A stretch of DNA of 41,667 nt, taken from Desulfobacteraceae bacterium (GTDB taxonomy: Bacteria; Desulfobacterota; Syntrophobacteria; Syntrophobacterales; Syntrophobacteraceae). The stretch's first letter is position 1; the number at the start of each line of letters is the position of its first letter. The stretch covers positions 1 through 41,667 of the forward strand of contig JAJFUA010000094.1 in NCBI GenBank assembly GCA_021372635.1, read 5' to 3'. The notes under the pieces are model-generated. The model did no database searches and was not told the origin of the DNA. It saw only the letters and a program-made list of their open reading frames with translations. This document shows, piece after piece, positions 1 to 41,667 of this stretch. Position numbers and translations under genes: made by a program.

Positions 1-176
1 CCCCGGGAAAGCGCATCGACCACGATTTCAGGGTGCACCATGCCGGAACACATGACCCGAACGGGCCGGATGCCGGGCGGATACTGAAGGCGCGAGACTC
101 CTGCCAGATCCGCACCCGCATAGGCGCACCAGTTACAGAGAAATCCTATGATAACCGGTTCGTAGCTTTCAGACAT
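1..176 (-). CDS. mvhD: MvhD-type F420-non-reducing hydrogenase iron-sulfur subunit (5' part, cut by window edge)
   Basis: The first 58 residues begin MSESYEPVIIGFLCNWCAY and continue through a CSGMVHP segment. This is the family signature of MvhD (FLCNWC...GADLAG...RVMCSG), the small [2Fe-2S] protein that passes electrons from hydrogenase or another donor to HdrA. The ATG is preceded on the minus strand by GAGGAG at good distance. The gene starts 41 bp after the hdrA stop codon, so it is co-transcribed with hdrA. The C-terminus lies off the left edge. Family assignment is firm; whether the partner is a hydrogenase or a formate dehydrogenase cannot be seen here. Confidence 0.85.
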   Translation of the reverse strand, partial: MSESYEPVIIGFLCNWCAYAGADLAGVSRLQYPPGIRPVRVMCSGMVHPEIVVDALSR

Positions 177-217
177 CTCTTATCTCCTCAATTTGTACAC
201 CGCCCCTCGATCTTTAT

Positions 218-3200
218 CTACTGGAGCGATTCGACAATGGCGTTCACCTGTGCCCGTATCTGGTCGACCGTAAAGGAATGGACGAGCACCCCCTGTTTCG
301 GGCAGGTCGCTTCGCAGATGCCGCACCCCTTGCAGACGGCCGTATCCGTCTTGATCCTCCGCCGTCTGCGGCCATCCTCCACGTATTCCTCCAACGAGAT
401 GGCCGAATACGGGCACACATCCAGGCACAGGGCGCAGCCGTCGCACCTCGGGGTGACGTAGGATTTTACAGCGTCCAGTTCCAGCCGGCTCTTCGAGAGA
501 ACGACCCCGGCCCGGGAGGCGGCGGCCTTTCCCTGCGAAACCGCCTCATCGATCGGTTTCGGATAATTGCACATCCCGGCGACGAAGAGGCCGTCCGTGG
601 CCATGTCGACCGGCCTGAGCTTCGGATGGGCCTCGTTGAGAAAACCGTCTTCGTTCTGCCCGCAGCGGAACAGTTCGATCAGCTCACGGTTCTCGTGAGG
701 TTCGATGGCGGCCGCGAGCACCAGGAAATCCGCAGGGATCTTCAGCGGGCGCCGCAAGACGGGGTCGAGGGCCTCCACAAAGAGGCCGCCGTTGTCCCGG
801 TAGACATCGGGTTTGGCCTGCACGTCGTAGCGTATGAACACGACGCCCAGTTCCCGGGCCTTGCGGTAGAGTTCCTCGCGCATCCCGTACGTGCGCATGT
901 CGCGGTAGAGCACGTATACGTCCAGGTCGGGGTTGAGCCCTTTCAGCTTCGCGGCGGCCTGGACGGTGTGCGTACAGCACACGCGGCTGCAATACATGCG
1001 GCCGTTTTCCCTCGATCCCACGCACTGGATGAACACGACGCTCCGGGCCCGCCGGACGGCTTCCACATCCCCGCCGAGCACGGCTTCGAATTCCATGTGG
1101 GTCATCACACGGCCGTCCTGGCCGTAGAGATATTCCCGGGGCACACGCTCGCGGGCTCCGATGGCGATCACCGCGGCCCCGTAGCGTATCGTCCGGGTGT
1201 TCCCGTCCATGGAGACCTCGCTCTGGAAATTGCCCACGGTCCCCGAACAGGTTTTCACCTGCGCGTTCAACAGGAGATCGATCCGTTCGTGCCGTTCCAC
1301 TTTTTCGATCAGATCCTCCAGTTGCGGCCGGACTTTGCGGCCCTTCCAGGTTTCCTCCAGCTTCCAGGCATTGCCGCCGAGCCTTGCGCCGCTTTCGACC
1401 AAAGTGGTCGGATAACCCTGATCGGCCAGGGCAAGTGCGGCGTTCATGCCCGCAATGCCTCCCCCGACGACCATCGCGCGCTGGACCACCCGGACACCGG
1501 GGCGCTGGACGGGAACGTTCAGGGCCGCCTTCGCCACCGCCATGCGGACCTGGTCCATGGCCTTGCGCGTGGCGGCTTCCGGATCGTTCTGATGCACCCA
1601 GGAGTTCTGGTTCCGTATGTTGGCCATTTCCAGGAGGTACGCGTTCATCCCCGCCTCTCTCAGGGTATCCTGAAAGAGAGGTTCGTGAGTTCTTGGGGTG
1701 CAGGCGGCCACGACGATGCGGTTCAGACCGTGTTCCCTGATCTTTTCCGCAAGAATCCGTTGCGTGTCCGTCGAACACGTGAAGAGATTGTTTTCCACGA
1801 AGATGACGTGAGGAAGCATCCGCGCGTATGCGGCAACCTTCTCCACGTTCACCACGCCGGCGATGTTGATACCGCAGGAGCAGACGAAGACGCCTATCCT
1901 GGGGTCCTGCCCGGAGACGTCCGTCTCCGCCGGGTAGGTCTTCTCCCTGGTCAGCGTGCCCCGCGCCGCGGCCAGCGCCCTGGAGGCCTCGGCCGCCGCC
2001 GCGGAGGCTTCGGTAACCGCCCGGGGTATCGCCTTGGGAGACTGAAAACCACCCGCGACGTAGATCCCTTCCCTGCTGCTCGAAACGGGCTTGAAGGCGA
2101 TGGTTTTGGCAAATCCGTACGCGTCCAGTTCGAAGCCGAGCTTTTCCGAAAGCTTCACCGCGTCCGCGGACGGCCCCATGCCGATGGAGAGGACCGCCAT
2201 GTCGAAAGGTTCGCGGTGCTGCACGCCGGCTTCGTCGGAGTAGACCATAAAGACGCCGCAGCCGCCCTCCCCCGCCTCGATGGTATGGACGCGGGACCGG
2301 ATGAACCGCACCCCCTTGTCCTTCGCCCCTTCGTAGAACCTCTCGAATTCCTTGTTGGGGCTCCGGATGTCCATGTAGAAAATTGTCTGCTCCGCTCCCG
2401 CTTCCTTCACATGCTCGGCGGTCACCAGCGCCTGCTTGATGGCGTACATGCAGCAGATGCTCGAACAGTATCCGTTTTTCATGTGGTTCACTTCGCGTGA
2501 ACCGACGCACTGGAGCCACGCGACTTTCCGCGGTTCGCGGTTGTCGGACGGCCTGACCAAGTGCCCCATGTGAGGGCCGCCCGCGGAGAGGAGCCGTTCG
2601 TATTCGAGGCTCGTCACGACGTCGGGAATCTTCCCGTAGCCGTAGAATTCGTAGCGGGAGGGGTCGAAGGGCTTGTAGCCCGGGGCGAGAATCAGGGAAC
2701 CGACGTTGAGCGTGAGGACCTTCTCCTCGTCGTTAAAATTGATCGCGCCCGTGGGACAGAATTTTTCGCAGGCGCGGCATTTTCCCTTGGCAAGATAAAG
2801 GCAGGACGACTCATCGACGGCATATTTCAAGGGAACGGTCTGCCCGTACTTGATGTAGATCGCCTTTCGTTTGCCAAGGCCCGCGTTGTATTCGTCGTCG
2901 ACTTTTTTGGGGCACTTCTGTGCGCACAGGCCGCAGCCGATGCACTTGTCCAGGTCCACATAGCGGGGTTTCTGTCTTGCCGTCACGGTGAGATTGCCTT
3001 CCTCTCCCGTAACGTTCTCCACTTCGCACAGCGTCAACAACTCAATGTTCAAGTGCCGACCGCACTCGACCAGTTTCGGCGAGATGATTCACATCGCACA
3101 GTCGTTGGTCGGGTAGGTCTTGTCCAATTGGGCCATCACGCCGCCGATCCCGGAACTCTTTTCCAGGAGGTACACGTAGAATCCCGAATCGGCCAGGTCC

Positions 3201-3268
3201 AGGGCGGCCTGAATGCCGGCGATGCCTCCACCGACGATCGCGACCGATCCAACAGGTTTTGCCGTCAT
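218..3268 (-). CDS. hdrA: Heterodisulfide reductase subunit A, long two-FAD form, with selenocysteine at residue 60
   Basis: This is a 1016-aa cytoplasmic flavoprotein of the Hdr electron-bifurcating complex. The N-terminal FAD motif GGGIAG is near residues 13-18. An in-frame UGA (3089-3091) follows TNDCAM, where the family has cysteine (DCSMCI), and the frame continues [13 protein letters not shown], so it is read as selenocysteine. Two [4Fe-4S] motifs follow (Cys 109/112/115/119 and 156/164/167/171), then CVGSR and YCSSICC (about 254-273), CSCG (about 463), a second FAD motif GGGIAG (about 602), a second CVGSR, and two C-terminal ferredoxin clusters (Cys 942-952 and 979-989). Usual HdrA is about 650 aa; here the FAD module is duplicated. 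The ATG at 3268 has an AAAGGA site. It sits between a maturation protease gene and mvhD. Tools stopping at UGA would call a 944-aa protein from a TTG codon. Confidence 0.93.
3051..3067 (-). promoter_or_regulatory. Candidate bacterial SECIS hairpin of hdrA
   Basis: In the mRNA the stem GAGUGC / GCACUU closes a GGUCG loop starting 27 nt after the UGA at 3089-3091. A lower helix (UC/GA plus further pairs after one mismatch) extends it. A GGUC-type apical loop at this distance fits SelB-dependent bacterial SECIS elements. Pairing was found by eye; folding energy was not computed. Confidence 0.65.
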
Positions 3269-3326
3269 ACGCGTCCTTTCCTTTGCTTGCCGTATAAACC
3301 CGGCTGCCATTGTACGTGAGTGCAGA

Positions 3327-3860
3327 TCATTCTTTCGACCGGCAGCCGCCCGGCGCTTCTCCGATTTGGCGAAACAACCAGGCACACGCACGATCGACCG
3401 CAGCCCGAACTTCCGGCGAAAGACCCGGCTGGACGAATTCAGGGACAATCACAGCCCGAACGGCCAGGATACGCACATCCACTCCGGCGGAAAACTTCAG
3501 CTCCCGCAGCAGGCTCATGGACGGGACCTGGTGCGGGGTGAAACCTCCAGTCCCGCCTTCCGGCACCCTTTCGACGGGGATTTCGAAGATTTCGCCGGGC
3601 TCTACCCCTCCGGAAGCAACCGCATCCACGATGAACAGGCGGCGGGGCCTGACGGGCGAGAGCACGAAATCGAAGAGAATGTCACCGGCGCTGGTGCCGG
3701 CATCCATGGCCAGGACGTTTTCAGGAATTTTGTAGTGCTTGTGCAGGTGTTCGATCACTTCGGGGCCGAAACCGTCGTCGCCCAGGAGCGTATTGCCGCA
3801 GCCCAGAATGACGACAGGTTTAGTGAACAGTTCTCCAATCACGGCCATCCTCACTTTCAT
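3327..3860 (-). CDS. Hydrogenase maturation protease (HyaD/FrhD-type endopeptidase)
   Basis: A 177-aa protein with the family core [17 protein letters not shown] near the N-terminus, then [19 protein letters not shown] and GFTPHQVPS. These match the nickel-dependent endopeptidases that trim the large subunit of [NiFe] hydrogenases; the Glu/Asp Ni ligands correspond to the D of GDDGFG and the D of MDAG, while the family's last His is seen in TPHQ. It lies 58 bp upstream of hdrA on the same strand, so it probably belongs to the hdr-mvh unit and suggests that a [NiFe] hydrogenase large subunit lies to the left of the window. The start is uncertain: ATG 3860 has no clear Shine-Dalgarno site, and a second ATG lies four codons later. 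Confidence 0.85.
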
Positions 3861-3945
3861 GGGGAAAGTTCGCGCCAGAACGACAGCACGCTGTCCGCTG
3901 GATATCGGTTATTGCAGCAATTCCGGGGTCGACCGTCGGGAATTC

Positions 3946-3961
3946 TTTTGCAATCGCAAAA
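3946..3961. repeat. Inverted repeat TTTTGC-AATC-GCAAAA upstream of the hydrogenase protease gene
   Basis: A perfect 6-bp inverted repeat with 4-bp spacer, 85 bp upstream of the protease start codon. It may be a regulator binding site in the leader. No known operator is recognised. Confidence 0.4.
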
Positions 3962-4286
3962 CGACCGTGGAACCGGGGGGGGCCTGATCTGCGGCGGCGT
4001 TCGGTTGCCGGAACCTTGTTTCCGGTGAGAGCAAGTCGAGAAGCAACGCTGGAGAGAGTCGCGGGAACCGGTTGCGGAACCGGAAAGCGAAAGCACGGGC
4101 AATCGCCGGACTCACCGGGTAAAAAGCGGATGCTCCCCGGGATGCTACGTCACGGGAAAGATCATCGATCCAAACACTCCTGTTTCACACCTCCAAAATC
4201 ACTTTGCACGACCATCGGCTTCATCCAACCCAATCTGCGCCGGCATGCCGCACGGGCAGGCCGCTCTATCTTTGAGCATAATGTGC

Positions 4287-4314
4287 ATTCTATGCATTGC
4301 GTTTCAGGATTCAA
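4287..4314 (-). promoter_or_regulatory. Candidate sigma70 promoter for the protease-hdrA-mvhD unit
   Basis: On the minus strand, -35 TTGAAT (4309-4314) and -10 TAGAAT (4287-4292) are separated by 16 bp. It points toward the hydrogenase protease gene, leaving a leader of about 420 nt. Sequence match only. Confidence 0.4.
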
Positions 4315-4591
4315 CCTTTTTCTGCCATATCAGGTACATATGTGAACCTTTTTACAAGCGGATTCCGGCAAAGTGAAATCTTTCACTAGTGATCCCCTGC
4401 ATAAACCCGAAACAGCCCAATCGAACGAGACAGGGAGCAGCACCGCGTTGCCGGGTTCAACGGCACCGAATGGACCGGGAGGAGCGCTTGCGAAATGTAT
4501 CTTTTCACAGTGAGGCTTGACGGGAAGGGAAGAACACCGACAGGGAGAATACACCCGGAGGATTGGGAGGATTGCCTGCAGCGTACGCAGA

Positions 4592-4635
4592 GGTTCCCAT
4601 CCACCCGGGGTTCCGTGCCCGGATGGATGGGAACC
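4592..4635. terminator. Large hairpin at the 3' side of the Gly/Tyr/His-rich gene
   Basis: A 12-bp perfect inverted repeat (GGTTCCCATCCA at 4592-4603, TGGATGGGAACC at 4624-4635) encloses a further 5-bp stem after one mismatch. It lies 12 bp past the stop codon of the gene at 4647. There is no U-tract, so it could be a weak terminator or an mRNA 3'-end stabiliser. Confidence 0.5.
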
Positions 4636-4646
4636 GGACGAGTTCA

Positions 4647-5042
4647 TCAGCGTCCGCGGTGTCCGCCGCCACCGGAATGGCCACCGTGAGACCCGCCGCC
4701 ATGATAGGAGCCTCCTCCATGGTGATACCCTCCCCCATGATGGCCATGATGTCCGTGTCCGCCGCCGCCCCAGTACCCGTAATAACCGCCCCAGTAGCCG
4801 CCCCAATAGCCGGGCCAGCCCCCATAATAGTAGGAGGGAGCGTAGTTATAGTAGTAGCCTGGGCCGCAGTAATACCCATAGTCGTAGCAGTACCGCGAAC
4901 CGTAACCGTAGCCATAATAGGCCGGATAAGGAGCCACGGTCACTATGGGCAGGGATACGTAAACACCCGCCTCGCAGGGAGTGGACATTACACCGCCCAT
5001 GACCGCCGCCAGCAGAAACGCCAAAGCGATCGTTTTTTTCAT
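4647..5042 (-). CDS. Small exported Gly/Tyr/His-rich protein
   Basis: A 131-aa protein. Residues 1-27 form a signal peptide (MKKTIALAFLLAAVMGG... ending CEA before the cut). The mature part is low-complexity: first a Tyr/Gly block with many YYG and GYY repeats, then a Gly/His block of GHHG, YHGGG and SHGG units, ending GGGGHRGR. The start at 5042 has GGAGG seven bases upstream; a longer frame to 5072 lacks support. No fold or enzyme is recognisable. The His-rich tail could bind metal, and the Tyr/Gly part resembles structural surface proteins; both are inferences. It appears monocistronic. Confidence 0.8.
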   Translation of the reverse strand: MKKTIALAFLLAAVMGGVMSTPCEAGVYVSLPIVTVAPYPAYYGYGYGSRYCYDYGYYCGPGYYYNYAPSYYYGGWPGYWGGYWGGYYGYWGGGGHGHHGHHGGGYHHGGGSYHGGGSHGGHSGGGGHRGR

Positions 5043-5297
5043 GACACCCTCCATCCTTACAAGTCCAGACACGCATCTTCGCCATCCCGCGGGCCGGCAC
5101 CACGCCCCCGACGGAGAAGAAGATGAGCAACGTTAGTATACCACAAATTCGCAATGTAAAGGGCGAATTTCACATTTCGTCATCGGACTCCGGAGCGGCG
5201 GATCCGACCTGAAATCAAGGGTTTTCTCCCGTCCCGGTTCGGTGTAAATTGAAAATCCTTGGCACTTCACCGTCATCTTCCAAATCGGAGGCTGGAA

Positions 5298-6767
5298 ATG
5301 CTCGAAGCAATCGTCTTCATCTGCGGCGCGGTCGTCATGATCCTGGAGATGGTCGGGTCGAGGATACTCGCCCCTTACCTGGGAACTTCCATCGTGGTGT
5401 GGACGAGCCTGATCGGGGTGATTCTCGGGTCCCTGAGCATCGGGTACTGGTGGGGCGGGCGGGTCGCCGACACCAAACCCAGCTACAGGATTCTTTCGCT
5501 GGTCGTGCTGCTGGCCGCCGTGTTCGTTGCGGCCGTCGCCGTATCCAAGTCCTTTCTCCTGGGCTCCCTGCAGCAATACAGTTCCAGCCTCCCGCTCGGT
5601 TCCACCGCCGCGGCGATGATACTCTTCGCGCCCCCCAGCATTCTCCTCGGCATGATCTCGCCCTACGCCGTCCGCCTGAAGATCATCGATGTAAAAAACT
5701 CCGGATCGACCGTCGGCAGCCTTTACGCGATCTCCACGGTCGGGAGCATCTTCGGGACCTTCTTCGCCGGGTTCTTCCTGATCGGGTTTCTCGGCAGCAC
5801 CAGCATCCTCATCGTCCTTTCCATCATACTCGCCGCCACCTCGCTCCTCGCCTCAATGCAGGAAAGGAAGATCAAAGCCGCCTCGCTCTGCGTCTTCATC
5901 CTGCTCCTTTTCGCCTCCAAGGCTTATGACGCTCACCTTGCCGGCCTGGGGGTCCACGATGTCGACACCGACTACAACAGAGTGCTCGTCTACCATGCCA
6001 CAGACCCGGCAAGTACGAGGATGACCCGGGTCATGGTGACGAACCCGCACGGAAAGCAGTCGGCCATGTTCGTCGACAACCCTTCCGAACTGGCCGTCCA
6101 GTACACGAAGTTCTACCAACTGGCGGCCCACTTCAAGCCCGGCATGAAGAAAATCCTGATGCTCGGGGGAGGCGGCTATTCCTTTCCCAAATTCGCCCTG
6201 CGGCACTATCCCGACGTGACGATGGAAGTGATGGAGATCGATCCGGGAATCACCGATCTTTCCCGCCGGTTCTTCGCATTGGAAGACGACCCGCGACTGA
6301 CGGTCCGCCACGAGGATGCCAGGACGTTCCTGAACAGGGCCACCGGGAAGTACGACGTGATCCTGGGAGACACTTTCAATTCTCATTATTCCATCCCCTT
6401 CCACATGAGCACCGTCGAGGCGGTCCGAAGGCTGCACGCTCTGCTGGAAGAGGACGGGATCGTCGTGGCCAACATCCTGTCGGCAATCGAAGGGGACAGG
6501 GGACGCTTCCTGAGAGCGGAGTACGCAACGTTCAAAGCCGTTTTCCCACAGGTCTTCCTGATTCCCGTATACAGCAGCAGCGACGGTGAAAGCTGGCAGA
6601 ACGTCATGCTGATCGCTCTGAAATCCTCCGTCGAACCGGTATTTCAAAGCGAGGACCCGGTCCTGAACGCCATGCTGGATCGCAGGTGGCGGAAGGAGAT
6701 ACCCGCGGACGTGCCTGTTCTGACTGACGATTTCGCCCCCGTGGACCGCTACGTTGCGCTCCAGTAG
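5298..6767 (+). CDS. Membrane-fused spermidine-synthase-like protein
   Basis: A 489-aa protein. The first 210 residues contain about six hydrophobic segments (starting LEAIVFICGAVVMILEMVG), a membrane module often fused to SpeE-like domains. The C-terminal half is a Rossmann aminopropyltransferase-like domain with ILMLGGGGYSFP as nucleotide or decarboxylated-SAM binding loop, an acidic VMEIDP end of strand 2, and VILGDTFNS at the position of the catalytic DxxDP-like segment, which is altered. It may not make spermidine. The ATG at 5298 has GGAGG seven bases upstream, preferred to a TTG at 5259. It stands alone, divergent from the exported protein gene. Confidence 0.8.
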   Translation: MLEAIVFICGAVVMILEMVGSRILAPYLGTSIVVWTSLIGVILGSLSIGYWWGGRVADTKPSYRILSLVVLLAAVFVAAVAVSKSFLLGSLQQYSSSLPLGSTAAAMILFAPPSILLGMISPYAVRLKIIDVKNSGSTVGSLYAISTVGSIFGTFFAGFFLIGFLGSTSILIVLSIILAATSLLASMQERKIKAASLCVFILLLFASKAYDAHLAGLGVHDVDTDYNRVLVYHATDPASTRMTRVMVTNPHGKQSAMFVDNPSELAVQYTKFYQLAAHFKPGMKKILMLGGGGYSFPKFALRHYPDVTMEVMEIDPGITDLSRRFFALEDDPRLTVRHEDARTFLNRATGKYDVILGDTFNSHYSIPFHMSTVEAVRRLHALLEEDGIVVANILSAIEGDRGRFLRAEYATFKAVFPQVFLIPVYSSSDGESWQNVMLIALKSSVEPVFQSEDPVLNAMLDRRWRKEIPADVPVLTDDFAPVDRYVALQ

Positions 6768-6794
6768 TTCGGATCTGTGCAGTCACCGCACGGC

Positions 6795-6825
6795 TTGTAA
6801 AATTCAAAAATAAGCGATATATAAT
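6795..6825 (+). promoter_or_regulatory. Candidate sigma70 promoter upstream of the carboxypeptidase gene
   Basis: TTGTAA (6795-6800) with TATAAT (6820-6825), spacer 19 bp; TATATA two bases earlier gives 17 bp. The local sequence is AT-rich. If used, it leaves a leader of about 380 nt before the carboxypeptidase start. Confidence 0.4.
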
Positions 6826-7210
6826 GCAGCCTTAAAATGCACCCGGACACACTGCCGCGAGCGGCGGGAGGTTCGGTGCGGGCGCAGGCGCGGGGGAGTT
6901 CCGGCCGGATCGGTCCGGAAGAGTGCGAGGGCTCCCGGGCTTCGTTGTCCGAAAAGTTCCGGAGGGGCTCGGAATCGGGCAACACGAAGAGCAGCGCCCG
7001 GCATCCACGCGGCAGATCGGCCCGGTTCGGTCTGCGCGCAGTACAGGAGTTAAATAGGGATTTACGGGAAAGCCGCCTCAGTGGTTGCAGGACCATACGA
7101 CACGGCACTTTTTTGTCCGGGCACGCTCATCGGCCCGCCCCAGGGCTCGAGAAGGGTCTTTCGGCGCCTTCGCCGTCGACCGGCGTGCCAATCGTTTTGA
7201 GAGGAAACAT
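6826..7210 (+). other. Long GC-rich leader before the D-Ala-D-Ala carboxypeptidase gene
   Basis: About 385 bp without a supported gene between a promoter-like site and the signal-peptide start at 7211. A frame runs through it but is Arg/Ser/Gly-rich like a shadow and has no ribosome site. I recognise no known riboswitch. It could hold a structured leader or a small RNA. Confidence 0.35.
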
Positions 7211-8569
7211 ATGCAGAAGAAATGCTTCCCTGTCTTGTTTGTTGTGATCCTGCTGGCCCTTTCCCTGGTCTTTCCGGGTGCCGCCCTCTGTGCGGAGCAG
7301 GGCACGGGAAAGAAGAAAATAAAGGCCGCAACGCCGGGCAGCAGGGCAAAAACGGACCAGGCAGCCACGAGCAAGGCCGGCCAGGAACCGAAGACCGCAA
7401 GCGGCGAACCTTCCCCGGGCCAGATCAACGCGCGGGCGGCCATGCTGGTGGAGGTGTCCACCGGAACGGTATTGTTCGAACAGAATGCGGACGATGCCAT
7501 AGAACCTGCGTCGTTCACAAAGATTCTCTCGCTCTATCTCGTCTTCGAGCAACTCCAGGCCGGCCGCATACACCTGAACGACGAAATCTGGGTCAGTGAA
7601 GCGGCCTGGCGCACGGGCGGCTCCAAGATGTTCGTGGGCATCGGAACCAAGGTGCCCCTGGAAGAACTTCTGAAGGGCATCGCGGTGGTTTCCGGAAATG
7701 ACGCCTGCGTGGCTGCCGCCGAGCACTTGTCGGGCAGCGCGGACACTTTCGTGGACAATATGAACGCCAAGGCGAAGGAACTCGGTATGAACCGGAGCCG
7801 GTTCATGAACCCGCACGGCCTTCCGGCGGACGGCCAGATCACGACCGCCAGGGACATGGCGCTGCTCGACGCCGCCTATCTGCGGCGCTTCCCCGAGTCC
7901 CTCCGGTTCCATTCCATGCACGACTACACGTATAACAACATCACCCAGTACAATCGAAATCACCTGATCCTGAAGGACCCGGCCATCGACGGGTTGAAGA
8001 CCGGCTTCGTCGGCGCCGCGGGCTACCATCTCTCCGCCACGTCCCAGAAGGACGGCATGCGCCTCCTGGCCGTGGTCATGGGCGCGGCATCCCCGCGCAT
8101 CCGCGAGCAGGAGGCTTTGAAGCTGCTGAACTTCGGCTTCCGCTACTACACGCTCGTGCAGCCGTTCCCCAAGGGGCAGCCGCTCGCCACGGCGAAAGTC
8201 TGGAAGGGCGAAGTGGACGAAGTGGGCCTTTTCGCCCAGGACGCGCCGGCCTTCCTGATCTCACAGACGCAGAAGAACCAGCTTCGCTGGGAAGTGCATG
8301 CACCGAAGGAAATCACCGCCCCCCTTCCCCCCGGGCAGACGCTGGGTGAAGTGGTTTTCTACGTTTCGGATCAGCCCCGCAGAACCGTGGCGCTCGTCAA
8401 CAACGACGAACTCAAGCCAGGCGGCTGGTTCAAGCGAACCTGGCAGACGCTGCTCTTTGTCCATTCCTTCGACTGGCGCTGGTTTGCGGGCATATTGGGC
8501 GGCATTCTCCTCGTGGCCGTCCTGTTCTTCGTCGTCACCGGCGTACGGGGAAGGTCCCGGCGCTTCTGA
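7211..8569 (+). CDS. D-alanyl-D-alanine carboxypeptidase, S11 family (penicillin-binding protein 5 type)
   Basis: A 452-aa periplasmic enzyme that trims peptidoglycan pentapeptides. Signal peptide about residues 1-28 (MQKKCFPVLFVVILLALSLV...). A Lys/Ala/Ser-rich linker (30-68) precedes the catalytic domain with SFTK (101-104, nucleophile Ser and Lys), SGN (161-163) and KTG (263-265), the three S11 motifs in correct order. A PBP5-type beta domain follows and a C-terminal transmembrane helix (about 425-447) ends in basic residues, anchoring it to the membrane. The start at 7211 has GAGAGGAAAC upstream; an in-frame extension to 7085 is rejected because it lacks a signal. A C-rich hairpin (8586-8609) follows the stop codon. 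Confidence 0.92.
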   Translation: MQKKCFPVLFVVILLALSLVFPGAALCAEQGTGKKKIKAATPGSRAKTDQAATSKAGQEPKTASGEPSPGQINARAAMLVEVSTGTVLFEQNADDAIEPASFTKILSLYLVFEQLQAGRIHLNDEIWVSEAAWRTGGSKMFVGIGTKVPLEELLKGIAVVSGNDACVAAAEHLSGSADTFVDNMNAKAKELGMNRSRFMNPHGLPADGQITTARDMALLDAAYLRRFPESLRFHSMHDYTYNNITQYNRNHLILKDPAIDGLKTGFVGAAGYHLSATSQKDGMRLLAVVMGAASPRIREQEALKLLNFGFRYYTLVQPFPKGQPLATAKVWKGEVDEVGLFAQDAPAFLISQTQKNQLRWEVHAPKEITAPLPPGQTLGEVVFYVSDQPRRTVALVNNDELKPGGWFKRTWQTLLFVHSFDWRWFAGILGGILLVAVLFFVVTGVRGRSRRF

Positions 8570-8631
8570 CAGCGGAAGGAAAAGCGGGGGGACGGTCGTT
8601 AAGCCCCCCCCCTCCGGGCGCACTGCATGAA

Positions 8632-8665
8632 AACGCCGGATGAAGGGTGTCCCTCATCCGGCGTT
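8632..8665 (-). terminator. Hairpin terminator of the FmdB-selenoprotein operon
   Basis: A 12-bp perfect inverted repeat (AACGCCGGATGA / TCATCCGGCGTT) with a 10-nt loop. On the minus strand it is followed by TTTTC. It starts 8 bp past the stop codon of the 53-aa selenoprotein gene, which supports that reading frame ending at 8673. It may also act on transcripts from the carboxypeptidase gene. Confidence 0.65.
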
Positions 8666-8672
8666 CATGCGA

Positions 8673-8834
8673 TCATTTTTTGGTATTCGTAGTCGCTGCG
8701 TCCTTTTTTCCGGAATCCCCGATTCCGCAGGAAGAGGACATTCAGGTGGGCACACCCATCCTTGGCAAGACCCATCGATTCAGGACCACCCAGGCAACGA
8801 CCACTCCCACGACGATCAAAACGTTCCAGAACAT
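8673..8834 (-). CDS. Putative 53-aa membrane selenoprotein (in-frame UGA at residue 31)
   Basis: The ATG at 8834 has a near-perfect GGAGG six bases upstream. The product starts MFWNVLIVVGVVVAWVVLN, a single transmembrane helix, continues RWVLPRMGVPT, meets UGA (8742-8744), and continues MSSSCGIGDSGKKDAATTN to a stop just before a terminator. Without readthrough it would be a 30-aa peptide. The UGA lies in a U-x4-C arrangement right after the helix, a plausible redox or metal site. A SECIS-like hairpin follows. The second gene of an operon behind an FmdB zinc-ribbon gene. Read as a selenoprotein because the same window has a clear selenocysteine hdrA. Function unknown; a Cys-containing homologue would settle it. 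Confidence 0.62.
8711..8727 (-). promoter_or_regulatory. Candidate bacterial SECIS hairpin of the small selenoprotein gene
   Basis: A 7-bp perfect stem CGGAATC / GATTCCG closes a GGG loop that starts 21 nt after the UGA at 8742-8744. An outer UCCU / AGGA helix can form across an internal loop. G in the first loop positions and this distance fit bacterial SECIS rules. Found by eye. Confidence 0.55.
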
Positions 8835-8928
8835 ATGCAACCTCCTGCAGGACGCGGCCCCCGGCCGCATTCCGGCCGAAAGGCCGGCGTCCAGGCGAAC
8901 CCGGCAACCTGCCGGGCAGGCTTCACGC

Positions 8929-9135
8929 TCAGCTGAATCCTCCTGTCTTCGGGCTGCTGCAGCCGGACTTCAGCGTCCCGCCCCCGCCGCTGGTACTCGA
9001 GAAACAGGATGGAAGCCGCTCGATTCGTCCACCGCCGCAACGCGGACACCGAACCGACTCCTTCTCCTCCGTATTCAGGAGGAGCGACTCGAATTCACAG
9101 TTGCACTCCCTGCAACTGTACTCGTAGATGGGCAT
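8929..9135 (-). CDS. FmdB-family zinc-ribbon protein
   Basis: A 68-aa protein beginning MPIYEYSCRECNCEFE, with CxxC at residues 8-11 and a second CPRC near 30-33, the four-Cys zinc ribbon of the FmdB (regulatory protein FmdB/CxxC_CXXC_SSSS) family. The tail is Ser/Gly-rich (SSTSGGGG) with one more Cys, as is typical. The start has AAGGAG nine bases upstream. The gene is first in a two-gene operon with the small selenoprotein, 94 bp apart; the gap contains two GC hairpins (8874-8889 and 8900-8916). Exact role unknown; the family is linked loosely to gene regulation or metal handling. Confidence 0.88.
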   Translation of the reverse strand: MPIYEYSCRECNCEFESLLLNTEEKESVRCPRCGGGRIERLPSCFSSTSGGGGTLKSGCSSPKTGGFS

Positions 9136-9228
9136 GAAAACTGCTCCTTCAAAATGATTGTCCGTACATTTTCCCCCGCTCGCTGCCATCCACCGCGTCT
9201 CGGCGGGTACACCTGCCGAGTATTTGAG

Positions 9229-9256
9229 ATTATAATACCTGGGTGACGCAGGGCAA
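9229..9256 (-). promoter_or_regulatory. Candidate sigma70 promoter for the FmdB-selenoprotein operon
   Basis: Minus-strand -35 TTGCCC (9251-9256) and perfect -10 TATAAT (9229-9234), spacer 16 bp, about 95 bp upstream of the FmdB start codon. Confidence 0.55.
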
Positions 9257-9328
9257 GGCCCATACCACGGCGATTTGGAAGGGCGGGCAGGATCCCGCCC
9301 CTGGGCCGCAGCCGGGTTTTTTCTCGAA

Positions 9329-9357
9329 TTGACAAGCGGGGAGATACCCTTTAAGGT
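9329..9357 (+). promoter_or_regulatory. Candidate sigma70 promoter for the Mrp gene
   Basis: Perfect -35 TTGACA (9329-9334) followed after 17 bp by a weak -10 TAAGGT (9352-9357), about 58 bp upstream of the Mrp start. Divergent from the FmdB promoter. Confidence 0.45.
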
Positions 9358-9414
9358 GTCTAATTCCGATTTTTCCGTTTTTTCTTTCCGATTCAGACGA
9401 GGAGCAAACACAGA

Positions 9415-10299
9415 ATGAAATCTTGCGATCCCAAGTCGTGTGCGAGTTGCACCAGCAAGGGCAAAGGATCCCGCGAAGAGGTGGTCCACTGCAAGCTGAT
9501 GAGCATCAAGCACAAGTTGATCGTCATGAGCGGCAAAGGCGGCGTGGGGAAGAGCAGCGTCGCCACATATCTCTCCCTGGCCCTGGCCATGAAGGGTTAC
9601 AAGGTGGGCCTGATGGATATCGATCTCCACGGTCCAAGTATTCCGAGAATGCTGGGGCTGCACGGCGTGCTGAACATCACCCCGGACAACCAGATCAAGC
9701 CGCACGAATACCGTCCCAACCTCAAGGTCGTCTCCATCGAATCGATGCTCGAAGACACCGATTCCGCCGTCATCTGGCGCGGTCCCCTCAAGCACGGGGT
9801 CATCCTGCAGTTCCTCGCGGACTGCACCTGGGGCGAACTCGATTTCCTGGTGGTCGACTGTCCTCCGGGAACCGGCGACGAACCGCTGAGCATCGCGAAA
9901 CTGATCCCCGACGCCCGTGCCATTATCGTAACGACTCCCCAGGAAGTCGCGCTTTCCGACGTTCGGAAGTCCATCAACTTCTGCCGGAAAGTGAACCTGG
10001 AAATGGCGGGCCTCGTGGAAAACATGGCCGGCCTTTTCTGCCCGCACTGCCAGGGGTTCATCCCCATCTTCAGGACCGGCGGCGGGAAAAAGACGGCCGA
10101 TCTCATGGACATCCCCTTTCTGGGTTCCCTCCCCTTCGACCCCGCCGTGGTGGAAGGCGGCGATGCCGGACGGCCCGTCCTGGAAGACGACGGAGATTCC
10201 CCGTTCAAAAAATCGGTGCTGCAATTCGCGGAATCGGTCGTGGGCAGGCTCAGAATGACGGCCATCGTGAAAGAACCCGAAGAAAAAACCGTTCACTAG
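9415..10299 (+). CDS. mrp: Mrp/NBP35-family iron-sulfur cluster carrier ATPase
   Basis: A 294-aa cytoplasmic P-loop protein. The deviant Walker A GKGGVGKS is at residues 40-47, DIDLHGPS (switch) near 69-76, and VVDCPPGTGDE near 147-157. The N-terminus has Cys 4, 9, 12 and 26 and the C-terminal CPHC (209-212) is the conserved bridging Fe-S motif. It assembles and hands [4Fe-4S] clusters to apoproteins, which suits a genome rich in ferredoxin-type enzymes such as HdrA. The start has GAGGAG ten bases upstream. The transketolase gene follows after 20 bp and may be co-transcribed. Confidence 0.92.
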   Translation: MKSCDPKSCASCTSKGKGSREEVVHCKLMSIKHKLIVMSGKGGVGKSSVATYLSLALAMKGYKVGLMDIDLHGPSIPRMLGLHGVLNITPDNQIKPHEYRPNLKVVSIESMLEDTDSAVIWRGPLKHGVILQFLADCTWGELDFLVVDCPPGTGDEPLSIAKLIPDARAIIVTTPQEVALSDVRKSINFCRKVNLEMAGLVENMAGLFCPHCQGFIPIFRTGGGKKTADLMDIPFLGSLPFDPAVVEGGDAGRPVLEDDGDSPFKKSVLQFAESVVGRLRMTAIVKEPEEKTVH

Positions 10300-10319
10300 A
10301 GGGAGGGATCGTCGCGGTC

Positions 10320-12272
10320 ATGTTCAGCATATCTTTCGGACAATCATCCTTGTCAGAGGAACAGCGCGGGGCACTGCACGACATGTGGCTGCGCTGCATG
10401 CGCCGCATCATCGTAAGCACCACTCTCGCCGGGAGCGGACACCCGGGAGGATCCATGTCCTCCCTGCACTTTCTGCTGATGCTCTACAGCACGCTGCGCC
10501 ACAACCCGGAAAATCCCTGCTGGCCCGGCCGCGACCGGCTGCTCGCGAGCATGGGACACGTGAGCCCGGGCGTATACGCCGTCCTCTCCGAATTCGGCTA
10601 TGTCCGCGAGGAAGACGTCTGTTTGCAGTTCAGGCGAGCGGGCTCCCCCTTCACCGGTCACGTGGAGTGCTGCGTGCCCGGGGTCGAGTGGAATACCGGC
10701 AACCTGGGCCAGGGGCTGTCCGCGGGAGCCGGTATGGCGCTGGGATTCAAGCTGCGGGAAGTCCCCAACCGGGTGGCCGTGCTGATGGGAGACGGGGAGC
10801 AGCAGAAAGGGCAGATTGCCGAAGCGCGCAGGTTCGCCGTCAAGTACGAACTGGGCAATCTCTTTTGCGTGATCGACAGAAATCGCCTCCAGATCGGAGG
10901 CAGGACGGACCTCGTGATGCCCCAGTCCGTACGGGCCGATTACCATGCGGCCGGATGGAACGTCATCTCCGTGGAAGACGGAAACGACTTCGAACAGGTT
11001 TTCCAGGCGCTGCGGAGGGTCCATGCGAAGGAGGTCGACCGGCCCGAACTGCCCACGGCCATGGTGGCGCGAACGATCATGGGCAAGGGCGTCTCGTTCA
11101 TGGAAGACAACGCCAAGTATCACGGTTCCCCCTTGAGCGCAGACGACGCCGCCAGGGCTTTTGAAGAACTCGGACTCGAAAACCCCATCCCGGAACTTGG
11201 CGCAAAAAGGAAAAACATCCCGGTTTGCCGGGACCATTTCCATGCCGAAACCATCTACCCCAGTATCGAAACCGGGGAACCCAGAACCTACTCCCCCGGC
11301 ATGATGACCGACAATCGCTCCGCCTACGGCAACGCGCTGGAAGACCTCGCCCGTTTGAACAACTCCGGCGCGGCGCCCAAGGTGCTCGGGTTCAGTTGCG
11401 ATCTGGAAGGTTCCGTCAAGATGCAGGGATTCCACAAGGTCTCGAAAAACGCCTTCTTCGAATCGGGCATCCAGGAGCACCACGCGGCCACCATGGCCGG
11501 CGCGATCAGCAAGGAGGGGTTCGTTCCCTTCTTCAGCACCTTCGGCGTGTTCGCGGTGTGCGAAACCTACAATCAGCATCGTTTGAGCGACATCAACCAG
11601 ACGAATCTGAAGATCGTTTCCACCCACGTCGGCCTGGACGTCGGCGAAGACGGCCAGACCCACCAGTGCATCGACTACATCGGTCTCCTGCAAAACCTGT
11701 ACGGGTTTTCCATCTTCATGCCCGCAGACCCGAACCAGACGGACCGGATCGTCCGCTACGCAGCCGCCCGCCAGGGCAACTGTTTCGTCGGGATGGGACG
11801 CTCCAAGACGCCCGTCATCCTGGACGAGGCGGGAAATGCGGCTTTCGCAGGGAACTACGAATTCGTGCCGGGAAAAGCGGACCGGCTGCGGAAGGGCAAC
11901 CGCGGGGCCATCATGAGCTACGGCGCGCTTCTGAACCAGGCCGTCCTGGCCCGGGATGCGCTGCTCCGGGAACACGGCATGGAACTCTCGTTGCTGAATT
12001 TCGCCTCCATCAAGCCGCTGGACACCGATGCCATTATCGAAGCCGCCCGGACCGGGCTCATCGTCACCGTGGAGGACCATCACGTGGATACGGGGCTGGG
12101 TGTAAAAGTGGCGACCGCACTCGCCGACGCGCAGGTACCCTGCCGGCTCGTACGGCTGGGGGTCAGGCGCTACGGCCTCTCCGGCCCCCCCGCGGACCTC
12201 TACCGCATGGAAGGGATCGACGCGGAAGGGATCGTCAAAGCCGTACTGGAAGCCCGGCCAGCCGTTCGGTAA
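10320..12272 (+). CDS. tkt: Transketolase, full length
   Basis: A 650-aa thiamine-diphosphate enzyme of the pentose phosphate pathway. GSGHPGGS (38-45) and the ThDP/Mg motif MGDGEQQKGQ (156-165) with the downstream Asn (VIDRN, near 185) lie in the N-terminal domain. The pyrimidine domain contains ESGIQEHH with the conserved catalytic Glu, and a C-terminal transketolase domain ends VRRYGLSGPPADLY. Length is normal for the single-chain form. The start ATG at 10320 is only weakly supported by an upstream GAGGGAGGGA that lies a little far away. It follows the mrp gene closely. Its last 38 bp overlap, tail to tail, the gene on the opposite strand. Confidence 0.9.
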   Translation: MFSISFGQSSLSEEQRGALHDMWLRCMRRIIVSTTLAGSGHPGGSMSSLHFLLMLYSTLRHNPENPCWPGRDRLLASMGHVSPGVYAVLSEFGYVREEDVCLQFRRAGSPFTGHVECCVPGVEWNTGNLGQGLSAGAGMALGFKLREVPNRVAVLMGDGEQQKGQIAEARRFAVKYELGNLFCVIDRNRLQIGGRTDLVMPQSVRADYHAAGWNVISVEDGNDFEQVFQALRRVHAKEVDRPELPTAMVARTIMGKGVSFMEDNAKYHGSPLSADDAARAFEELGLENPIPELGAKRKNIPVCRDHFHAETIYPSIETGEPRTYSPGMMTDNRSAYGNALEDLARLNNSGAAPKVLGFSCDLEGSVKMQGFHKVSKNAFFESGIQEHHAATMAGAISKEGFVPFFSTFGVFAVCETYNQHRLSDINQTNLKIVSTHVGLDVGEDGQTHQCIDYIGLLQNLYGFSIFMPADPNQTDRIVRYAAARQGNCFVGMGRSKTPVILDEAGNAAFAGNYEFVPGKADRLRKGNRGAIMSYGALLNQAVLARDALLREHGMELSLLNFASIKPLDTDAIIEAARTGLIVTVEDHHVDTGLGVKVATALADAQVPCRLVRLGVRRYGLSGPPADLYRMEGIDAEGIVKAVLEARPAVR

Positions 12273-13068
12273 GGGAAAAGACCGCACGGGCAAGAAACGC
12301 CCCGTCGCAAAGCTTTTCGTTTTCCGGTCCCTCCGGCCCGCCCGCCATGCAGGACGGCAACCGGGGGGTGCCGGGGACCAGAAGCGCGCCGAGGTGCTGC
12401 GTCCGCCGCCCCTTCAGCAGCACAGGCCTCCAGCGGGCCCATCCCGGTTCGGCAAACTGAGCCAGCAGCAGCGCCTGCCGGTCCAGGCAACGCAGAATCC
12501 GGCGGATGTCGGGAACTACTCCGGCCCCCGCCCTTTCCAGGAATCGCATAAACCAGGCCGCATACTTTGCGGTGAGTTCCCTTTCCTTTCGAAATCGGGC
12601 CAGGATAGCGAAGTAGCCGTCCGGCTCCCCTACCCGGCCGACCCAGCACGCTTCCAGTTCGCTTTCCACCCAGTGATGGCACGGTCCCCGGGACAGGCCC
12701 AGCAGACGGCAGGGTCCTCCCGGGAGCGCGACGATGCTGTCGATCGCCGGGTGCCAGTAACCATCCGACAGCAGGTGTCCCGCCATTCCCAGCATCCATG
12801 CCCGCACGTCGGCGGGAAGACGATCGCCCTCCTCCATGAGCCATTCCCGGAAAAACGCCGCGCCCGCTTCTCCCTGGAGTCGGTGCAGGGCGCTTCCGAT
12901 ACCGGAGAGACGAAACGTGGGCATATCGTAGAACAGCATATCGGGAGATACGGCTCCCAGCAGGCAGGCGAATCTGAGTTCCCCGCAGGAGGCCGGCAGC
13001 CTGCCCGCAGCCTCCAGCATCCGAAGGCTTTCATCGGCAAGCAGCATATGAAGTCTTTCCTTGGGCAT
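12235..13068 (-). CDS. Zinc-dependent phospholipase C-like protein (PF00882 type)
   Basis: A 277-aa protein. FACLLGAVSPDMLFYD and GMAGHLLSDGYWHPAID carry the spaced His/Asp residues (H, D..., HLLSDG..HP) of the zinc-dependent phospholipase C/S1-P1 nuclease fold seen in many unannotated bacterial proteins. No signal peptide is seen, so it may be cytoplasmic. The ATG at 13068 has GGGAGA upstream and is preferred to a GTG at 13128. It is the third gene of a minus-strand operon behind the MEMO-AMMECR1 fusion. Its 3' end overlaps the transketolase gene by 38 bp. The substrate is unknown. Confidence 0.65.
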   Translation of the reverse strand: MPKERLHMLLADESLRMLEAAGRLPASCGELRFACLLGAVSPDMLFYDMPTFRLSGIGSALHRLQGEAGAAFFREWLMEEGDRLPADVRAWMLGMAGHLLSDGYWHPAIDSIVALPGGPCRLLGLSRGPCHHWVESELEACWVGRVGEPDGYFAILARFRKERELTAKYAAWFMRFLERAGAGVVPDIRRILRCLDRQALLLAQFAEPGWARWRPVLLKGRRTQHLGALLVPGTPRLPSCMAGGPEGPENEKLCDGAFLARAVFSLTERLAGLPVRL

Positions 13069-13134
13069 TCCACGGTTCTCCCGGATCATCTCTCGGCACG
13101 CCGGTCCATGCCGAAACGCCGCTTTCACGAAGAG

Positions 13135-13674
13135 CTATCGATTGCCGGTCTTATCCTGGAAGGCCACAATGGCGGCAGGGATCAGCTTCCGGACAACCGA
13201 CGACCGGTCCCCTTCGAAGGCGTTCTTATACTCCTCGTAGAGAGGGTGTCCTGAAAAGAGCTGCGGGACACTTCCCCGGAGCGTCGCGAAGCGGGTCGAA
13301 GCGCCGTCCGCCAGTTCGACCAGGGGAATATGGAAGGTGGGGTAGTCGTCGATCCAGCCGAGCCGGTGCATCGCCTGGAACCTGAGTTGGTCGAGCAGGA
13401 AGAGAGTGACGTCCATGACGGCCATTTTTGCGTTGTTTTCGAGGTGGTGGAACCGGGGTCCCCCGCCCAGCCCCTTGATGCCCATGATGAAATCGTAGAG
13501 GAGCATGGTGGACTCCTCACCGCCCCTTATCAGGACTTCCAGCGTCTTGTCGCTCAGATCCTTCAGGCAGGTCTCCCCGCCAAACGGCTCCGCAAAGCGC
13601 CGCGCCCACGCCAGAAATCCTTTTTTCGCCGCCAGCTTCCGGCGGTGCTTTTCCAGTTCCAGAATCTCTGCCAT
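13135..13674 (-). CDS. Conserved hypothetical protein
   Basis: A 179-aa protein starting MAEILELEKHRRKLAAKKGF. It is mostly helical by composition, with an N-terminal basic helix, a central LLYDFIMGIKGLG segment and FHHLENNAKMAVMDVTLFLLDQ. No cysteine motif or signal peptide. The start at 13674 has AAGGAGG four bases upstream. It lies between the MEMO-AMMECR1 gene (70 bp upstream) and the phospholipase-like gene (66 bp downstream), same strand, so likely one operon. I do not recognise the family; it reads like a real, charged, soluble protein. Confidence 0.75.
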   Translation of the reverse strand: MAEILELEKHRRKLAAKKGFLAWARRFAEPFGGETCLKDLSDKTLEVLIRGGEESTMLLYDFIMGIKGLGGGPRFHHLENNAKMAVMDVTLFLLDQLRFQAMHRLGWIDDYPTFHIPLVELADGASTRFATLRGSVPQLFSGHPLYEEYKNAFEGDRSSVVRKLIPAAIVAFQDKTGNR

Positions 13675-13744
13675 CCCGCCTCCTTCGACGGATGACACAA
13701 CCGTCGAGCCAGGATCTCCTCGGCCGGACCACGACGGCAACCCG

Positions 13745-15160
13745 TCAGAACACGTCGGCCGAGAATACATAGATTTCGGTTTCGGAGTCCTTCCAGGCAT
13801 CGAGCGGCAGTCCGGCCTTGCGGCAGGTCCACTCCAGGAACTCCCTGCGCCCCCAGCCATGTTCTTCGGCCACCTGGGGCAAAAGCAGCCCCGAATGATA
13901 GCCCCGCCGCACCAGCAGTCCGTGCCTGCCGATTTCGATCCGGGAGGGATCGTCGATCCGTTCCAGCGGCGTGAGCACCGAAAGCTCCAGGTCGATCTGT
14001 TCGAGTTCGCCGCGTTCGAGAGCGCAAAAGCGGGGATCGGAAAAGGCCGCCTGTATCGCCATTTCCCTGATCGTTACATGAAGCGGCTTCCGGCCCTCGA
14101 TCATTCCGATGCACCCCCGGAGTTCCCCTCCCTTGTGAAGGCAGACGAAAGCGCCCCGGAGTTCGTTGAGCTTCGGCGTGGAGGCGGGGATATCGGGCAT
14201 CGGCTCGCCCAGGCAGCGACTGCGGATCGCCTGGTACGCGATTTCCCGAAGCGTATCCTTCTCCTCCGGGGAAAGCCCCAGGTCGACGCCAACCTTTCGC
14301 GCTCCCTCTTTCGATTTCCGGCCGTTTTTTTCCTCTCCGTAGATTGCCGCGGCCATGTAGCCGACAACCCCGGACCTGTCCCCGGAAACGTCCCCCGAAT
14401 TCGCATAATGCAGAACGGCGGCCCGCTTCGCACCCAGTTCGCGCGCGGCGAACATCAGCGTCAGCATCGGCCCCAGGCCGCATGCCTCGCATTTTCCGTC
14501 TTCATGGGCTTCCAGAAGCCCCTCCGGATCAAAGGCACCGACACGATCCAGCACGGTTCGATCCAGCCGCACGGCCTCATTGTAAGGATGGTAGTGCGAC
14601 AGGTCCGTGCTGGCGACGATCAGGACGTCTCTTTCGCGGCACTCTTCGGCGATGATTGCGGCCAGTTCCCGGCAGGTTTTCACGGACTGGTCCCCCATGA
14701 TCACAGGAGTAATGCGAAAAGCCCCGACGACGACCTGCAGAAACGGGAGCTGGATCTCCAGGGAATGTTCCTGCGCCTCCGCGCCGGGCACGTAACCGAC
14801 GAGCGGCGCATGCGCCCGGAGAGCCCCCACCAGTTCCCGGTCCAGCGGGACGACTCCGAGCGGCGTCCGAAACCCGCCCAGGTGATAGACGCTGGCTCCG
14901 TGAAAAGCCGCCCGGTGACTCGGCGCGAGAATCAGGACCCGCTGACGCGGCCGGTCCTTCAGAAGCTTGTAGGCGTGAGCCGCTACCCCCCCCGAGTAAT
15001 AATAGCCGGCATGGGGAACGATCAATCCGACGAGGCTCCCGCTCGATGGCGCGGAAGACGCCCGGTCAAGGTATCTTTCCAGTTCAGCGCGCAACTGGTC
15101 CGGTTGGTCCGTATACCAGCTTCCGGCAATGACCGATTCGTGTATCTTCTCATCAGCCAT
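13745..15160 (-). CDS. MEMO-AMMECR1 fusion (AmmeMemoRadiSam system proteins B and A)
   Basis: A 471-aa fusion. The N-terminal 275 residues are a MEMO domain: GSWYTDQP, VPHAGYYYSGGVAAHAY with His50, LAPSHRAAFHG with His82, and STDLSHYHPY, matching the extradiol-dioxygenase-like fold. The C-terminal 180 residues are AMMECR1: LRGAFVCLHKGGELRGCIG and AAFSDPRFCAL. The two are usually joined by or next to a radical SAM protein of the AmmeMemoRadiSam set; none is visible in this window. The start has GGAGG five bases upstream. First gene of a minus-strand operon of three. Biochemical role unsettled; RNA or iron-dependent redox chemistry has been suggested for the family. Confidence 0.88.
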   Translation of the reverse strand: MADEKIHESVIAGSWYTDQPDQLRAELERYLDRASSAPSSGSLVGLIVPHAGYYYSGGVAAHAYKLLKDRPRQRVLILAPSHRAAFHGASVYHLGGFRTPLGVVPLDRELVGALRAHAPLVGYVPGAEAQEHSLEIQLPFLQVVVGAFRITPVIMGDQSVKTCRELAAIIAEECRERDVLIVASTDLSHYHPYNEAVRLDRTVLDRVGAFDPEGLLEAHEDGKCEACGLGPMLTLMFAARELGAKRAAVLHYANSGDVSGDRSGVVGYMAAAIYGEEKNGRKSKEGARKVGVDLGLSPEEKDTLREIAYQAIRSRCLGEPMPDIPASTPKLNELRGAFVCLHKGGELRGCIGMIEGRKPLHVTIREMAIQAAFSDPRFCALERGELEQIDLELSVLTPLERIDDPSRIEIGRHGLLVRRGYHSGLLLPQVAEEHGWGRREFLEWTCRKAGLPLDAWKDSETEIYVFSADVF

Positions 15161-15501
15161 GCGCCCCTCCTTCACTACACTCGCCTGCTGAAAAAGTTAA
15201 AGCAGCAAACTCCGGAACGCTCCGGCATGTAAAAGCCTTCTTGTAGCGGGTGCCGGCATCGCACCGCCTGTCGGCACGTCCCGCGGTTCGGGCAAAAACC
15301 GCCGTTCTTTGCGTTCAGATCATATTTTCCATTCATTATAAGCATTTAAGCATCTACCCACCACGGTGTCAACAAGCTTCTTCACCCTCCGGAGGCGTAT
15401 ACCCCCTGCCTCCTTCCAACGTAATGATTACCATTTTGAATATCAGGTTATGCAGGCGAGCACGGAGAAACGAGGCATTCGTCCAGGGGAGGTATGATCC
15501 C
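15161..15501. other. Intergenic region between divergent genes
   Basis: About 340 bp. AT-rich between 15310 and 15360, with an inverted repeat GTAAT-G-ATTAC at 15421-15431. Its right 30 bp belong to a repeat shared with 21066-21179. No gene seen. Confidence 0.4.
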
Positions 15502-15591
15502 ATGACCAACGAACAAAGAGCAAAGACGATCGTCGCCCGCAACGGTGAACCCTTGCGGTATAAGATACTCACTCTCGAACAGATCGGGAGA
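15471..15591 (+). repeat. Repeat copy A, start of a duplicated small gene
   Basis: This 121-bp segment covers the leader, ribosome site and first 30 codons of the gene at 15502. A clearly related copy lies at 21066-21179, starting with the same CGAGGCATTCG and ending with AGATCGGGAGA. Aligned by eye, most positions match, with a 7-bp deletion in the second copy. Confidence 0.75.
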
Positions 15592-15801
15592 TGGCGCGAA
15601 TGGCGCGACCCGGGGAGGGAATCCGGGCAGGAATGGGGAAATGGCGAGCGCGTTTACGCTTTCGAAGACGGAAGCGTGTATTTTGTGGACAGTGGATACC
15701 CGCTGCGGCAGGAATCCGCCACGGAGGCCGACGTCGTCCGATGGATCGATTTCCTTGACGGTTTTCGGCAAAAATGGGAATGCAGAACGTGCGCGGCATG
15801 A
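15502..15801 (+). CDS. Small hypothetical protein, intact copy of a duplicated gene
   Basis: A 99-aa protein starting MTNEQRAKTIVARNGEPLRY, with KILTLEQIGRW, then ERVYAFEDGSVYFVDSGYP and ending WECRTCAA (one CxxC). It is soluble, charged and has no signal peptide. GGGGAGG lies nine bases upstream. A broken paralogue exists about 5.6 kb to the right. Family not recognised. It is flanked by a hairpin at 15827-15865 and converges on the transporter gene. Confidence 0.7.
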   Translation: MTNEQRAKTIVARNGEPLRYKILTLEQIGRWREWRDPGRESGQEWGNGERVYAFEDGSVYFVDSGYPLRQESATEADVVRWIDFLDGFRQKWECRTCAA

Positions 15802-15826
15802 CCAGAATGCAGACAGCCGCTTCGGA

Positions 15827-15865
15827 CCGCCTCCGATGAGTCACGGCTGGACTCATCTTCGGCGG
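15827..15865. terminator. Hairpin between convergent genes
   Basis: An 8-bp perfect stem GATGAGTC / GACTCATC with a 7-nt loop, flanked by a symmetric 3-nt internal loop and a CCGCC / GGCGG outer helix. No U-tract. It could end transcription from both sides. Confidence 0.45.
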
Positions 15866-15975
15866 CCCTGGGCGGCTGGTTCAGCGAATCAGGGAATGAT
15901 TCTTGAAATCGAAACCACATCCATGAATCGCATATCATTCAGCTGCTACGGCTCTTCGAACAGCCCCAGCATCTC

Positions 15976-17352
15976 CTATGCCGGTTTTATGGCATTGCCG
16001 TGCGCCGATACCCCGACCTCGTTAACCGGCGCCGTCAGTGCAGCCGCCCTCTCCTCGCGATCCTGGTCTCTCTTGATCCATATGGCCGCAGAGGCACTGA
16101 GCAGCCCCACGATCAGCATATAGGTACAGAGCAGCCAGGGCTGGTTGTCGTTCAGCTTCACCAGGTACAGCGCGATCATCGGCGTTCCGCCCGAAAAAAC
16201 CATGCTCGCCATCTGGAAGGTAAACGATATGCCGGTGTAGCGCACGTGTACCGGGAACAGGCTGGAAAACATGGACGGGTTCAGGCCGGAGATGATCCCG
16301 TGGATCAGGCCGAGATAAATGGCCACCCCGGCGCAGGCAATGACGAAGTTCCCCGCGGCGTGGTTGACCATGTAGAAGATGGGAAAGCCGCAGGCTCCTT
16401 CCAGAAAACAGCCGATGATGAACACCTTCATCCGGCCGAACCTGTCGCCCAGCCAGCCGGCGAGGGGAACCATCACGGTGAGGAAAATCGTGCCGATGTT
16501 CACGGCAAGCAGGGCATCCTCTTTGGGCACTTTGATGATCTGCGTAAGGTAGGTGATCGAATACGCAGCCATGATATTGAAACCCGCTCCTCCTATGCCG
16601 CGGGCGAAAAAGCCTGCGATGGTGCGGGGCCTGTGCTTGGCGAACAGTTCGAGCAGGGGCACCTTGCTGTGTTTCTGTGCCTCTTTTTTGACTTGAACCT
16701 TCTGGAAATCCGGGGTCTCCATGATGTTGAGGCGGATGTACCAGCCGATTGCCAGCATGATGACGCTGATCAGGAAAGGCACGCGCCAGCCCCAGGCCAT
16801 GAAGGCCTCGTTGCTGAGCAGGAAGGTCATGACGCCCACAATGCCCGAAGCCAGGAACATGCCTATGGAAAGTCCGAGCTGGGTAAGGCTCCCGTAAAAA
16901 CACCGCGTTTTGTCCGTGGCGTATTCATAGGTCATGAGCACCGCGCCTCCCCACTCGCCGCCCAGGCCGATACCCTGCAGAGTACGCAGGCAGATCAGCA
17001 GGAACGGCGCCCACAGGCCGATCTGCCCATAGGTGGGCAGACAGCCTATGAGCACGGTGGAGACGCCCATGATGAGCAGGGTGACCAGCAGCATGGCCTT
17101 GCGGCCGATCCTGTCGCCAAAGTGCCCGAAGATGACGCCTCCGAGCGGGCGGCTGATGAACGCAATGCCCACGGAACCCCAGGAGAGCATGTTTGAAACA
17201 AAGGGGTCGCTCGCGGGAAAGAATTGTTTATTCAAGACCAGAGCGGCCACAACACCGTAAAGGAAGAAATCGTACCACTCGAGTGTGGTGCCGATAACGC
17301 TGGCAACCACAACCCTGCGCCGCATTTTTTCCATTGCAGAATTCTGTTCCAC
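15976..17352 (-). CDS. MFS transporter, metabolite:H+ symporter (MHS) family
   Basis: A 458-aa inner-membrane protein with 12 predicted hydrophobic segments. MHS features seen are TTLEWYDFFLYG in helix 1, FGHFGDRIGRK between helices 2 and 3, and GIGLGGEWGGA in helix 4, all as in KgtP/ShiA/ProP-type organic acid importers. A GTG start at 17352 has AAGGAG close upstream and is preferred to ATG at 17334. The gene follows the ferredoxin gene by 14 bp and is the last of the AprA-like operon, so it probably imports the substrate of that oxidoreductase. The substrate is not known. Confidence 0.88.
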   Translation of the reverse strand: MEQNSAMEKMRRRVVVASVIGTTLEWYDFFLYGVVAALVLNKQFFPASDPFVSNMLSWGSVGIAFISRPLGGVIFGHFGDRIGRKAMLLVTLLIMGVSTVLIGCLPTYGQIGLWAPFLLICLRTLQGIGLGGEWGGAVLMTYEYATDKTRCFYGSLTQLGLSIGMFLASGIVGVMTFLLSNEAFMAWGWRVPFLISVIMLAIGWYIRLNIMETPDFQKVQVKKEAQKHSKVPLLELFAKHRPRTIAGFFARGIGGAGFNIMAAYSITYLTQIIKVPKEDALLAVNIGTIFLTVMVPLAGWLGDRFGRMKVFIIGCFLEGACGFPIFYMVNHAAGNFVIACAGVAIYLGLIHGIISGLNPSMFSSLFPVHVRYTGISFTFQMASMVFSGGTPMIALYLVKLNDNQPWLLCTYMLIVGLLSASAAIWIKRDQDREERAAALTAPVNEVGVSAHGNAIKPA

Positions 17353-17366
17353 ACCCCGCTCCTTTC

Positions 17367-17609
17367 CTACCTGAGCAGGTAGGGCATACCGGTAAGTTTG
17401 AGGGCTCCGCGAGGGCACAGGAAGGCGCAGGCGTCGCAGTACCAGCAGTCGTCGTGGTACTTGAGGCGCGGGTAGCCGTCATCGCCGTGGCGCAGGCAGT
17501 CCATGGGGCAAATATCCACGCATACGCCGCATTTGTTGCACTGCCTGTGGTTCACCTCGATCCAGGAGAATTCCGAATTGTCCTTGTTGGAATTGGCATA
17601 GTTGTACAT
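17367..17609 (-). CDS. Two-cluster ferredoxin, partner of the AprA-like flavoprotein
   Basis: An 80-aa ferredoxin with CNKCGVCVDICP and CWYCDACAFLCP motifs (eight Cys for two [4Fe-4S] clusters) followed by RGALKLTG. It resembles the N-terminal part of AprB, the electron-carrying subunit of APS reductase, but lacks the long AprB C-terminal tail. The ATG at 17609 lies one base after the flavoprotein stop codon, with AAGGAAGG at proper distance; a GTG three codons earlier is too near that site. It should move electrons to or from the flavoprotein FAD. Confidence 0.88.
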   Translation of the reverse strand: MYNYANSNKDNSEFSWIEVNHRQCNKCGVCVDICPMDCLRHGDDGYPRLKYHDDCWYCDACAFLCPRGALKLTGMPYLLR

Positions 17610-17610
17610 G

Positions 17611-19479
17611 TTATTCACCTTCCTTCGGATCGATCATGAAGCGCCGCGCCGTTTCCATGCCCTCTTTCTTGATGTGGTCGATCATCCATTGATCGTGGGC
17701 GACGTTTCTGCAGTTGTCGTCGAGCTTGAAGAGATTGCCCAGGTCGAACTTCATCTCCGGGTACTTGTACGGCAGGCTGTCCGGGCAGTCGATGATGTAG
17801 TCCGGGACCTTGCGCTTCGAGAATTCCATGACGCCGTCCTTGCAGGTGACCACGGCCCAGGTGCGATCCCACCCGGTCTTTTTGGCCGGCATGTCGAGGC
17901 GCCAGTGGTGCGCGCCCCAGCGGCTTTCGTCGCGGTACAGGCTGGCCTTGGACATGATTTCGCCCATCAGCAGGATGCTCTGCACTTCATGGCACTTGAG
18001 CAGGTTGTGGTAGTCGTCCGCCTTGATCTGGGGGATGTCCTCGTTGCGGATGCGATCCATCCACCAGGCGCCGGTGCGGAGCATGCCGGGAGATTGCGGA
18101 GGCCGCATGTAGTACATGATCCGGGTCCTGGCCTTCTTTTCCACCAGGTGCACGGGGATGCCGCGCTCGCGGCGCAGGGGGGCTTCAAAGTCATCGATGA
18201 ACTTGCGCACGAGCGGCTTGAGGCTGTCGATCTGCGCATGCGGCACTTCCGCCACATACCTGGCCGCCTCTTCTCCCGCTACCCCGCCCATGACGAACGC
18301 GCCGCCGAGGTAGGAATGGGGCAGGCCGCCGTCCACGTCGCCCGCCGCGTACAGCCCGGGCACGCTGGTCGCCGCGTTGACGTCGGTCAGGATGCCGCCG
18401 CAGCCATGGCCGCCGCAGATGCCGAGGTCCTCGAAGAGGGCGAGTTCGATGCAGAACGGGTCGTCATAGCCGAGGCCGCGCTGATGGTGGAACATCCCGC
18501 GGGTGGTGCGCTCGTTGCCGAACTGTACCTTTTCGATCACCTGGCGCATTTCGCCGTCCAGGTGGCTGATTTTCAGATAGGTGGGGCCGCGCCCTTCCGC
18601 ATAGGCTTTCCACACCGCAAGGCGGGTATCGCCGGAGGCATAGGGGTGCGCGCCTACCATGCGCTCGCCGTTGGCGTCGATCTGGTACGCGCCGCGGGGG
18701 CCGGCCACATAGCCGCAGGCCGGGCCTTCGTGATCCTTGATCCGTGTGCTGGCCTGCACGTATTCCATGTTCACCAGTTCCGCCCCCGCTTCATAGGCAA
18801 GGCGGTAGCCGTCGCCCGTGTTGCCGGGGAATTCATAGCAGCCGGCGGGGTAGCCGTGGGAAGCCTGGGAAAGACGGCCGGCCGCGCCCGCCGTGATGAT
18901 GACCGCCTTGGTCTTGTAAAACCAGTAGTCTCCCGTGCGGATGTTGAAGCCGAGCACACCCGCGATGCGCCCGTCGCGCACCACCAGCTTGACGGCCGGC
19001 GTGCGGTCGTGCACGGTGCAGCCCAACTGGCGCACGCGCGCGGCGAGCGCGCGCTTCATCTCTTCGCCGTGCATGGGCAGCAGCATGGGCTGATCGCTGG
19101 GGTGCAGGTAGTACAGGCGATAATTGCCCTTGTCGTCCATGGGGAACAGGTCGCCGGGCTCGCGATCCATGATCTCTTCGAGCTCTTTGACCATGCCGGG
19201 ACACAGATCGCCGAATTTCTTGGCGATTTTCTGGTCCAAAACCCCTTCGGTCACTCTCGTGAGCATTTTGACCAGGCCTTCGGAATCGCTGTACGGAGGC
19301 AGGCACACGGTGTTCAGCGCGTCCATGCCCCGTCCGGCCGCACCGGAGGTTTCGAATTTGCTCTTTTCAAGCAGGGTGATCCTGAGGTTCGGATTCGCCC
19401 GGTGGGCGTGAGTTGCGGCGAAAGCTCCGCCCGCCCCGGCTCCAATGATGACGATGTCGGTCTCTTTGATGTGATACAT
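17611..19479 (-). CDS. AprA-like FAD-dependent oxidoreductase (fumarate reductase/APS reductase superfamily)
   Basis: A 622-aa cytoplasmic flavoprotein. VIIGAGAGGAFAA near residues 10-22 binds FAD, TSGAAGRGMDALN (about 44-56) and the C-terminal CGGHGCGGI and GLYAAGDVDGG are typical of the FAD-binding-2 superfamily with AprA-like layout. The long C-terminal helical part (RIMYYMRPPQSPGML...) also fits AprA. It is paired with a ferredoxin and an MHS transporter, and a GntR repressor gene is upstream, unlike true aprBA (no sat or qmo genes here). So it probably oxidises or reduces an imported organic acid or sulfonate; the substrate is unknown. Start ATG 19479 has GGGAG upstream. Confidence 0.82.
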   Translation of the reverse strand: MYHIKETDIVIIGAGAGGAFAATHAHRANPNLRITLLEKSKFETSGAAGRGMDALNTVCLPPYSDSEGLVKMLTRVTEGVLDQKIAKKFGDLCPGMVKELEEIMDREPGDLFPMDDKGNYRLYYLHPSDQPMLLPMHGEEMKRALAARVRQLGCTVHDRTPAVKLVVRDGRIAGVLGFNIRTGDYWFYKTKAVIITAGAAGRLSQASHGYPAGCYEFPGNTGDGYRLAYEAGAELVNMEYVQASTRIKDHEGPACGYVAGPRGAYQIDANGERMVGAHPYASGDTRLAVWKAYAEGRGPTYLKISHLDGEMRQVIEKVQFGNERTTRGMFHHQRGLGYDDPFCIELALFEDLGICGGHGCGGILTDVNAATSVPGLYAAGDVDGGLPHSYLGGAFVMGGVAGEEAARYVAEVPHAQIDSLKPLVRKFIDDFEAPLRRERGIPVHLVEKKARTRIMYYMRPPQSPGMLRTGAWWMDRIRNEDIPQIKADDYHNLLKCHEVQSILLMGEIMSKASLYRDESRWGAHHWRLDMPAKKTGWDRTWAVVTCKDGVMEFSKRKVPDYIIDCPDSLPYKYPEMKFDLGNLFKLDDNCRNVAHDQWMIDHIKKEGMETARRFMIDPKEGE

Positions 19480-19564
19480 GTTCAGGCTCCCGGTTGAGAT
19501 GACACAATAAACACACTCCAGTTCCCACTCGCCGGCCTGCTGTCCGGCCGGGCAATTCATATAT

Positions 19565-19578
19565 ATGATATATATCAT
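19565..19578. promoter_or_regulatory. Palindromic operator candidate ATGATATATATCAT
   Basis: A perfect 14-bp palindrome that begins 10 bp downstream of the -10 box of the operon promoter, over the first transcribed bases. A repressor here would block transcription. The neighbouring GntR/UTRA gene is the obvious candidate. Inferred from position and symmetry. Confidence 0.5.
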
Positions 19579-19587
19579 CTAGACCTG

Positions 19588-19617
19588 ACTATACGTGCCC
19601 ACCGATGCCTGCGTCAA
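19588..19617 (-). promoter_or_regulatory. Candidate sigma70 promoter of the AprA-like operon
   Basis: Minus-strand -35 TTGACG (19612-19617) and -10 TATAGT (19588-19593), spacer 18 bp. The leader would be about 100 nt. Confidence 0.55.
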
Positions 19618-20153
19618 GTGAAAAATATGACATTCCAGGAAGAATGTTCTCACCACTCGGAAAAGGATGCATCTATCCATTAACCAATTGAAACGACTCT
19701 GCATCGACTTCTTCCACTGCACGAAGCCGGACTTGCGCCAGAATGGATTTCGCGGTGTGCAAATCTGGCAAAGATTCCCTGGGAACCTGCAAAACCGCTT
19801 GACCTGCTCATGCGCCATGACGGCAGATAAATGCAGTCGCGTTCCAAGGCCGGGGACCGCCGGTTTCCGGCAAAAGCTGCGTTGTGCAACGGATCGACAA
19901 GAGTATTACGATGGGGATCTCAATAGAGGAAACATAAATAGTCTCATAAATAGTCTCAGGGTGCCATTTCACCCACGGGAGCTGGTACAGTCGTGTTCCT
20001 TCGGAAAAATTCCGGGGCGACGGCGACCGCAGGACATCGTCGCCCCGTTGTCGCATGGCAGCGGCAATACTTGTAAAACCGGTCCATCTCAGCTATCATA
20101 GCGGATAGTCTTGCCGTTCACGGTATTTAGCAACCGTTTTACAGGGGGTGTTC
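19618..20153. other. Intergenic region between the AprA-like operon and the GntR gene
   Basis: About 535 bp with no supported gene. It holds a tandem 12-bp repeat (19934-19957). Frames through it lack ribosome sites. It separates the divergent repressor and operon. Confidence 0.45.
19934..19957. repeat. Tandem repeat ATAAATAGTCTC x2
   Basis: Two directly adjacent perfect copies of a 12-bp unit, about 200 bp upstream of the GntR gene. Possibly a duplicated regulatory half-site or a slippage product. Confidence 0.6.
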
Positions 20154-20888
20154 ATGCTTCGTCCGCATCTGCCGACAGATATTCCGTCTTACAAATTCGT
20201 ACAAAACGATATCCTGGCCACAATCCAGCAAAACAAGCTGCGCACCGGCGATTCCATTCCCTCGGAAAAGGTCCTGGCCGAGCAGTACCAGGTCAGCGTG
20301 GGCACCATCAAGAAGGCTTTGGGCGACCTGGTTGCCCAGGGCTACCTCTACCGTCAGCAGGGAAGAGGCACCTTTGTGGCCGGGGGCTTCATGCGGCCCA
20401 GTTCCATGCGCCTTTACACGGCGGTTCCCTTTTTCGACAAGGAAGATCAGGAGCAGGCCTCCCGGTTCATCAGCAGCACCAGGGGAAAGGCGGACGCCCT
20501 GTTCAGCAGGGCCACCGGCCTGCCGGAACGAACACCGGTGTTCATTCTGCAAAGAATCTTGTTCTCGGCCGGAAAACGTTTCGTCTACATCATTTCTTAC
20601 CTGAAGGCCGAAAAATTGCCGGGGTTCGATAACCTTCCCGGTGCGGATTTTGAGAGAAGCGCCCTGCACGTCATACTCGACAAGGAATACGGGGTGCACA
20701 GTGTTCGCTGCAAGGAACTGCTTTCCGCAGCGGTGGCGGAAGGAAACACCGCAAAATATCTTGATGTACCGGCAGGCACCCCCCTGCTGCGTTCGGACAT
20801 GGTTCTCAAAACGTATAACGATGAACCTTATGAATACCGTATCAGCTACTGCCGTACGGACATTCTGAAACTGTGCCGCGAATTCTGA
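20154..20888 (+). CDS. GntR-family transcriptional regulator, HutC type with UTRA domain
   Basis: A 244-aa protein. Residues 12-80 are the winged helix of GntR (FVQNDILATIQQ, GDSIPSEKVLAEQYQVSVGTIKKAL, GYLYRQQGRGTFVA). Residues 90-240 are a UTRA ligand-binding domain (TPVFILQRILFSAGKRF ... EPYEYRISYCRTD). Such proteins are released from their operator by a small ligand, often the catabolic substrate. It faces away from the AprA-like operon with a palindrome between, and is therefore the likely local repressor. The ATG at 20154 has AGGGGG upstream; a GTG two codons earlier overlaps that site. Confidence 0.9.
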   Translation: MLRPHLPTDIPSYKFVQNDILATIQQNKLRTGDSIPSEKVLAEQYQVSVGTIKKALGDLVAQGYLYRQQGRGTFVAGGFMRPSSMRLYTAVPFFDKEDQEQASRFISSTRGKADALFSRATGLPERTPVFILQRILFSAGKRFVYIISYLKAEKLPGFDNLPGADFERSALHVILDKEYGVHSVRCKELLSAAVAEGNTAKYLDVPAGTPLLRSDMVLKTYNDEPYEYRISYCRTDILKLCREF

Positions 20889-21065
20889 TACCACACATCC
20901 CCTTTTCTGCCTTCCGTTCCATCCGAAACATCGCTGCGGCAACGACCGCTGCGTGCCTGGGGGCAGGCTCCCGGGGCGAAGTCTCCGTCTGCCTCCCTAT
21001 GAGTCAACGTTGCCGGAAGACAATGAAGAATCTCTGTCGGGCATAGGCCCCCGTCCACAGAGGTG

Positions 21066-21179
21066 CGAGGCATTCGTTCATGTGAGGTGAGATCCCATGA
21101 GCAATGAGCAATGACGATCGTCACCCGCAACGGTGAACCCGTGCGGTATAAGATACTCACCCTCGAACAGATCGGGAGA
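21066..21179 (+). repeat. Repeat copy B of the segment at 15471-15591
   Basis: This copy keeps the leader, the ribosome site region and the part coding NGEPVRYKILTLEQIGR, then stops matching. A 7-bp deletion near the start codon breaks the frame. Confidence 0.75.
21097..21179 (+). pseudogene. Truncated paralogue of the 15502 gene
   Basis: Reads ATG AGC AAT GAG CAA TGA at the original start, so the original frame ends after five codons. Translation could restart at ATG 21111 and gives TIVTRNGEPVRYKILTLEQ, after which the sequence is unrelated to the intact copy (a 69-aa frame to 21320). The broken copy lies just upstream of the thioredoxin-reductase fusion gene. Confidence 0.65.
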
Positions 21180-21330
21180 AGGCTGACGACCGCCGGTCCC
21201 CTTTCCGATTTTTCCCGGCACGATTGGCATTTTCCCCACGCGTGCCTTATCTTATTTAACAACCGCAGGGTGCAGCTTGGCAACCGGCCGTTTTCATTGT
21301 TCATTCCTTTCAAATTATAGAGATGACAGC

Positions 21331-22992
21331 ATGGCCAGACCAGAACAAGCCCGGTCCGAAAAGGACAGTTTTTTGAACGGAGAGATCGGCGACCAGTTGC
21401 GGGCCACTTTCAAAAGCCTTCCGCACAATATCTCCCTTTATCTTTTCACCCGGCGGGGAGACAACGACGTTCTGAACGACGCGGCAAGAGACCTGATCCG
21501 GGCATTCCAGGGGATTACGGACAAGATACGGGTGAACGAATTCGACCTGGACCACGAACTGGCAAGAAAATGGAAGGTAACCACCTCCCCCGCCATCCTC
21601 TTCGATCCTGACAGCTATTCCATCCGCTATCTCGGAACCCCTTACGGCGAAGAGGGGAGGACGTTCCTCGGGACACTCATCCTCCTGGGGGTGCGGACCA
21701 GCAACTTCAACGAGCAGTCCGTGAAACTGGCCCAAAAGCTTTCCGAGCCGAGAGCCGTCAAGGTTTTCGTCAGCCCCACCTGCCCCTACTGCCCCGAACA
21801 GGCCCTCAACGCCGTCCGGGCGGCCATCGAAAGGCCAGACCTGATCTCCCTGGAAATCGTCGATATCCAGGCAAACCCAGAGATGGCAAACCGCTACTCG
21901 GCGTTCAGCGTTCCGCAGACTTTCGCCAATGACGTCCTCATCGCCCAGGGAGCCCAACCGGAGGAACTCTTCCTCCTCTCACTGGAAAAGCTGGAGCAGC
22001 AGACGATCTTCATCCCCGAAAGCGATGCGGAGCGGGTGGAGACGGACGTGGTCATCGTGGGAGGCGGGCCAGCAGGCCTTTCCGCCGGGATCTACGCCGT
22101 CCGCAGCGGTCTTCGGACCGTGGTGGTCGAGCGGGGGCCACTCGGCGGACAGGTTGCGACGACGCCCGTCGTGGAGAACTACCCGGGCTTCACGCGCGTC
22201 CCCGGCAAGACCCTGGTGGATATCATCGTGAGCCACGCCCTCGAGTACGTTCAGATCTTCCAGGGGGAGGAAGTGATCGATATTCACCCGGGGAAGCCCA
22301 TCGAGGTTATCACCGGCAGGAGAAAGTTCCTGGCCCGGGCGGTGGTCCTCGCGACCGGGGCCAACTACAAGCACCTGGGAGTACCCGGCGAAGCGCGCCT
22401 CGCGGGCCGCGGAGTCAGCTACTGCGCCACCTGCGATGCGCCCCTCTTCAAAGGGAAAAAGGTGGTTGTCGTCGGTGGGGGAAATACTGCCGTCACAGAG
22501 GCCCTCTACCTGCACCACACCGGAGTCTCGGTCACCATCGCACACAGGCGCGACAAACTGCGGTCGCAGGAACACCTCGCACGCGACGTGGCCTCAAACG
22601 GCATTCCCGTGCTCTGGAACACGGAGGTTCACGAGATACGGGGCAAGGAACGGGTAAGCGACCTCGTCCTTTTCAACAACCGGACGGGAAAAACCTCCAC
22701 TCTTCCGGCCGACGGCGTTTTCATCGCCGTCGGCTATTCCCCGGCCGTCGAACTGGCGCTGAAGCTGGGACTCGAACTGACTCCCGACGGCTTCATCAGC
22801 CACGATGCGCACCACCGCACCCGGATACCGGGGATTTACTCCGCAGGCGACGTGGAGGGGGGCTTCAAGCAGATCGTCACGGCCATGGGCCAGGGGACCG
22901 AAGCCGCGTTGTCGGTTTTCGAGGACCTGGTGCATCCCTACTGGATGGAGGAAGAGGCTGGCGCCAGCCCCAAAGCGGCCAGGGAAGCCTGA
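21331..22992 (+). CDS. Thioredoxin reductase-like flavoprotein with N-terminal double thioredoxin-fold (PDO) domain
   Basis: A 553-aa fusion. Residues 30-225 are two thioredoxin folds as in protein disulfide oxidoreductases and AhpF: the first lacks a CxxC, the second has CPYC (151-154) and the cis-Pro (SVPQT, about 195). Residues 238-535 are a thioredoxin reductase domain: GGGPAG (244-249) for FAD, YCATCDAP with redox Cys 365/368, VVVGGGNTAVTEAL for NAD(P)H, and GIYSAGDVEGG. It would pass electrons from NAD(P)H to the CPYC site and on to a peroxiredoxin or other disulfide partner. AhpF-like, but no ahpC is next to it. The start ATG 21331 has only a weak AGAG site. Confidence 0.87.
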   Translation: MARPEQARSEKDSFLNGEIGDQLRATFKSLPHNISLYLFTRRGDNDVLNDAARDLIRAFQGITDKIRVNEFDLDHELARKWKVTTSPAILFDPDSYSIRYLGTPYGEEGRTFLGTLILLGVRTSNFNEQSVKLAQKLSEPRAVKVFVSPTCPYCPEQALNAVRAAIERPDLISLEIVDIQANPEMANRYSAFSVPQTFANDVLIAQGAQPEELFLLSLEKLEQQTIFIPESDAERVETDVVIVGGGPAGLSAGIYAVRSGLRTVVVERGPLGGQVATTPVVENYPGFTRVPGKTLVDIIVSHALEYVQIFQGEEVIDIHPGKPIEVITGRRKFLARAVVLATGANYKHLGVPGEARLAGRGVSYCATCDAPLFKGKKVVVVGGGNTAVTEALYLHHTGVSVTIAHRRDKLRSQEHLARDVASNGIPVLWNTEVHEIRGKERVSDLVLFNNRTGKTSTLPADGVFIAVGYSPAVELALKLGLELTPDGFISHDAHHRTRIPGIYSAGDVEGGFKQIVTAMGQGTEAALSVFEDLVHPYWMEEEAGASPKAAREA

Positions 22993-23005
22993 CTTCCGCC
23001 CCCTG

Positions 23006-23061
23006 CCCCCCGGGACAACAGCATCGTGCCCCCGGCAGCGGCGAAGACCTTTCCCGGGGGG
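23006..23061. repeat. 10-bp inverted repeat CCCCCCGGGA / TCCCGGGGGG
   Basis: Perfect arms 36 bp apart, right after the thioredoxin-reductase fusion gene. It could form a large hairpin at the 3' end of the mRNA. No U-tract. Confidence 0.4.
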
Positions 23062-23094
23062 ACTGCCACAAGGATTGCAGCGCACACATTTTCG

Positions 23095-23115
23095 CCTGCC
23101 CCGAAAAGGGGCAGG
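23095..23115 (+). terminator. Strong GC hairpin downstream of the thioredoxin-reductase fusion gene
   Basis: 8-bp stem CCTGCCCC / GGGGCAGG with a GAAAA loop. Very stable but no U-tract; perhaps a Rho-dependent or structural end. Confidence 0.45.
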
Positions 23116-23205
23116 GAGCCTAACCGCACGAAGACCAGAGATAATCGACGATACCTGCCCGTCCCCTACTGTGCTCCCCCACCACAAAATACTGTAAAGA
23201 CCGTA

Positions 23206-23233
23206 TTGGACTTGCTATTCGTTGCTGTATCAT
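23206..23233 (+). promoter_or_regulatory. Candidate sigma70 promoter of the 23361 gene
   Basis: -35 TTGGAC (23206-23211) and -10 TATCAT (23228-23233), spacer 16 bp, about 127 bp upstream of the start codon. Confidence 0.4.
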
Positions 23234-23360
23234 AACGATAATCCGCTGAATAGAAGCGTTGCAAGCCTGCGCGCAGCGTCTGCTGCTCGCGCACGGCTTT
23301 TGAACGTCCCTAGAAAAGCGATCCCAAAAGGGTAAGCAAGAAAAGGAGGTTTCTTTCGCC

Positions 23361-23945
23361 ATGAAACCCTGGAGAAGCCTCAAGAAGCTGAGAAGCCTCA
23401 AAAGGCTGGTTGGCATCCCGAGTGACGAACCGGTCCCCGCGCCGCACCATGAACCTGAAAACGCAGAATTTCAGTTCATGCCGACACCCGCGCAGCAGCC
23501 GAGAGCGCTGGACTGCGAATACAGGCTCGAGATCATCTCCGCGTACGGCAGAGTATTGGAACAGTGCGCCTCAGCGGTGGAACCGGAAGCCGCCCTGCCT
23601 TTTCCGAAAGAGCTTATCCGGCAGGCCATCTATGATGAACTGGCCGAGAATCCGGAAACCGATCTTCGCGAGCACCTGGAAATAGCTTTCGTGCGATTGG
23701 AGTCGTTCCTCCCTTCGGAGGAGTTTGAAATCGTCCACAACTTCAAGCTGGCCGATTCCCTGGCCCGGGAGATGGCAAAGAGCGGCATTCCCGGAGATAT
23801 CATCTCTTCGGCCCGTATTCTCAAAGGCGTAAAAGGGGAACGCGCCGTGGAGATCCAGGAGAAGGTATCCGAAGAGATGCAGAAAAGGCTGGAACAAATC
23901 AGGGCCACAGGCAGCAGCGGCCTTCAGGGAAGGGAGTATTCCTGA
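23361..23945 (+). CDS. Hypothetical protein
   Basis: A 194-aa protein starting MKPWRSLKKLRSLKRLVG, with a basic N-terminus, a Pro-rich link (residues 20-48) and an acidic helical body (LRQ/EIAFVRLESFLPSEEFEIVHNF ... VSEEMQKRLEQIRA) likely to include a coiled segment. No signal peptide, transmembrane segment or known motif. AAGGAGG is 11 bases upstream. It converges on recJ with no spacer: the stop TGA is directly followed by the complement of the recJ stop, forming TGATCA. Family not recognised. Confidence 0.7.
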   Translation: MKPWRSLKKLRSLKRLVGIPSDEPVPAPHHEPENAEFQFMPTPAQQPRALDCEYRLEIISAYGRVLEQCASAVEPEAALPFPKELIRQAIYDELAENPETDLREHLEIAFVRLESFLPSEEFEIVHNFKLADSLAREMAKSGIPGDIISSARILKGVKGERAVEIQEKVSEEMQKRLEQIRATGSSGLQGREYS

Positions 23946-25610
23946 TCAGAAGAACTTGCCCATGTCTTTCACGATGAGAACCGGTTTGCCTGAGTAATCG
24001 TCCCATTCCAACTGAAAGACCACGTCAAGGGAAGATCCTGCATCGAGGCTGAGAGACTGGCAGGATTCCGCGCCCCGCCAGAAAATTCCTTCCACGCCGG
24101 CATTCAGATGCAACCGGGCATGATTCTGCTCTCGTCCGAAAATTTTGCGGACGCTGACCTTCGCGTCCCGCAGGGCGAAGGTGGGAGTGGGATTTCCCAG
24201 GCCGTGGGGCTCAAGCTGCTTCAGGGCTTCGAGGAGTTCCTTGCGGATCAGGTCGGGCGCGAGTTCCATATCCACCCGGCCGTTGGGCACGAAGACTTCG
24301 GGCGGCTGTTCCAGTGCGACCTGTTCCAACCGCTCCGCGAACTCCGGAAGGCGGCGGACATCCAGCGTCATTCCAGCGGCCATTTTATGTCCTCCCCATC
24401 GCAACATGAGATCGCCGCAGCGATGCAGGGCACGGTGGATGTCGAAACCGGGTACGCTCCGGGCGGATCCCCTGGCGATACCGGCCTGTTCGTCCACGGA
24501 AAAGATGACGACCGGACCGTAACAGAACTCCTGCTGTACGCGCGAAGCCACTATGCCGATCACGCCGGCGGGCCACGCCGCATCCCCCATGACCAGGGTG
24601 CGCCTGCCGGCGGGCGTCCCCGCAAACCGCTCCCGGATCTCGGTCAGGATGGCGTCCTCCTGCTGCTGCCTTTTCGTGTTGTACCGGTTCAGTTCCTGGG
24701 CCAGCCGACAGGTCTCGTCAGTCCCCTCCGCCATCAGCAGGTCGAAAGCGAGGCGGGCGTCCGCCACGCGTCCGGCGGCATTGATGCGCGGCCCCACGTA
24801 GAACCCCAGGTGCCCCGCCGTGATCTTCTTTCCCCCGAGGCCCGCCGAATCGGCGATCTGCCGTACGGGCTCGTAGACGTTCGTGTTGATGCTGCTCAGC
24901 CCGCTCCGCGCCAGTATGCGGTTGGCACCCACCAGAGGAACCAGGTCCGCGACCGTACCGATAGCCGCAAGAGCCAGGTATTTCCCGCCCAGGGAGGGCG
25001 TACGGAACCGGTTTCGAAGCGCTTTTCGCAGTCTCGCGAGAAAAAGCAGGGTCAGCCCCGCGGAACAGAATTCCTTGAATGCGGACGGGCAATCGGGGTG
25101 CTTCGGATTGACGAGCACCGTTGCCGGCGCGAGGTTTCCATCGGGGACCTCGTGATGGTCGATCACGATGCAGTCGGCACCCCGCGAGCGGGCCATCGAG
25201 ATGGCTTTCACGTCCAGCGTGCCGCAGTCCAGAGTGACGAACAGTTCCGCATCCGGGTGTTCGAACACGGCGCGCTCGGGTACGCCGTAGCCCTCGGAGC
25301 GGCTCGGGATTACGACCTCGAAGCGCTTGTACTCGATATCCCGGAAGAATTGGGACACCTGGGCAAGGGATGTTATGCCGTCACAATCGTAGTCGCCGAC
25401 CAGCACCAGCTTGTGGCCCGCGGACAGATGCCGGGCCATGAGTTCCGCCGCCTCGTCCATGCCGCGCATCGAGAGGTGCGATTCCAGATCCTTGAGAGTC
25501 CCGTCCAGAAACGAAGGATCCGCCTTGCGGTTTTCGAGCAGGATTTCCAGCACTTCCCGCACGCTTCCAGGACGCCGCTCACCAGTAATATGCCATTGAG
25601 ACCGAATCAT
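23946..25610 (-). CDS. recJ: Single-stranded-DNA-specific exonuclease RecJ
   Basis: A 554-aa DHH-family 5'-3' nuclease used in recombination and mismatch repair. Motifs in order: DYDCDG (73-78, motif I), LDCGT (motif II, about 127), DHHEVP (151-156, motif III), AIGTVADLVPL (motif IV region), GPRINAAGR (DHHA1 side) and GGHKMAAG in the DHHA1 domain, followed by an OB-like C-terminus. Length is normal. The ATG at 25610 has a GGGGGAGG site three bases upstream. It is transcribed alone and meets the 23361 gene tail to tail. Confidence 0.95.
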   Translation of the reverse strand: MIRSQWHITGERRPGSVREVLEILLENRKADPSFLDGTLKDLESHLSMRGMDEAAELMARHLSAGHKLVLVGDYDCDGITSLAQVSQFFRDIEYKRFEVVIPSRSEGYGVPERAVFEHPDAELFVTLDCGTLDVKAISMARSRGADCIVIDHHEVPDGNLAPATVLVNPKHPDCPSAFKEFCSAGLTLLFLARLRKALRNRFRTPSLGGKYLALAAIGTVADLVPLVGANRILARSGLSSINTNVYEPVRQIADSAGLGGKKITAGHLGFYVGPRINAAGRVADARLAFDLLMAEGTDETCRLAQELNRYNTKRQQQEDAILTEIRERFAGTPAGRRTLVMGDAAWPAGVIGIVASRVQQEFCYGPVVIFSVDEQAGIARGSARSVPGFDIHRALHRCGDLMLRWGGHKMAAGMTLDVRRLPEFAERLEQVALEQPPEVFVPNGRVDMELAPDLIRKELLEALKQLEPHGLGNPTPTFALRDAKVSVRKIFGREQNHARLHLNAGVEGIFWRGAESCQSLSLDAGSSLDVVFQLEWDDYSGKPVLIVKDMGKFF

Positions 25611-26160
25611 CCACCCTCCCCCGGATCCTCGTCACAGCCGTTCCGCCCGGCGCAGGGCTTTGCCCGTAGCCTGCATGGGTGCGCCGGAACGGAGGGGTTA
25701 TATCATCCGGAAGACCGGAACGTCTACCACATCCGGGAAATGCCGCACGCACGGCCAGGCGCCTTCCTGGGTCCCTTGGAGAGCGCGGCTCCTCTTTCTT
25801 CCAGGAATACGGATTCTTAACAACGTACTGCGATATACTTGTCATTACGTTTTGTACAGAATCAGTATCCATCTCACACAAAATCTGCTATAAGGGCGAC
25901 AGGTTTTTCGGGTATATGCGGATATGCCTGAGGGGGGAATGATGAGGACAGGGGTATTTCATCCCTATCTATCGGATATAACAGGCGATGAGCCATGAAG
26001 CCGTGCTTTCCTCCATGATGTTTTGCATTTCCGGAATCAAGACCTTATATTGGCCGGCATGAGGGAAAGTTTCTTTCGTCAATGTACCTGGACTCAAAGC
26101 CGCCATACGAGACGAGACTACTGTGTGAGTGCGACGAATTCAACGTCAGGAGCAGTTGGA
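25611..26160. other. Intergenic region between recJ and the methyltransferase gene
   Basis: About 550 bp, AT-rich around 25800-26030. Nothing that reads as a gene; open frames lack ribosome sites. It should hold the divergent promoters of recJ and the methyltransferase gene, but no clear consensus pair was picked. Confidence 0.4.
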
Positions 26161-26724
26161 ATGGACACATTTCGCTACGTGAAGAACTTCATCAGGGACA
26201 AGAATGTTGCTTCAATAACACCCACCTCCACCTTCGGCGTAAAACGAGTCTGTAGCAAGATCAATTTCGAAAGAAGCGATCTGATCGTGGAATACGGCCC
26301 CGGAACCGGCGTCTTTTCGGACTATCTCCTGAAAAAAATGAAAGAGAACGCTCGGCTGATCCTCATCGAGCGGAACGAACATTTTGGAAGCTTTCTCGAA
26401 AGAAAATATCACGACCCGCGGGTGGTAATCGTGAACGACAACGCCGAGAATGTGCTGGAGACCCTGAGGACCTGCCAGGAATCGCAGGCGGACTATATCA
26501 TCTCCGGCATCCCCTTCATCATGATTCCCGACGACATGAAGAACCGCATTCTTTACAACACGCACAGGGCACTGCGGCGGGGAGGCAAGTTCCTGGCCTA
26601 CCAGACATGCTTCCAGACGGACAACCATCTGAAAAAGCACCTGGAACGTTACTTCCCCACAGTCAACTCCAAGTACGAGATCATGAACATCCCCCCGCTT
26701 CGCATCTATGAGGCCATCAAATAG
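26161..26724 (+). CDS. Class I SAM-dependent methyltransferase, phospholipid N-methyltransferase/rRNA dimethylase-like
   Basis: A 187-aa protein. LIVEYGPGTGVFSDYLL (about residues 41-57) is the SAM-binding motif I, ILIERNEHF is the acidic end of strand 2, and DYIISGIPFIMIP is the catalytic-strand motif of the KsgA/PmtA type (N/S-x-P-[YF]). It is close to short bacterial PmtA-like proteins that methylate phosphatidylethanolamine, but an rRNA or small-molecule target cannot be excluded. The start at 26161 has AGGAG eight bases upstream; the frame extends to 26023 without support. Confidence 0.75.
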   Translation: MDTFRYVKNFIRDKNVASITPTSTFGVKRVCSKINFERSDLIVEYGPGTGVFSDYLLKKMKENARLILIERNEHFGSFLERKYHDPRVVIVNDNAENVLETLRTCQESQADYIISGIPFIMIPDDMKNRILYNTHRALRRGGKFLAYQTCFQTDNHLKKHLERYFPTVNSKYEIMNIPPLRIYEAIK

Positions 26725-26855
26725 CAGTTCGAAACCATTGCCGCGATACTCGATGCGACCGCCGGCCGTGAAGTTCTCCGGGAAACCCGGAGGGAGCGGC
26801 TGCATCGAGGGCCCCGCAACGGGAACGCCGCCGGGGACGAGAACGGGGAGCGCCG

Positions 26856-27878
26856 ATGGAACGCCGGGATGATTACGATCCGGACCGTTACCGCTTTCGC
26901 GGCCTGCATCCCGGCGTGTTACTCGGGACGGCAAGCGACCGATATGCGGGCTGGATCGGGCAGATTTACACCACCGGTCGTTACACAGGGCAAATAACGC
27001 GGCGGCCCAGGCAGATCGGCGGACGAACGTTCAAGGAGTCCGTTCTCCCGGTCGAAAGCGTGGCGGAATACTTTGAGCATTTTCGCGTTCTGGAGATCGA
27101 CTACACCTTTTACGGGCTTCTCCTGGACAGGCAGGGGGCCTTCACGCGGACCTACCACACGCTCGCATCCTACCGGGACCAGCTTGCCGAAGGTGATTCC
27201 CTCATCCTCAAAGCGCCCCAGGCGATCTTCGCGCAGAAGATCCGCCGCGGCGCCGGCTATGCCCCGAACCCCGACTACCTGAATCCGGAACTTTTCACGC
27301 ACTGCTTTTACGAGCCCGCACGGGACCTGCTGGGCGAACACCTCAGAGCCTTCGTCTTCGAACAGGAATATCAGCGAAGCGGCGAACGCATCCCCGCCGC
27401 CGACCTGGTCCGCAGCCTCGACGCGTTTTTCGGCGCCATCCCCGCGGATGACCGCTACCACGTCGAACTGCGAACGGAATCCTACCTGACCGGGGCGGCG
27501 TTCCGAATCCTCGAAGAGCACGGTGTGGGACAGATCCTCTCACACTGGACGTGGCTTCCCACCCTCGGCGCCCAGTTCGCCAGATCAGGAAGACGCTTTT
27601 TCAGCTCGGGCAGGCAGGCCGTCATGCGGCTGATGACCCCTCTCGGCACCCGTTACGAAGACGCCTATGCGATGGCCTATCCCTTCGATGCACTCGTGGA
27701 AGGAATGCTCCAACCTCAGATGATCGAAGATGCGGCCCAACTCGCGAGGGAGGCTGTCGCTCAGGGGGTGGCCATGCATATCATCGTGAACAATCGCTCC
27801 GGGGGCAATGCCCCCGAAATCGCCCGGCGGGTTGCATGCCGCTTCGCCGCCGCGGAATCAGGCGAGCCCGCATCATAA
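26856..27878 (+). CDS. DUF72 (YecE-like) family protein
   Basis: A 340-aa protein. HPGVLLGTASDRYAGWIGQIYTTG at the N-terminus, SVAEYFEHFRVLEIDYTFY, ILKAPQAIFAQK and VHLHVE-like strand (YHVELRTESYL), and the C-terminal MHIIVNNRSGGNAPEIA region match the DUF72 TIM-barrel family. Its biochemical role is unknown. The start has GGGGAG five bases upstream. It follows the methyltransferase gene by 131 bp on the same strand. Confidence 0.8.
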   Translation: MERRDDYDPDRYRFRGLHPGVLLGTASDRYAGWIGQIYTTGRYTGQITRRPRQIGGRTFKESVLPVESVAEYFEHFRVLEIDYTFYGLLLDRQGAFTRTYHTLASYRDQLAEGDSLILKAPQAIFAQKIRRGAGYAPNPDYLNPELFTHCFYEPARDLLGEHLRAFVFEQEYQRSGERIPAADLVRSLDAFFGAIPADDRYHVELRTESYLTGAAFRILEEHGVGQILSHWTWLPTLGAQFARSGRRFFSSGRQAVMRLMTPLGTRYEDAYAMAYPFDALVEGMLQPQMIEDAAQLAREAVAQGVAMHIIVNNRSGGNAPEIARRVACRFAAAESGEPAS

Positions 27879-27970
27879 GTCCTGTATCCGCACAATCGCG
27901 GCAATCCGCATCGACTCCCGATCGGCATGCCTTTCCGCGCTTTCTTGTTCCTATGGCATACAACATAAAG

Positions 27971-27983
27971 GATAATGATTATC
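27971..27983. promoter_or_regulatory. Fur-box core GATAATGATTATC
   Basis: A perfect inverted repeat GATAAT-G-ATTATC, the core of the Fur 7-1-7 operator, 67 bp upstream of a small Cys-rich gene. It suggests iron (or, for a paralogue, Mn/Zn) dependent repression of that gene. Confidence 0.7.
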
Positions 27984-28049
27984 GTATTAGTATCACGGTT
28001 GTTTATGACGATTGCGGGAAGGAAGAATCCCGGGAAGAAGGAGCACCAT

Positions 28050-28205
28050 ATGGAATCGAAGAAAAAGGAAAAATTGAACTGCAAGGTCGGCGGGAAGACA
28101 TACTCCCATGGGACTCAGGCCTGCGAGTCCAGGAGATGCTTTGAATGCAACGACGGCAGGTGGGAGGAGCGTTTCATAGACAGGGTGTTCGGCGTAGGTC
28201 CGTAA
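28050..28205 (+). CDS. Small Cys-rich protein under a Fur box
   Basis: A 51-aa soluble protein, MESKKKEKLNCKVGGKTYSH..., with Cys at about 11, 25, 30 and 33, the last two in CFEC. NDGRWEERF is a short acidic-aromatic turn. Four cysteines in such a short chain suggest a metal or Fe-S site. GGAGCACC lies just upstream of ATG 28050. The Fur-like operator at 27971 suggests a role in iron homeostasis. No family name is certain. Confidence 0.7.
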   Translation: MESKKKEKLNCKVGGKTYSHGTQACESRRCFECNDGRWEERFIDRVFGVGP

Positions 28206-28374
28206 CGGAAAAATGCCGGAGCGCGGCCGGAGGGGCGTTTTGCTCCTTTTCGATTCGAGGACGATGAACTAGACTTATATCCGGTTCGAGCTGCAACCAG
28301 GAGTTCCACCGGGCCGGAACCCGCGGTCCCGGCCCGCTCGGCAGGCAATTCTTTCGATGGACGGCAGGCTGAAA

Positions 28375-28890
28375 ATGTCCCGGATACACTCTCATTGTTC
28401 CTACTGCGGCGCAAAATTCGAAGACGGGGCGGGATGGCCCAGGACCTGCGCCTCCTGCTCCAACACCTCGTTCCTCAACCCTGTTCCCGTAACCGTGGTC
28501 CAGATTCCGGTCGGGCCGGGTCTGCTGGTCATACGCAGGGCCATCGAACCTCGCAAGGGGTTGCTCGCCCTGCCGGGCGGCTATGTCAACTTCGGAGAAA
28601 CCTGGCAGGAAGCCGGCGCACGGGAAGTATTCGAGGAAACCGGAGTCGTCCTCAATCCCGAGGAAATCCGGGAATTCGCGATCCGGAGCGGGGAGGACGG
28701 AACCATCATTCTTTTCGGGATTTCACAACCGGTACCGCCGGACAGGATCCCCCCCTTCACTCCCAACCGCGAATGCCTGGAAAGAAAAATTTTGACGGAA
28801 TGGGAACCCCTGGCTTTCAAGTTACACGAAGAGATGATCGAAGCCTATTTCGGAACCCGACCCGAAGGGAGATGCCTTTCCGGGAAATAA
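28375..28890 (+). CDS. Nudix hydrolase with N-terminal zinc ribbon
   Basis: A 171-aa protein. CSYC (8-11) and CASC (25-28) form a zinc ribbon, and the Nudix box GX5EX7REVFEETG starts at about Gly69 with Glu75, Arg83-Glu84 and Glu87/Glu88 in place. The domain order is that of NudC-like or ADP-ribose/NADH pyrophosphatases. The substrate is not determinable from sequence alone. ATG 28375 (after a weak AGG site) is preferred to 28357. Confidence 0.85.
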   Translation: MSRIHSHCSYCGAKFEDGAGWPRTCASCSNTSFLNPVPVTVVQIPVGPGLLVIRRAIEPRKGLLALPGGYVNFGETWQEAGAREVFEETGVVLNPEEIREFAIRSGEDGTIILFGISQPVPPDRIPPFTPNRECLERKILTEWEPLAFKLHEEMIEAYFGTRPEGRCLSGK

Positions 28891-28902
28891 CGTACGCACG
28901 CA

Positions 28903-29190
28903 TTACTCGTATTCCAGCTTCAATCCCTCTTTCGTCACCCGCAACGGTGTGGAACCCAATTCCCGCAAATGTTCGATCAGGGTGAAATCCTTCAGCTTTC
29001 CCGGAATGCTCGACGCCTCCTGGACGGCGAGGAACCCTTCTTCGACGATGACCCGATGGGGCACCCCTTTCGCGGTAATATCGAAGGTATGGGCCATGCG
29101 CTGTGCATCGTACCGATCTTCCACCCGCTCCCCGGGATACGCTTCCTGCAAGAACTCACGGACTGCCGACGCCTTCTCCCGATTTTCCAT
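28903..29190 (-). CDS. Hypothetical protein
   Basis: A 95-aa soluble protein, MENREKASAVREFLQEAYPG..., with a central AHTFDITAKGVPHRVIVEEGF strand-rich part and C-terminal FTLIEHLRELGSTPLRVTKEG. GGGAGG six bases upstream of ATG 29190 fixes the start. It converges on the Nudix gene. The family is not recognised. Confidence 0.7.
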   Translation of the reverse strand: MENREKASAVREFLQEAYPGERVEDRYDAQRMAHTFDITAKGVPHRVIVEEGFLAVQEASSIPGKLKDFTLIEHLRELGSTPLRVTKEGLKLEYE

Positions 29191-29258
29191 GCTCTGCCTC
29201 CCAGTAGATAGGAAAACTACATACACTATAATCGCGGAGCGGGCTTCCGGCAAGGATT

Positions 29259-29369
29259 TCAGGCGGCAGGGCAACAGGTAATATTGATGAGGTTCCAATC
29301 GTACTCTTCTTCCTCAGGGCGTTTTGTTCTTGCTGTTTCAGCGCTCTTCCCCACAACCTGGTTTTCCAT
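29259..29369 (-). CDS. Possible 36-aa peptide
   Basis: A short frame MENQVVGKSAETARTKRP...EEYDWNLINITCCPAA with GGAG seven bases upstream. The acidic middle and CCP end look non-random, but the evidence is only the ribosome site and composition. Confidence 0.3.
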   Translation of the reverse strand: MENQVVGKSAETARTKRPEEEEYDWNLINITCCPAA

Positions 29370-29827
29370 TTCTTTTCTCCGTTCAGGCAATCCTGCACAG
29401 CAGGGGAAACCGTCGAATTTCAAAGAAAGCGTCAGCATCCCCATGGCGTGAAGTTAATCATTCGCCTTTTAGTATTAATTCTCTTTAAGGGTCATTGTTT
29501 AGACTCAGACATCTCGAAGTGTGCGATAAAAACATGCATAGAGAGGAAGCATAACCCGATCCGGTGGTTTCACCCGATGCGGCGCCGACGAGCTTTACAG
29601 AAAGATACGGGCACCTTCGGAGCGTGCCGACTCCGGGCAATACGGGATTCCCTCAGAATCTGCAGTGGATATACAACCATCTTATACTATCATTACCAAT
29701 AATTGACAATAATTTAATAGTAATTATCTTTTTTGTGTAAGCAGATCAATCTGCCGGGCTTCCGTGGGTATCTACCGGGATACCGAAGAGCGGACAGCCT
29801 GGAAGCATATTGGAAAGGAGTCCGAAC
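29370..29827. other. AT-rich intergenic region upstream of the DUF1328 gene
   Basis: About 460 bp. A promoter candidate at 29703-29730 lies here. A frame from 29448 lacks a ribosome site. No gene is supported. Confidence 0.4.
29703..29730 (+). promoter_or_regulatory. Candidate sigma70 promoter of the DUF1328 gene
   Basis: Perfect -35 TTGACA (29703-29708) and -10 TATCTT (29725-29730), spacer 16 bp, about 97 bp upstream of the start codon. Confidence 0.5.
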
Positions 29828-29998
29828 ATGTTTCTTTTATGGGCGATTATGTTTCTCATTATAGCCATTATCGCGGGAGTATTCGGATTCGGCGGAATTG
29901 CCGGAACTTCGGCGTGGATTGCGCAGGTGCTTTTTGTAATTTTCCTGATAGCCTTCGTGGTATCCATGCTCACAGGGCGAAAGCCACCGGTGTCCTGA
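29828..29998 (+). CDS. DUF1328 (YtjA-like) small membrane protein
   Basis: A 56-aa protein. [20 protein letters not shown] is helix 1, a [11 protein letters not shown] turn follows, then [18 protein letters not shown] is helix 2, ending TGRKP. This is the DUF1328 signature (FGFGGIA...A..ILF.IFL..F). Often stress-induced; function unknown. AAGGAG seven bases upstream of ATG 29828. Confidence 0.9.
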
Positions 29999-30409
29999 TC
30001 GCGGGCGCGGAGCCGATCGCCCCCGTCTGCACCGATACGCCTCGAACGCCCCGGCCAGGCCGGGCACCGCCTGTCACTGTCGAATCGAAGCATGGCAGGC
30101 GGTAATCCGCCGCCGGCCTCAACCCGGTTCGAGTATCCCACAAGCCACCATTCCCCGCCCTGTTTTGAAAACTCCTCCCTCTTTTGCGCTCCTTCCGCCG
30201 TTTTCCCTCATAGGCGGGCCTGTTCCCGTTGCAGCAGGATTCTCACGCGGGGGAATCTCCCGATTGACGGGGTCCCACCCCTGGCGGTATCCTGCCGGTA
30301 CTGTTCGTTGCGTAATAGCCGGGAGGAAACGGGCCGGGGGCCGGGCATCTCCCGGGTTTTGAACAGCCATTCAACGTTCTACGAAGGGCAAGGTGGTTCC
30401 CAATTCGCC
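29999..30409. other. Intergenic region
   Basis: About 410 bp, GC-rich. The frame of the acetyltransferase is open upstream to 30092, but the composition and missing ribosome site argue against its use. No other gene or known element seen. Confidence 0.4.
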
Positions 30410-31114
30410 ATGAAAACCAGAATCGATCTGGAGAAATACCCGCGAAGGGGCTTGTTCGAGGCGTTCAAGAACAGGGACATCCCGTTCTTTTCGACGACCA
30501 GCAATGTGGACATATCGGGGCTGAAGGAGTTCATTGACTCGAGCGGACATGGTTTCTTCGTGTCCGTCAGCTTTTTCATCTCGAAGGCGGTCAACGCCGT
30601 TACGGCCCTGCGGCACAGGATCGTGAACGGCGAATTGTACGAGTTCGACAGGACCGATCCGGCCTATACCATCCTCCTGGACGATGAGACGTTTTCCTTC
30701 TGCGACTCCAGACATTTCGACGAATTTGCCGAATATCACGCATACGCGAAACGGCGGATTGAAGACGTCAGAAGATGCCCCGACGTAAGCACCGGGGACA
30801 AGGATCACATGTTCTTCATCACGAACATACCGTGGTTCACCTTCACTTCGTTTGTCCATCCGTACTGCAAAGCATACGGGTCCATTCCGGTAGTCACCGT
30901 GGGCAGGTATTTCGAACATGGCGGGAAGGTGCTCCTGCCTGTCGGGATCCAGGTAAACCACGCCCTGGCCGATGGGTTGCACGTCGGAAGGTTCTACGGG
31001 CACATGTCCGCCATGTGCGCTCAGCCACGGATGTGGCTGAGCGGCGACGGGAAGCGGCCCGGCAGTCCTGCCGCTCGAGCCCCCGCGGCCGGTGCCCGAA
31101 TCGAAGATGCGTAA
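30410..31114 (+). CDS. Chloramphenicol acetyltransferase-like protein
   Basis: A 234-aa protein of the CAT fold. The catalytic His is in NHALADGLHVGRFY (His184, Asp188), which corresponds to HHxxxDG of CAT with Asn in place of the first His. FVSVSFFISKAVNAV (about 50-64) and FFITNIPWFTFTSF match the CAT core. The N-terminus MKTRIDLEKYPRRGLFEAF also fits. Chromosomal CAT-like proteins in anaerobes often do not give resistance, so the acceptor may be another alcohol. The start is uncertain because the nearest AAGG site is about 14 bases upstream. The tail (SPAARAPAAGARI) is low-complexity. Confidence 0.78.
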   Translation: MKTRIDLEKYPRRGLFEAFKNRDIPFFSTTSNVDISGLKEFIDSSGHGFFVSVSFFISKAVNAVTALRHRIVNGELYEFDRTDPAYTILLDDETFSFCDSRHFDEFAEYHAYAKRRIEDVRRCPDVSTGDKDHMFFITNIPWFTFTSFVHPYCKAYGSIPVVTVGRYFEHGGKVLLPVGIQVNHALADGLHVGRFYGHMSAMCAQPRMWLSGDGKRPGSPAARAPAAGARIEDA

Positions 31115-31131
31115 CGGAAAGGATCGACGGT

Positions 31132-31329
31132 ATGACACGAGCCGGCAACGCGGCAGTGCTGAGCCTCATCATTCCGGGAGTCGGCCAGTTTTACAACGGC
31201 TGCTTCTGGAGAGGCATCTTCTGGCTGATCATCACTCCGGGCCTGTGGATCGGCTCGGGAGGATTCCTGGGCTGGGTTTGCCACGTCCTGTCGGCCATTA
31301 CCGCGTATAAAAAAGCACAGGCACCGTAG
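31132..31329 (+). CDS. Small TM2-like membrane protein
   Basis: A 65-aa protein. SLIIPGVGQFYNGCFWRGIFW is the TM2-type motif (PG.GQFY.G), with two hydrophobic segments around it and a short basic tail. AAAGGA lies eight bases upstream of ATG 31132. It follows the acetyltransferase gene by 17 bp and may be in the same operon. Function unknown. Confidence 0.75.
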   Translation: MTRAGNAAVLSLIIPGVGQFYNGCFWRGIFWLIITPGLWIGSGGFLGWVCHVLSAITAYKKAQAP

Positions 31330-31590
31330 ACTCCGACACGGCGCGCCAGTCCCTGCCTGCAAGCCTCGGCGTGGCCCGGCGGGAATCACCGATCCGGTGC
31401 CGGCTCTCCGCCCCATCTCTCCTTCTCTTCGATACCCTTCCCGGCAGTCGGGCTCACCCTTGTGCCCCGGCACCTCAGGGCTTACTTTCCCCTTGTGCGT
31501 CCCGTGCGGGCGCATAGACTTGCAGGCGGGTCGCGGCGAGCGTCGTGGTCCCGGTGAAGAAATGTACTTCGTCAATGAAGGGTGAAGTCG

Positions 31591-32538
31591 ATGATCGATC
31601 TGGCAGGGATGCTCGCCGGGATCGCCCGGGACGCGCAGTCGTTCGAACCCGTCGATGGCCTCACCGTATTGACCCTGGCCGCCCTCGAAGGGATACTCTC
31701 CGTCGATAACTCGCTGGTCCTGGCCATCCTGGTGCGGTCCCTGCCGAAAGAACAGCAGAAGAAGGCCCTGGCCTACGGCATCCTGGGCGCCTTTTTTTTC
31801 CGCATCGTGGCCATCCTGTTCGCCGCCTACCTGATCCAGTTCACGGTTTTCAAGCTCGTCGGCGGAGCCTATCTCATCTACCTCGCCATGAAGCACATGT
31901 TTTTCTTCTACAAGGAAGAGGCACACCAGTTGAATCCCAGGGCCGGAGCCAATTTCTGGCGGACCGTCACGGCCGTGGAGTTGACCGACGTCGCTTTCGC
32001 CATCGACAGCATCACCGCGGCCGTCGCCATGACCAACAAGCTGCTGATCGTATGGCTGGGGGGAGTTCTGGGGATCGTCTTCCTGCGCTTCCTGGCCGGT
32101 TTCCTGGTCCGTCTGCTCGAGAAGCTGCCCAAGCTGGAGGATCTTGCGTATCAGCTCATCTTTTTCATCGGGACCAAGCTGTTCCTCGACGGGCTGCATG
32201 TGAAGATAGAGCACACGGTCTTCTGGATGATGATGGGGGTGATCGTCATTCTGGGATCCGCCCTGGTGTACCGGGACTACCACCAGAGAGAATCCAGGAC
32301 GAGGCATCACCATATCCTGCTGGAAAAACTCCGGAAGGGCGAGATGGAAGTCGAAGAACTGCTGCGGATGGAGTATATCCCGCGGGAGGTCATCGAATAC
32401 CTTCTGCTGGAAAACTGCCTGTTCATTGCGGCTCCCGGCCCGGGTGGAACCTGCGACGGCCGGGGTTCCGGCGGGGCGGCGACGGCAAGCAGGGCCACAG
32501 GTCCGGGCCGGTCGCCAAGCTTGCCTTCGGGAGGGTGA
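31591..32538 (+). CDS. TerC-family integral membrane protein
   Basis: A 315-aa protein with seven or more hydrophobic segments. TLAALEGILSVDNSLVLAILV (about 30-50) and TAVELTDVAFAIDSITAAVAM carry the two TerC signature acidic motifs (E-G-x-L-S-x-D-N and E-x-x-D-x-x-F-A-x-D-S) that line the metal path. The C-terminal 80 residues (HHHILLEKLRKGEMEVEELL..., then a Gly/Ala-rich tail) are cytoplasmic. TerC proteins export Mn2+ or help metallate secreted proteins. ATG 31591 is preferred to a GTG nine bases earlier. A Mn2+ riboswitch lies downstream, not upstream, of this gene. Confidence 0.85.
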   Translation: MIDLAGMLAGIARDAQSFEPVDGLTVLTLAALEGILSVDNSLVLAILVRSLPKEQQKKALAYGILGAFFFRIVAILFAAYLIQFTVFKLVGGAYLIYLAMKHMFFFYKEEAHQLNPRAGANFWRTVTAVELTDVAFAIDSITAAVAMTNKLLIVWLGGVLGIVFLRFLAGFLVRLLEKLPKLEDLAYQLIFFIGTKLFLDGLHVKIEHTVFWMMMGVIVILGSALVYRDYHQRESRTRHHHILLEKLRKGEMEVEELLRMEYIPREVIEYLLLENCLFIAAPGPGGTCDGRGSGGAATASRATGPGRSPSLPSGG

Positions 32539-32595
32539 TCTCCCGCGCTGTCCGGGGGATTGCCCGGCGGGCATCAGGACTTATATTAAGACCGA

Positions 32596-32687
32596 CAAAA
32601 GGGAGTAGCCGGCAAGGGCAAAGTCACCAGTACGGCGGTGTCGCCTGGCTTTGCCGTTGGCCGCGAGGCCGATTGGCGAGACTTTTG
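32596..32687 (+). promoter_or_regulatory. yybP-ykoY (manganese) riboswitch
   Basis: P1 is CAAAAG (32596-32601) paired with CTTTTG (32682-32687). The conserved GGGAGTAG (32601-32608) and GGCGAGA (32675-32681) sides of the aptamer are in place, as is the GGCTTTGCCG segment (32647-32656) and a GGCC-GCGA-GGCC hairpin (32659-32670). This layout matches the Mn2+-sensing aptamer family that usually controls terC, mntP or P-type ATPase genes. It reads on the plus strand towards a 74-aa gene. Confidence 0.82.
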
Positions 32688-32723
32688 GTGTGATCCATCA
32701 TGCTGAATGCCTCGCTTTTTTTT
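32663..32723 (+). terminator. Riboswitch expression platform with intrinsic terminator
   Basis: GCCTCGC (32709-32715) followed by eight T residues can pair with GCGAGGC (32663-32669), which is part of the aptamer. A shorter pairing with the GCGAG of the conserved GGCGAGA side is also possible. Aptamer folding and terminator are thus exclusive, so ligand should give readthrough. Confidence 0.6.
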
Positions 32724-32797
32724 GCCGTCGGACTCATCCGGCCCCGAAAGGCGGTCCGGGAGGTTTGCGGATGCATGGACACGAAAGGAGCAATGAT

Positions 32798-33022
32798 ATG
32801 GACAGGCTTACGGACAGGATCGGCAGGAAGGCGGCTTCCAACGAAAAGCTGGCACAGCTCATAAAGAAGGCCATGAGCGATCTCGAAATCACGGCTTCCG
32901 AATACCAGCAGATTATGGACCAGGTGTACGCGGACGGGCACGTCGACGCCGGCGAGCAGAAGATGCTGCAGGAACTTCAGACACTGATCGCCAACGGAAC
33001 GATAACCAGGGTGCCCGGCTAG
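32798..33022 (+). CDS. 74-aa hypothetical protein downstream of a Mn2+ riboswitch
   Basis: A soluble, helical, acidic protein, MDRLTDRIGRKAASNEKLAQ..., with ITASEYQQIMDQVYADGHVDAGEQKML, which resembles an EF-hand-like or TerB-like acidic helix-loop-helix (ADGHVDAGE: Asp, His, Asp, Glu spaced by two). AAAGGAGC lies upstream of ATG 32798. It is the first gene after the manganese riboswitch and terminator. A Mn-binding or Mn-response role is an inference from that position and the acidic loop. Confidence 0.7.
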   Translation: MDRLTDRIGRKAASNEKLAQLIKKAMSDLEITASEYQQIMDQVYADGHVDAGEQKMLQELQTLIANGTITRVPG

Positions 33023-33645
33023 CGAAGCTCCGCCCCCGCGGGAAAGAGCAGGTCAAGGGGAGCCCGGAGCGCGCTCCACCCCGGGGGCATAGGGAATGCC
33101 TGCGACAGGACACCGTCTACCGCCGAATTCCAGACAAGATGGGTGCAGCCGGAGCCGCCCCGCGGGCATCCGGCTCCCCACGGCCTTTTTCTCGCGTCCG
33201 CAGACCACACCCGCGGATGTTCTCCATCACGGGCGCCGGCTTTGCCCGCATCGTGCCCGACGATTCCCCTTTGCACAGCAGGCAAGGAAACGATACGTTT
33301 GATCCCGGCGCATCCTCCTCCCGGCCAGAAATACTGTAAAAATTCAGAACAACATGGCCGGCTTCTGCACAAGAGTGCGAAACCCTGCCTCGATTTGGGC
33401 AAGAGACATCTTTCCGGCACCTGGAATGGGTGAATTCTTCCCATTTTTTCGATCCATCTTTCTGGTAAGTTATACCCTCTCCTGGATTTATGTCGGAATT
33501 CCTTACAGCAAACCAAAGCCAGCCAAATGCTTGCCCTGAAACAGATTTTATAAAATGCTCTCAGAATATCTGTCGCTACTCTTTACAACTTTGCCATCAC
33601 TCTCCGTCGAGGGGAAGATAGACTCGCCATGGCACAAAACAGGGC

Positions 33646-33669
33646 ACAGCCAGATATCTGGCTGTTTTT
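33646..33669 (+). terminator. Perfect palindromic hairpin with T-tract
   Basis: 20-bp palindrome (ACAGCCAG stem with an ATAT centre, CTGGCTGT) followed by four further T residues. It lies 50 bp upstream of the sigma54-type promoter and ends a transcript that has no recognised gene. Confidence 0.7.
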
Positions 33670-33720
33670 ACTCCATTTTGCGCATCCTGCAAGAAGAGGT
33701 TCAAAGAGTCACAAGGATGA

Positions 33721-33737
33721 TTGGCAGGAATTTTGCT
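33721..33737 (+). promoter_or_regulatory. Candidate sigma54 promoter of the first PEP-CTERM gene
   Basis: TTGGCAGGAATTTTGCT: GG at -24 and GC at -12 with exactly 10 bases between, close to the TGGCAC-N5-TTGC consensus. It gives a leader of about 60 nt. Confidence 0.65.
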
Positions 33738-33808
33738 CTGCAATCGGCCAGCTTCGGTGTACGTTGCGGTTGCCTGATTTGTTCTTCTCGAAGGAAAGGA
33801 GCTTGGAA

Positions 33809-34453
33809 ATGAAGCATGTCCTGATCTTGGTTTGCGCGGCTGTTGCGCTTCTTGGTTTGACCGGAGCTTCTGACGCCGACATCATGTGGGATTTTCAACA
33901 GGGTGCATCCACCTCGGCGTTATACGCGCCGACGGATACCTTCAATAACGGTTCATCCATCTGGAGCTGGACGGGCAATTATGCTTTCGTGTTAGGCTCC
34001 AAGTCGAACGTTTACGCGGCCCCGACCGCGGGACCAGTTACCGACGCAACGAAATATGTTACGGTCCCGGAAGATGTGAATGATACTCCTCGGTCCGCCA
34101 CAATCTCCTTCGGCACCGCATACAGTTACTTCGGCATGTGGTGGGGATCGGTGGATACCTACAATTCCATCACGTTCTATCTGAACGGTACCCAGGTGGG
34201 AACGCTTACGGGCAGCCAAGTTCTCGCTCATACAGGCGGAGCGACGGGAAGCCAGACGGATCTGAGAAGCAACGGATTTCTGAAAGTGTACGGCAACGAC
34301 CTCACATTCAACCGCATCGTCTTCTCAAGTACGAACTACGCCATGGAGATGGACAACTTCACGGTGGCTCCCATCCCGGAACCTGCCAGCATGTTGCTCC
34401 TTGGCTCCGGTCTGATCGGCTTTGCAGGACTCCGGAGAAGGATCAGGAAATAG
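33809..34453 (+). CDS. PEP-CTERM sorting domain protein
   Basis: A 214-aa exported protein. Signal peptide residues 1-23 (MKHVLILVCAAVALLGLTGA). A beta-rich body with Ser, Thr, Tyr and Asn (SATISFGTAYSYFGMWWGSVD...). The C-terminus has PIPEPASMLLLGSGLIGFAG followed by LRRRIRK, the full PEP-CTERM signal (PEP motif, helix, basic tail) recognised by exosortase. Such proteins go to the cell surface or extracellular polysaccharide matrix. AAAGGAGC before ATG 33809. A strong terminator follows. The binding target is unknown. Confidence 0.92.
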   Translation: MKHVLILVCAAVALLGLTGASDADIMWDFQQGASTSALYAPTDTFNNGSSIWSWTGNYAFVLGSKSNVYAAPTAGPVTDATKYVTVPEDVNDTPRSATISFGTAYSYFGMWWGSVDTYNSITFYLNGTQVGTLTGSQVLAHTGGATGSQTDLRSNGFLKVYGNDLTFNRIVFSSTNYAMEMDNFTVAPIPEPASMLLLGSGLIGFAGLRRRIRK

Positions 34454-34516
34454 GCTTTCAGGAATGATTTCCCGGCAAAGCCTGGCTGCTCGCGCGGTTC
34501 GATTCCGCGAAAATTC

Positions 34517-34556
34517 AAAAACCTCCTCCCCGGAACATCTCAGGGAGGAGGTTTTT
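34517..34556. terminator. Strong intrinsic terminator
   Basis: 14-bp perfect stem (AAAAACCTCCTCCC / GGGAGGAGGTTTTT), 12-nt loop, T5 on both strands. It ends the first PEP-CTERM transcript. Confidence 0.9.
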
Positions 34557-35119
34557 GTCTATGCGGCAGCCGAAAACAAAACCCAGCAACTAACATATTG
34601 CCCTCTGCCTGTTGATTTTGCTTTCCGGAACCCACCTGATTGCTGAATCTCACCGCATATTGCATATACGGCAGGTTTTCGATCTCGTTTTTCTGGCAGG
34701 GCCAAGATCAAGCCGCCCACTACGCCGCAACTGGTTGATGTTGCTCCGCCCCTTCTGCGTACTTCTGCAACAGTCGTACCACAATTGCCGAAAGCCGGTA
34801 TTCGGTTAATCAGCATCCTTTGATACACTTTATTAATTGCGAATCCACTTCTGCTATTTTGTTTTGATCAAGTAGTGTCGGATCTATTTACGTTCCGCTA
34901 TTCATCTATAATAACTGGAATTTCCATCTTTTCCACCAAAGGTACTAATCAATACCGCTTAAAATGTCGGTATTTTTAACAATCCTAATCGCCGCACGTT
35001 TCTTGAGAATCTCCTATCTACCTGCGATTTCCGACCAATCCAACATCGGCATATTTTATGCAATATCCCACAAACATACACAAGTCGTTTATCGTTAAGA
35101 ATATAATGAGGAGAGAAAA
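34557..35119. other. AT-rich intergenic region upstream of the second PEP-CTERM gene
   Basis: About 560 bp with no supported gene. It carries the sigma54-type promoter at 35046-35062. The rest shows nothing I recognise. Confidence 0.45.
35046..35062 (+). promoter_or_regulatory. Candidate sigma54 promoter of the second PEP-CTERM gene
   Basis: TCGGCATATTTTATGCA: GG and GC separated by exactly 10 bases, aligned with the promoter of the first PEP-CTERM gene. It gives a leader of about 45-50 nt. Confidence 0.6.
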
Positions 35120-35743
35120 ATGAAAAAGCTGATCCTTACCGCAATCATGATATTCGCCGTCACCACAGCAGCCAATGCAAACTTGATTACAAACGGCAGT
35201 TTCGAAAATGGTATTGATCCAGGCGCCAGCTTCAAGACCATATCTGGGCCAGATAATTCGTCGATTACGGGGTGGGAAATTTTATACGGGTCTGTCGATT
35301 ATATCGGTGGCTACTGGCAAGCTGCGGATGGATCAAGAAGCTTGGATATGGAAGGTAATTCGCCTTCTGCCATTCGACAATCAATCAATACCGTTGTCGG
35401 TCAGCACTATTTGCTTACTTTCTACATGGCTGGCAACCCTGATGGACTTCCCAGTACCAAGGTACTTTTGACCACCGCCGATGGCACATCGCAGCAGTTC
35501 AACTTTACGACCACAGGTCATTCCAAGACCAACATGGGTTGGGCCTTAATGACTTTATATTTTACAGCCACTGGAACGGAAACCGCTATTACCTTTGCGG
35601 ATGAATCGGGAGATCCGGGTTATTATGGCGCAGCACTTGACAATATATCCGTAAATGCAGTCCCCGAACCCTGTACGATGCTGCTCCTCGGTTCCGGTCT
35701 CGCGGGTGTCGCCGCTTTCAGAAGGAAGTTCAAAAAGGCATAA
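35120..35743 (+). CDS. PEP-CTERM sorting domain protein with DUF642/choice-of-anchor C-like domain
   Basis: A 207-aa exported protein. Signal peptide 1-20 (MKKLILTAIMIFAVTTAANA), then NLITNGSFENG, the start of a galactose-binding-like jelly roll seen in DUF642 and choice-of-anchor C proteins, with ITGWEILYGSVDYIGGYWQAADG and LSMEGN-like (LDMEGN) strands. It ends PEPCTMLLLGSGLAGVAAFRRKFKKA: PEP box, helix, basic tail. A carbohydrate or surface-binding role is inferred. GAGGAG precedes ATG 35120. A weak hairpin (35767-35794) follows. Confidence 0.92.
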   Translation: MKKLILTAIMIFAVTTAANANLITNGSFENGIDPGASFKTISGPDNSSITGWEILYGSVDYIGGYWQAADGSRSLDMEGNSPSAIRQSINTVVGQHYLLTFYMAGNPDGLPSTKVLLTTADGTSQQFNFTTTGHSKTNMGWALMTLYFTATGTETAITFADESGDPGYYGAALDNISVNAVPEPCTMLLLGSGLAGVAAFRRKFKKA

Positions 35744-35766
35744 TTCCGGTCTCCCACCGGGCATGA

Positions 35767-35794
35767 AAGGCAGGGTCGGCAGCGGCTCTGCCTT
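35767..35794 (+). terminator. Weak hairpin after the second PEP-CTERM gene
   Basis: AAGGCAG / CTGCCTT arms with TTCTTT after the stem. Confidence 0.4.
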
Positions 35795-35905
35795 CTTTGG
35801 TTCAAGGAGAGCGTTCTTCCGACGTGCATGCGTGAAATGCAGGAAGCTGCGCCAACTGTCACCGACCATCCCTGACCGTTTCCGGGAAGTTTTTTGGGTG
35901 GCGAA

Positions 35906-36235
35906 TCATGGCCATCGGATATCTCTCGCTGATCGGACGAGGTGCAACAGGCCGGGCGAGACGTTCCACTGGTGGCCGTCGTCGGTTATGACGCTGACGG
36001 TTTTCTTGTTGAGACGCAGCACGATGCCTTCCAGCATTCGGCCGTCGGAAGCCTGGAAACCGACCCGGTCCCCCTTGGTAAAACTGGTCATCAGCGTGGT
36101 GGCGCGTGCTTGGGAAATGAGCTTGAGCCGTTCGACGATCAGCCGGTTGAGAAAGCGCAGATCTTCCTCGTTGAGCCGCTTGATCGCCTCGACGGCGGAA
36201 ACGCGATCGATGATTTTGACGCTGCCGGGTTTCAT
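35906..36235 (-). CDS. Hypothetical protein with SH3-like domain
   Basis: A 109-aa protein. The N-terminal half is helical (VSAVEAIKRLNEEDLRFLNRLIVERLKL), the C-terminal half TKGDRVGFQASDGRMLEGIVLRLNKKTVSVIT is a short SH3/KOW-like barrel. No signal peptide. Its ATG overlaps the stop codon of the upstream HepT remnant (TCATGA), suggesting an old operon. The role is unknown, perhaps nucleic-acid binding. Confidence 0.65.
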   Translation of the reverse strand: MKPGSVKIIDRVSAVEAIKRLNEEDLRFLNRLIVERLKLISQARATTLMTSFTKGDRVGFQASDGRMLEGIVLRLNKKTVSVITDDGHQWNVSPGLLHLVRSARDIRWP

Positions 36236-36425
36236 GACTGGGCCTCTTTTTTCAGCACCTTAAGCTGCGGCGGCAGTTCGGGCAGATCGTCCCGGATGAC
36301 GCTCCGGAGCGTATCGTTGTCGATGCCGAGATGGCTGCGAATAAGGCGGTTACGGGTGGCTATGATTGTCCGCCAGGGGATTTCGGGGTGGCGGCTTCGC
36401 CCATCAGCTCCAGTTTTCGCTCTTT
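36232..36425 (-). pseudogene. Decayed HepT (DUF86, HEPN) toxin remnant
   Basis: The C-terminal frame reads HPEIPWRTIIATRNRLIRSH then LGIDNDTLRSVIRDDLPELPP, which matches the DUF86/HepT end (HPEIPW..I...RN.LIH.YFG.....W....DLP.L). The upstream LELMGEAAT piece is present but in another frame, and the N-terminal half is missing. The HEPN RxxxxH site is changed to RNRLIRSH. So the toxin is inactive. Confidence 0.6.
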
Positions 36426-36469
36426 TCACCTTTCCGGCGCATCGCTTTAAGCTGAAATACGACGTCCGG

Positions 36470-36645
36470 ATGCATCTGCTGATGTTCCAGATCAGGATTC
36501 TACGTAACCGGATCGACGACCAGCGCATTGTCCCCACACCTGAGAAGCGAGCCGAGCCGCTGCGACTGGCGAATGAGATCAACCACGATGGCCTATGTCA
36601 TGCTGGTGGTCAAACCCCAGACCTATCGCCGCCGGCTGAGTCCGA
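36470..36645 (+). mobile_element. Transposase/integrase fragment, frameshifted
   Basis: MHLLMFQIRILRNRIDDQRI then VPTPEKRAEPLRLANEINHD matches the N-terminal part of an IS-type DDE transposase family as I remember it (RIF.TPEER.ELLR.G...HD). The frame then shifts to MAYVMLVVKPQTYRRRL, its expected continuation. Nothing of the catalytic domain is left. Confidence 0.5.
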
Positions 36646-37062
36646 AGGCCAATTTTCATCTACCGGCCCCACCCAGAAAAAGGGGTTATGAGCCACCTCC
36701 CAAAGATGGCCATCGGGATCCTTGAAGTAACCGCTGTAGCCGCCCCAAAAGACCTTCTGCGGTTTTTTGACCAAGGTAGCGCCTGCCTTGACCGCCTGGG
36801 CGACTACTTCATCAACCTCTTTCTCCGAGCTTACATTGTGGGCGAGCGTAAACGATTCAAATCCCTCTCCACAGGAGGACACGGTCGCGTCTTCTGCCAG
36901 CGCCTCTCGTCCATACAAGCCAAGCCACGTTCCGTTGAGTGTAAAGAACGCAACTTCAGGAGACGATTCCATTCGAGGAAAACCCAATCCATGCTCATAG
37001 AAATCGATTGCTGCATCCAGGTCGCGAACACCGAGCGTAATCATGCTGATTCTTGGCTTCAT
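36610..37062 (-). CDS. VOC-family (glyoxalase/bleomycin resistance-like) protein with altered C-terminus
   Basis: A 150-aa protein. MITLGVRDLDAAIDFYEHGLGF and GYFKDPDGHLWEVAHNP are the two VOC metal-site strands (the Glu of WEV present). After HNPFFWV the tail VGPVDENWPSDSAGGDRSGV runs into the transposase fragment on the other strand and is not typical, so the 3' end was probably replaced. GGGAG eight bases upstream of ATG 37062. The enzyme may still fold. Confidence 0.8.
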   Translation of the reverse strand: MKPRISMITLGVRDLDAAIDFYEHGLGFPRMESSPEVAFFTLNGTWLGLYGREALAEDATVSSCGEGFESFTLAHNVSSEKEVDEVVAQAVKAGATLVKKPQKVFWGGYSGYFKDPDGHLWEVAHNPFFWVGPVDENWPSDSAGGDRSGV

Positions 37063-37080
37063 CGGTCGAACTCCCATTTT

Positions 37081-37413
37081 TCACGCATAACAGCACCCCC
37101 CAAATAGCGACCGCTCATATTTTAGATTGTGACTGGATAGCCATTTTCCGGCAAATACTTTCATCTGCTTCATTTTCTGTCTTTCCAAAACCTTGCTTTT
37201 TGTTACCCCCCAAGCCAGCCCCCAAGATGCCGCAGCTTTTCTCATAGCTCTGTCATAGCTCGGCCAACCTGTAATGCCGGGTGGATCGGTCGCTCCCGCG
37301 CCGACATCAACAACCAGGTTCTTGTCCAGCCACTTGTATACGGTGTCATTGCTAACCCCGAGGTGTTTGCAGATCTTGGTTATCGACAACCAACGGTCTC
37401 CCATCTCGTTCAT
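37081..37413 (-). pseudogene. Helix-turn-helix (excisionase-family) DNA-binding protein, probably broken
   Basis: MNEMGDRWLSITKICKHLGV then SNDTVYKWLDK is a MerR/excisionase-type helix-turn-helix. The expected continuation (roughly MPAH.VGR.WKF) does not follow in frame; a PALQVGRA-like remnant in another frame runs to a stop. The present frame ends RSLFGGCCYA and looks random. Likely decayed from a mobile or restriction-linked gene. Confidence 0.5.
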
Positions 37414-38060
37414 TCTCAAAACGCCCGTGGAGTTTTGGTTTGCGGCCACGTCCGTCAGGGGCGAAACGAGAGATGCTGGACGCACTTCTCACAGGTCAAA
37501 AACTTCCTCAATATATATAGGCTGTACATGCCAGGTCAAACGATCCTTATCGATTTCAGCCGAATTTATTCGAATACACTCGACAGTATAGGATTGAGGC
37601 TGGCTTGGGCCGATTAACCGACAAGATGCATTGGCAAGATTTCTTGCGACTTGGGCCGACACCCTGCCGCCACCCGGCACGTAAGCCACATGACAGCAAG
37701 TGGAAAAAATTGCAGCCGCTACCCGACACGACCGAGGTCTCTCCGGCAAGTAAACGGGGAAGCCGTCAGAATTCACAAAAAGAAGCGGCCGTCCATGGAC
37801 ATCAACGACCTGTTTGCCGATGTAATCGCCGAACGACTGTTGCAGAAAACGATGCAGGAAGGCTGGACGAGACCCGGAGGATGTGGGTAAGGGCTGGGAG
37901 GTTTTTCTGCCGAAAGAAAAGCGGGATAGGGAGGTTTACCAAAACGGAAATGGCCGGGCTGAAAGACCTGATAAACCCCAGGCAACGTAAGGTACTGCCA
38001 GATAAAGAAAAACCATCCAGCAACCGGGCAAGGTTATCGGATGGCTATATCTTCTCTTAA
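37414..38060. other. Chromosomal flank of the integrative element, no clear gene
   Basis: About 650 bp. Frames are present on both strands (one from 37776 on the minus strand ends IYIEEVFDL) but none has a convincing ribosome site. Possibly gene remains of the scar to the left. Confidence 0.35.
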
Positions 38061-38078
38061 TGGTGGAGGCGGCGGGAA
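38061..38078 (-). other. attL-like site: 18-bp 3' end of tmRNA (ssrA)
   Basis: On the minus strand TTCCCGCCGCCTCCACCA, identical to the tmRNA end (T-loop tail, CCCGC of the T-stem, CGCCTCC acceptor, A, CCA). The match stops inside the T-loop, where ssrA should read GGTTCGA. A tyrosine integrase follows 490 bp to the right. This is the usual mark of an ssrA-integrated element; the intact ssrA is expected at the other end on the minus strand. Confidence 0.72.
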
Positions 38079-38568
38079 ACTATTACTGAATTCGCCAGAA
38101 CCAGCTAAAACATTAGCTTTTTTCCGATCTACCCATCTCCAAAAGCCATTCAAGTTTGTGTGATGACTTTGTGTAATAAGATACCGCCAAAATTGAAAAT
38201 GATCAAGGCCGGAGAGATAGGCACGTTGCCGGAAAAAGGCAGCCTGTTTCCACCTTTTTATACCCGCAATTTGTGTAATAGCTTGCCTGTTCCAACTTCC
38301 CGATTTCCCTGAATCCAGGTTGCCTACTCAAACTTTTAGGCTTTCCTTCCCTCTTTCATTTTCCATCCATTTCAGGGGAGGCGAGATATGCACCACATTG
38401 GCTTTTTGGGCCTCTCATAGTGGACTTCGGCCACAGACCGCTTTATTTATTGTCCAATAACTGTTCGGAGCACAGAACAGCGGGCTTCTTCAGAGAAGCT
38501 GAACCTCATCAGGCAGAATGACAATCACATCGAGCAAACTGGAACATTCAACAAATGGAGGTACTGTC
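38079..38568. other. att-to-int interval
   Basis: 490 bp between the att site and integrase start. Contains no gene. Probably arm-type integrase binding sites lie here; CTTGTGTAATA-like words (GTGTAATA near 38173 and 38274) recur. Confidence 0.4.
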
Positions 38569-39597
38569 ATGTCGGTACAGAAAAGAAGTAAGTACTATTA
38601 TATGAAATTTAAGGTAAAAGGAATCCAGATTTGCAGAAGTACCGGAAAGACCCGCAAGATTGATGCACAGATTGTAGAGAAACAAGAGCGTAAACGTATT
38701 CTCAGAGAGCTTGAAGGCGACATTAAACCAGAACGCAAACCAAAGAAAGCACCATTGAAACTATCAGAAGCAATTGAACGAATTTTTTCAGAAAAATGGT
38801 CGACGATGCGAACAGGCGAAGAATGTCAATCCAAGATGAATCGTATTGTCAAAATCATTGGTAACATTGACATCAACCACATAGATGAAAACAAGATAAC
38901 CAAAATACGTAACGAACTAAGAAAGTCAAAAATACGGGAATCGACCATTAATAGGTACCTAGCTCATTTAAAAACATTACTCAACACTGCAAAATGGGAA
39001 TGGAATGTTATTGCAAAGGTTCCACTCATCAAACTAACCCCAGAAAAGCAAGGGAGGATACGTGTTATATCAAAGGAAGAAGAAGCCACAATTCTCCAAT
39101 TCTTGAGAGCGCCACAGCCACCAAGAAGGAAACACTATAATGATGTTGCAGATTTAATAGAGATATTGGTTGATACAGGCATGAGGCTTGGAGAAGGATT
39201 GTCTTTAACTTATTCAGATAATATTGACCTTACAAATTCGCTTATCAATCTTTACCCCCATCAAACGAAATCTTATCGCGCAAGGTCAATACCAATAACT
39301 AGGCGTGTTTCTGAGATTCTAAGGAAGCGAAAAGAAAAAGGTTTAAAACCATTCAGGCTTAGTTTATGGCAAGTAGATAAAGCGTTCAAGTCTGCAAAAG
39401 AAGCAATGAATATCACAGATAGAGAGTTCGTCATACATGCGCTCCGGCACACTTGCGCTAGTCGTATGATTAACCTTGGCGTTGATTTATACACAATAAA
39501 GAAGATACTTGGACACAGCACAATAGCAGTTACAGAGAAATATAGTCATCTCGATACTTCAAAGCTTAGAAAAGCTGTTGCTATGCTAGAAGAATAA
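38569..39597 (+). CDS. Tyrosine recombinase (phage integrase)
   Basis: A 342-aa integrase. N-terminal AT/Arm-type region (MSVQKRSKYYYMKFKVKG), a SAM-like core-binding domain (about 60-155), and a catalytic domain with Arg206 (TGMRLGE), Lys234, His290-x2-Arg293 (HALRHTC), His316 (LGHST) and Tyr325 (EKYSHLD), the full R-K-HxxR-H-Y set. GGAGG seven bases upstream of ATG 38569. It should catalyse integration at the ssrA end site 490 bp upstream. Codon use is AT-rich, unlike the left part of the window. Confidence 0.93.
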   Translation: MSVQKRSKYYYMKFKVKGIQICRSTGKTRKIDAQIVEKQERKRILRELEGDIKPERKPKKAPLKLSEAIERIFSEKWSTMRTGEECQSKMNRIVKIIGNIDINHIDENKITKIRNELRKSKIRESTINRYLAHLKTLLNTAKWEWNVIAKVPLIKLTPEKQGRIRVISKEEEATILQFLRAPQPPRRKHYNDVADLIEILVDTGMRLGEGLSLTYSDNIDLTNSLINLYPHQTKSYRARSIPITRRVSEILRKRKEKGLKPFRLSLWQVDKAFKSAKEAMNITDREFVIHALRHTCASRMINLGVDLYTIKKILGHSTIAVTEKYSHLDTSKLRKAVAMLEE

Positions 39598-39752
39598 CAT
39601 TAACTCATCCACTAAAAGCCATATCGATTCAACTACCCCACCACGCTCTTATCTTCACTGAAACGTAATATAACACGCTTCCGATATATTTATCACTTCC
39701 AAAACGGATTTACATTACAGGGAAGCCCGTTATGGACTCCCCCGAGGTTGGA

Positions 39753-40001
39753 CTATGGTTGGACTGCCGTATCATCTGCATCGAATTTTTCCGCAAGCCT
39801 TGTCATCTCTTCCTTGATTCCATTCTCACCCAAATGCCCCACGAGCAACCCCGCCACAAAGTCCAGCATGTCAAATGCCTCTCGAAGTTTCGGTGTGAGC
39901 GTTTCCCACTTCACGAAACAGTCGTTGCCGCCTTCACCGAAATAAACGTGACTCCCCTTCTCGATTTCCATTTCGATGCCGTCCACCTTTACCAGACTCA
40001 T
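39753..40001 (-). CDS. Small phage-like hypothetical protein
   Basis: An 82-aa acidic protein, MSLVKVDGIEMEIEKGSHVY... with CFVKWETLTPKLREAFDMLDF. GGGGGAGAAG precedes ATG 40001. No known motif. It faces the integrase tail to tail. Confidence 0.65.
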   Translation of the reverse strand: MSLVKVDGIEMEIEKGSHVYFGEGGNDCFVKWETLTPKLREAFDMLDFVAGLLVGHLGENGIKEEMTRLAEKFDADDTAVQP

Positions 40002-40546
40002 CTTCTCCCCCTCAGAAAGAAAGAAGCGCAAGGGAAGTGCTGAACGGTCCAAGTAACCGCCCCGTGCCCTTACAGCACGAGCTTCACCTTGCGCTCAAAT
40101 TGGGTTCATTGGGATTGTACTTGGTTACTCAGCGAGCACAGGATAAGGAGCCGTAGGGGGGAAGTCAATACCAAAACCAAGAGGAATACTAATTAATTAA
40201 ATCACTTAACCGTAACCAATTACCGTTCCGAAACGTTTTACGCTTCCGATTTGGAAAGAACAGTGTGGAAATCGAGACACCTCCTTTGATTGATAGCCTC
40301 CTTCATGGTCATAGGGTTAGCATTAGAGTGATTATACTATATATCAACATCGGTTATAGTACCGATGGTTATTTGTTGATATATACCAAATCTGCTCTGA
40401 CCTACACGATAGGTATGCCAAAGAGTTCACTATCAATGATACGGTAAAAGTATACAATACATCCTTGTTCACACTATAAGAATACTTACCACAACTCCAA
40501 CATTTACCGTCGAAATGGTGTGGCTAGTAGTGGTGGGTATATCGAT
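40002..40546. other. AT-rich control region of the element
   Basis: About 545 bp without a supported gene. It contains a nested inverted repeat (40338-40385) and probably the divergent promoters of the genes at 40001 and 40547. Confidence 0.45.
40338..40385. repeat. Nested inverted repeat
   Basis: Outer arms TATATATCAACA (40338-40349) and TGTTGATATATA (40374-40385), perfect 12 bp. Inside, ATCGGT-TATAGT-ACCGAT (40349-40366) is a second perfect palindrome. Candidate operator pair or replication site of the element. Confidence 0.6.
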
Positions 40547-40663
40547 ATGATAGTCTACTACGATGGTGATGTTTCACGGGACATATGCCCTAAGTGTTTA
40601 GCAAACCTATTGGAAGAAGTTATACCTAAACTCAGGAAGGAGAATACTGATGGAAGAGAATAA
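40547..40663 (+). CDS. 38-aa CxxC phage-like protein
   Basis: MIVYYDGDVSRDICPKCLAN then LLEEVIPKLRKENTDGRE, with CPKC and an amphipathic helix. It overlaps the antirepressor start by 14 bp in another frame, as phage operons often do. A GGTGGG site lies 9 bases upstream. Too short for a firm call. Confidence 0.5.
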   Translation: MIVYYDGDVSRDICPKCLANLLEEVIPKLRKENTDGRE

Positions 40664-41667
40664 GCAGGTGGTGCCCTACAACTTTGAGGGCATGGCGGTG
40701 CGGGTAGTGAAAGATGAGAAGGGAGAACCTTGGTTCGTGGCTAAGGATGTGTGCGACATTCTGGGGTACGTCCATACTTATGATGCGGTTAAGAAGCACT
40801 GTAAGTATTCGGAAATACTTAAACCACGCAAATCGCATGGTATGGGTTTAGCGCCAAGAGGAGTTTACATCATCCCTGAATCAGACCTTTACCGCCTCAT
40901 CATGCGGTCTACCATGAATTACGCTGAACACTTCCAGGCATGGGTTGTGGAAGTGGTTCTCCCCTCGATCCGCAAGACAGGTGGGTACATCCAGGGTGAA
41001 GAACACATGTCTGAAGACGAACTTGTACTGAAGGCCATGCAGGTTCTTCAAAGGAAAGTTGAAGTTCTCCACCAACAGGTTGAAGAACAACACCGAACTT
41101 TGGCCCTCAAGTCTGCCGTAATAGAAGCTCAGAAACCCAAAGTGGAATCCTTTGACCACTTGATGAACTCGGAGGGGTTATTCAACTTCAGGAATACTGC
41201 ACGAATCTTGGGTATCGGGGAAGATGTGTTCATGCGCTGGCTCAGAAGCGAGGGTTACTTGACTGACGAAGGGCACTATAACCGTGATAAGATGGGTAAC
41301 CGTAAGTGGAGATGGGCAAACACACCTTATAAGGGATGCATCCCAGACAAGAAGTTTCGGGACATGGGGTTGTTCAGAGTAAAAACATATGTGAGTCCGT
41401 GTAATGGATACTCGGGCTTATTTATGGTAAAAGCGTATGACACCCAAATCGGCCACACAGCAAAAGGGATGCATCCTAACTTTACATCAACGTCGGGAGA
41501 TACTCCAGTTCCTTTATCAATCGCACCCGATTCTGGCGAATCCACTCCAGGCCGTACCTCTTGGCCGATGCGTTCATTGCTTCTACCGCGAAATCCTTGT
41601 TGTGCTGTTCCCCCGGTACTTCCTCGATTTGGAGCAATTCCAGGACATCAGAGTACGTCAGCGGGGT
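40650..41667 (+). CDS. Phage antirepressor with Bro-N and KilAC domains (open at window edge)
   Basis: At least 339 codons, no stop before the edge. The N-terminal Bro-N domain reads FEGMAVRVVKDEKGEPWFVAK then DVCDILGY, SDLYRLIMRST, FQAWVVEVVLPSIRKTGGYI. A coiled segment (120-165) links to a KilAC domain: SEGLFNFRNTARILGIGEDVF, RWLRSEGYL, RWANTPY and GLFRVKTYVSP. Beyond about residue 275 the sequence no longer looks like this family and runs antisense to a believable minus-strand gene, so the natural stop may be lost. AAGGAG seven bases upstream of ATG 40650. Confidence 0.85.
   Translation, partial: MEENKQVVPYNFEGMAVRVVKDEKGEPWFVAKDVCDILGYVHTYDAVKKHCKYSEILKPRKSHGMGLAPRGVYIIPESDLYRLIMRSTMNYAEHFQAWVVEVVLPSIRKTGGYIQGEEHMSEDELVLKAMQVLQRKVEVLHQQVEEQHRTLALKSAVIEAQKPKVESFDHLMNSEGLFNFRNTARILGIGEDVFMRWLRSEGYLTDEGHYNRDKMGNRKWRWANTPYKGCIPDKKFRDMGLFRVKTYVSPCNGYSGLFMVKAYDTQIGHTAKGMHPNFTSTSGDTPVPLSIAPDSGESTPGRTSWPMRSLLLPRNPCCAVPPVLPRFGAIPGHQSTSAG
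41331..41476 (+). repeat. 13-bp direct repeats AAGGGATGCATCC around 120 bp
   Basis: Copies at 41331-41343 and 41464-41476, each with a near-perfect palindromic core GGATGCATCC. They fall in different frames of the antirepressor (YKGCIP and AKGMHP). Could mark a duplication or an inserted segment. Confidence 0.6.
41482..41667 (-). CDS. Small element-borne protein, C-terminal part
   Basis: The last 61 residues of a minus-strand gene read PLTYSDVLELLQIEEVPGEQ then HNKDFAVEAMNASAKRYGLE and WIRQNRVRLIKELEYLPTLM. It looks like a helical, charged soluble protein with natural composition, more credible than the plus-strand frame over it. Starts beyond the window edge. Confidence 0.55.
   Translation of the reverse strand, partial: TPLTYSDVLELLQIEEVPGEQHNKDFAVEAMNASAKRYGLEWIRQNRVRLIKELEYLPTLM

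Follow-up and report, generated by a model that had tools for sequence, protein, structure and literature searches.

A 53-codon gene on the minus strand of a Desulfobacteraceae contig almost certainly encodes a selenoprotein, as judged from its sequence, from comparison across its family and from structural modelling. The DNA came from Desulfobacteraceae bacterium (Syntrophobacterales; Syntrophobacteraceae; GCA_021372635.1, contig JAJFUA010000094.1), and the whole stretch analysed, positions 1 to 41,667 (41,667 nucleotides), is referred to here as the window. The explanation taken as a whole, that the gene belongs to an uncatalogued selenocysteine (Sec) family, is decoded through SelB and an mRNA hairpin, and would act in redox chemistry at the membrane surface, is in our judgement quite probable. 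An earlier note on this DNA, which gave no strand, had described a strong ribosome-binding site at the start, a UGA at codon 31 followed by 22 in-frame codons, a hairpin of 7 bp whose GGG loop lies 21 nt past that UGA, and a further hairpin 8 nt past the stop; all of these were found in the sequence, the last with a measured core of 14 bp and 6 bp more beyond a 2-nt bulge. Because Sec is encoded by the stop codon UGA, the gene is missed by gene finders. The features of the locus are as follows.

8673 to 8834, minus strand: gene of the predicted 53-aa selenoprotein, product MFWNVLIVVGVVVAWVVLNRWVLPRMGVPT-U-MSSSCGIGDSGKKDAATTNTKK (direct sequence and family conservation)
8841 to 8846, minus strand: Shine-Dalgarno sequence AGGAGG, with a 6-nt spacer to the ATG (direct sequence)
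8834 to 8832, minus strand: start codon ATG (direct sequence)
8758 to 8831, minus strand: predicted membrane helix, codons 2 to 25/26, then the juxtamembrane segment NRW[VI]LP[RK][LM]G (AlphaFold and invariant residues)
8742 to 8744, minus strand: UGA codon 31, assigned to selenocysteine (TGA in 101 members, Cys in four selA-less genomes)
8727 to 8729, minus strand: Cys codon 36, the predicted partner of Sec31 in U-x4-C
8711 to 8727, minus strand: bSECIS-like hairpin with a 7-bp stem and a GGG loop from 21 nt past the UGA, CGGAATC-GGG-GATTCCG
8675 to 8673, minus strand: stop codon TGA, 22 codons beyond the UGA of codon 31
8625 to 8670, strand unassigned: perfect hairpin and short T run (folding energy)
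8929 to 9135, minus strand: FmdB-family zinc-ribbon gene (TIGR02605, E 1e-13; Pfam Zn_ribbon_8, E 2e-13)
3089 to 3091, minus strand: in-frame TGA, the Sec codon of hdrA, within a CAMU motif (hdrA open reading frame about 218 to 3373)

The hairpin past the stop has a minimum free energy of -35.7 kcal/mol (z -7.7); it is a probable terminator and may also serve the convergent gene at 7085-8569.

The host genome carries the machinery expected where a bacterial selenoprotein is made. It contains selA (616 bits), selB (395 bits) and a tRNA-Sec with the anticodon TCA (UCA), and so the absence of selA, selB and selC, which the earlier note had named as grounds for giving up the idea, does not apply. 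The same note had taken hdrA as a sign that the genome probably encodes Sec; the in-frame TGA of this gene, at the CxxU site where HdrA is known to carry Sec, was located at 3091-3089, and the presence of a Sec-type hdrA in the window thus confirms that Sec is used in this genome. Among 60 genomes consisting of the host and its relatives, SelB exceeded the cut-off in 55. Five genomes with the Sec form gave no match for one of the machinery genes tested (SelB in G022, G035 and G068, SelA in G584 and G511), and these are probably incomplete assemblies. Several genomes of the host's order (G026, G028, G030, G034 and G038) have a pair of SelB-like genes that both exceed the cut-off for that family.

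Conservation of the gene was assessed by translating through stops in the same 60 genomes. In 46 of these, the frame was kept through a single in-frame TGA at the same place, giving proteins of 45 to 60 residues; homologues are therefore not confined to the part before the UGA, nor does the open reading frame end at codon 30 in related genomes, the two outcomes that the earlier note had set against its own proposal. We then ran a pattern covering the helix side only, L[NS][RK]W[VI][LF]P[KR][LM]G, which ignores the Sec and Cys36 positions, on 84,980 species genomes. It returned 103 relatives, 80 of which were retained, and in these 80 loci the codon at the Sec position was TGA in 79 and TGC (Cys) in 1, and TAA, TAG or TGG (Trp) in none. 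When duplicates were collapsed, Sec was present in 101 of the 102 collected members, a list for which entry required a Cys at +5 and either U or C at 0, and TAA, TAG and Trp were again not found. A UGA that is conserved between species and flanked on both sides by conserved sequence is what a bacterial selenoprotein gene is expected to show. The spread of the family is far wider than the earlier note had supposed and extends over several phyla: a profile search matched 164 of 395 genomes in the phylum Desulfobacterota (109 of 246 genera; approximately 40% of the species sampled), with TGA in all among the matches listed, and 25 of 294 genomes in the Planctomycetota, 22 with TGA and 3 with Cys. 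Single loci were also found in Zixibacteria and in Spirochaetota. Among cultured bacteria, the gene is present in Desulfacinum infernum, Desulfuromusa kysingii and Malonomonas rubra.

The few Cys forms provide a natural control for the decoding of the UGA. They occur in four genomes, all planctomycete (L182, L185, L193 and L097), and such homologues, with Cys exactly at position 31, are both what the earlier note had suggested searching for and a further hallmark of bacterial selenoproteins. The selA gene was present in 0 of the 4 Cys-form genomes versus 14 of 16 planctomycetes with the Sec form (Fisher p=0.003). In the first Cys form met, that of Planctomycetales bacterium 71-10 (L097), SelB was below the cut-off, while it was over the cut-off in 26 of the 27 Sec-form genomes checked alongside; TGTGCGGTGTCACCGCAC, a hairpin that looks like a fossil SECIS, is retained in this Cys-form gene. 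The planctomycete Cys forms fall in unlike sequence groups, a distribution that suggests repeated conversion of Sec to Cys after loss of the Sec machinery. Reading of the UGA as Trp was rejected, since Trp occurs in no member and Cys takes its place in genomes lacking selA.

The predicted protein is small and simple. Across the family it has 45 to 90 residues, with one N-terminal helix, the segment [NS][RK]W[VI]LP[KR]xG[VI]x[TS], the U-x4-C motif and a short hydrophilic tail. AlphaFold, run with 37 family members, places the helix at residues 2 to 25 (pLDDT about 90) and leaves the tail unstructured (pLDDT about 50). The main set shows no variation at W21, P24, G27, Sec31 or Cys36, MSxSC is conserved past the UGA, and Cys36 is present in all 80 loci found by the pattern that ignores it. 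On the reading preferred here, SelB, guided by the hairpin 20 to 24 nt downstream, decodes UGA 31 as Sec. As the most likely function we tentatively propose, at somewhat less than an even chance, a selenol/thiol redox mechanism in which a U-x4-C tail anchored to the membrane would work at the cytoplasmic face. Insertion of the helix with its N terminus out and its C terminus in would present the selenol at the inner membrane, on its cytoplasmic surface. Sec31 could then attack an oxidised substrate, such as a peroxide, a polysulfide, an oxidised thiol or the disulfide of a membrane protein, after which Cys36 would resolve the adduct to give a selenenylsulfide that might be recycled by cytosolic thioredoxin or by a membrane donor. 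Counting against this mechanism, no recurrent neighbour or domain names a substrate. In a few distant relatives the partner Cys is shifted (to +6 in L054, and to directly before the Sec in L057 and L058) or there is no Cys nearby (L056, L191 and L198), and the resolving step thus does not extend to every member; it is as if the family included redox variants.

The surroundings of the gene were then compared between members. The earlier note had linked the selenoprotein to FmdB, and this holds within the host's order, where 22 of 35 members have an FmdB gene immediately upstream and another two have one about 1.3 kb away on that side, but not elsewhere, as no FmdB was found near members outside that order. 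The FmdB gene is thus a probable upstream operon partner in the host's order only; such an adjacency is a feature of the lineage, a general functional partnership is unlikely, and FmdB was rejected as a general partner. The spacer between the FmdB and selenoprotein genes (8840-8928, minus strand) is very GC-rich, with 107 nt folding at -58.5 kcal/mol (z -2.4), and is perhaps an attenuator or a processing site. A NUBPL/Mrp-type Fe-S P-loop NTPase gene at 9415-10299 is divergent to the FmdB-selenoprotein pair. Outside the host's order the gene stands alone among varied neighbours: when 124 genes neighbouring 27 loci were scanned against Pfam, no recurrent function and no recurring metal-transport gene emerged, the commonest families (PLDc, response regulator and PilZ) being seen beside at most 4 members each, and a shared neighbourhood outside the host's order was rejected on this basis.

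These data bear on two other roles for the protein. Many small regulatory membrane proteins are short, have a single helix and are encoded by stand-alone genes. The length of the product, its single helix, the invariant W21-x2-P24-x2-G27 and its stand-alone gene would all suit a protein that serves a membrane complex, for instance a respiratory or proteolytic one, as a small accessory subunit whose Sec modulates its partner; however, no neighbour recurs and the near-exclusive use of Sec is left unexplained by that reading alone, and we regard it as rather unlikely. Slightly less likely again is a Sec protein in which U-x4-C binds or delivers a metal or a selenium species in the manner of a metallochaperone, together with FmdB in the host's order. 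It would make use of two soft ligands near the membrane and of the FmdB zinc ribbon that adjoins the gene in the 22 host-order members, but a pair of soft ligands, five residues apart, is scant for a monomer that has to bind stably, the FmdB adjacency ends with the host's order, and metal-transport genes do not recur nearby.

The cytoplasmic placement of the Sec in the redox mechanism preferred here follows from the charges that flank the helix. In the collected members the N side has a mean charge of -0.8 and the C side a mean of +2.0 with a minimum of +1, and by the positive-inside rule this positive charge places the Sec tail in the cytoplasm. The opposite orientation, N-in and C-out, would expose the Sec to the periplasm for redox work in the envelope; possible upstream starts in planctomycete members, which would add a basic N terminus (e.g., MKKGK), would favor it and leave the planctomycete orientation ambiguous from sequence, but with a C side that is net positive in every collected member we give a periplasmic Sec a low probability, on a par with that of metal or selenium binding.

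Bacterial SECIS elements are defined as stem-loops located 16 to 37 nt past the UGA, with a G within the first two positions of the loop (PMC13188914). Downstream of the UGA, 76 of the 102 members have a hairpin of -4 kcal/mol or lower that satisfies this loop rule, mostly at 20 to 24 nt (the commonest distances being 20, 21, 23 and 24), and its pairs covary. Among the 35 members from the host's order, seven pairs were formed in 81% of cells versus 30 to 50% when the pairing was slid by 1 to 3 nt, and compensatory changes with several two-sided pair types were observed, a comparison uncorrected for relatedness. Compared to synonymous recodings, the hairpins gave a mean z of -1.86 over 101 members, also uncorrected for relatedness, and the window hairpin gave a p of 0.015. 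Against dinucleotide shuffles the window hairpin alone was not significant (z -0.99), and the case for a SECIS therefore rests on the family-wide and synonymous-codon tests. Past the UGA, 98 of 181 changes fell at third codon positions, compared with 207 of 319 before it, and the synonymous excess was smaller past the UGA (66:80) than before it (177:89). That the UGA is instead a true stop, ending a 30-aa one-helix peptide followed only by a regulatory RNA hairpin, would fit the short hairpin and tail in the window, the plausibility of a single-helix peptide of that length and the lower conservation of the 22 codons past the UGA compared to the helix, but it is extremely improbable given the restriction of the position to TGA or Cys, the Cys substitutions in genomes lacking selA, the conservation of Cys36 and MSxSC, and a codon-phase bias that continues past the UGA.

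The selenoprotein was also compared with known families. The earlier note had recognised no named family, and Pfam and NCBIfam (June 2026) agree: none of 33 diverse members reached a curated cut-off (best E about 0.01). The sequence-database matches were at chance level only (PP0621 family, E 0.057; a mycobacterial EmbB helix in the PDB, E 0.4), and membership in a family of NCBIfam, Pfam or the PDB was rejected. An inventory from 2026 that covers 119 families of prokaryotic selenoproteins, through which the Olavius symbiont OS_HP families were also compared, has no entry with a U-x4-C motif or a one-helix description (PMC13188914), although its bacterial families resemble ours in having a bSECIS-directed Sec with a nearby Cys. 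Literature searches with motif strings and U-x4-C motif names returned nothing relevant. The family is thus absent from the selenoprotein catalogues searched, while single proteins may be annotated in GenBank. An FmdB-family selenoprotein with a CxxU Sec in FmdB itself has been described in the GOS study (PMC2398784); here, the FmdB neighbour, which matches TIGR02605, keeps its cysteines, and the Sec is borne by a separate membrane peptide that gave no match to that model. TsoB, a rhodanese/DsbD fusion-like selenoprotein with UxxxxU (NF045694; PMC13188914 Table 1), likewise has four residues between its two reactive positions, but it is a large double-Sec fusion to which members of our family gave no NCBIfam match.

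The closest working analogues, for which we claim neither homology nor shared membership, are SELENOK and SELENOS, single-pass selenoproteins of the eukaryotic ER (PMC10650576). Like them, the proteins described here have one N-terminal helix, a Sec in a tail that AlphaFold predicts to be disordered, and no globular redox domain. Unlike them, they show no detectable sequence relationship to the eukaryotic pair and no Gly-rich segment, and they have the Sec near the membrane and 22 residues before the end, rather than second or third from the C terminus, with a Cys five residues on and a bacterial SECIS inside the coding region. Whether this is a phylum-wide, one-helix bacterial counterpart of SELENOK and SELENOS, almost purely Sec-using, missed by standard searches because it has nearly no Cys homologues, and performing a membrane-surface selenol chemistry new to prokaryotes, seems to us evenly balanced.

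The authors of deep-Sep stated in 2025 that Cys homologues seem to exist for every known selenoprotein, and that their own method may overlook selenoproteins without them (PMC12013277). The very small number of Cys homologues may explain why this family was overlooked. A family present in approximately 40% of the sampled species of the phylum Desulfobacterota, as well as in Planctomycetota, Zixibacteria and Spirochaetota, was in no catalogue searched, and its near-exclusive use of Sec bears both on the deep-Sep statement (PMC12013277) and on methods that filter by Cys homologues; small, nearly Sec-only families may constitute a systematic blind spot. With 53 residues and simple genetics, the protein offers a test system for the preference of Sec over Cys at a membrane surface, for which planctomycetes without the Sec machinery supply natural Cys forms.
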